Shown: piece after piece, positions 1 to 34,932 of the stretch
Numbering within the stretch: the first letter of the stretch is position 1
Layout of the letters: each line of letters begins with the position of its first letter
Origin: a virus
IMG/VR virus record: IMGVR_UViG_3300010151_000058
Location: 1-34,932 of that record
Reading direction: 5' to 3' (one strand)
Length of the DNA stretch: 34,932 bases
Notes under the pieces: generated by a model
Seen by the model: only the letters and a program-made list of their open reading frames with translations
Database searches by the model: none
What the model was told of the DNA's origin: nothing
Translations under genes and position numbers: made by a program

Positions 1-424
1 GGCCAGAAGGCTGCGCCATATGAACTCATACAGCTCCATTGACCTGAAGGATGAGTACATCAGGGTATGGGATGCCAAGGGTGGGAAGCCCCGGTCTGTT
101 CCCTTGACAGCTCGGCTGCTGGAACTCCTGAAGGTGAAGCCGGAAGGATTAGCATTTCCTGGTATGTCACCGAGTCAGGTGCGGGTGGCATGGGCCAAGT
201 TCAGGAAGCACATGAAGCTGGAGGATGACACCGAGTTCACCCCTCATGCTCTCAGGCACTCCTGCGCTACCCGTCTGCTTCAGGCCACGAGTGATATCTA
301 TCTGGTCAAGGAATGGCTGGGCCACGCTGATGTTACTACCACGCAGCGCTACGCTCACATGTCCAGTGATAGGCTGGAGGCTGGTCGTGATGCGTTACAG
401 GTTTTGATGCAAAATGGTCAGTAG
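1..424 (+). CDS. int: Tyrosine recombinase (integrase), C-terminal part, cut by the window edge
   Basis: This is the catalytic end of a phage integrase, which joins phage attP to a host attB. The frame is open from base 2; the ATG at 20 is probably internal because a full integrase has 300 or more residues. Visible motifs, numbered from that ATG, are [12 protein letters not shown] near residue 76 (the HxxR box) and [14 protein letters not shown] near 100 (second histidine box plus the tyrosine nucleophile). The first catalytic arginine would lie at or before the window edge, possibly in the ARR just before the ATG. A hairpin and a tRNA-derived attP follow directly, the usual int-attP order of integrative phages. 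If the sequence were a closed circle joined at its ends, the frame upstream would contain stops and the gene would be truncated; more likely the window simply starts inside it. Confidence 0.92.
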
Positions 425-456
425 AGACAGTAACTGTTACTCTATGGTAACCTGCC

Positions 457-493
457 ACATTCCTTCTAAGCGTATGATTCTTAGAGGGAATGT
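457..493. terminator. 14-bp hairpin between int and attP, possible bidirectional terminator
   Basis: The arms at 457-470 and 480-493 pair over 14 bp with one G-U and a 9-base loop. The hairpin ends exactly at the base next to the CCA end of the tRNA fragment. It starts 33 bases after the int stop codon. There is no T-run on either side, so termination is an inference. A smaller perfect inverted repeat (AGTAAC/GTTACT, 429-441) lies between int and this hairpin and might be an integrase or regulatory site. Confidence 0.6.
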
Positions 494-538
494 TGGTGGG
501 CCGTGTAGGGGTCGAACCTACGACCTTGGGATTAAGAG
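494..538 (-). other. attP: attP core: 3' half of a tRNA-Lys(CTT) gene
   Basis: Read on the minus strand this is a tRNA from the anticodon loop (CTCTTAA, anticodon CTT) through the anticodon-stem 3' strand, the variable loop, a 5-bp T-stem with the TTCGACC loop, the acceptor strand ACGGCCC, discriminator A and an encoded CCA. The expected 5' strand of the anticodon stem (TGGGA) is absent, so identity with a tRNA stops at the loop. A 3'-half tRNA beside an integrase is the classic form of attP: recombination restores the host tRNA gene with the phage-borne 3' half. It is not a functional tRNA by itself. Confidence 0.88.
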
Positions 539-604
539 TACTTGGTTACTACAGAGTAATCATCAGCTTACCGTAATTTTCCACGGGTTGCCCACTATAT
601 TGCC

Positions 605-824
605 CTCAGTTTCCACCCTTAAGGGAGGGTGTTGGTGGGTGGTAATAGTGGTGGTGACCCCTCATAAAATCCTAAGTACCACCCTTAGTATAAACCCCTT
701 AGGATTAACCCTAGTAATACTTAAGAATACATTAGGCTTTAACCTTAGTTATATCTATAGTTATATTCTAACTACTATATCCTTAAGTATTATCCTTAGG
801 CTTCAACCTAAGTACTCCTTAGTA
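605..824 (+). repeat. Array of diverged copies of the 19-bp promoter element
   Basis: Besides the exact copy at 672-690, related words occur at about 605-623 (one base longer, CCACCCTTA conserved), about 700-717 (one base shorter), 733-751 (about 11 of 19 match), 783-801 (13 of 19, same spacing) and 808-824 (CTAAGTAC-TCCTTAGTA, two bases shorter). All keep the CTTAG-type right half. They may be weak promoters, decayed promoters, operator sites, or an analogue of the short-repeat arrays that flank T7 terminal repeats. The weaker copies are judged by eye. Confidence 0.5.
672..690 (+). promoter_or_regulatory. Putative phage RNA polymerase promoter, copy 1
   Basis: This is an exact match to CTAAGTACCACCCTTAGTA, followed by TAAAC. 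The same 19-mer occurs at 3633 and 14151 and at 34337, with a two-base variant at 6306, always intergenic or over a stop codon and always in the direction of the genes. That distribution fits a T7-type single-subunit polymerase promoter. It lies 240 bases upstream of the polymerase gene itself, which implies autogenous amplification. The element is also an inverted repeat (CTAAG/CTTAG), so a protein operator is the alternative. Confidence 0.7.
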
Positions 825-892
825 ACTCTTAACGTGTTTGTCTTCACCCAACGGGTGCTGTCTTCCCCTGAGGGTGCGGCTTCTATTTGTCC

Positions 893-912
893 AATACTTA
901 CTGCATCGTAAC
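893..912 (+). repeat. 20-bp direct repeat, copy 1, in the RNA polymerase leader
   Basis: AATACTTACTGCATCGTAAC lies 17 bases before the TTG start of the polymerase gene. It recurs with one mismatch at 3388-3407, in the leader of the next gene. It does not resemble the 19-bp promoter. Its role is unknown; an mRNA leader element or protein-binding site is possible. Confidence 0.6.
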
Positions 913-929
913 ATAGAGGAGATTACAAC

Positions 930-3389
930 TTGAAATACAATCACCCTGTTGCAGACTACCAAGACCAAGTGGAACTCGAAGATGAGTCCCGAGGCTTAGG
1001 TATTAAGAAATATCGGGAGAAGGTGGAAACATCTGACCCCGCTGACCTGCCCCCCGGCATCCGTATGATGCAGCTGTGCATCGAGCCTATGGCTGACTCC
1101 ATTACTGAGTGGATGGAATCCAAGGGTGCCAACCGTAACGGTGCTCTGAAGAAATTCATTCGGGACTTCGATGGAGACCATAAGTCTGTGGCCTTTATCG
1201 TGCTCAGGAATGCCTTGGGTGCTATCAGTAAGCGTACCAACCTGACAGCTGCCGCCGGGAATATAGCCGGTGCTCTCGAGGATGAGCTACAGTACAGACA
1301 CCTGAAGGAAAACCATAAGGGACTGTACATCAAGCTGCAGGAGCAGATGAAGTCTCAGGGTATCAATGCCCGACGCAGGCACACTGTTGTGACTCACACG
1401 GTGAACAAGTTTGATATCAGCATGCCACGCTGGGGTACCGAAAGGATTCAGCTGTCTGTGCGGCTGATTAAAATGGCTGCTGAAGTTACCGGCATGTTCG
1501 AGCTGAAGCGCAACCTAATCAGCAAGAAGAATACACCATATATCCTGGTACTCACCGAGAGAGGTAAGGAGTGGTTTGAGAATGCTCATGCAAGATGTGA
1601 GCTGCTTGACCCGCTGCACTTGCCAATGGTCGTACCACCAAATGATTGGAAGGGTATTACCGGTGGTGGTTACCTGACTGAGCGAGGGGTATTAACCAAG
1701 CTCATCAAGTCTCGCAACCTGAACTATCTCGAGGAGCTGCAGAACAGGCACATGCCTGAAGTGTACGACTCTATCAATGCGCTGCAGAAGACCTCATGGA
1801 GAATCAACAAGGGTGTCTACAAAGTACTGCGTGAGTGCTGGGAGATGGGTGGTAACCTCGGAAAGATACCTGCCCGGGAAGCCATAGAGCTGCCTGCATT
1901 CCCTGCTGATGGTGACACCAACAAGGTAGCCAAGACTGCATGGAAGCGTAAAGCTTCAGAGATACATGCATTGAACCACAGGTTGCAGGCCAAGCGCTTT
2001 GGTGTGTCACAGAAACTCTGGACTGCTGAGAAGTTCATGGACAGGGAGAGAATTTACTTTGTATACACCATGGATTGGCGAGGCAGGGTCTACCCTATGT
2101 CATCCTACGTGAATCCTCAGGCAGATGATTCTGGTAAGGCACTGCTGCAGTTCGCTGAAGGTAAGAAGCTGGGTGCTCACGGTGCATACTGGTTGGCTGT
2201 TCACATTGCTAACTGCTTTGGTGTTGACAAGGTCTCGCTGAATGACCGAGTGGAGTGGGTTCAACAGAATGAAGAACTCATACTGGACAGCGCCATTAAT
2301 CCACTGGAAGGTCAGCGCTTCTGGACAGAGGCTGATAAGCCTTTCTGTGCTTTGGCTGCTTGCTTTGAATGGCTGGGCTATAACATCGAGGGTAACGACT
2401 ACGTGTCTCACCTGCCTGTCGCCATGGACGGTAGCTGTAATGGACTGCAGAACTTAAGCGCCATGCTGAGGGATGAGGTCGGTGGTAAGGCTGTCAACTT
2501 GGTACCCGGGGAAGCTCCCAACGATATCTACCAGACTGTCTGTGATGCTGTCGTCAAGAAGATTGATGCCTGTGCTAAGCAACCTTTCGATTCGCTGGCA
2601 GATGGTGCCGAGCTGGATGAATGGAATCTGGCTGGCGCATGGATGGGCAAGGTGACCAGGAAAATAGTTAAGCGTCCTGTTATGACTCTGCCCTATGGTG
2701 CAGGCCGGTACGGTATGCGTGGTCAGATATTCGGTGAGCTGCAGAAAATGGCTGACGATGAAGGTATCGATTACCTTGGCCCTGAGGTTGATGGGTTCCA
2801 AGCTTCTGCTTATCTTGCTGGTGTTGTCTACGATGCTATCGGTGAGGTAGTGATAGCAGCTCGACAGGCTATGGATTGGTTACAAGATACAGCCCGGGTT
2901 GCCTCGAAGGATGGACTTCCAATTCACTGGACTACACCGGTCGGCTTCCCTGTTATGCAGGAATACAAGGATACCAAAACGGCAGAGATTCAGATTGCCA
3001 TGGGTAGCCAACGTATGAGGTTGAAGCTTAAGCAGGAAGAGGAAGCTCTTGACAAGAGGCGTATGGCTCAAGGTATCTCCCCTAACTTTGTTCACAGTAT
3101 GGATGCGTCACACCTGATGATGACAATCAACCTGTGCACTGAGGCTGGCATTGATGCGCTTGCCATGGTGCATGACTCCTACGGCACCCACGCTGCTGAT
3201 GCAGATGACTTGGCCTACCTACTCAGGCAAGCATTCGTTGACCAGTACAGCATGGATACCCTCGGCATCCTGAAGGAAGAGATTGAGTCCCAGCTGGAAC
3301 CAAAGCTGGCGAAGAAGATACCTGAGCTTCCCGGCACTGGCTCTTTAAATTTAGATGACGTAATGCGAAGCGATTATTTCTTTGCTTAA
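930..3389 (+). CDS. T7-type single-subunit DNA-directed RNA polymerase (gp1)
   Basis: 819 residues against about 883 in T7. It transcribes middle and late phage genes from phage-specific promoters. Family motifs in order: DWRGRVYP near residue 382; MDGSCNGLQ near 498 (catalytic Asp of the palm); KRPVMTLPYGAGRYGMRG near 580-595 (catalytic Lys and the Tyr that selects ribonucleotides); ISPNFVHSMDASHL near 715; VHDSYGTH near 747 (second catalytic Asp); and an aromatic C-terminus, DYFFA, like the T7 terminal FAFA. The start is TTG at 930 with AGGAGA about 8 bases upstream; the next in-frame ATG would remove the N-terminal domain. It is preceded by its own likely promoter at 672 and by a 20-bp repeat. 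It looks intact. Confidence 0.97.
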   Translation: MKYNHPVADYQDQVELEDESRGLGIKKYREKVETSDPADLPPGIRMMQLCIEPMADSITEWMESKGANRNGALKKFIRDFDGDHKSVAFIVLRNALGAISKRTNLTAAAGNIAGALEDELQYRHLKENHKGLYIKLQEQMKSQGINARRRHTVVTHTVNKFDISMPRWGTERIQLSVRLIKMAAEVTGMFELKRNLISKKNTPYILVLTERGKEWFENAHARCELLDPLHLPMVVPPNDWKGITGGGYLTERGVLTKLIKSRNLNYLEELQNRHMPEVYDSINALQKTSWRINKGVYKVLRECWEMGGNLGKIPAREAIELPAFPADGDTNKVAKTAWKRKASEIHALNHRLQAKRFGVSQKLWTAEKFMDRERIYFVYTMDWRGRVYPMSSYVNPQADDSGKALLQFAEGKKLGAHGAYWLAVHIANCFGVDKVSLNDRVEWVQQNEELILDSAINPLEGQRFWTEADKPFCALAACFEWLGYNIEGNDYVSHLPVAMDGSCNGLQNLSAMLRDEVGGKAVNLVPGEAPNDIYQTVCDAVVKKIDACAKQPFDSLADGAELDEWNLAGAWMGKVTRKIVKRPVMTLPYGAGRYGMRGQIFGELQKMADDEGIDYLGPEVDGFQASAYLAGVVYDAIGEVVIAARQAMDWLQDTARVASKDGLPIHWTTPVGFPVMQEYKDTKTAEIQIAMGSQRMRLKLKQEEEALDKRRMAQGISPNFVHSMDASHLMMTINLCTEAGIDALAMVHDSYGTHAADADDLAYLLRQAFVDQYSMDTLGILKEEIESQLEPKLAKKIPELPGTGSLNLDDVMRSDYFFA

Positions 3390-3407
3390 TACTTACTACA
3401 TCGTAAC
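3388..3407 (+). repeat. 20-bp direct repeat, copy 2, after the RNA polymerase gene
   Basis: AATACTTACTACATCGTAAC begins in the polymerase stop codon and differs from the copy at 893-912 by one base. It sits 19 bases before the next start codon, nearly the same spacing as copy 1 before the polymerase start (17). The shared position in two leaders suggests a regulatory role. Confidence 0.6.
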
Positions 3408-3426
3408 CTTTACCGGAGGTATAGTT

Positions 3427-3630
3427 ATGCCAGAAGTAATTGCCAATACAATCGTGTTCGTCTTGTGGGTCTTCACTCCTAATGGTGCGGCCCCATTGCT
3501 TGAATCACCTGACAGGCAGATAGCTGTGCAGTACTACTGCATCCAGGAATGTGAGGTAGCTGAGCGGTGGGCAGAGCACCTGATAAAGCAGGACGTGAGA
3601 TGCATCCCAACCCCATTACAACTGATGTAA
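3427..3630 (+). CDS. Small hypothetical protein (67 aa)
   Basis: I chose the ATG at 3427 because CCGGAGG lies 7-8 bases upstream; a longer reading from 3382 would overlap the polymerase gene and have no ribosome site. The protein has a hydrophobic N-terminal stretch (VIANTIVFVLWVF, about residues 4-16), then a soluble part with three cysteines (YYC, QEC, VRC) and no recognised motif. The hydrophobic start could be a membrane anchor. T7 keeps small host-interacting genes just after gene 1, but nothing links this one to any of them. It is the last gene before promoter copy 2 and a terminator. Confidence 0.6.
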   Translation: MPEVIANTIVFVLWVFTPNGAAPLLESPDRQIAVQYYCIQECEVAERWAEHLIKQDVRCIPTPLQLM

Positions 3631-3632
3631 TC

Positions 3633-3651
3633 CTAAGTACCACCCTTAGTA
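3633..3651 (+). promoter_or_regulatory. Putative phage RNA polymerase promoter, copy 2
   Basis: Exact CTAAGTACCACCCTTAGTA, followed by CAGAC, directly after a stop codon. A rho-independent terminator begins 8 bases downstream, before the next gene. It would drive the SSB/resolvase/lysozyme cluster. Basis: recurrence of the 19-mer at gene-module borders. Confidence 0.72.
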
Positions 3652-3658
3652 CAGACTA

Positions 3659-3695
3659 AACCCTGCTCCAGAAATGGTGCGGGGTTTTTCTTTTT
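3659..3695 (+). terminator. Rho-independent terminator just after promoter copy 2
   Basis: AACCCTGC (3659-3666) pairs with GCGGGGTT (3679-3686) with one G-U, and two more G-C pairs lie inside after a mismatch. The tract TTTTTCTTTTT follows. It resembles the early terminator that stops host polymerase after T7 gene 1 and its neighbours. Because it lies after the promoter, phage polymerase must read through it to express the genes downstream. Confidence 0.82.
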
Positions 3696-3712
3696 CAGAC
3701 GAGGAGAAAGTT

Positions 3713-3931
3713 ATGGAATTTATGAAGATAGTACCGGTGGCTGCGAAGTATCAGCTGACGGTAACTGCCCGGGAGCTGGAGGTATTGATACGCATCATGG
3801 GCAACACCAACACCGACGATGACCTTCGGGCTTTAGCTCAGAGCGATATCTTGGACGAGCTGACCGATGACCAGAAGGCGCAACTCACTCAGAGCGTGTA
3901 CGACGACCTCTGTGCAGCGCAGGTGCTCTGA
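3713..3931 (+). CDS. Small acidic hypothetical protein (72 aa)
   Basis: The start is the ATG at 3713, with GAGGAGAAAG ending 2 bases before it; a longer frame from 3674 would begin inside the terminator and is rejected. The product is mostly helical by composition, with acidic stretches (TNTDDDLRAL, DILDELTDDQKAQL). I recognise no domain. It is the first gene after promoter copy 2 and its stop overlaps the next start (TGATG), so the two are translationally coupled. T7 has small host-directed genes (1.1 to 2) in this position, but no sequence link can be made. Confidence 0.7.
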   Translation: MEFMKIVPVAAKYQLTVTARELEVLIRIMGNTNTDDDLRALAQSDILDELTDDQKAQLTQSVYDDLCAAQVL

Positions 3932-4281
3932 TGAATAAGCATTCGGTGGCTCCCTATCAGCCAAACATTAAACGCAGACCTCAACACAAGAGGAGTGTGC
4001 CGACCCATATGTTAGACAAGCTGAATAGTGTCGCACTGAAGTTAGTGCTGACCCTGTCCTATAAATTCATCGACGTTGTTCAGTCCAATGATAGTAAAGA
4101 TATCCCCGAGAAGATTGTAGCCCTTGGTGTCATCTTGCTGCTGCTTTGCGAACGCTTTGGTATCCGACCTGCGCGAGTCCTAGAGATAGCCGGTCGATGC
4201 ATGTCCACTGCGAGTGATGCAGAGAATAACTGGATGGTGCAGTTCGATGCTTTACGTACCTACATGGCGAAAGAGTTATGA
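3931..4281 (+). CDS. Hypothetical protein (116 aa) with a hydrophobic helix
   Basis: Its ATG overlaps the previous stop (TGATG), so reinitiation is likely; there is no strong ribosome site of its own. The N-terminal 25 residues are basic and proline-rich (KRRPQHKRS). A central segment near residues 62-73 (KIVALGVILLLLCERF) is hydrophobic and could be a buried or membrane-associated helix. No family is recognised. The stop overlaps the ATG of a tiny downstream frame (ATGA). Confidence 0.68.
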   Translation: MNKHSVAPYQPNIKRRPQHKRSVPTHMLDKLNSVALKLVLTLSYKFIDVVQSNDSKDIPEKIVALGVILLLLCERFGIRPARVLEIAGRCMSTASDAENNWMVQFDALRTYMAKEL

Positions 4282-4358
4282 GTCCAGAAGAATTGCAGCT
4301 GTTGAAAGTGATTCTTCTTTACTCCTCCTTCCTAGTGACCGTGTTACTGATGAGGTAA
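4278..4358 (+). CDS. Tiny membrane-like peptide (26 aa)
   Basis: ATG overlaps the preceding stop (ATGA) and the frame ends in TAA after 26 residues: a short polar start (MSPEELQ) and then one hydrophobic segment (LLKVILLYSSFLVTVLLM). This is the shape of a single-pass membrane peptide. Support is the tight overlap and the lack of another gene in the gap; the ribosome site of the next gene (GAGG) lies in its last codons. It could be chance. Confidence 0.4.
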   Translation: MSPEELQLLKVILLYSSFLVTVLLMR

Positions 4359-4363
4359 GAGAG

Positions 4364-4498
4364 ATGACCACTAACCCTGAGTACGACCGAGCAGTATCCC
4401 TGCTTCGTGATGGTGAACCTTTACCGGTTGACCTCGAAGCTTCCCTGATGAACCAAGGCTATGACGTATCAGCCATGTATGAAAACCACCAACAATAG
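4364..4498 (+). CDS. Small hypothetical protein (44 aa)
   Basis: The frame is open from 4214, but the ATG at 4364 fits best: GAGG lies 8 bases upstream and the longer form would lie inside the previous gene. The product is acidic (TTNPEYDRAVSLLRDGEPLPVDLEASLMNQG, given here in part) with no recognised domain. The SSB gene follows after 12 bases with its own strong ribosome site. Confidence 0.6.
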   Translation: MTTNPEYDRAVSLLRDGEPLPVDLEASLMNQGYDVSAMYENHQQ

Positions 4499-4510
4499 AG
4501 AGGAGACTAC

Positions 4511-5173
4511 ATGTCAAATCAGAAGTACTTTAACACCCCTGTGGGTGTGGCTATCTGGCCCAAGCTGGTCGATGCCGACGAGAAGTTTAACAAGTGGGGC
4601 GTGAAGCTTGCCCTGCCAGTTGATGATGAAGCCACGCAGGATTTCATTGAGCTGATTGATAAGCTTGCTGCCGATGCCCTTGAGAATACTATCAAGGAGA
4701 AGAAGGCTGCAGGTTTCACACCAGCAAAGCTGAAGAAAATTGTTGCTGCTGACCTGCCTTACGAATACGAAGAGGACGACGACGGTGAGCCTACCGGTCG
4801 TGTGCTATTCAACTTCAGTAAGAAGTCAATCATCCAGCGCAAGGATAAGGAAGACATCATCTGTTCTCCCCCGGGCCTGTTTGATGCGGCTGGCAAGAAG
4901 ATTCCTGGTAAGCCACAGATTTGGGGTGGCTCAAAACTCATCGTTAACTTTGGCACCCGCGATTATTGGGTAGCCAAGATTGGTGCCGGTGTATCTCTGC
5001 AGCTCCGTGCTGTGCAGGTAATCGAGCTGGTCTCCGGTGGCGCAGCCACTGCTGAAGACTGCGGTTTCGAAGCACATGAAGGCGGCTACGTAGCTGACCA
5101 GACTGTTGCTGATGAAGCTCCGACTCCTGCAGCTGACACAGCTGATGAAGACAGCGACGACGAAGACTTCTAA
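4511..5173 (+). CDS. Single-stranded DNA-binding protein, T7 gp2.5 type
   Basis: 220 residues against 232 in T7. It coats single-stranded DNA at the fork and helps annealing and recombination. The N-terminal part has the OB-fold-like pattern of the family, beginning YFNTPVGVAIWPKL. The last 20 residues are very acidic and end in phenylalanine (DEDSDDEDF), the tail through which gp2.5 contacts polymerase and helicase. AGAGGAGAC precedes the ATG. It stands where gene 2.5 stands in T7, directly before the recombination nuclease and the lysozyme. The 3' end overlaps the next gene. Confidence 0.92.
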   Translation: MSNQKYFNTPVGVAIWPKLVDADEKFNKWGVKLALPVDDEATQDFIELIDKLAADALENTIKEKKAAGFTPAKLKKIVAADLPYEYEEDDDGEPTGRVLFNFSKKSIIQRKDKEDIICSPPGLFDAAGKKIPGKPQIWGGSKLIVNFGTRDYWVAKIGAGVSLQLRAVQVIELVSGGAATAEDCGFEAHEGGYVADQTVADEAPTPAADTADEDSDDEDF

Positions 5174-5567
5174 GCCTGTTGCTTGTTTCTGTATCAAAGT
5201 AAATCCTGTCCCAGCCTCGCGCCCCCGGGTGCGTCGTTGGGGTGGGGCTTACTACGGTAAGAAGTACACAGCATGGAGAGAAGAAGCCGCCGCATTCTTG
5301 GAAGAAAATTTTCAGCCAAAACTGCGACCCCAACGTCCCTACTTTGTAATCATCGACCACTATGTTCGACGACCTCGAACATCCACAGCAATCCTCCCTG
5401 TTGGTGACATCGACAACTACGACAAGGCTGCACTCGACGCAATCGTTAAGGCAGAGCTGATGGTAGATGACCGATGGATATCTAAGAAGTCATCCAACTT
5501 GGAGTTCGCAAGGAACGAAGACGAGGTAGGTACCTACATTAAATATTTTGAAGACGAGAGGTACTGA
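5145..5567 (+). CDS. rusA: RusA-type Holliday junction resolvase
   Basis: Predicted endonuclease that cuts four-way DNA junctions, here in the slot of T7 endonuclease I (gp3). RusA features, numbered from the ATG at 5145: PVPASRPRVRRWGGAYYGKKYTAW (in part) at the N-terminus, the acidic pair GDIDNYDKAALDAI near residues 87-100 (Asp88, Asp90), and a further acidic site VDDRW (Asp108/109), followed by a conserved strand. Length (140 aa) is near that of RusA (about 120). The start is uncertain: no start codon follows the SSB stop before the conserved region, so the gene must overlap SSB. 5145 is the shortest option, 5106 the longest; neither has a clear ribosome site. Confidence 0.85.
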   Translation: MKTATTKTSKPVACFCIKVNPVPASRPRVRRWGGAYYGKKYTAWREEAAAFLEENFQPKLRPQRPYFVIIDHYVRRPRTSTAILPVGDIDNYDKAALDAIVKAELMVDDRWISKKSSNLEFARNEDEVGTYIKYFEDERY

Positions 5568-6013
5568 TGTCTGTAAAGAAAATCGTCAGTGTTGATTACA
5601 TTGTAATCCACTGCGCTGCGACCAAGCCTTCAATGGATATTGGCGTAGAAGAGATTGACCGGTGGCACAGGCAGAGAGGATTCTTTGCAGTCGGCTACCA
5701 CAAAGTAATACGCAGAGATGGAACTATCGAAGACGGTAGAGCTATCGATGTACGTGGCGCACATGCCAAAGGTTTCAACTCACGTTCAATCGGTATCTGT
5801 TTAGCTGGTGGTGTCTCTCAGGAGAACGCTAACAAGGCAGAGAATAATTTCACCGATGCTCAGTTCGATTCTCTTAAATATCTTATTAAACATTTCACTA
5901 CCAAGTTTCCCAACGCTGAAGTCTTAGGTCACCGCGACCTGCCTAACGTGAACAAGGACTGTCCTTCGTTCGACGTACGCAAGTGGAGGGGTACAGGTAC
6001 ACCGGAGGTTTAA
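5567..6013 (+). CDS. N-acetylmuramoyl-L-alanine amidase, T7 lysozyme (gp3.5) type
   Basis: Zinc amidase that cuts the amide bond between MurNAc and the peptide in peptidoglycan. In T7 it also binds and inhibits the phage RNA polymerase. Zinc ligands are visible at His15 (VIHCAAT), His122 (LGHRD) and Cys132 (KDCPSFDV); the catalytic Tyr44 (GYHK) and Lys130 are also present, at nearly the T7 positions. Length 148 aa against 151. ATG overlaps the RusA stop (TGATG). It has no signal peptide, so as in T7 it needs a holin to reach the wall. Since the T7-type polymerase is present, the dual role is plausible but not shown. Confidence 0.94.
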   Translation: MSVKKIVSVDYIVIHCAATKPSMDIGVEEIDRWHRQRGFFAVGYHKVIRRDGTIEDGRAIDVRGAHAKGFNSRSIGICLAGGVSQENANKAENNFTDAQFDSLKYLIKHFTTKFPNAEVLGHRDLPNVNKDCPSFDVRKWRGTGTPEV

Positions 6014-6015
6014 CC

Positions 6016-6309
6016 ATGGACTTTATAAGGAACTACGGAATGGAAGAGAGAAAGTTCTCCCTGTTCAATACGCACCGCTGGTCTGACCCTAATGAAAGAC
6101 CGGAGTGTTGTGACGTAGTGCCTGTCCTAATGGAAGGCCGGTTCAGCACAGGTCTCATTGACGCAACCCTGTTGTGTCTTGAGATGGACGGAAGCAAAGC
6201 TGCCCCCGGGTTCATGAAGCCTGAAGGTATTGTTATCTATCACAGCCATTCGAACACCCTGTTCAAGAAGACCATTGAGAAAGATGAAGTACCCAAGGCA
6301 CTAGCCTAA
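6016..6309 (+). CDS. Hypothetical protein (97 aa)
   Basis: The ATG at 6016 is preceded by CCGGAGG at good spacing; the longer reading from 5983 would overlap the amidase without a ribosome site. The product is soluble, with an ECC pair near residue 31 and a histidine-containing strand (IVIYHSHSN) near residue 78. No family is recognised. Its stop codon lies inside promoter copy 3, so it ends the transcription unit that starts at 3633. Confidence 0.65.
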   Translation: MDFIRNYGMEERKFSLFNTHRWSDPNERPECCDVVPVLMEGRFSTGLIDATLLCLEMDGSKAAPGFMKPEGIVIYHSHSNTLFKKTIEKDEVPKALA

Positions 6310-6324
6310 CTACCACCCATAGTA
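6306..6324 (+). promoter_or_regulatory. Putative phage RNA polymerase promoter, copy 3 (variant)
   Basis: CTAACTACCACCCATAGTA differs from the consensus at positions 5 (G to C) and 14 (T to A). The two changes are not compensatory in the inverted repeat, which argues that the element is read as a linear promoter rather than as a hairpin or palindromic operator. It overlaps the preceding stop codon and is followed by a strong terminator 24 bases on. Confidence 0.65.
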
Positions 6325-6347
6325 CAAACAGAGTTCTTGTCTGGTTC

Positions 6348-6375
6348 GGCCCACTTCGGTGGGCCTTATTTTTTT
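6348..6375 (+). terminator. Rho-independent terminator with TTCG loop
   Basis: GGCCCAC-TTCG-GTGGGCC is a perfect 7-bp stem with the extra-stable TTCG loop, followed by TTATTTTTTT. It lies between promoter copy 3 and the next gene, repeating the promoter-then-terminator order seen at 3633-3695. It should stop host RNA polymerase efficiently. Confidence 0.92.
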
Positions 6376-6390
6376 ATAGAGGAGATAAAC

Positions 6391-6585
6391 ATGCACGGCA
6401 ATGCTGGAGCGTTAAAGAAGTTAACCCCTCCCTCAATCACAACCAACATGCGTGATGCGTTTCAACTGGCAGTCAATACCAGTGAGCGTAGTGCTGCTCG
6501 TGGACGAGTCATTCGTTCACTGCGGAGGAACCGTGGAGTAATCCACATGAAGCGCTGGACATTCTGGCGACGTAAGAAGCGTTGA
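6391..6585 (+). CDS. Small basic hypothetical protein (64 aa)
   Basis: The ATG at 6391 follows AGAGGAGATAAAC, a strong ribosome site right after the terminator; the frame upstream is open but lies in the terminator. The protein is very basic, especially at the C-terminus (MKRWTFWRRKKR), which suggests nucleic-acid or membrane-surface binding. No domain is recognised. The stop overlaps the TTG start of the next gene (TTGA). It is the first gene of the unit starting at 6306. Confidence 0.68.
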   Translation: MHGNAGALKKLTPPSITTNMRDAFQLAVNTSERSAARGRVIRSLRRNRGVIHMKRWTFWRRKKR

Positions 6586-7178
6586 GGGTATTAGTGGGAT
6601 GCGAGTTCTCCCAAGTAGTAACAAACGGATTCAGGAAGCGAGGCCATGATGCATGGTCGTGCGACACCCTACCTACAGAGGGAGACCCGAGGTACCACCT
6701 TCAATGTGATGTACGAGAAGTACTACATGATGGATGGGACTTAGCAATATTTCACCCTGACTGCAAACGACTTTGCAACGCAGGTGTTAGGTGGCTAACA
6801 ACAGAACCTAACCGTTTCATTGAGATGTATCAGGATGCACAGTTCTTCAAAGAATTACTGAACGCACCCATCGATAAAATTTGTATCGAAAACTCGAAGC
6901 CACATGGCTATGCCTTGGTAGCTATCAAACAGAAGTTCGACCAGATAGTTCAGCCATGGCAACACGGACACCCTGAATCAAAAGGTGTCTGCTTGTGGCT
7001 CAAGAATCTTTCACCACTGGAGGAAACCAACAACGTACGTGAGTACATGATGACGTTACCTAAGAAGGAACGTACTCGTGTCCACTACGCTGCGCCCGGG
7101 CCTGACCGGTGGAAAGAGAGAGCACGATTCTTCCCGGGTATTGCAGCCGCTATGGCTGAGCAATGGGGAGTCCTTTAA
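6582..7178 (+). CDS. DNA cytosine methyltransferase-like protein
   Basis: 198 residues of the phage family usually annotated as DNA (cytosine) methylase. The N-terminus VLVGCEFSQVVTNGF resembles SAM motif I of this group, followed by RGHDAWSCDTLPTEGDPRYH, CDVRE, and HPDCKRLCNAGVRWL near residues 58-72, where relatives have HPPC with the candidate catalytic cysteine. Here the second proline is Asp, but the cysteine is kept. Later landmarks are IENSKPHGY and the C-terminal ARFFPGIAAAMAEQW. It may modify phage DNA against restriction. The start is TTG (overlapping the previous stop) because the GTG at 6594 would delete motif I. Whether it is active is unknown. Confidence 0.75.
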   Translation: MRVLVGCEFSQVVTNGFRKRGHDAWSCDTLPTEGDPRYHLQCDVREVLHDGWDLAIFHPDCKRLCNAGVRWLTTEPNRFIEMYQDAQFFKELLNAPIDKICIENSKPHGYALVAIKQKFDQIVQPWQHGHPESKGVCLWLKNLSPLEETNNVREYMMTLPKKERTRVHYAAPGPDRWKERARFFPGIAAAMAEQWGVL

Positions 7179-7198
7179 ACCATAAAGAGGAGAAGCTT

Positions 7199-7402
7199 AT
7201 GACACAAGCTCAAGCAGTACTGCAGCATATGAAGAAAAGCGAAACCAACAGCATCACTCGGCTACATGCCATGACGCTGTACAACGTCGCTAACCTTTAT
7301 GCCGTAATCCTGGTTCTACGTAAGCGCGGTAACAACATTGTTACTGAGCACAAGAGTGACCTGAACGGTAACGCTTTCGTCCAGTACCGATTGGCAGCGT
7401 GA
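7199..7402 (+). CDS. Small winged-helix/HTH protein (67 aa)
   Basis: ATG at 7199 follows AAAGAGGAGAAGCTT; the longer frame from 7163 overlaps the methylase gene and has no ribosome site. The pattern, from memory of a common phage family of single-domain HTH proteins (Pfam HTH_39-like), is QAVLQHMKKS, then a recognition region ITRLHAMTLYNVANLYAVI, then RKRGNNIVTEH and FVQYRLA forming a wing. The role is probably DNA binding or regulation within the replication operon. Its stop overlaps the next start (GTGA). Confidence 0.68.
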   Translation: MTQAQAVLQHMKKSETNSITRLHAMTLYNVANLYAVILVLRKRGNNIVTEHKSDLNGNAFVQYRLAA

Positions 7403-7593
7403 GCGAACCAACGGGGTTAAAGAAACATATGGCTCCCTCAGTGCGTAATGCGCTGGGGGATGCTCCCACTTCACACTACAACTGTCGTGCTGTTACCGAG
7501 AAGCGCGGTAAGAACGGCAGAGTAATTATCCCCGGCGTAGCTCGTCCCGGGAAAACCAAAAGAGATAAAACAAGGAGACAGCGTGACTCATGA
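7399..7593 (+). CDS. Small basic hypothetical protein (64 aa)
   Basis: GTG start overlaps the preceding stop (GTGA); there is no strong ribosome site, so translation would depend on coupling. The protein is rich in Arg, Lys and Gly, with a basic C-terminus (RPGKTKRDKTRRQRDS), and has no recognised family. It fills an otherwise empty 180-base gap and overlaps the primase-helicase start by 11 bases. The primase ribosome site (CAAGGAGA) lies in its last codons. Confidence 0.5.
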   Translation: MSEPTGLKKHMAPSVRNALGDAPTSHYNCRAVTEKRGKNGRVIIPGVARPGKTKRDKTRRQRDS

Positions 7594-9238
7594 AACCGAT
7601 GCAGAATTTATCGAGCATATCCCTTGCTCGGAGTGCAGCTCATCTGATGGCTGTGCAGTTTACGATGATGGTCACATGTACTGCTTTAGCTGTGGTCACT
7701 ACTTTCCTTCGGATGATGAGCAAGGCTCACCTTCGACTTCAGATAGCCAAAAGGATTCTAAGGGAACAGGAGGCTTCCTTGATGGGCAACCTAAGGAACT
7801 TGTAAAGCGTGGCATCTCCTACGAAACATGTCGGAAGTTTGATTACCTCGTCGGAACTAAGGGAGATACTAAAGTCCAGATTGCAAATTTCTACGACGCT
7901 AAACGACAGCTCGTCTTTCAGAAGATTAGAGACAGTAAGAAAAACTTCAGCGCACGAGGAAACATTAAGCTGGCACCCTTATTTGGACAGCACCTTTGGA
8001 AAGAAGGTGGCAAGAAGATTGTCATTACTGAGGGAGAGATTGATGCGTTGTCTGTTTCGCAGGCACAAGGAAATAAATGGCCTGTCGTGTCAATTCCAAA
8101 TGGAACTAAGGGTGCAGCCAAAGCACTTAAGCGACAGCTGGAATTCCTTGAGTCCTACGATGAAGTCATTCTTATGTTCGACAATGATGAAGCAGGTAGA
8201 GAAGCAGTTGAGGAATGCGTTGAACTATTCACCCCCGGAAAGGTACGAGTTGCCAAACTTGAGGGAGCGAAAGACCCCAACGAATTGCTCGTTGCTGGTA
8301 AAAGCAGCGACATCATAACAGCCATATGGCAGGCCCGACCATGGACACCTGACGGTGTGGTCAATGGGCTGGACATGTGGGATGAAGTTACCAAGCCTGT
8401 GCAGTGGGGACTCTCGTATCCATGGGAGTCTATTACTCATGCAACCTACGGTATACGCCCCAACGAAATCATAACGCTGGGTGCTGGTACTGGCATGGGT
8501 AAGACAGAGTTCTTCAAAGAACTGTGTACTCACATGGTTGTCGAGCACAAGCAAAACATCGGAGTACTTTTCCTGGAAGAGGCTAACAGGGATACAGCCT
8601 TAGGAATCATGGGCAAGCATGCCTCAGTTCCATTTCATTTACCTGACGTTGAGTTCACTGAAGAACAAAAGCGTGAGGCTTACGACGCAACGATGGGTAC
8701 CGGCAGGGTGTTCCTGTACGACTCATTCGGTTACACCGACTACGAGATTATCAAGTCTCGCATTCGTTACATGGTAGTGAGCTGTGGTTGCAAGACTATT
8801 TTCTTAGACCACATAACTGCCTTGGTATCTGGTGGCGCAGTACTCGATGAACGTCGAGAGCTGGATGCAATCATGACCGACCTCGCATCTCTTGTGCGCG
8901 AACTAAACGTGACGTTGTTTTTAATCTCACATCTTTCTACCCCTGAGGGTAAACCTCATGAGGAAGGTGGACGAGTTCAAATAAAACACTTCCGTGGTTC
9001 CCGGGCAATAGGTCAGTGGTCGAGCTTCATGATAGGCCTTGAGAGGAACCAACAGGATGAAGAAGAGAAAGGTATTACTACCTTCCGAATCCTTAAGGAC
9101 AGGTACTCAGGCCGAGCTACTGGATTCACTACACACTTTGGGTACGACTATGAAACCGGACGACTGTTCGAGCATATGGAAAACCCATTCGACAATGAAG
9201 AAGAGAGAGGAGGTTCAAAAGATGAGCCGGATTTCTAG
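7583..9238 (+). CDS. DNA primase-helicase, T7 gp4 type
   Basis: 551 residues against 566 in T7. It primes lagging strands and unwinds DNA as a hexamer. Domains: zinc ribbon with Cys15, Cys18, Cys34, Cys37; TOPRIM primase with EGEID near residue 150 and MFDNDEAGRE near 197; RecA-like helicase with Walker A GAGTGMGKT at 300-308, Walker B TIFLDH near 405, the sensor LFLISHLS, and the arginine-finger region FRGSRAIGQW. The C-terminal tail is acidic and ends in Phe (KDEPDF), the T7 contact with the polymerase. Start is GTG at 7583 with CAAGGAGA upstream; the next ATG would cut into the zinc ribbon. The 3' end overlaps the next gene by 17 bases. Confidence 0.97.
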   Translation: MTHETDAEFIEHIPCSECSSSDGCAVYDDGHMYCFSCGHYFPSDDEQGSPSTSDSQKDSKGTGGFLDGQPKELVKRGISYETCRKFDYLVGTKGDTKVQIANFYDAKRQLVFQKIRDSKKNFSARGNIKLAPLFGQHLWKEGGKKIVITEGEIDALSVSQAQGNKWPVVSIPNGTKGAAKALKRQLEFLESYDEVILMFDNDEAGREAVEECVELFTPGKVRVAKLEGAKDPNELLVAGKSSDIITAIWQARPWTPDGVVNGLDMWDEVTKPVQWGLSYPWESITHATYGIRPNEIITLGAGTGMGKTEFFKELCTHMVVEHKQNIGVLFLEEANRDTALGIMGKHASVPFHLPDVEFTEEQKREAYDATMGTGRVFLYDSFGYTDYEIIKSRIRYMVVSCGCKTIFLDHITALVSGGAVLDERRELDAIMTDLASLVRELNVTLFLISHLSTPEGKPHEEGGRVQIKHFRGSRAIGQWSSFMIGLERNQQDEEEKGITTFRILKDRYSGRATGFTTHFGYDYETGRLFEHMENPFDNEEERGGSKDEPDF

Positions 9239-9791
9239 AGCAGTAAGATGCACAGGCAGTGAGCACTTGTCTGCTAAAGAAAGGCTGCCGGCATTCGCAG
9301 GCATCCTTGTAACCATGTCGCTGGCTGGAGTGCTGATTGGTTTCATGCATGTAGCCGAAGCTGCTGACCACTGTGTTGTGTTTTCGCTGGATGACTTAGG
9401 TCAGAGCGAGGACATGGACAGGTTCATGGAAGGTAACCCTGATGCAAGGGAAGTACCAATCACTGACGTAATGCCTGAGGCAACCCTTAGAGCATTCGGT
9501 GACTACAACCAATCCATGTTTGCAGCACGATGTGTTGCAGCTGTTGAGGAGTACGTCACTAAGAACTACCACTGTGTAGACCGTGACGTATATGCCGGTG
9601 ATGACCCTTACCCGGGTCGCTGGGTTTGTCAGCACGATGCTGATGAGAACAACCTCGGCTATTGGGATGAAGAAGGTAATTGGGTTCTGTACCCGAGTGC
9701 CTGTCCTGATAATCCTGGTGGTGCTTCATTGGATGACACCTGCCCTTACGCCAATGTAATCGACAAGGAAAGCATTGGAGTACTGGAGTGA
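9222..9791 (+). CDS. Predicted exported cysteine-rich protein (189 aa)
   Basis: The ATG at 9222 follows GAGGAGG at good spacing inside the end of the helicase gene. Residues 1-22 are positively charged, 23-44 form a hydrophobic segment (GILVTMSLAGVLIGFMHV), and AEA-AD at 45-49 fits a signal-peptidase site. The predicted mature part has six cysteines (in DHC, ARC, YHC, WVC, SAC, DTC) and is acidic, as expected for a disulfide-bonded periplasmic protein. The hydrophobic segment could instead be an uncleaved anchor. I recognise no family. A secreted product in the middle of the replication operon is odd; exclusion of superinfecting phage or an envelope effect is speculation. Confidence 0.7.
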   Translation: MSRISRAVRCTGSEHLSAKERLPAFAGILVTMSLAGVLIGFMHVAEAADHCVVFSLDDLGQSEDMDRFMEGNPDAREVPITDVMPEATLRAFGDYNQSMFAARCVAAVEEYVTKNYHCVDRDVYAGDDPYPGRWVCQHDADENNLGYWDEEGNWVLYPSACPDNPGGASLDDTCPYANVIDKESIGVLE

Positions 9792-9970
9792 AACCTGAAG
9801 TAACAGGTAACCCTCAGTTAGATGAGGTAGTCCTGCAGGCTCGGGTGGAACTCGAGAAGGAAGCATTCCGTAAAGCGGTCGAGGAGTACAAGGAAGAACT
9901 CCGCAAGACCACAACCCTATGGGAGAAGTTATTCCCGTGGACAATTTCAATCGACATAAAGAGGAGATAA
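9788..9970 (+). CDS. Small hypothetical protein (60 aa), probable helix with LFPWTI tail
   Basis: GTG start overlaps the previous stop (GTGA). The central part is strongly helical and charged (ARVELEKEAFRKAVEEYKEEL), and the end reads WEKLFPWTISIDIKRR, an aromatic, basic tail of a kind I recall in many small phage proteins of unknown function. Start choice rests on the stop-start overlap. The next gene starts 4 bases after it with a strong ribosome site lying in its last codons. Confidence 0.6.
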   Translation: MKPEVTGNPQLDEVVLQARVELEKEAFRKAVEEYKEELRKTTTLWEKLFPWTISIDIKRR

Positions 9971-9973
9971 ACA

Positions 9974-10155
9974 TTGTTCGATATTAAAGCTGCACAGGAC
10001 GAGGCGAAAAAAAAATCGCTGAGGAACGTGCAAAGAAAGCGAAGACAGCTCTCAAAGCAAAGCTGGCTTCCATCGCTGCTGCTGAGCAGGTCGTTGCTAA
10101 CTTGAAGAGAGAGTATGACGCTTTGCTCGACGAGTTATCTAATGGCATCGATTAG
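9974..10155 (+). CDS. Small coiled-coil protein split by an A9 run (frameshift)
   Basis: AAGAGGAGATAAACA precedes a TTG at 9974, and translation begins FDIKAAQDEAKKK. Nine A's at 10007-10015 then break the frame. In frame 0 the product ends after 42 residues with an unconvincing tail. After a -1 slip, or with one extra A, it continues IAEERAKKAKTALKAKL, then ANLKREYDALLDELSNGID, a convincing helical coiled coil of about 60 residues that ends in TAG at 10153-10155. The second frame is clearly the coding one. The cause could be programmed slippage (ribosomal or transcriptional), a real mutation, or a sequencing error in the homopolymer. The function is unknown. Confidence 0.6.
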
Positions 10156-10378
10156 GAACGGGTATCACGAGGAGTGGCAGGTACTTAATCGTCCCATGAA
10201 AGTTCATTGGGATGGTTTTGTATCTGACACTCTTACCCTTCAGAGGCGAGGCTGGTCTGTGCAGGTACATGAAGACCAGAGAGCAATGGTGACCATGGAA
10301 GCTCTCAAGCACCAACGAGCTGCCGAATCAAAGATAGAGGTAGTGGAGTCAGTAAAGATAATCACATTCGCTTCATGA
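10142..10378 (+). CDS. Hypothetical protein (78 aa)
   Basis: The ATG at 10142 overlaps the last codons of the -1 frame of the previous gene, which supports that frame as coding. An upstream in-frame start at 10115 is less likely because it runs deeper into that gene. The sequence has a compact alpha/beta look (KVHWDGFVSDTLTLQRRGW then SVQVHEDQ and IEVVESVKIITF) but no family I can name. It ends 13 bases before the DNA polymerase start. Confidence 0.62.
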   Translation: MASIRNGYHEEWQVLNRPMKVHWDGFVSDTLTLQRRGWSVQVHEDQRAMVTMEALKHQRAAESKIEVVESVKIITFAS

Positions 10379-10391
10379 ACAGGAGAAACCA

Positions 10392-12323
10392 ATGCTTGTA
10401 TACGATATTGAAACTAATGCCATTGAGCATTGGCAGACCCTCGCAGGGCTGGAGGTAATTCACTGCGTCACTACTGAAGACACAGAGACAGGTGAAGTAC
10501 TGAGGTTCAACGACCAGAACAATGGTCAAGGGAAACTTGAAGAAGGCTTCGACTTCATCATGAATGCTGAGGACGTAGCCGGTCACAACATTATCAAGTT
10601 CGATAACCCCGCTATCCGTACCTTCTATCCTTGGTTCAAACCTAAGGGAATCATATGGGACACCAACGTAATGTCGGCTGTCATGTACCCCGAGATGAAA
10701 GACTCTGACTTCCGTATGGCAAGGCTGCGTCAACGTAAAGGAAAGAAGTGGATTGAACCTCGCATGTATGGGAGGCACACCTTGGAGTCATGGGGTGCAA
10801 GACTTAACTGTCCTAAGGACGACTACAAGAATCGCTGCAAGGAATTAGGTATCGACCCATGGGCAGCATGGAACATCGACATGGAAGACTATTGTGTGCA
10901 GGACGTACACACCAACGTAGTCCTATTACTTCATCTACTGAAGAAAGGCTACAGCCCTGAATGTCTCAGGCTGGAGAATGATGTAGTTGAAATCATTCAA
11001 CGACAGGAAGCTTTCGGTTTCCGCTTTGATGTTGAAGCGGGTGGGAAACTGTATGGTGAGCTGGCGCAGGGAAGAGAGAAGCAAGAAGCCGTGCTTCGTG
11101 AACAAATCAAACCGTGGTTCGCTCCCGGTAAGAAGTTCACACCTAAACGTGACAACAAGAAGATGGGTTACGTTGCCGGTGCTCCGCTCACTAAGATTGT
11201 ACTGAAGACGTTCAACCCCGGCAGTGACCAGCAGGTAGGTGACAGGCTAATGAAGCTGTACGGCTGGAAGCCTTCTGAGTTCACACCAACAGGACAGCCT
11301 AAGGTCTCTGAAGAAATTCTCGAGACACTGGACTTTCCTGGTATTCAAGAAATCGTCAAGTACCTGATGCTCAACAAACGTGTCGGACAACTTGCCGAAG
11401 GTCAGAAGGCGTGGCTGAAGATGGAACGTAACGGACGCATGCATGGCACGGTGAACACCAACGGTGCGGTAACTGGTCGTATGACTCACACCGACCCTAA
11501 CGTGGCACAAACACCAGCTGGTTACAGTCCCTACGGTAAAGAATGTCGCAGCCTATTCACAGTTGACGATATGCATTGTCTGCTGGGTTGTGATGCTGAA
11601 GGTCTGGAGTTACGTGCGCTTGGTAGCTACATGGCTAAGTACGATAAAGGTGCTTACACCGAGTCAGTTATCTCTGGCAAGAAAGAAGATGAGACTGATG
11701 CCCATAGCTTGACTAAGAAAGCTATCGGCCTCCGCTCGAGGGATAACGCTAAGACTTGGTTCTACGCTTTCATCTACGGAGCTGGGCCTTACACCTTAGG
11801 CATGACCGTGTATGACGACATGGATAAGGAGACCCGTCCGAAGTTCAGTAAGAAGTTAATCATGAGGCTGGGTAAAGAATCGCTCGAAGCTGTAGCGAAG
11901 AACTTACCTGCCCTTGGGAAACTCTCCGATGACATTAAGAAGGTCGCTAAGAAACGTGGTTACCTGAAAGGGCTGGACGGTCGTAAGTTACCAGTGCGTT
12001 CGCCACACGCAGCACTTAACACCCTGCTTCAATCAGCAGGCGCAGTAATCATGAAGAAGGCACTCGTGTTGTTAGACCAGAGGCTACAGGCCAAAGGTTA
12101 TTTAAACACGGTAAGCACCATCGCTACTGCTGACGGGTACGACTACGAGTTCACTGCCAATGTTCATGATGAGTTTCAAATCGAGTGTGTCACCAGAGAG
12201 ATAGCTGAAGCAATCGGCCCTATGGCTGCTCAGTCCATCACCGACGCTGGCACACATTTCAATTTTCGTTGTCCACTTGCAGGAGCTTTTGATATTGGAA
12301 AAACATGGGCAGAGACTCACTAA
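10392..12323 (+). CDS. DNA polymerase, family A, T7 gp5 type
   Basis: 643 residues against 704 in T7. N-terminal 3'-5' exonuclease: YDIET with Asp5 and Glu7, AGHNIIKFD near residue 62. Polymerase: motif A GCDAEGLELR with Asp401; motif B NAKTWFYAFIYGAG with Lys454; motif C VHDEFQ with Asp593. The stretch that matches the T7 thioredoxin-binding insert (about 234-277 here) is roughly half the T7 length but keeps YVAGAP, so processivity may depend less on host thioredoxin. AGGAGAAACC precedes the ATG. The C-terminus ends in Lys/Trp/Ala/His context (GKTWAETH) like T7 (NWAICH). It works with the SSB and helicase encoded nearby. Confidence 0.97.
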   Translation: MLVYDIETNAIEHWQTLAGLEVIHCVTTEDTETGEVLRFNDQNNGQGKLEEGFDFIMNAEDVAGHNIIKFDNPAIRTFYPWFKPKGIIWDTNVMSAVMYPEMKDSDFRMARLRQRKGKKWIEPRMYGRHTLESWGARLNCPKDDYKNRCKELGIDPWAAWNIDMEDYCVQDVHTNVVLLLHLLKKGYSPECLRLENDVVEIIQRQEAFGFRFDVEAGGKLYGELAQGREKQEAVLREQIKPWFAPGKKFTPKRDNKKMGYVAGAPLTKIVLKTFNPGSDQQVGDRLMKLYGWKPSEFTPTGQPKVSEEILETLDFPGIQEIVKYLMLNKRVGQLAEGQKAWLKMERNGRMHGTVNTNGAVTGRMTHTDPNVAQTPAGYSPYGKECRSLFTVDDMHCLLGCDAEGLELRALGSYMAKYDKGAYTESVISGKKEDETDAHSLTKKAIGLRSRDNAKTWFYAFIYGAGPYTLGMTVYDDMDKETRPKFSKKLIMRLGKESLEAVAKNLPALGKLSDDIKKVAKKRGYLKGLDGRKLPVRSPHAALNTLLQSAGAVIMKKALVLLDQRLQAKGYLNTVSTIATADGYDYEFTANVHDEFQIECVTREIAEAIGPMAAQSITDAGTHFNFRCPLAGAFDIGKTWAETH

Positions 12324-12749
12324 GTGAGCGCCACTAATAACGATAACCGGTTTGACCTTGACCTTGCCTTCGCTAACAAACAGGAAGGTGAGGTCTTGGA
12401 GATGTTCAACAACTCAAAGATTGAAGTGAAGTCTGAGAGAGGACGTTGGACACAATCCGGCAATATAGCAATCGAATACTTTTGCAGAGGTAAGCCTAGC
12501 GGTATCAATGTGACTGAAGCTGATTACTGGTTTCATAACTTAACCGTTTATGGAGAAACACTCTGCACCTTGGTATTCCCCGTAGACAAATTGAAACAGA
12601 TACTACCGCTGATGGAGTGTAAGTCCGTTAACGCTGGCGACAAAGATGGTGGCACCGTAGGTGTAGCCAAATGTCACCTGCTTAACATCTCCAAGCTGTT
12701 CAGCACAACAAACCTTAAGAAGCTTCGTGCTTCAATATTCAACAGATAG
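12324..12749 (+). CDS. Putative PD-(D/E)XK nuclease-like protein (141 aa)
   Basis: GTG start abuts the polymerase stop codon. The pattern FDLDLAFANKQEGEVLEMF, then KIEVKSERGRWTQSGNIAIEY near residues 36-56, then GKPSGINVTEADYWFH is one I know from phage proteins with a restriction-endonuclease-like fold: an E-x-K core (EVK) with an upstream acidic residue and a downstream Glu. It sits between polymerase and exonuclease, where a recombination or DNA-degrading enzyme would fit. Active-site assignment is tentative and catalytic activity is not proven by sequence alone. Confidence 0.6.
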   Translation: MSATNNDNRFDLDLAFANKQEGEVLEMFNNSKIEVKSERGRWTQSGNIAIEYFCRGKPSGINVTEADYWFHNLTVYGETLCTLVFPVDKLKQILPLMECKSVNAGDKDGGTVGVAKCHLLNISKLFSTTNLKKLRASIFNR

Positions 12750-12769
12750 TAACTATTACTGGAGATAAC

Positions 12770-13609
12770 ATGAGCACGACCGCACTCATTGATGGGGACA
12801 TTATCGCCTTCCGCATGGCAGCTAGGCATGAGGAGAAGGTGCAGTTCCCCGGGTGTGAACCCACCTATGAAGTAAAGCCTGAAGGCCTGTACGAACACAT
12901 TGATGAACTTATCGATGCGTGGTCTCACAAGGTGGGAGCAGACCACACCTTGGTAGCTTTAACCTCGCCGGATAACTGGCGAAAGAAAGTGCTGCCGAGT
13001 TACAAGGCCAACCGTATTGGAGTCCACGTACCTGCCCTGAGGAAGGATGCTGAGGACTACATACGTGAAACACAGGACTGCTGGGAAAGACCTACGCTGG
13101 AAGCTGATGACATTCTCGGAATACTGAGTACGCATAAGACACTCATCCCGGGGAAGAAAGTTATCTGCACCGTGGACAAAGACCTGAGGCAGATTCCTGG
13201 TTACTTCTACAATCCGATGAAAGGAGAGGTTGAACACATCTCAGCCAAGGAAGCCAACTACCAGTTCTACAAGCAGTGCCTGACCGGCGACACCGTCGAT
13301 GGTTTCTACGGATGCCCGGGCATGGGGCCAAAGACTGCTGAGAAAATTCTTGATGCCTACCTTGCCGGTGAAGGTCGAGCCATGCTCCCACGCGAACATG
13401 AGTTTAAACGTGGCCCACGTAAGGGACAGACAGAGACCCGCTGGGAAGAAGTACCCCATGCTCACATATGGGAAATCATAGTGACCCACTACGAGAAGGC
13501 AGGCCTGACTGAGGCTGATGCCCTACAACAAGCCCGAGTCGCACGTATCTGCCGCGCCCGGGATTACGACTACAAACTGAAGGAGGTTAAACTTTGGACA
13601 CCCCGTTAA
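12770..13609 (+). CDS. 5'-3' exonuclease, T7 gp6 type (FEN family)
   Basis: 279 residues against about 300 in T7. It removes RNA primers and degrades DNA 5' ends during replication and recombination. Acidic metal-binding sites are visible: IDGD (Asp8, Asp10), LEADD near residue 110, TVDKD near 130, and TGDTVDGFYGCPGMGPKTA near 175-193, which combines the last acidic pair with the helix-hairpin-helix. ACTGGAGATAAC precedes the ATG. The 3' end overlaps the kinase gene by 16 bases. Confidence 0.93.
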   Translation: MSTTALIDGDIIAFRMAARHEEKVQFPGCEPTYEVKPEGLYEHIDELIDAWSHKVGADHTLVALTSPDNWRKKVLPSYKANRIGVHVPALRKDAEDYIRETQDCWERPTLEADDILGILSTHKTLIPGKKVICTVDKDLRQIPGYFYNPMKGEVEHISAKEANYQFYKQCLTGDTVDGFYGCPGMGPKTAEKILDAYLAGEGRAMLPREHEFKRGPRKGQTETRWEEVPHAHIWEIIVTHYEKAGLTEADALQQARVARICRARDYDYKLKEVKLWTPR

Positions 13610-14154
13610 TTGGTATAACCGGTCGAGCACGTACCGGTAAAGATACCTCAGCCAACTACTTGGTGCAGGCCTTTGGGTTCAAGCAGGTTTCATTCGCTGC
13701 CCCTCTTAAGGCTGCTGCAGCTATCATGCTGGGTATCACTGAAGACATGGTCAATGGCACAGGCTACGACCGTGAAGAAGTGAATCCTGATTGGGGTTTC
13801 TCAGTCAGAGAGTTCCTACAGAAGCTTGGCACCGAAGGATGCCGCGAAGCTTTCCGTGAGGACTTCTGGATTAACCGAGCACGTATTGAAGTCGAGAGCG
13901 CTACCGTACCGGTGGTTATCTCTGACGTACGCTTCGAGAATGAAGCTGAGTTCATACGTAAGAGCGGAGGAGTGCTGCTGCACATCCACCGTAACACTGG
14001 TCTGACGCATGCACACCGCTCAGAGCAGCCCCTGTACTTCGATGAGTTCGACGTAAACATCGATAACACAACTACTTACATGTCCCTGTACAACCAGCTG
14101 GATAACCTGATGATGCGTGGCTACTGCTTGGAACCACAAGGCGCACATGTCTAA
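13594..14154 (+). CDS. Deoxynucleoside monophosphate kinase-like protein
   Basis: 186 residues with a P-loop near the N-terminus (GITGRARTGKDT, residues 7-18). FAAPLKAAAA, SVREFLQKLGTEGCREAF and VISDVRFENEAEFI are blocks typical of phage dNMP kinases, which phosphorylate dNMPs to feed replication. The start is TTG at 13594 with AAGGAGGTTAAAC upstream, an excellent ribosome site placed in the end of the exonuclease gene. Its stop codon lies in promoter copy 4, so it closes the middle-gene unit. Confidence 0.85.
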   Translation: MDTPLIGITGRARTGKDTSANYLVQAFGFKQVSFAAPLKAAAAIMLGITEDMVNGTGYDREEVNPDWGFSVREFLQKLGTEGCREAFREDFWINRARIEVESATVPVVISDVRFENEAEFIRKSGGVLLHIHRNTGLTHAHRSEQPLYFDEFDVNIDNTTTYMSLYNQLDNLMMRGYCLEPQGAHV

Positions 14155-14169
14155 GTACCACCCTTAGTA
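14151..14169 (+). promoter_or_regulatory. Putative phage RNA polymerase promoter, copy 4 (late genes)
   Basis: Exact CTAAGTACCACCCTTAGTA followed by TAACC, overlapping the kinase stop codon. It is the only recognisable promoter upstream of the head and tail genes, so it probably drives the late block from 14244 onward. A large hairpin follows it. Confidence 0.72.
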
Positions 14170-14186
14170 TAACCCTCCTCTTTTTG

Positions 14187-14245
14187 CCCCCGTTCATTAT
14201 GTAGGCCTTGGCCCCGATGAATGGGGGTAATTCTAATATCCCCAT
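14187..14245 (+). promoter_or_regulatory. Two mutually exclusive hairpins in the late-gene leader
   Basis: Hairpin A: CCCCCGTTCAT (14187-14197) pairs with ATGAATGGGGG (14217-14227), 11 bp with one G-U, with GGCC-TT-GGCC inside its loop. Hairpin B: ATGGGG (14221-14226) pairs with CCCCAT (14240-14245). They share 14221-14226, so only one can form. One contains the ATG at 14217, the other the ATG at 14244. There is no T-run. In T7 such post-promoter hairpins are RNase III sites; a translational switch is another option. Confidence 0.5.
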
Positions 14246-14486
14246 GACTGAAGAATACAAAAGACCCGAATTCATTCCGCAGGATACCGTGAGTTTAATC
14301 CCTTTTCTTGAAGATTCATTCCGAGAAGCCGGTCACCCTGCCACCAGGAAACAAGCAGATTCCCCTTTGGTTCCATGGGACGTAGCATTCCAAGCTGGTG
14401 TCTCAGAGGTACTAGACTTTATTGAGCGCAACCAGCGCGAACTCGAGGAGGCCTTCACACCAGACAACGCAATCGAGATAAAATAA
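14244..14486 (+). CDS. Hypothetical late protein (80 aa)
   Basis: The frame is open from 14208; I prefer the ATG at 14244 (MTEEYKRPEF), with a G-rich stretch 16 bases upstream, over the ATG at 14217, which is inside a hairpin. The choice is uncertain. The product is acidic and soluble, with ADSPLVPWDVAFQAGVSEVLDFIERNQ in its second half (quoted in part). No family is recognised. Position, first after the late promoter and before the portal, matches T7 genes 6.5-7.3, some of which encode small virion or assembly proteins. Confidence 0.55.
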   Translation: MTEEYKRPEFIPQDTVSLIPFLEDSFREAGHPATRKQADSPLVPWDVAFQAGVSEVLDFIERNQRELEEAFTPDNAIEIK

Positions 14487-14717
14487 ATGTGCCTCTTTAA
14501 TCAGCCTAAGCCTGCCCCTATTGTAATGGCAGCTCCTCCTAGCGCGGCTCCCCCGCCTCCTCCCCCTGATAAGCCGACCCCTCAATTCGGGTCAGCCAAC
14601 GCTCAGCTGAACGAAAACAAAAACGCCAGCGCGAATAGTCAGGGCAACAACGCATTCAAAATCGATTTACAAACTCCTGAAGAGTCCGGCATACAAGCTA
14701 CCCCTGCGGGGACATAA
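14487..14717 (+). CDS. Small proline-rich protein (76 aa), possible virion component
   Basis: ATG directly follows the previous stop (TAAATG). The protein starts MCLFNQPKPAP, followed by a run of prolines and alanines (AAPPSAAPPPPPPDKPTP), then an Asn/Gln-rich low-complexity part. I recall small MC...PPPP proteins just upstream of the portal gene in many T7-like phages, where they are listed as unknown or as virion proteins. The N-terminal MC is not a lipoprotein signal, since there is no hydrophobic leader. Its neighbour also starts MC. Confidence 0.6.
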   Translation: MCLFNQPKPAPIVMAAPPSAAPPPPPPDKPTPQFGSANAQLNENKNASANSQGNNAFKIDLQTPEESGIQATPAGT

Positions 14718-14719
14718 CC

Positions 14720-15607
14720 ATGTGTCAGTTCGCTGGGCCACAGACTTCCGCCATTGAAGATGCAGAAGCTATCGAAGGACTTTCTGATATCGAGCTATTG
14801 AACCTCGGATACCAAAGCGTTCAGGATTTTCAGAACTTCGCAGTACAATCCTCCCTTGATGAATTCCTAATTCCTGGTAAGACCGTAGAAGAGATGACCC
14901 AAATCTGGCAGGACAACCACCAGCAAGAAGTCGAAGCTCTACAGGCTCAGGGACATTCAGAGCACGAAGCCTTATGGGTTAAGTCTCTGTCATCTTACAA
15001 CCCCGGCAGCGGTACTGCAGGCGACGAGTTACGTTACATTGCCAACCAAGGCAACGCTTCGTTCTTCCAGTTGCCGAGTGCAACCACTGTTGTTGATGAT
15101 GTATTCGAGAACTTTGGTGGACAGCGTTACACATTGTCCAGTTCTCACAGCATCCTTGACCCTAACGTGGATGACTTCATTGAAGGCGCATCTGAACTCA
15201 GAGATATCTTCAACGAGAATCCTTATGGTGTCGAATTCGCTACAGCTGCAGGAGCATTGAACAACACCCAGCTCCCGGGTGGTGACGTAATTGTCCCGTT
15301 CAATCCGCTGACAGGCCGATTCTTTATCGTCAGTCCTGACCCTGAGGGTGAATTCAGTTTCATTGATTCAACTCAGGACGGTGTTACACAGACACATTTC
15401 ATTCGTCCGTTCTCCTTCTCTGGCGACAATACTCCAGATTCAAATCCAAACTTCGAAGGTTTAGAAGCTCCCGCTCCCAAGGAGGTCGAGAAGCCAGCAC
15501 CGGTAGGTGGTGACATAGTCGAACAGCCCGGGCAGCAGATAAACCTCGGCATCCCCCGTCGAGGCGCTACAGCTCCTTCATCTTCCTTATCAATTCCTAG
15601 AGGTTAA
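14720..15607 (+). CDS. Hypothetical late protein (295 aa), likely virion or tail-assembly
   Basis: ATG 2 bases after the previous stop. The N-terminal 90 residues are helical and acidic, with a YQSVQDFQNF motif. The middle is a mixed region (GAGALNN-type loops, GGDVIVPFNPLTGRFFIVSP). The C-terminal 60 residues are Pro/Gly-rich and end GATAPSSSLSIPRG, a disordered tail like those of gp7.3-type assembly proteins. No domain is recognised. It lies directly before the portal gene in the late block, so a structural role is inferred from position only. Confidence 0.55.
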   Translation: MCQFAGPQTSAIEDAEAIEGLSDIELLNLGYQSVQDFQNFAVQSSLDEFLIPGKTVEEMTQIWQDNHQQEVEALQAQGHSEHEALWVKSLSSYNPGSGTAGDELRYIANQGNASFFQLPSATTVVDDVFENFGGQRYTLSSSHSILDPNVDDFIEGASELRDIFNENPYGVEFATAAGALNNTQLPGGDVIVPFNPLTGRFFIVSPDPEGEFSFIDSTQDGVTQTHFIRPFSFSGDNTPDSNPNFEGLEAPAPKEVEKPAPVGGDIVEQPGQQINLGIPRRGATAPSSSLSIPRG

Positions 15608-15613
15608 TCCCAT

Positions 15614-17164
15614 ATGTCCGAAGGCGTACTTAAAGGTCGCTATGCCAAACTCCAGCAGAACCGTACCTCCTACTTACGGAGAGCACGAGCTGCAGCTGAG
15701 GTAACGCTACCTTACACATTCCCGCCTGAAGGCTCAGACGGTGACACACCTTTACCTACTCCCTATCAGTCAGTTGGTGCGCGAGGTGTAACTAATCTCG
15801 CAGCCAAACTGCTTCTGGCCTTGCTGCCACCTAACGACCCATTCTTCAAATACCAGATTGACGATATCACTCTGGATGAGATGGATGAGGACACCAAGGG
15901 TGAAGCTGAGGCTGCTCTCGCTAAATACGAACGTGTTATTAAAGATGATATTGAAGCTTCTACAATCCGTGTATCTACGAACGATGCCATTATTGATTTA
16001 CTTGTTGGTGGCAACGCACTCGCCTTCATTCCGCAAGTCCCCGATGATGAGCGAACACAGATGCGAGTCTTCAACCTTGAGAACTACGTCGTTAAGCGAA
16101 CGCCTGAAGGTGAAGTAAAGCAAATAATTATCCTTGAGAACGCAATGCCCAGCACACTGGACGAAAGCGTTCGCTCTGCCTGTCAGTGTTCCGAAGTAGA
16201 GGACGACACTAAGACTGTTGAAATTTACACCGGCATAACATTGAAAGGTGATAAGTGGGAAGTCTACCAGGAAATCAACGGCAATCGTGTTCCCGGTTCA
16301 GAAGGTTCCTACAACAAAGATGCATCACCGTACTTCCCCCTCACGTTCAACCGAGCAGAGAATGAAGACTACGGTCGAGGTTTAGTCGAGCAATACCTTG
16401 GCGACCTCATCTCCCTTGAGTCCCTTTCTAAATCAATCGTCATTGGCGCAGCCGCCGCTGCAAAGGTTTTATTCTTTGTCGCACCGAACTCCTCTACTAA
16501 AGCTACTACATGTACCAAAGCTAAGAGTGGAGACTTCGTAACCGGTAAAGCCGAAGACATCTCTACGTTGCAGCTTGAGAAGTTTAATGACTTCCGTGTT
16601 GCCAGTGAGATGATGGATAAGATTGAAGGACGACTCAATCAAGCTTTCCTATTACGTGGTAGTGTCACAAGAGATGCCGAAAGAGTTACAGCTGAAGAGA
16701 TTCGTTTCATGGCTGTTGAACTTGATGATGCGCTTGGTGGTATCTACTCCGTACTTGCTCAGGACTTTCAGATTCCTCTGGTCACACGACTTGTTGTTAA
16801 TCTTGAAAAGAAAGAGAAGTTACCAATCCTACCTGATGAACTGGTCAAGCCAATCATTGTTACTGGTCTTGATGCCCTTGGCAGAAATGCCGACCTTCTG
16901 AAGTTAGACCAATGGGTAACTGGAATATTTAATTTATCCCCCGAACTGGCGAACACCTACGTCAAGCTTAACGAGTACCTGAGACAACGAGCTGCAGCAT
17001 TGAGCTTGAATGTTGATGACTTACTTAAGAGTGAAGAAGAGGTAGCTCAGGCAACTCAGCAGGCTCAGATTCAGGACATAGTTAGAACCCTTGGCCCTGA
17101 AGCAATGAAACAGTTTAGTGCCATGGCTCAGTCCGGTGGAGCACAACCCCAACCCCAAACATAA
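15614..17164 (+). CDS. Portal (head-tail connector) protein, T7 gp8 type
   Basis: 516 residues against 536 in T7. A dodecameric ring at one capsid vertex through which DNA is packaged and ejected. Family landmarks are RARAAAEVTLPYTFPPEG near residue 23, SVGARGVTNLAAKLLLALLPPNDPFF near 55 (quoted in part), and AERVTAEEIRFMAVELDDALGG near 358-378 (in part). The C-terminus is Gln-rich. AGAGGT lies 10 bases before the ATG. It sits immediately before the scaffold genes, as in T7. Confidence 0.95.
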   Translation: MSEGVLKGRYAKLQQNRTSYLRRARAAAEVTLPYTFPPEGSDGDTPLPTPYQSVGARGVTNLAAKLLLALLPPNDPFFKYQIDDITLDEMDEDTKGEAEAALAKYERVIKDDIEASTIRVSTNDAIIDLLVGGNALAFIPQVPDDERTQMRVFNLENYVVKRTPEGEVKQIIILENAMPSTLDESVRSACQCSEVEDDTKTVEIYTGITLKGDKWEVYQEINGNRVPGSEGSYNKDASPYFPLTFNRAENEDYGRGLVEQYLGDLISLESLSKSIVIGAAAAAKVLFFVAPNSSTKATTCTKAKSGDFVTGKAEDISTLQLEKFNDFRVASEMMDKIEGRLNQAFLLRGSVTRDAERVTAEEIRFMAVELDDALGGIYSVLAQDFQIPLVTRLVVNLEKKEKLPILPDELVKPIIVTGLDALGRNADLLKLDQWVTGIFNLSPELANTYVKLNEYLRQRAAALSLNVDDLLKSEEEVAQATQQAQIQDIVRTLGPEAMKQFSAMAQSGGAQPQPQT

Positions 17165-17177
17165 CGAGGTATGAACA

Positions 17178-17363
17178 ATGGCTGATGCCACACCCGTAAC
17201 AACGCAGGTTCCAGAGAAGGAAGGATTGAAAGATTCTGACGCTCGTGAATCTGATAGCCCAATTGTTGCTGCTCGACGAGCTGCTACTAAGGGTTCCTTC
17301 AAACGCGACATCGTTCGTGGCGAAGGTAAAGATAAATCTGTAACGAAAGTCGAATACAGCTAA
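17178..17363 (+). CDS. Small hypothetical protein between portal and scaffold (61 aa)
   Basis: CGAGGTATGAACA precedes the ATG at 17178. The protein is hydrophilic, charged and probably disordered (PVTTQVPEKEGLKDSDARES, then RRAATKGSFKRDIVRGEGK). It ends 2 bases before the scaffold start. T7 has no gene at this place. It may be a small assembly factor, but nothing in the sequence shows this. Confidence 0.6.
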   Translation: MADATPVTTQVPEKEGLKDSDARESDSPIVAARRAATKGSFKRDIVRGEGKDKSVTKVEYS

Positions 17364-17365
17364 TC

Positions 17366-18307
17366 ATGCCTGATAAGCCTGATACGAATGGCAATGAAGA
17401 GGTACTGGAGCCTATTCCTGGTACCCCTGAATATGATGAAGCTTTAGTGCAACTCGCTGAAGACAGACTCATCAAGCCTTTCGAAACGACTGAGGATAAC
17501 AACGACGACAACTCTTCTGAAGAAGACAATGCCGACGATGCCCAAAGTAATAACGACGAATCAGACAAAGAACCGTTGAAGAAGCCTGAAGGTGTTCCTG
17601 ATAAGTATTGGGACAAAGACACAGGTGTAATCAACTTTGCTGCATGGAACAAAGAAACCGAGTACCACCGACAGAAAGCCTCAGAGAAAGCACAGCAGAA
17701 ACCTGCTGAGAATGCTGACTCAGATGATGGTGAATCTGGAGATGATAATACTGACGGGCCTGAGGGAAATGAAAGCGATAAAACTGATGCTCCCGCAACA
17801 CTTAACATGCAAGCTCTGCAAGAGGAATTCGCAGCGACCGGAGAACTCTCCGAACAATCCTACGAAAACCTAGAGAAGCTTGGTTTTGACAAAGGGTTTG
17901 TTGACAGCTACGTAGCTGGACAACAAGCAGTCAAAGCTGCAGCCGAACAGAAACTGTACGATGCTGCGGGTGGTAAAGCCGAGTACGAGAAGATGCTCCC
18001 TTGGGCTGCAGCTAAGCTGTCAGCTGAGGAAGTAACTGAGTTCAACAAATCCATTGATTCAGGTGACGCTAACCGCGCCATTATGGCTATCTCTGGTCTT
18101 GCTGATAAGTACAAAGCTGCACAAGAACAAACTCCGAACCTGCAAAATGGTGACGAGGAAGTGCGTACTGGTAATGGTTATTCATCTAAAGCCGCAATGA
18201 TGGCTGACATGAACGACCCGAAGTATGACACTGACCCAGCCTTTCGGGCTGAAGTGGAGAAGAAGATAGCTGCATCCCCGAACAGTATCTTTAATTCACA
18301 AGTCTAA
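17366..18307 (+). CDS. Capsid scaffolding protein, T7 gp9 type
   Basis: 313 residues against 307 in T7. It guides capsid assembly and leaves the mature head. The sequence is very acidic in two stretches (about residues 45-75 and 110-150), helical in the rest, with the family block PEGVPDKYWDKDTGVINF near residue 75 and a C-terminal DPKYDTDPAFRAEVEKKIA segment. Placement between portal and capsid genes supports it. The ATG follows a stop by 2 bases and has no strong ribosome site, so coupling is likely. Confidence 0.92.
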   Translation: MPDKPDTNGNEEVLEPIPGTPEYDEALVQLAEDRLIKPFETTEDNNDDNSSEEDNADDAQSNNDESDKEPLKKPEGVPDKYWDKDTGVINFAAWNKETEYHRQKASEKAQQKPAENADSDDGESGDDNTDGPEGNESDKTDAPATLNMQALQEEFAATGELSEQSYENLEKLGFDKGFVDSYVAGQQAVKAAAEQKLYDAAGGKAEYEKMLPWAAAKLSAEEVTEFNKSIDSGDANRAIMAISGLADKYKAAQEQTPNLQNGDEEVRTGNGYSSKAAMMADMNDPKYDTDPAFRAEVEKKIAASPNSIFNSQV

Positions 18308-18449
18308 CAAATCAAATCCAAAGAATTACCGTAAGCCCACCGTGGTGGACAACTCATGGGAACCGATGGTGAAGATTAATTGACATCCCTATCCGCTTCG
18401 CAATGAAGCACATGTTTAATCAATCAACCTTTAATGAGGTATTTCACTA
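18308..18449 (+). promoter_or_regulatory. Major capsid gene leader (142 bases)
   Basis: No gene fits here. It contains a small hairpin GCTTC-GCAAT-GAAGC (18401-18415), a CCACC/GGTGG near-palindrome (about 18339-18350) and TTGACA near 18381 without a matching -10 box. No copy of the 19-bp promoter is present, unlike T7, which has a promoter before gene 10. The long leader may serve mRNA processing or stability for the most abundant protein. GAGG lies about 13 bases before the capsid ATG. Confidence 0.4.
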
Positions 18450-19376
18450 ATGAGTAACGCAACAGTTTCTCGAATTGGTCAGGTGAATGGTGCCGGTGAC
18501 GTAGATGCTCTGTTTCTTAAAGTCTACGCTGGTGAAGTTCTAAAGACCTTCGAGCGCGAAAATGTAATGATGGACAAACACATCGTTCGTTCTATCGCTT
18601 CTGGTAAGTCTGCTCAGTTCCCCGTAGTTGGTCTCGCAACCGCTGCATACCATACTCCTGGTAACGAACTGGTAGGTACTGCTATCAATCACAACGAGAA
18701 AGTTATCGTCATCGACGACCTTCTGGTTGCTGACACTTTCCTTGCTTCTGTCGACGAAGCTAAGAATCACTACGACCTGCGTTCTGTCTACACGAAAGAA
18801 CAGGGTGCTGTACTGGCTAAGACTCTTGACCAGCACATCCAGCAGATTCTAGTACTCGCCGCTCGTGCGTCTGCAACTATCACCGGTAACCCGGGTGGTA
18901 CAGTTCTGACGAACGCTGCTTACGGTACGACTGGTTCTACTATCGCCTCTGGTATGTTCGATGCCGCAGAGCAGTTGGATGAAAATGACATCCCTGAGTC
19001 TGAGCGCTACATGAACATTAAACCTGCTCACTACTACCTGCTTGCGGAAACGACTAACGTCATTAACCGCGATTGGGGTGGTGCTGGTTCTTACGCCGAA
19101 GGTGAAGTGCTGAAGGTAGCTGGCATACACGTTGTTAAAACTAACAACCTGCCTAGCACCAACGTCACTGGCGGCCCCTCAGCCTATCAGGGTAACTTTA
19201 GCACCACGACTCAGTGTGTATATCACAAGTCTGCTGCTGGTACCGTCAAACTGATGGACTTGGGCATGGACGCTGGCTACGACATGCGTAGACAGGGTTA
19301 CTGGGTAATCGCAAAGCTTGCGGTTGGTCACGGTATCCTCCGTCCTGAAAGCTCTGTTGAGATGAAAACTTCTTAA
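18450..19376 (+). CDS. Major capsid protein, T7 gp10 type
   Basis: 308 residues against 345 in T7. Forms the HK97-fold icosahedral shell. Landmarks are LKVYAGEVLKTFERENV near residue 23, RSIASGKSAQFPVVGLATAAYHTPG near 47 (quoted in part), VDEAKNHYDLRSVYTKE near 100, and the C-terminal YDMRRQGYWVIAKLAVGHGILRPE segment (in part). I see no extended slippage product like T7 10B; stops follow in the other frames soon after the TAA. An intrinsic terminator comes 22 bases after the stop codon. Confidence 0.97.
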   Translation: MSNATVSRIGQVNGAGDVDALFLKVYAGEVLKTFERENVMMDKHIVRSIASGKSAQFPVVGLATAAYHTPGNELVGTAINHNEKVIVIDDLLVADTFLASVDEAKNHYDLRSVYTKEQGAVLAKTLDQHIQQILVLAARASATITGNPGGTVLTNAAYGTTGSTIASGMFDAAEQLDENDIPESERYMNIKPAHYYLLAETTNVINRDWGGAGSYAEGEVLKVAGIHVVKTNNLPSTNVTGGPSAYQGNFSTTTQCVYHKSAAGTVKLMDLGMDAGYDMRRQGYWVIAKLAVGHGILRPESSVEMKTS

Positions 19377-19398
19377 TAGAACTTTTGTTCAAACCAAA

Positions 19399-19431
19399 GG
19401 GGGAGACTTTATTGTCTCTCCCTTTTTTTTT
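19399..19431 (+). terminator. Intrinsic terminator after the major capsid gene
   Basis: GGGGGAGAC-TTTATT-GTCTCTCCC is a 9-bp stem with one G-U, followed by nine T's and preceded by AAA. This is the position of T7 terminator Tphi (after gene 10), which partly stops phage polymerase and sets the high capsid-to-tail ratio. Confidence 0.93.
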
Positions 19432-19456
19432 CTTAATTAAATAACTGGAGCCTACA

Positions 19457-20071
19457 ATGTCTTTAGACATGACACCTACAACTGCCCTAGAAGCAGTCAA
19501 CGTGATGCTGGGTACTATAGGTCAATCTCCAATCGACTCTCTGCCCTCCGAAGGTGGTTCTACTTCCTTTGTTGACGCTGTCACAGCTGAGCAGATACTT
19601 CACGAAACATCCCGCCGAGTACAGACAGAAGGCTGGGAGTTCAACACAGATTACGAATACAGTATTGCCCCGAACGTATCCGATGAGATTATTGTTCCAA
19701 GCAATACCTTAAAGATTGTCCCTGATAACTGTTACCGTTATCTCCGTGGTCGGCTTACTCAAAGAGCTGGCAAGATATGGGACAGAAAAGAACACACGTA
19801 CGAAATAGGGGAAACCTACACGTACAGTATTACATTCTTCATCCCCTTCGATGAGCTGCCCGAATCAGCTCGTTACTACTTCACTGTAAAAGCAGCACGA
19901 GTCTTTCAAGACAGGATGCTGGGCAGTGACACTCTCCATAGGTACTCCGAGAACGACGAGGCAGAAGCCAGAGCGTTGCTAATGGAAGCCAATGACAACG
20001 AAGCGGAGAACCCTAACTTTCTTGATGACGATGCTGAATCAGGTCGTCCCATCACCGGCAGGATAATTTAA
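19457..20071 (+). CDS. Tail tubular protein A (adaptor), T7 gp11 type
   Basis: 204 residues against 196 in T7. Ring below the portal that links it to the nozzle. The N-terminus TTALEAVNVMLGTIGQSPI and the block VDAVTAEQILHETSRRVQTEGWEFNTD (quoted in part) at about residues 35-62 are characteristic. ACTGGAGCCTACA precedes the ATG. It follows the capsid terminator and precedes the nozzle gene by 3 bases, as in T7. Confidence 0.94.
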   Translation: MSLDMTPTTALEAVNVMLGTIGQSPIDSLPSEGGSTSFVDAVTAEQILHETSRRVQTEGWEFNTDYEYSIAPNVSDEIIVPSNTLKIVPDNCYRYLRGRLTQRAGKIWDRKEHTYEIGETYTYSITFFIPFDELPESARYYFTVKAARVFQDRMLGSDTLHRYSENDEAEARALLMEANDNEAENPNFLDDDAESGRPITGRII

Positions 20072-20074
20072 CCC

Positions 20075-22141
20075 ATGGCAACTCGCTCTACTTCAAGCTT
20101 ACTTAATCAGGCTATCTCTAGTCTGTTTAATGGTGTATCGCAGCAGGCTGCAACCGTAAGATTACCTTCGCAGTGTGAGGCTATGAGCAATGCCATGCCC
20201 TCACTGGTTGACGGATTGAAGAAGAGACCGCCGAGTAAGCACGTTGGAAAACTAAACACAAACACCGACACGGATAGTTTCGTTCATGTTATTAACCGGG
20301 ACGAATCCGAACGGTACGTGGTGGTAGTCAAGTCAGGCAACATTGAAGTGTATGACCTTGATGGTGTGTCGCAAACAGTAGCACACCCTGATGGTGAGAC
20401 TTACTTGGCCTGCTCTAGTCCGAATACAGAGATAGCAATGTACACCGTTGCTGACACTACGTTCGTGGTTAACAAGACTAAGACTGTCCTTATGGACTCT
20501 GCCACGGTTGGTGGCTCCCTGACAGGTACAGTGCAAACATTTGCAGACCTGCCAGCTTCACCCTCCGCAGGTAATGTTTATAAAATTGAAGGTGACCCTT
20601 CTAATAACTTCGACAACTACTACGTTCAATACGATGGTACGGCTGCTACTTGGGTTGAGACCCAGCAACCAGGAAGTTATGAATACAAGTTTGACCCGAA
20701 CACTATGCCGCATAAACTTGTGCGAACGAGTTCAGGCAACTTCACGTTCGAAGAGATTACATGGGCCGACCGGTCTGTTGGTGACACAACCTCTTCACCT
20801 GAACCTTCATTTGTTGGTAAGAAAATAGTTGACGTATTCTTGCATAAGAATCGACTCGGCCTACTGGCTGATGAGAATGTTATCTTATCAACCACACCAG
20901 CCTCGGACTTCCGGTTCTGGCGTGAGAGTGCTACAACGATTATTGATTCAGACCCTATTGACCTTTCGGTCTCTGGTGGTGCTGGTACCAACTCGGTATC
21001 GTTATTGAATCACGCAATAGCATTTGACAAATCCTTACTGCTGTTCTCAAGACAGACTCAGTTCATCCTATCGGGTAACCCTACGCTCTCTCCTTCGACT
21101 GCAGCTGTGGACGTTACCACGGAGTTCGAAGCTTCAGCCAAGGCACGACCTGTAGGCTCAGGCCCGAACGTATACTTCCCAACCACCCGAGGAAACTCCT
21201 CAGGCATCCGTGAGTACTTCGTAGAAGACAACATAGCAACCAATGACGCTGCTGATGTTACCGCTCACGTACCAACTTATATCCCTGACAATGTATTCAG
21301 GCTCATCTCTTCATCCAACGAAGACATTCTCTTTGCGCTAACTGAGGATGCTGGTAATGAATTGTATGTCTACAAATACTACTGGCAAGGCAATGAGAAG
21401 GTTCAGAGTGCATGGGGTAAATGGACGTTCGCTTCCGGCGACGTAATACTCGGTGGAGAAATGATTCACAACACTCTCTACTTAATTGTAAAGAGAAGTG
21501 ATGGAACGTATCTTGACTCTGTTGAATTGACGACAGCCGCGACTGACACCGGTTTATCTTTCCTGGTACACCTTGACAGACGTAACGAACTAACTGGCGT
21601 ATATCACGCCGGTAATGATGAGACCACATGGACTCTACCGTATGCAGATACGGATACCTATGAAGTGATACTAGGAACAGCCTTTACTAATCAGGCTGGT
21701 CGTAAGCTCACTGTGACGCACCCTACTTCTACAACTATCGTAGCCGATGGGGACTTCAGTGCTGGCGCATGCTTCGTAGGGAAGCCTTACACATTCAGTT
21801 ATCAATTCAGTCAACAGTTTAAGCGGGATGCCGCTGGCGCTGCAGTGGCTGAAGGAAGACTGATGATGAGGCGCATGACTGTCATCTTCACTGACACTGG
21901 TAACTTTGTTGCAAAGGTTACACCCGAGGCTCGTTCTACTTACGAGTATCCTTTCACGGGTAAATACCTTGGCACCAATATCATCGTTGGTGCTGTATCC
22001 ATAACAGACGGGACGTTTGCTTTCCCTGTAATGGATGACGCTGAGAAGGTGACCATAGTCTTGGAGAACGACTCTCATCTCCCTTGTAACTTTCAATCCG
22101 CAGAATGGACAGGACTTTACCACTCACATGCTTTTAGATAG
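20075..22141 (+). CDS. Tail tubular protein B (nozzle), T7 gp12 type
   Basis: 688 residues against 794 in T7. Forms the tail nozzle, with beta-rich domains. The N-terminus is typical of the family: LLNQAISSLFNGVSQQAATV, RLPSQCEAMSNAMPSLVDGL, KKRPPSKHVGKL. Later blocks, such as VDVFLHKNRLGLLADENVIL near residue 250 and SLLLFSRQTQFIL near 322, also fit. The 3' end overlaps the next gene by 14 bases. Confidence 0.94.
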   Translation: MATRSTSSLLNQAISSLFNGVSQQAATVRLPSQCEAMSNAMPSLVDGLKKRPPSKHVGKLNTNTDTDSFVHVINRDESERYVVVVKSGNIEVYDLDGVSQTVAHPDGETYLACSSPNTEIAMYTVADTTFVVNKTKTVLMDSATVGGSLTGTVQTFADLPASPSAGNVYKIEGDPSNNFDNYYVQYDGTAATWVETQQPGSYEYKFDPNTMPHKLVRTSSGNFTFEEITWADRSVGDTTSSPEPSFVGKKIVDVFLHKNRLGLLADENVILSTTPASDFRFWRESATTIIDSDPIDLSVSGGAGTNSVSLLNHAIAFDKSLLLFSRQTQFILSGNPTLSPSTAAVDVTTEFEASAKARPVGSGPNVYFPTTRGNSSGIREYFVEDNIATNDAADVTAHVPTYIPDNVFRLISSSNEDILFALTEDAGNELYVYKYYWQGNEKVQSAWGKWTFASGDVILGGEMIHNTLYLIVKRSDGTYLDSVELTTAATDTGLSFLVHLDRRNELTGVYHAGNDETTWTLPYADTDTYEVILGTAFTNQAGRKLTVTHPTSTTIVADGDFSAGACFVGKPYTFSYQFSQQFKRDAAGAAVAEGRLMMRRMTVIFTDTGNFVAKVTPEARSTYEYPFTGKYLGTNIIVGAVSITDGTFAFPVMDDAEKVTIVLENDSHLPCNFQSAEWTGLYHSHAFR

Positions 22142-22595
22142 ACCGACTGAAGATGGTGACATCTTTTATCTTGCTCGACACATGAGAGCAGCTGATGTTG
22201 CAGAAATAACTGCACAGATACCTGCCGATGTAATCGACATATTAAGACAAAGTGTCGAAAGAAGTGCGTGGAGTAGAACTGTCTACTCTGTGGAAGACGG
22301 AAGAGAAACTCTCGTAGCTATCTACGGTGTAGGTGACTACGGGGGTCTTCCGAATGTTGGTGTCCCTTGGATGCTGGCAACCGATGATTTAGAGAAATAC
22401 CAATTAACCTTTTTAAAGAAGTGTAAGTCCAGAGTACAGGACATGCACGACAGCTTCGGCACCTTAATGAACTACGTCCACTCTAAGAACACTGTTTCAA
22501 TACAGTGGCTCAAGTGGATGGGCTTCGAGCTGGGAGACCCTATTGTTATGGGTCACGCCGGGGAAACCTTTCACTGCTTCGCGAGGACAAACTAA
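22128..22595 (+). CDS. Internal virion protein A, T7 gp13-like (GNAT-like fold)
   Basis: 155 residues against 138 in T7. It begins MLLDRPTEDGDIFYLARHMRAADVAEI (quoted in part) and carries a strand pattern ending with NTVSIQWLKWMGFELG and GETFHCFAR, the acetyltransferase-like layout seen in gp13. Its role is in head assembly or assembly of the inner proteins rather than catalysis. ATG overlaps the nozzle gene end, and the stop overlaps the next ATG (TAATG). Confidence 0.85.
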   Translation: MLLDRPTEDGDIFYLARHMRAADVAEITAQIPADVIDILRQSVERSAWSRTVYSVEDGRETLVAIYGVGDYGGLPNVGVPWMLATDDLEKYQLTFLKKCKSRVQDMHDSFGTLMNYVHSKNTVSIQWLKWMGFELGDPIVMGHAGETFHCFARTN

Positions 22596-23116
22596 TGTGT
22601 GAACCAACAACTCTTGCCGTCATGAGTATCGGTGTGCAAGCTTTTGGAGCACTACAGTCTGCAAGCGCAGCGAACCATGCAGTAGATGTAAATCAATCAG
22701 CAATACTCAACAACTATAACGCACAAGTCTCAGACATCGCAGCCATACGCGAAGAAGTAAACGACGATGCCGATATTGAAAAGAGTGAGATTGCTATCCA
22801 AGCTCTGCGAGATAAAGGTAAGGCACGAGTAGCTTCATCCGAAGCTAACGCCTTAGGCTTAACCGCAGACCTCCTGTTGCAAGATGTAGAGACCCAAGCA
22901 GGCCGAAGTACTTCCTATGTTGAACTCTCTCGTAAGAGAAAGCAGATGCAGCTCAGTAGAGAAAAGGAAGGGCTGGATGCTCGTACACAGGGTGCTCTCA
23001 ATGTTAACCAGACCAACTCAGTCTCTGCCCTTGAAGTCTTAGGCGACGTTGGAAACATAGCCCTTAGCGGTCTATCCAAAATCGCAACTAAGAAAACTGA
23101 CGACGGAGATAAGTAA
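22595..23116 (+). CDS. Internal virion protein B, T7 gp14 type
   Basis: I start it at the ATG at 22595, which overlaps the previous stop; an in-frame start at 22505 lies inside the gp13 gene. 173 residues against 196 in T7. The N-terminus MCEPTTLAVMSIGVQAFGALQSA is hydrophobic, as in gp14 proteins, which enter the outer membrane on ejection; the rest is helical, with an ARVASSEANALGLTADLL block. Its stop overlaps the gp15 start. Confidence 0.88.
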   Translation: MCEPTTLAVMSIGVQAFGALQSASAANHAVDVNQSAILNNYNAQVSDIAAIREEVNDDADIEKSEIAIQALRDKGKARVASSEANALGLTADLLLQDVETQAGRSTSYVELSRKRKQMQLSREKEGLDARTQGALNVNQTNSVSALEVLGDVGNIALSGLSKIATKKTDDGDK

Positions 23117-24807
23117 TGCCAAGACAACAAAGGAAGAGTGTAACTGCTAATACCAGTGTCGCCTCCCGCTTACCAGGAAACAGACCCCAAGCTGCGGCTG
23201 CGGTTGTTGACCGGTTCGTCGCGCCAAATACAAAGCAGAGTTCTTTGTTATCTGGCTTGGCAAAACTCTCCCCGGGGCTGGCTGACTATCTTGATGCCAA
23301 GAAGGATGAAGCTATAGCAGATGACCAGCTACAGGCTGCTCGTGATGCTGAGCTGCAGGCGTGGAGTAAACCTGAAGTATCCGAAGCGATTGCTAAAGGT
23401 GAACTCGACCCCGAGAAGTCCCCATGGTATCAGCAGGCTTACATTAAAATGCGCGGCACGTTGGCTGGACAGGCTAAGGCCCGAGAGATACAAGAGCTTT
23501 ACAACAACGGTGGCTTCGATAAAGACACCGGCAACCTTGATGACTTCTTCATGCAACACCTTGGAGAATCAATGCAGGGTATCGATGACGCTGACTTCGC
23601 TGGTGGATTCTTGGAATCTATCATGAAGGCTGAAGGCGAAATCCGTGATGCACAGGATAACTACAATCATGTGACAATCACTAACGAAACAAAATCCGGT
23701 TTAATGTCTATGGCTCAGGAACTATTCCTTGGTCACAGTACCGGTGGCGCCTCTGCCGAGAACCAACTCGCAAACCTTGAAGAGTTCTATCGGATGGGTA
23801 AAGAGAACTTCTTCATGTCCTTCCAAGATATTGACGCAATCGTAGCTCAGGCTGTTGAACAGGTTGCTGATGAAACTGGAGATGATTCTATCTACGATGT
23901 ATTGGAGCAGAGAAAAACAAATGGCACTCCCGGGTTATTCAGTAACCCCAAGTACGCCTCCACGTTAACCGCAGGTCGCCTTAGAGCGCAGCGTGAAGAG
24001 ATAGCTGTACAAAACGCACAGCACACTCTTGAGCAACGTGCTCGTAAAGAACGTCAGGAAGTTATCGGCAAAGATATCATGGAAGCGTTCTTCAACGACG
24101 ACCTCACGACAGCCGAAGCGTTAATCGAAAAGAACTTCGCCACGCTCGACGACGAGAAGCTAAGCACTTATCGAAAGATGATTAAAGCTGAACGTAAAGC
24201 GCTGGAGTCTGACAGGGAGGTTGCTCAGAACGATGCTGCTATTCGTGACGTAACTGTAGCCATTCTTAATGGTGACATTACTGACCGACTGAAACTTGTG
24301 CAAATCAATTATCGCCCAGAGGGTGGTGAAGGTTTCATAAGTGACAAGCAGGATATTCGAGCTGCCCAAACTCTACTGGATAAAGTAATGGACAGAGCCA
24401 ACGTCTATCAGTCTGAGAACTATAAGGCTGCTATGGCAAGTCTGAAGTCTAAGACTCAGCCCTTCAAAGCACCAGACCCATTAGGACTTGGTGGTGGTGG
24501 AGTGGACTCCTCACAGCTCCAAAGGCAAGGCCTAGCTCAACGCGAGTTCTTCGAAAAGGTTTCACTGCTGTCTGAAAATTCTCAGGCACCATTGACTCAA
24601 GGTGAGCTAATGGACATTGCAGATGAAGTTGCTGCACGTTACGTAGACCCCGAGTCGCTTAAGAACTCTGCTGCAATATCGCAGGACTCTTCTGTTGCTC
24701 CTCTCTATGAATCACCTGAGGAAACTCTGGCTGCGTATGAACGTGGTGAGATAACACAATCTGTACTGAAACAACAAACTCAAATATGGGCTGCGGCTCC
24801 TAACTAA
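23116..24807 (+). CDS. Internal virion protein C, T7 gp15-like
   Basis: 563 residues against 747 in T7. Ejected with gp14 and gp16 to form a periplasmic channel for DNA entry. The protein is largely helical and charged, with family-type blocks near residue 30 (DRFVAPNTKQSSLLSGLAKL) and ALAKLSPGLADYLDAKKDEAIADDQ (in part). It is about a quarter shorter than in T7. CGGAGATAAGTA precedes its ATG. Assignment rests partly on order between gp14 and gp16 analogues. Confidence 0.88.
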   Translation: MPRQQRKSVTANTSVASRLPGNRPQAAAAVVDRFVAPNTKQSSLLSGLAKLSPGLADYLDAKKDEAIADDQLQAARDAELQAWSKPEVSEAIAKGELDPEKSPWYQQAYIKMRGTLAGQAKAREIQELYNNGGFDKDTGNLDDFFMQHLGESMQGIDDADFAGGFLESIMKAEGEIRDAQDNYNHVTITNETKSGLMSMAQELFLGHSTGGASAENQLANLEEFYRMGKENFFMSFQDIDAIVAQAVEQVADETGDDSIYDVLEQRKTNGTPGLFSNPKYASTLTAGRLRAQREEIAVQNAQHTLEQRARKERQEVIGKDIMEAFFNDDLTTAEALIEKNFATLDDEKLSTYRKMIKAERKALESDREVAQNDAAIRDVTVAILNGDITDRLKLVQINYRPEGGEGFISDKQDIRAAQTLLDKVMDRANVYQSENYKAAMASLKSKTQPFKAPDPLGLGGGGVDSSQLQRQGLAQREFFEKVSLLSENSQAPLTQGELMDIADEVAARYVDPESLKNSAAISQDSSVAPLYESPEETLAAYERGEITQSVLKQQTQIWAAAPN

Positions 24808-24821
24808 TCACAGGTAAATTG

Positions 24822-27800
24822 ATGGACAACATTGAATCTCAATTAATTCAGGAACAACCTACAAGTGCTGCGGCACAGATGAAAGCGTTGATAAATCAGC
24901 GCAACACTGTAGCGGCACAGCAGAATCCTGAACCCAAAGCAGAAGACATTGAGGAAACCGGCGGCGCTGGAATCCTTGCAAGCACATGGGACTTTATTAA
25001 GAACATTCCCTTGGGCGCAGTCAATGCTGGTAAAGAAGTAATCGAGTCCGTCGATTCAGCCGGTAACGCATTGGAAGATGCAATACCAGTTAACGAGTTC
25101 ATATTTGGAAACTCAGGCATTGAGACTCCAGCAATACCGGAGCTGCCTGCACCAGAAACAACTGCCGGTGGTGTCTCTCGAGGCATCACCCAGTTCTTAA
25201 CTGGATTCATTCCAGCATTCAAAGCTACCAAAGCAATGAGTGCGGGGAACTTTACCAGAGGCATGGTAGCTGGCGCTGCCGCTGATGGTACCGTATTCGA
25301 CCCTAATGATGGGAACCTGTCGAACCTTGTTAATGGTTTAACAGAAGAGTATCCGGCCTTAGAGAATCCTATCACTGGATTCTTAGCAACCAACCCGAAT
25401 GATAGTGAAGCACTCAATCGCTTCCGTAATGTTCTTGAGGGTGCTGGTTTAGGTCTTGTTATCGAACCGCTGATGATAGCCTTCAATGCACTACGTGGTG
25501 CTCGTGCCACTAAGGTACTCCCTGAAGGTGAAGTCGCTCCTTTCATTGATGAAGACTTATGGGACTTCAAAGTAGTTGGTGACCAACAGAGTATTAGTTC
25601 TGCCGCTACTGACGTTAACCATAAGAGCAATCGTATGCCAGCTTCCATTAAAGCTATCGATAAAATCGAAGGCTGGAAACCTAGTACGACCAATGCTGAC
25701 ATCGGTGGTGGCGCGGGCGACGTTACTAAGGATTGGTTAGCTACTCATAAAGATATTGAGAACGTGGTATACGACCCGTTCAACCGTGATATCAATCACA
25801 ACTCCGAAGCTGTCGTTAAGATAGCCGGTGGTGGTGCTGATACTGCTACGGTAAACAACGTCCTGAATGTTATCCCTGAGAAAGAGATACAGGACAAAGT
25901 AATTAGACAAGCGCACGATGCTGTTAAGGATGACACAGGTGTTGCTTACTTCATCGTGCACGAGGGTAAAGGTGACGGTGTTGGTGCTGCAACCAAGAAT
26001 GGTTTCCAGCATAACAAAAAGACTGCTAAATACATCGGTCAGGTAGAAGAGGTATTCGGCAAAGGGAACGTCACAAAGAAAGGCAAGATGATTATCGCCA
26101 AGAAGCGTAAAGCTCCTGAGGCTGATACTCCGAAGCCTAAGGAAACTCTTGACGCGACCCCATTGGTACGTGTGAACTCAGCTGAGCTGGATAAGTTCAG
26201 TGAGCTGACAAACAAAACACTTGCCGATGAAGATGCAGCTCTTAAGTTTTACAATCAAGAGCAGGGTATCGACTTCAACTTTGAAGGTGTTAATGGCAGC
26301 GACGACATCCGTAAAATTCTTAACGATACCTCGGAAGCTTTCGCTGGCACCATCGATGAGGCTAAGCGAGGTAAAGTAACCTTCGCTGAAACCAAAGCAA
26401 TGGCTGCTCAGCTAGGCACCTCAGTTGATAACGTGAACAGGTTGTACAACAACACACAAGGGTTGGACTCAAAGTTCCGCGCAGGCATGACCACACTGGT
26501 CTCCTCCGCTGCAGAGCTTGACCGTCTGACTAAGCTGGTGCTAACCGACAACGCTGACTCTGCTATTGTTGCACTGGAACGCCAGAAGGCAATCCATGGT
26601 GCGCTACAGGCTGAAGTAAAAGGAGTACAAACTGAAATCGCTCGAGCATTAAACTCGATGAAGATGGCAGTTGACCCTGATACAAAAGCATTCCTTATGG
26701 AAGACATCAACCATAATGGAAGTGCTCAGGAATGGGCAAGGCGTTACCAGGAATTGAAGACTCCTCGTGAGAGGGCTGTCATGATGAAAGGCGCATGGGC
26801 AAGAAGCCGTGATGCTGTGACAGAGTACTTCATTAACTCAATTCTATCTGGCCCCCATACACAGATAGTGAACATGCTGGGTAACTCCCTAACAGCTTCC
26901 ATGGCTGTCGCGGAGAGAGGCACAGCTGCCGCCATAACAAAAGCACGAACCACCATTGGCCTTAAGACGAAAGGTGTGGAACTGCTGGAAGTTGAAGCTC
27001 AGTCCTTCGGTATGCTTCAGGGTATTAAAGATGCCTTGCACATTACTACGAAAGGACAGGCTGCACTCGTTGAGTCAGCTAAACGTGCTTCCCGTATGGA
27101 CTTACAGGGTGCGAGTAACAACCTTGTGGAAAACGCTGATGAGTTCGGTACCGTCTACCAAGCTGCTGCTGGAGAACAACCCGTACTCGATAGTGCTTCC
27201 AAGTTCGAAAACTATGCTGAAGGTCGAACTATCAGTGGTCAATCATTTGGCCTTGATGGAATGCTCGGCAGAGCAACAGACGTAATCGGCGCAACCATAC
27301 GACTCCCGGGTCGTGCGTTGTTAACGGCTGATGAATTCTTCAAAACTTTAGGATACCGGATGGAGCTTAATGCTCTTGCCTACAGGCGAGTCATCCAGCA
27401 AGGTATCGCTAAGGACAACCCTGCGTTCGCTCAAGCAGTTGCTGACGTACTGGATAACCCACCGAAAGACCTGCACATGGCTTCAATTGACCAAGCCCGA
27501 TACCAGACCTTTACAAAAGAACTGGAGAAGGGGAGTATTGGTGCCGCTGTACAACAGGGTGTAGCCAAAGCTCCAGTGTTGCGGTTCATTGCACCTTTCA
27601 TTAGGACTCCAGTAAACATCATGAAGTATGTAGGAGAAAGAACTCCTGCTATCAACATGCTTGTTAAGTCTGCACGAGATGACCTCGCAGCTGGTGGTGC
27701 TCGAAGAGACATCGCTATGGCTAAACTGTCAACCGGCACAATGCTGTACACAGCTGGTTTTGGTTTAGCTGCCTCAGGACAAATCACAGGTGGTCTTTCC

Positions 27801-28745
27801 AATGACCCTGCGATACGTCGTTCACAAATGCAAGTTGGCATACAGCCGTACTCCTTCCGTACAAACGATGGGAAGTACATAGCGTTCAACAGAGCTGACC
27901 CCTTCGGTGCGTTCTTTGGAATCGCTGCTGACATATCGGCTATCGTTGGTGAGATGGACGATACTGATGCTGGTGAAGTCGGCATGGCAGCTATCATGGC
28001 TATCATAAAGAACGTCACGAGTAAGACTTACCTGAAAGGATTGTCTGAAGCATTCGCTGTACTTGATGACCCTGAGAGAAACCTTGAGCACTGGTTACAA
28101 ACTTTTGCTACTGCGTTCTCACCTAACTTACTGGCTCAGGTAAATCGTACAGAGTTCGACCCTGTCCTAAGGGAAACCTTCGACATGATTGATGCGTTCA
28201 AGGCTAAACTTCCTGGTTACTCTCAGGACTTGCCTCCTCGCAGAGATTTGTTCGGTGAGCCTCTGGTTCTCGAAGGTGGTCTCGGCCCTGATTTAATATC
28301 TCCAATCTACACAAGTAATGTCACGAAGGATAAAGTCCGACTTGAGATTGCGCGGTTAGAGGTACCGGTCAGGCAAATACCGAAGTCAATCGATGGTGTT
28401 GACCTTACATCTGAAGAGTATGACTCATACTCACAACTTGCTGGCTCCAAAGTACGTCAGAAACTTGAAACCTTAATGGCGACCAAGCAGTACAAAGATG
28501 CCACTGATGATACCGATGAGTTTGATGGTGGGAAGACCCACTTAATTAAACTGGTGATATCCAAAGCAAGGAAAGAAGCCCTCGCAGAAATAAAGCGAGA
28601 CCCTGAGTTCATAGACTTAGCCGAGAGGTTGTTGTCTAAAAAGATTCAGGAACGCTCTGCCCTGTCAGGTGACACCGCAGCTGCTGACTCTGCAATACGT
28701 AAACTCGAACTGTTCGTTAAAGTTCAGAAGTCCCGCAAGAAATAA
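24822..28745 (+). CDS. Giant internal virion (ejection) protein, gp16 type, with embedded SAM-methyltransferase-like domain
   Basis: 1307 residues, close to T7 gp16 (1318). ATG at 24822 (AGG 7 bases upstream) is preferred to TTG at 24819. Residues 45-225 contain hydrophobic Gly/Ala-rich segments (GITQFLTGFIPAF) and NPITGFLATNPND with FRNVLEGAGLGLVIEPL, blocks I know from podoviral ejection proteins. Residues about 285-430 look like a class I SAM methyltransferase: NADIGGGAGDV near 291 (motif I), VVYDPFNRD near 312, TVNNVLNVIPEKEIQDKV near 342, VAYFIVHEG near 378. I see no T7-like N-terminal transglycosylase motif. Residues 670-1060 carry gp16-like membrane-region blocks (NSILSGPHTQIVNMLGN, RFIAPFIRTPVNIMKYVGE). 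It is probably injected with the DNA. Confidence 0.9.
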   Translation: MDNIESQLIQEQPTSAAAQMKALINQRNTVAAQQNPEPKAEDIEETGGAGILASTWDFIKNIPLGAVNAGKEVIESVDSAGNALEDAIPVNEFIFGNSGIETPAIPELPAPETTAGGVSRGITQFLTGFIPAFKATKAMSAGNFTRGMVAGAAADGTVFDPNDGNLSNLVNGLTEEYPALENPITGFLATNPNDSEALNRFRNVLEGAGLGLVIEPLMIAFNALRGARATKVLPEGEVAPFIDEDLWDFKVVGDQQSISSAATDVNHKSNRMPASIKAIDKIEGWKPSTTNADIGGGAGDVTKDWLATHKDIENVVYDPFNRDINHNSEAVVKIAGGGADTATVNNVLNVIPEKEIQDKVIRQAHDAVKDDTGVAYFIVHEGKGDGVGAATKNGFQHNKKTAKYIGQVEEVFGKGNVTKKGKMIIAKKRKAPEADTPKPKETLDATPLVRVNSAELDKFSELTNKTLADEDAALKFYNQEQGIDFNFEGVNGSDDIRKILNDTSEAFAGTIDEAKRGKVTFAETKAMAAQLGTSVDNVNRLYNNTQGLDSKFRAGMTTLVSSAAELDRLTKLVLTDNADSAIVALERQKAIHGALQAEVKGVQTEIARALNSMKMAVDPDTKAFLMEDINHNGSAQEWARRYQELKTPRERAVMMKGAWARSRDAVTEYFINSILSGPHTQIVNMLGNSLTASMAVAERGTAAAITKARTTIGLKTKGVELLEVEAQSFGMLQGIKDALHITTKGQAALVESAKRASRMDLQGASNNLVENADEFGTVYQAAAGEQPVLDSASKFENYAEGRTISGQSFGLDGMLGRATDVIGATIRLPGRALLTADEFFKTLGYRMELNALAYRRVIQQGIAKDNPAFAQAVADVLDNPPKDLHMASIDQARYQTFTKELEKGSIGAAVQQGVAKAPVLRFIAPFIRTPVNIMKYVGERTPAINMLVKSARDDLAAGGARRDIAMAKLSTGTMLYTAGFGLAASGQITGGLSNDPAIRRSQMQVGIQPYSFRTNDGKYIAFNRADPFGAFFGIAADISAIVGEMDDTDAGEVGMAAIMAIIKNVTSKTYLKGLSEAFAVLDDPERNLEHWLQTFATAFSPNLLAQVNRTEFDPVLRETFDMIDAFKAKLPGYSQDLPPRRDLFGEPLVLEGGLGPDLISPIYTSNVTKDKVRLEIARLEVPVRQIPKSIDGVDLTSEEYDSYSQLAGSKVRQKLETLMATKQYKDATDDTDEFDGGKTHLIKLVISKARKEALAEIKRDPEFIDLAERLLSKKIQERSALSGDTAAADSAIRKLELFVKVQKSRKK

Positions 28746-28798
28746 GCTAAGGCAATCTTAGCTTCTCCCCTATAACCCCCGGTGCAATGCCGGGGGTT
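28744..28798 (+). terminator. Two tandem hairpins between gp16 and tail fiber genes
   Basis: AAGCTAAG-GCAAT-CTTAGCTT (28744-28764, overlapping the gp16 stop) and AACCCCCGG-TGCAATG-CCGGGGGTT (28774-28798) are both perfect stems. Neither is followed by a T-run, so they are more likely mRNA processing or 3'-end-stabilising structures than factor-independent terminators. No promoter element is visible between them and the fiber gene. Confidence 0.6.
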
Positions 28799-28824
28799 CC
28801 CCCCTTATATTCAATGGAGCACCC

Positions 28825-30270
28825 ATGGCCCTCTCATTTGTTGATAACACTGGCGACAATTCCACTACGCTGTGGTCTGTCCCATTCTCGTTTCTCTCTC
28901 GTACTGACGTTGATGTCATAGACCTGAGTGACGACAGCGCGATAACCTTTACTTGGATATCGGACGCACAGATTTCAATAAGCCCTGCCGTACTAAGTTC
29001 AGTAACTTTTAGAATACGCAGGCAAACAACGCAGACTTCTCGAGTCGTTGACTTTCAGAATGCAACGAACTTGACTGAAGAGTCTCTAGATAACTCTGCG
29101 CTGCAATTGTTTTACTTGCTGCAGGAACAGATTGACACTAACGCCAATGCTGTTCAGGTACCTAACTCTTCCTTAACAGGAATGAGCTTACCTGCTCCTG
29201 TTGCTAATGAGTACATGAAGTGGAACTCCGGCGCTACTGCACTTGAAGGTGCGGCTCGAGAGAACGCACTTCTCTATGGAGCTGGCGCTCCTACCACTGA
29301 AGGTATCGATGGTGACTTTTATATTGATACTTCAGGTAACAACATACACGGCCCTAAGGCAACCACATGGCCTGCTGGTACTTCTATAGTTGGCCCAACC
29401 GGTGCCACCGGCCCGACAGGTGCGACAGGCGCAACTGGTGCTGCTGGTTCTGATGGTTCTGATGGTTCTGATGGTGCTGCTGGTTCTGATGGTTCTGATG
29501 GTTCTGATGGTTCTGATGGTTCTGATGGCGTATTCTCTGGAAGCGAAGCCACAGTAACGGCTGCTGCTGCTGATAAGGTAGCCATCTTAGATGCCGACGA
29601 TAGTGACAACCCTAAGTTTGCAGCACTATCAACTCTATTCACTTCAATAGCTGCAAAACTTAGTAGCTTACTGTTCACCGCAAATGGAACTGCAGGTGCT
29701 CCTGCTTGTGCTTTCGATAGCGATACCGACACTGGCCTGTACCGCATTGCGGCTAACCATTTAGGTTTCTCGACTGCTGGTAGTAAGGCATTAGAGATAA
29801 CTGCAGATGGAGAAGTCCTTGGAGCGCTGCAGCCGGGATTTGCGGCTTACGTTTCCAGCACCGTAAATAATGTCTCTGGTGATGGTACGTCATACACTGT
29901 CATATTTGACACCGAAGACCACGACATCGGTGGCGACTATAACAACGCAACCGGCGTATTCACTGCGCCTGTTGACGGGTATTACCTGTTATGTGCCAAG
30001 GTGTACGTGAACAGCATATCGTCAACCAACCACACTAACTTCTTTTCCACCCTCGTTACGACACAGGGTGACTTCGTCACTTATCTTGCCGACGACCACA
30101 CCTCAGGGGAAATGCCCGGGAGTGTGTCGCTGAAACACTCCGAGATTGTTTACTTGGACGCTGGCGATACGGCATCGGTAACACTCGAGGTGAATGGAAG
30201 CACTAAGGTTGTTGACCTCTTCGGTTCATCCAGCAGATACAACTCATTCTCAGGGAGGCTTTTAGTCTAA
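28825..30270 (+). CDS. Tail fiber protein, gp17-like, with collagen-like stalk and C1q-like tip
   Basis: 481 residues. The N-terminal about 150 residues are the T7 gp17-type tail-attachment domain (SFVDNTGDNSTTLWSVPFSF, then FRIRRQT and ALQLFYLLQEQID). Residues 190-235 are uninterrupted Gly-X-Y triplets (GPT, GAT, GAA, GSD), a collagen-like stalk. A DTGLYRIAANHLGFS-type segment follows near 307. The C-terminal 145 residues look like a trimeric C1q/TNF jelly-roll (FDTEDHDIGGDYNNATGVF, then APVDGYYLLCAKVYV), the likely receptor-binding tip. It recognises the cell surface in adsorption. Its stop overlaps the next ATG. Confidence 0.9.
   Translation: MALSFVDNTGDNSTTLWSVPFSFLSRTDVDVIDLSDDSAITFTWISDAQISISPAVLSSVTFRIRRQTTQTSRVVDFQNATNLTEESLDNSALQLFYLLQEQIDTNANAVQVPNSSLTGMSLPAPVANEYMKWNSGATALEGAARENALLYGAGAPTTEGIDGDFYIDTSGNNIHGPKATTWPAGTSIVGPTGATGPTGATGATGAAGSDGSDGSDGAAGSDGSDGSDGSDGSDGVFSGSEATVTAAAADKVAILDADDSDNPKFAALSTLFTSIAAKLSSLLFTANGTAGAPACAFDSDTDTGLYRIAANHLGFSTAGSKALEITADGEVLGALQPGFAAYVSSTVNNVSGDGTSYTVIFDTEDHDIGGDYNNATGVFTAPVDGYYLLCAKVYVNSISSTNHTNFFSTLVTTQGDFVTYLADDHTSGEMPGSVSLKHSEIVYLDAGDTASVTLEVNGSTKVVDLFGSSSRYNSFSGRLLV
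29392..29529 (+). repeat. Collagen-like coding repeat (Gly-X-Y), with 9-base unit GGTTCTGAT
   Basis: Fifteen Gly-X-Y triplets plus a final Gly. The second half is built of nearly identical 9-base units GGTTCTGAT (Gly-Ser-Asp), eight in all, in blocks of three and five separated by one GGTGCTGCT unit. Such identical units can slip during replication, so the stalk length may vary between isolates. Confidence 0.95.
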
Positions 30271-30731
30271 TGACATACACGAAATTACAGAAAGATGTTC
30301 TAGCTCATGGAGTCGTAGATGTTGAAGGCTATATCGCCACAACTGACGAGAAATTTGTACTCAGCAAAATCAAACGGTTAACTCCGCTCTATGAAGCAGA
30401 GAGCTTTCTTCCTGGTTATAAGACAGCCAAGGAGAAAAACGACGAGGCCTACGCCGCAGTGAAAGCCGCCTCGGATGCTGCCACTGAGATTAGACTATCA
30501 AACATTCCGTCAGCAGAATTCTTCGCAAGATTCACTAAGGACGAGTGGTTGAATATAAAAGCCGCTGCAGCTTCAGACGTTGAAGTGGATTACCTCCTGA
30601 CTCGCGTCATGGTGGCGAACCGAATCAACCTTAAGTCTCCTGACGTTAACGGCGGCGTTGATTACCTCGTCAGTAAAGGACTGCTTGCGGCGAATCGTAA
30701 AGCGGCAATTGTTTCATGGAACCTCTCTTAG
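30270..30731 (+). CDS. Hypothetical protein after tail fiber (153 aa)
   Basis: ATG overlaps the fiber stop, with GGGAGG 12-13 bases upstream. The protein is soluble and helical (AKEKNDEAYAAVKAASDAA) with a KDEWLNIKAAAASDVEVDYLL segment near residue 93 that looks like a compact domain. I do not recognise it. By position it could be a fiber chaperone or accessory protein, but no sequence feature proves this. Confidence 0.65.
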   Translation: MTYTKLQKDVLAHGVVDVEGYIATTDEKFVLSKIKRLTPLYEAESFLPGYKTAKEKNDEAYAAVKAASDAATEIRLSNIPSAEFFARFTKDEWLNIKAAAASDVEVDYLLTRVMVANRINLKSPDVNGGVDYLVSKGLLAANRKAAIVSWNLS

Positions 30732-31213
30732 TCCTCCTCTCAGGCGTATTCGGAAGACTCTCAGGTTATGTCGAGCCATACAAGATACCGGCCCCGTACT
30801 TATTGGGGCTGGTGTTTGGTCTTATCCTTGGTGCTCCTTGGTACTGGTTGCCAGCTTATGTTGCAGCTGGAGTGCTCGGGGAAGCTACTGCACCCGCACC
30901 CTTCTCACAGGGACTGTACTATGATGATTACCGAGGAGCAGATTGGCGTAAAAGCAAGTGGTGGGAAATTCGTTCTCTACCCTTCGTCAACATAACCAAC
31001 CGAGGCGTATGGAATGGTTTATTTTATCTACCTCTCTTTCCTATTACTCCTGCTGTACTGCTGCTTCCTCTTGCGTATTCTATTGGGTGGCCTGTCGGTG
31101 CAGTTGTAGGTAAACAATTCAAACACACTAAACTGAAGCAAGTCCTGAACTCTGAATTCTGGAGACAGGTTATCACTGCTTCACTCCTTCTAACTTTAAT
31201 CGGAATACTCTAA
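30716..31213 (+). CDS. Membrane protein of unknown function (165 aa)
   Basis: Overlaps the previous gene by 16 bases and ends in the TAATG overlap with the next. Hydrophobic segments are visible near residues 27-55 (YLLGLVFGLILG and YWLPAYVAAGVLG), 100-130 (WNGLFYLPLFPITPAVLLLPLAY, in part) and at the C-terminus (VITASLLLTLIGIL), suggesting three or four membrane spans. It lies in the lysis/packaging interval (T7 17.5-19). A holin or other envelope role is possible, but it is large for a holin and I recognise no family. Confidence 0.65.
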   Translation: MEPLLVLLSGVFGRLSGYVEPYKIPAPYLLGLVFGLILGAPWYWLPAYVAAGVLGEATAPAPFSQGLYYDDYRGADWRKSKWWEIRSLPFVNITNRGVWNGLFYLPLFPITPAVLLLPLAYSIGWPVGAVVGKQFKHTKLKQVLNSEFWRQVITASLLLTLIGIL

Positions 31214-31392
31214 TGCCTGATAACTTATCTGAAGAGGATATTGAACGGCTGGCTGACAAGATGTGGCGTGTAGCCCGTCACGATATGTACGTCAATGCCG
31301 GTAAAGGACTGTTCAGTCTCGCATGGAAAGGCTTGGTACTCGTCCTGATATATCTCTCGCTGAAGGGTATCTCCGGCGGGATATCATTCTAA
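31213..31392 (+). CDS. Small single-span membrane protein (59 aa), holin candidate
   Basis: The ATG overlaps the previous stop (TAATG) and the TAA overlaps the next ATG. The N-terminal half is charged and amphipathic (SEEDIERLADKMWRVARHD); one hydrophobic segment follows (LFSLAWKGLVLVLIYLSL), then a short GISGGISF tail. Size, single span and place directly after the fiber region match T7 gene 17.5 (holin, 67 aa, one span), but sequence identity to it is not evident. It may work together with the next gene. Confidence 0.62.
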   Translation: MPDNLSEEDIERLADKMWRVARHDMYVNAGKGLFSLAWKGLVLVLIYLSLKGISGGISF

Positions 31393-31820
31393 TGGTCGGC
31401 TTAATAGCAAAAGTATTAACTGGTGGAGTCATCCAAGGTGTTAAAGATTGGGTGATGTCCGAAGAAACTCGTAAAGCAAAACGAGAAGAGTCCGAAGACC
31501 GGATTCAAGAAGCGAAGGTAGTCGCACAGATTACCCGCATAGCAGATGGTGATACACAAGCTGCAACTATGGACGCTCTAAGCGTTGCTCAGCGTGGCTG
31601 GAAAGATGAATACCTACTGCTACTGGCAACCCTGCCAATGATAGCAAGCTTCATCCCACCCTTGGTACCTGCCATGGAAGAAGGTTTCCTGGTACTCGGC
31701 ACTTTGCCGCAGTGGTACATGTACGTACTGATTGGTGTCTACATAGATACCTTTGGTTTCCGACGCATCCTAAGGAACGTCTTGGAAGCCTATCTCAACA
31801 AGAGATTCGGTAATGGCTAA
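31392..31820 (+). CDS. Holin-like membrane protein (142 aa)
   Basis: I start it at the ATG at 31392, which overlaps the previous stop and follows GGCGGGAT; an in-frame start at 31323 lies within the previous gene. Residues 1-20 are mildly hydrophobic, 25-65 form a charged helix (SEETRKAKREESEDRIQEAK), and two membrane spans follow (YLLLLATLPMIASFIPPLV near 76 and WYMYVLIGVYIDTFGF near 109). The layout resembles the three-segment phage holins of the GTA type. It is probably part of the lysis set with the amidase at 5567. Confidence 0.6.
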   Translation: MVGLIAKVLTGGVIQGVKDWVMSEETRKAKREESEDRIQEAKVVAQITRIADGDTQAATMDALSVAQRGWKDEYLLLLATLPMIASFIPPLVPAMEEGFLVLGTLPQWYMYVLIGVYIDTFGFRRILRNVLEAYLNKRFGNG

Positions 31821-32058
31821 GGGTGCAGCGTCGGAAGGCGCACTTGCCGAACTCCATAAGATGTACGCAGACGAGCTGAAGAAAAGGTTACAAGACCCTG
31901 AGGCTCCTGCGTCACTCTTTAAAGAAGCACGAGAGTTTCTTAAGGATAACGGTATCGACTGTGAAGGTGCTGAGACTGAACATGTCTCAAACCTCGCAGA
32001 GGAAATTGTTGACAGTAAAGTCCTCCCCTTTCAAACCGGTAACGCAATGGAAGGATAA
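31813..32058 (+). CDS. terS: Small terminase subunit (gp18-like)
   Basis: 81 residues against 89 in T7. It recognises concatemeric phage DNA for packaging. The sequence LAELHKMYADELKKRLQDPEAP (in part), then LFKEAREFLKDNGIDCEG is the pattern found in small terminases of many T7-like phages. ATG overlaps the previous gene by 8 bases and its stop overlaps the next ATG. The SPFH gene separates it from the large subunit by one gene, the place of T7 18.5. Confidence 0.82.
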   Translation: MAKGAASEGALAELHKMYADELKKRLQDPEAPASLFKEAREFLKDNGIDCEGAETEHVSNLAEEIVDSKVLPFQTGNAMEG

Positions 32059-32573
32059 TGGGCTTCGAGAAACTCTTTGAGTATCTCGTATCCATAAAGG
32101 AGTGGTTCCACTTCATAGCCATAGTTGATGAGTACGAAAAGGCCATTGTCCTACAAATGGGCAAATACCGTCGCACTCTCGGCCCCGGCTGGTGGTTCCA
32201 CTGTCCTTTCGGTATAGACGATATCGCTACCGAATCAGTTGTACCTCAAACCCTCAACCTATCTACGCAGACATTAACCTCTGCAGACAAGCGTGAGGTC
32301 GTCCTTAGCGGAATCATAAAGTACACCATGCACGATATTAAGAAAGCTGTGCTGGGTGTAGATGATGCTGAGGAGATGCTTGGTGATGATGCCTTAGGTG
32401 TTATCAGTGAATACGTGGAAGAAGCTAACTGGTCAGAAGTGTGTACACCAGAGTTCTCCCGAAGATGTTTCAAGCGCATCAGGAAGGAAGCGTTCCGTTA
32501 CGGATTAAAGGTCTCATCCTTTCGCTTCTCCAACAAATCAACATCAAGGACATTCCGTCTTATAAATGACTAA
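32058..32573 (+). CDS. SPFH/Band 7 (stomatin/HflC-like) domain protein
   Basis: 171 residues. The segment IVDEYEKAIVLQMGKYRRTLGPGWWFHCPFGID (residues 22-54, in part) matches the start of SPFH domains (re-EKA-vv..G-k....-GPG-.f..P). VVPQTLNLSTQTLTSADKREVVLSGIIKYTMHDIKKAV (in part) is the next strand pair, and DALGVISEYVEEANWSEV fits its helix. The first 22 residues (FEYLVSIKEWFHFIA) are aromatic and hydrophobic and may form a membrane hairpin. It lacks the C-terminal coiled coil of bacterial relatives. SPFH proteins form membrane rings, such as HflK/HflC around FtsH. In T7 a spanin gene (18.5) occupies this place. Phage function unknown. Confidence 0.82.
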   Translation: MGFEKLFEYLVSIKEWFHFIAIVDEYEKAIVLQMGKYRRTLGPGWWFHCPFGIDDIATESVVPQTLNLSTQTLTSADKREVVLSGIIKYTMHDIKKAVLGVDDAEEMLGDDALGVISEYVEEANWSEVCTPEFSRRCFKRIRKEAFRYGLKVSSFRFSNKSTSRTFRLIND

Positions 32574-34266
32574 ACATTACGATGAAGCTTTGCTGAAGGC
32601 AGACTTCCGCAACTTCTTATATATCGTCTGGGAGTTCCTTGGTTTACCCGAACCCACTAAAGTCCAGTATGACATCGCTTACTACCTGCAATATGGGCCT
32701 AAGCGTTCAATCATCATGGGCTACCGTGGGGTAGGTAAATCCTGGATAACTGCCGCATTCGTATGTTGGTTACTTTACTGTAACCCGCAAACAAAGATTC
32801 TTGTTGTCTCAGCCTCCAAGGACAGGTCGGATAACTTCTCTATCTTTACGAAGAGATTGATTAATGACATGCCCCTGCTTAAAGGGCTGAGAGCAAAACA
32901 CGGTCAACGTGATTCGAACGTAGCTTTCGACGTTGGCCTTGCCAAACCTGACCATGCACCCTCAGTGAAATCTGTAGGTATCACCGGTCAGCTTACTGGT
33001 AGTCGTGCCGACGTTATCGTCGCTGATGACATTGAGGTTCCAAAGAACTCCCTGACGCAAACAATGCGTGACAGGTTGAGTGAAGCTGTTAAGGAATTCG
33101 ATGCCATCTTGAAACCTGATGACCACTGTGCCATCAAATACCTTGGTACACCTCAGACTGAAATGTCGGTGTACAACACGCTGGCTGAACGTGGATATGA
33201 AATCCGCATCTGGCCCACGAGGTATCCTAAGCCTAAGCAACAGTCTATGTATGGTGCCAAACTCGCACCTGTGATTGTGGACGCTCTCGCCTTAGACCCG
33301 TCACTCGCTGATTCGCCACACCATGAAAGGTATGGTCAGCCTGTAGACCCGGGTAGGTTTGATGAGAGAGACTTGCTCGACCGAGAGGCTTCTTATGGAC
33401 GCTCAGGTTTCGCCTTACAGTTCATGCTTGATACAACCATATCAGATGGTGACAGGTACCCATTGAAGCTCAGTGACTTGATTGTCATGGGCCTTAATGA
33501 TGACTTGGCTCCGATTAAGGTTGCATGGGGCAGCGGTACTGACCAAGTAATAAACAACCTCCCAACTGTAGGACTCGCTGGAGACAGACTACATGCACCC
33601 ATATTTGTACATGAAGACTTCAAGTCTTACGCGGGTAGTGTCATGTGGATTGACCCGTCTGGTCGCGGTAAAGATGAGACTGCATTTTGTGTTATCAAGA
33701 TGCTTAATGGCTTCCTTTATCTTAAGCGCATTGGTGGTTTTCTGTCTGGGTATGATGAGTCAACACTTACAGCTCTGGCTAAAATCGCTAAGGACAACAA
33801 AGTCAACTACATTGGAGTAGAGGATAACTTCGGTGACGGTATGTTCATCGAGCTGTTCAAGCCTTACCTCACCCGTACACACCCCTGCACTATCGAAGGC
33901 GATTCTGTACACGGCATGAAGGAAGCCCGAATCATTGACACCCTTGAACCCGTAATGAACCAACACAGGCTCGTTGTGGATGAGAAGGTATTCCGTGATG
34001 ACTTCCAGAATGCTCCCTCAGAGAAGTACCAGCTGTTCTATCAGATGACTAGGATGACCAAAGAGAAAGGTGCTCTTGGTCAGGACGATAGAATTGATGT
34101 ACTGGCTCAGGCAGTAGGTTACTGCATTGACCAGATGGACATCGATACGGACTCCATTGAGGGTCGCTGGGAAGAGGAAGAACGTGACAGGACGCTTCAG
34201 GAGTTCATGGATAACTGCTTCCCGGGACAGTACAACACTAATACCAATTGGCTGTCGAACTCTTAA
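32566..34266 (+). CDS. terL: Large terminase subunit, T7 gp19 type
   Basis: 566 residues against 586 in T7. Motor ATPase plus nuclease that packages concatemers. Walker A GYRGVGKS at 52-59, Walker B VIVADDIE near 150, motif III-type KYLGTPQ near 189. The RNase H-like nuclease has acidic residues in MWIDPSGRGKDET (Asp362), VEDNFGDG (near 419) and QDDRIDVLAQ (near 508). ATG overlaps the previous gene by 8 bases. It ends the main late transcription unit. Confidence 0.97.
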   Translation: MTKHYDEALLKADFRNFLYIVWEFLGLPEPTKVQYDIAYYLQYGPKRSIIMGYRGVGKSWITAAFVCWLLYCNPQTKILVVSASKDRSDNFSIFTKRLINDMPLLKGLRAKHGQRDSNVAFDVGLAKPDHAPSVKSVGITGQLTGSRADVIVADDIEVPKNSLTQTMRDRLSEAVKEFDAILKPDDHCAIKYLGTPQTEMSVYNTLAERGYEIRIWPTRYPKPKQQSMYGAKLAPVIVDALALDPSLADSPHHERYGQPVDPGRFDERDLLDREASYGRSGFALQFMLDTTISDGDRYPLKLSDLIVMGLNDDLAPIKVAWGSGTDQVINNLPTVGLAGDRLHAPIFVHEDFKSYAGSVMWIDPSGRGKDETAFCVIKMLNGFLYLKRIGGFLSGYDESTLTALAKIAKDNKVNYIGVEDNFGDGMFIELFKPYLTRTHPCTIEGDSVHGMKEARIIDTLEPVMNQHRLVVDEKVFRDDFQNAPSEKYQLFYQMTRMTKEKGALGQDDRIDVLAQAVGYCIDQMDIDTDSIEGRWEEEERDRTLQEFMDNCFPGQYNTNTNWLSNS

Positions 34267-34278
34267 TGTCCATTACTT

Positions 34279-34314
34279 TGTACATTATTTCACGTTGTCC
34301 ACTATTAATGTACA
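34279..34314. repeat. 9-bp inverted repeat after the terminase gene
   Basis: TGTACATTA (34279-34287) and TAATGTACA (34306-34314) are perfect inverted repeats with an 18-base spacer. TGTCCA occurs next to each arm. It could be a hairpin at the 3' end of the late mRNA or an operator near the last promoter. No T-run follows. Confidence 0.5.
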
Positions 34315-34336
34315 GGCCTAAAAGGTGAACAGTTCT

Positions 34337-34355
34337 CTAAGTACCACCCTTAGTA
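34337..34355 (+). promoter_or_regulatory. Putative phage RNA polymerase promoter, copy 5 (right end)
   Basis: Exact CTAAGTACCACCCTTAGTA followed by CAAAC, 70 bases after the large terminase gene. It would transcribe one or two tiny genes and then the non-coding right end. T7 has a promoter in the same place (phiOR) linked to replication and packaging of the right end. Confidence 0.7.
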
Positions 34356-34383
34356 CAAACCAACAATATTGAGGAGGTACTTA

Positions 34384-34533
34384 ATGTTCGCATTTACGAA
34401 GTACTATGATAGCCTCGCGGATATCATTGCTGAAGCCGATAGTCTGTTCGACAGGCTGTTTGGTATTCTTTCCTGGTTAGCGATAGGTTTGCTAATCATA
34501 TGGGGATTGACAGGAGCCATGGCTCAGCTATGA
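34384..34533 (+). CDS. Small single-span membrane protein (49 aa)
   Basis: TTGAGGAGGTACTTA lies before the ATG, one of the strongest ribosome sites in the window, 28 bases after promoter copy 5. The N-terminal half is soluble (AFTKYYDSLADIIAEADSLF) and the C-terminal half is one membrane span (LSWLAIGLLIIWGLTGAMA). T7 has gene 19.5 (49 aa) in this place, so it may be the equivalent. A holin or other lysis role is possible. The stop overlaps the ATG of a tiny frame (ATGA). Confidence 0.7.
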   Translation: MFAFTKYYDSLADIIAEADSLFDRLFGILSWLAIGLLIIWGLTGAMAQL

Positions 34534-34598
34534 GAGTTAAACTCATGGTATACACCAACAGGTTCCTGACAGCCCTGTTCTTGGCCTCGCTAGGATGA
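34530..34598 (+). CDS. Possible tiny hydrophobic peptide (22 aa)
   Basis: ATG overlaps the previous stop (ATGA). The peptide is MRVKLMVYTNRFLTALFLAS plus LG, basic and then hydrophobic, like a bare membrane anchor. Support is only the overlap; it may be chance. Confidence 0.3.
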   Translation: MRVKLMVYTNRFLTALFLASLG

Positions 34599-34932
34599 AT
34601 CCTAAAACCCCTAAATAGCTCCTCAGATTGCTCAGGTTGATTTGGGGTATACCATCGTATTACCCCTGCCCTTTAAATTGATTCTACCCCTAAATGCGGC
34701 CCGATTTTAACTACTCTCGTACATTTACTTAGGGGTAATTGTCACCCTAAGGTAATCCTGACACATATTTGGGTACGTATTCGTGGCAGCTTATGCGGTG
34801 ATTAAGGAGGTTATTCGCCGCACTTGGGTGACCTTAGGATGGGCTAAGGGTCGTGACCCTGTGGATATCAGCGTATTTTTAGAAAAATTTGTCAGGGGGT
34901 ATATAAAATACGTGTTGTTCCTGGTTCCCCCC
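34599..34932. other. Repeat-rich non-coding right end, candidate packaging/terminal region
   Basis: No convincing gene. ACCCCTAAAT occurs twice (34607-34616, 34686-34695) and related AGGGGT/ACCCTAAG words form inverted repeats (34728-34750). TAGGAT-GA-ATCCTA (34591-34604) and AGGGTC-GT-GACCCT (34847-34860) are further inverted repeats, and CTTAGG/CTAAGG words recur near 34832 and 34844. Arrays of short related words next to terminal repeats are known from T7. A frame open from GTG 34783 to the window end (50 codons, no start-site support; a good AAGGAGGT at 34804 is not suitably spaced) may be a cut-off early gene or chance. Confidence 0.45.

Follow-up and report, generated by a model that had tools for sequence, protein, structure and literature searches.

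A compact SPFH/Band 7 gene between the terminase genes of a T7-like podovirus has viral relatives located directly behind spanin genes

The window, a 34,932-base virus record from IMG/VR, carries a T7-like podovirus with a single-subunit RNA polymerase, gp2.5, a primase-helicase, a DNA polymerase and an exonuclease, together with portal, scaffold, capsid, tail tube and tail proteins arranged in the T7 order. An open-reading frame for a compact SPFH/Band 7 protein is located between the two terminase genes, in the position of the T7 Rz/Rz1 spanin genes, and a first-pass annotation of this DNA had described both the gene and its slot correctly (Table 1). The gene is packed tightly into the late block, with its start falling inside the terS stop and its end overlapping the terL start, and it lies downstream of the structural genes and of a promoter-like repeat. 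The repeat, CTAAGTACCACCCTTAGTAyAAAC, is present in five plus-strand copies with 0-2 differences, each ahead of gene blocks, and these are almost certainly promoters for the phage RNA polymerase. The stretch recurs in contig L001 with 99.9% identity and an unchanged SPFH gene; one 9-nt gap distinguishes the two within the collagen-like GAT/GSD repeats of the tail fibre gene (29401-29535). A DNA methyltransferase gene (phrog_757) was also observed in the early region (6582-7178).

Besides the endolysin, the window encodes a holin candidate, proposed from hydropathy only and without a family match, and a phrog_2524 membrane protein that is retained in the nearest relatives, L003-L005. No convincing Rz/Rz1 pair was found in the window, and a lipobox scan for an o-spanin yielded nothing convincing. 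A weak o-spanin candidate (30768-30995), read in a second frame within 30716-31213, has a hydrophobic run with GTGC at its end, but it may be due to chance and was not accepted. Downstream of terL and directly after the last promoter-like repeat, a small open-reading frame (34369-34533; 54 aa from TTG or about 50 aa from ATG) encodes one strong transmembrane segment, and is possibly a separately driven membrane protein or pinholin.

Table 1 Features of the SPFH gene, its surroundings and related late regions (window coordinates unless a contig is named)
Feature	Coordinates	Strand	Evidence or remarks
Compact SPFH/Band 7 protein	32058..32573	+	ATG start, 171 aa, ~19.8 kDa; Pfam, model, six viral relatives
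N-terminal helix, aa 1-21	32058..32120	+	Hydropathy, hydrophobic moment, models, stomatin alignment
SPFH1 subdomain, about aa 22-57, motif GKYRRTLGPGWWFHCPFGIDD	32121..32228	+	Pfam, stomatin alignment, L089 model
SPFH2 subdomain, about aa 59-166	32232..32555	+	P0001 model, stomatin superposition
terS, T7 gp18-like terminase small subunit	31813..32058	+	PF11123 E 2.1e-16, phrog_891
terL, T7 gp19-like terminase large subunit	32566..34266	+	phrog_38 E 8e-116, PF22530
59-aa protein, one C-terminal hydrophobic segment, holin candidate	31213..31392	+	Hydropathy only
165-aa membrane protein, phrog_2524	31323..31820	+	E 2e-18; similar ORFs in L003-L005
Endolysin, T7 gp3.5-type amidase	5567..6013	+	phrog_822 E 6e-64
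Phage-RNA-polymerase promoter-like repeat heading the structural/late operon with the SPFH gene	14151..14174	+	
Promoter-like repeat copies	672-695, 3633-3656, 6306-6329, 14151-14174, 34337-34360	+	
Secreted HExxH (zinc-peptidase-like) proteins	L081:801-1337, L086:2-259, L087:4632-5138, L088:4660-5223		Late region with SPFH

Profile searches place the window protein in the SPFH superfamily, as had been supposed from its sequence. Residues 22-158 match Band_7 (PF01145) with an E-value of 7.9e-13 and 49.3 bits, against a curated cut-off of 23.6 bits, and all seven other compact members tested also score above this cut-off, while PHROGs gave no match to the window protein. A profile of the viral family searched against solved structures retrieved stomatin (E 2e-9), QmcA (4e-8), HflK (6e-7) and HflC (6e-5). 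The best NCBIfam model was HflK TIGR01933 (E 7e-11), at 42 bits far below its equivalog cut-off of 159.4, and HflC TIGR01932 likewise reached 20.5 bits against 134.4. Structure prediction, which the first-pass annotation had proposed as a check together with a comparison with HflC, agreed with the profiles, as the models fit stomatin, HflK and prohibitin structures. The AlphaFold model of the window protein (P0001) has a pLDDT of about 80-92 across most of residues 61-166, and its residues 59-165 superpose on the mouse stomatin SPFH domain with a VIA Z of 15.8 and an rmsd of 1.8 A over 106 residues. The N-terminal half of this model is of low confidence, and SPFH1 and the helix are therefore described mainly from the model of the L089 relative. 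There both are resolved, and 153 residues superpose on stomatin 43-200 at 2.2 A, with a TM-score of 0.79 (Foldseek). Across the models, Foldseek E-values ranged from 6.7e-7 to 1.1e-12 and VIA Z from 15.8 to 17.2 against stomatin SPFH domains, and stomatin ranked first in both the sequence and the Foldseek searches. The window open-reading frame is a true SPFH/Band 7 protein.

The protein consists of little beyond the SPFH domain itself. No more than about 6 residues separate its C terminus from the end of SPFH2, and there is no wall or cap helix and, as the first-pass annotation had said, no coiled coil. The same annotation had described an aromatic, membrane-type N-terminal segment, which holds in kind, but no 19-residue window of the protein reaches the threshold for a transmembrane helix (best Kyte-Doolittle value 1.0), and the segment appears too charged to cross the membrane. 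Instead, both AlphaFold models place a helix at residues 3-16/17, and by hydrophobic moment the N-terminal helix is significantly amphipathic in seven of the eight members, the window copy alone falling short at p 0.14. This helix aligns with H2 of stomatin, and the invariant W16 aligns with stomatin W51, a residue correspondence that is a reading of the alignment. Stomatin is held in the membrane by a pair of short helices, each half-inserted, and by a hydrophobic face of SPFH1; W51, in helix H2, acts as an anchor, and the stomatin cage is built with the wall helix and a C-terminal barrel (PMC12344292). The phage protein shares with stomatin (human STOM, Pyrococcus PH1511) the SPFH1-SPFH2 fold and, putatively, a monotopic-type N-terminal helix. 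It differs in having neither the H1 half of the hairpin nor the wall helix, cap helix and C-terminal barrel, and in being viral and late.

Other SPFH proteins are more distant in plan. Escherichia coli HflK and HflC have the same SPFH domain, but they are 419 and 334 residues long and have an N-terminal transmembrane helix, periplasmic SPFH domains and coiled coils (PMC12005517); the phage protein, with 171 residues, has no transmembrane helix and no coiled coil, and is predicted to lie on the opposite membrane face from the HflK/HflC SPFH domains. QmcA of the QmcA-YbbJ (SPFH-NfeD) system, next after stomatin in the profile search, shares the SPFH domain but has a coiled coil, and no NfeD partner gene was seen adjoining the phage gene. 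Nor does the protein resemble the products of T7 genes 18.5 and 18.7, whose slot it occupies: it is unrelated to them, with neither the transmembrane segment and periplasmic coiled coil of an i-spanin nor a lipoprotein signal or lipobox.

A search of 2.9 million viral contigs, using both individual sequences and progressively extended alignments, found six further IMG/VR contigs besides L001 that encode proteins of about 171-176 aa (L081, L086, L087, L088, L089 and L092); L090 and L096-L098 are the same contigs again and were not counted as extra relatives. The six are divergent, at 30-38% identity, and share 22 invariant columns with the window protein. For L089 and L092, the only measurable pair, 64 of 525 bases differ with a dN of 0.046 and a dS of 0.61 (dN/dS about 0.08), indicating purifying selection in this pair. 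The resemblance is not due to chance, given six divergent relatives, 22 shared invariant columns, Band_7 scores above the cut-off throughout and the low dN relative to dS. Among 84,980 prokaryote species genomes no relatives were found, so no recent host donor can be named. The window protein as query had no match in 50,697 phage records (INPHARED), and L081, L089 and L088 as queries produced weak, distant matches only. One of these, the 'prohibitin-like' protein of the T7-like podovirus ctgrD200 (MW202733; L093), is compact, as is the 'HflK' protein A0A6J7WFI0 of an uncultured Caudovirales phage; both have the same domain plan at about 173-187 aa and about 23-24% identity. No relatives turned up when the ctgrD200 copy was itself used as a query. 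MT836173 was rejected as a compact member, being a full-length SPFH protein of 363 aa, from an unverified faecal scaffold, that continues in a long C-terminal extension. HflK, YbbK or stomatin-like matches in short 'phage' records were excluded, as these records look like bacterial DNA.

The first-pass annotation had looked to conservation of the gene between terS and terL in related phages, and this expectation fails. In the nearest relatives, L003-L005, terS abuts terL; a TerL-based search found the same slot occupied by a Band_7 gene in one further record of 50 with a related TerL (L081), ruling out a conserved terS-terL gene; and of 70 loci at which TerS could be located, 53 have fewer than 300 nt from the TerS end to the start of the TerL match. 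Since it is not kept between terS and terL in relatives, the SPFH gene is an accessory gene. What recurs across the relatives is the late lysis/packaging end of the genome.

In four of the six relatives (L087, L088, L089 and L092), representing two lineages, the gene is directly behind an Rz/Rz1 spanin pair. In L089, lysozyme, a small transmembrane protein, a DUF7338-like protein, Rz and Rz1 are followed at a distance of 3 nt by SPFH, and L092 has a similar order without the DUF7338-like gene; Rz1 of L089 and L092 matches PF23793 LysC (1e-10 and 3e-11), and that of L089 also phrog_456. L087 and L088 carry, in this order, M15 endolysin, transmembrane protein, HExxH protein, tail gene, holin-like protein, Rz-like protein, lipoprotein and SPFH, the last 1-11 nt behind the lipoprotein gene. 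Here the L088 Rz-like protein matches phrog_739 (8e-5), and the Rz1 assignment in both contigs is by position and lipobox only. In these relatives the SPFH gene stands beside spanin genes and does not replace them. The suggestion in the first-pass annotation that the protein might act in lysis gains real support from these two lineages, although the window itself offers no convincing spanin pair to go with it.

The T7-like members (the window, L081, L086 and L093) have packaging genes rather than spanins as neighbours. In L081 and L086 the SPFH gene has a secreted HExxH protein ahead of it and TerL behind it. Homologues of the L081 upstream neighbours sit between terS and terL in L054, L056, L069 and L078, so by synteny the L081 gene is also within the terS-terL interval. 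The ctgrD200 gene adjoins TerL as in the window, but comes right after TerL rather than before. The gene just after SPFH in L086 is homologous to that after SPFH in L089 (38%), and because these two contigs share this further gene, the cassette seemingly travels as a whole between dissimilar phages. Since zinc proteases are known to partner SPFH proteins, it is conceivable that the SPFH protein and the secreted HExxH protein form a functional pair; between L081 and L087/L088 the HExxH proteins show a weak relationship, and none was found in the window. HExxH proteins similar to those in the SPFH contigs were also observed between terS and terL in L054, L056, L069 and L078. More generally, this interval is an accessory-gene slot in L051, L053, L054, L056, L061, L069, L072 and L078, containing zinc-ribbon proteins, secreted HExxH proteins, SprT-like peptidases and others.

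Our preferred reading, held at a probability of roughly 0.45, is that the gene encodes a minimal SPFH scaffold on the cytoplasmic face of the inner membrane that works late in infection with the lysis module. From the gene neighbourhood and the protein anatomy, we infer the membrane location and side, the oligomerisation and the action on lysis proteins. The bare SPFH1-SPFH2 unit would be expressed late as a monotopic protein, anchored in the manner of stomatin through its short amphipathic helix and the membrane face of SPFH1, and would probably form small rings or patches by contacts between SPFH domains, although the cage of stomatin makes use of a wall helix and a C-terminal barrel that the phage protein lacks. 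Together with the lysis module, such a scaffold might serve an end-of-infection membrane programme, in which holin or i-spanin molecules would be clustered or shielded, or the surrounding membrane altered, and could set the timing or efficiency of lysis by acting on the assembly or stability of holins and spanins. The spanin linkage comprises four contigs that reduce to two lineages, and accessory genes in general also tend to settle at the late end of podovirus genomes. Rather doubtful is the bolder proposal of a new class of lysis-cassette protein, in which a minimal, coil-less SPFH scaffold, encoded behind a spanin pair or in the spanin slot of T7-like phages, would organise complexes of holin or spanin within a microdomain of the inner membrane and set the time and place of the burst.

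Several other roles were weighed against a scaffold of the lysis module. The protein might antagonise host SPFH proteins or proteases, by joining or capping stomatin-type, QmcA or HflK/C assemblies or by touching FtsH. As a dominant negative, it would protect membrane proteins made late by the phage against degradation. Keeping the SPFH interface while losing the part that forms the cage wall is what would be expected of such an inhibitor, the similarity of the phage protein to HflK (TIGR01933, below the cut-off), QmcA and HflC is weak but real, and FtsH is a known phage target, at least in the case of lambda CIII (PMC1838920). The HflK/C SPFH domains, however, are periplasmic behind a transmembrane helix (PMC12005517), whereas the phage protein has neither transmembrane helix nor coiled coil and is expected on the cytoplasmic face, so that direct competition with host HflKC, raised in the first-pass annotation, becomes less likely. 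The gene is also in the late rather than the early takeover region, where the T7-like phage Pasto carries a longer, transmembrane-bearing SPFH gene, and overall we consider an antagonist unlikely. A late membrane guard, providing superinfection exclusion, defence against a second phage or PspA-like relief of membrane stress before lysis, would fit the sporadic, mobile distribution of a moron-type gene and the link between stomatin-family proteins and membrane stiffening (PMC12344292). Against this, overlapping ends lock the SPFH gene into the late block. Genes of this kind are usually early or under their own promoter, and we regard this role as quite unlikely.

Distinctly improbable, in our judgement, is a packaging or virion component that aids the terminase or tethers it, or procapsids, to the membrane. 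The overlap with both terminase genes in the window, the position before TerL in L081 and L086 and after TerL in ctgrD200, and the detection of SPFH proteins by mass spectrometry in RaK2-like and Vi01-like phage preparations (PMC7760394, PMC10892097) are consistent with such a role. The L087, L088, L089 and L092 copies, however, sit with spanins and adjoin no terminase gene, the nearest TerL relatives do without the SPFH gene, and the 28-kb L087 record has no Terminase_6N match, with a model that scores T7-type TerLs weakly. A passive passenger without function would account for the rare and patchy presence, but this reading, which we consider very improbable, is already disfavoured by the dN/dS of the one pair, the invariant columns maintained at such low identity and the confident fold.

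Phage SPFH genes were known before, having been listed in the T4-like phages 44RR, Aeh1 and RB43 in 2006 (PMC1524935) and reported in RaK2-like phages, where their function was called poorly understood (PMC7760394), in Vi01-like phages (PMC3220722, PMC10892097), in GIB1 (PMC13239085) and in CSP3 (PMC10269572). These long phage Band 7 proteins, among which N4 gp20 and Pasto gp011 are also counted, have about 263-285 aa where the length is known, against 171 aa here. The claim of the first-pass annotation that no function had been described for such a gene in T7-like phages stands insofar as none has been assigned, but an SPFH gene was already annotated in a T7-like phage: Rhizobium phage Pasto gp011, 'similar to N4 gp20' according to its depositors, which unlike the window protein has one transmembrane helix and lies in the early region. 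Another Rhizobium phage, RHEph10 (L094), has a full-length prohibitin-family gene (4923-5777) among nucleotide-metabolism genes, a setting unlike that of the window gene, and close to the rIIA and rIIB lysis-inhibition genes. No earlier report of a compact or lysis-cassette phage SPFH protein was found, and this form is new in the literature searched, which leaves out most subscription journals.

What bacterial SPFH proteins do, beyond shaping membrane microdomains, is for the most part unclear, and the phage copies on record since 2006 have been given no function. A natural 171-aa SPFH1-SPFH2 unit without a coiled coil is a clean tool for asking what the domain alone does, and the spanin linkage in its relatives provides a direct, testable tie between SPFH membrane organisation and phage lysis.
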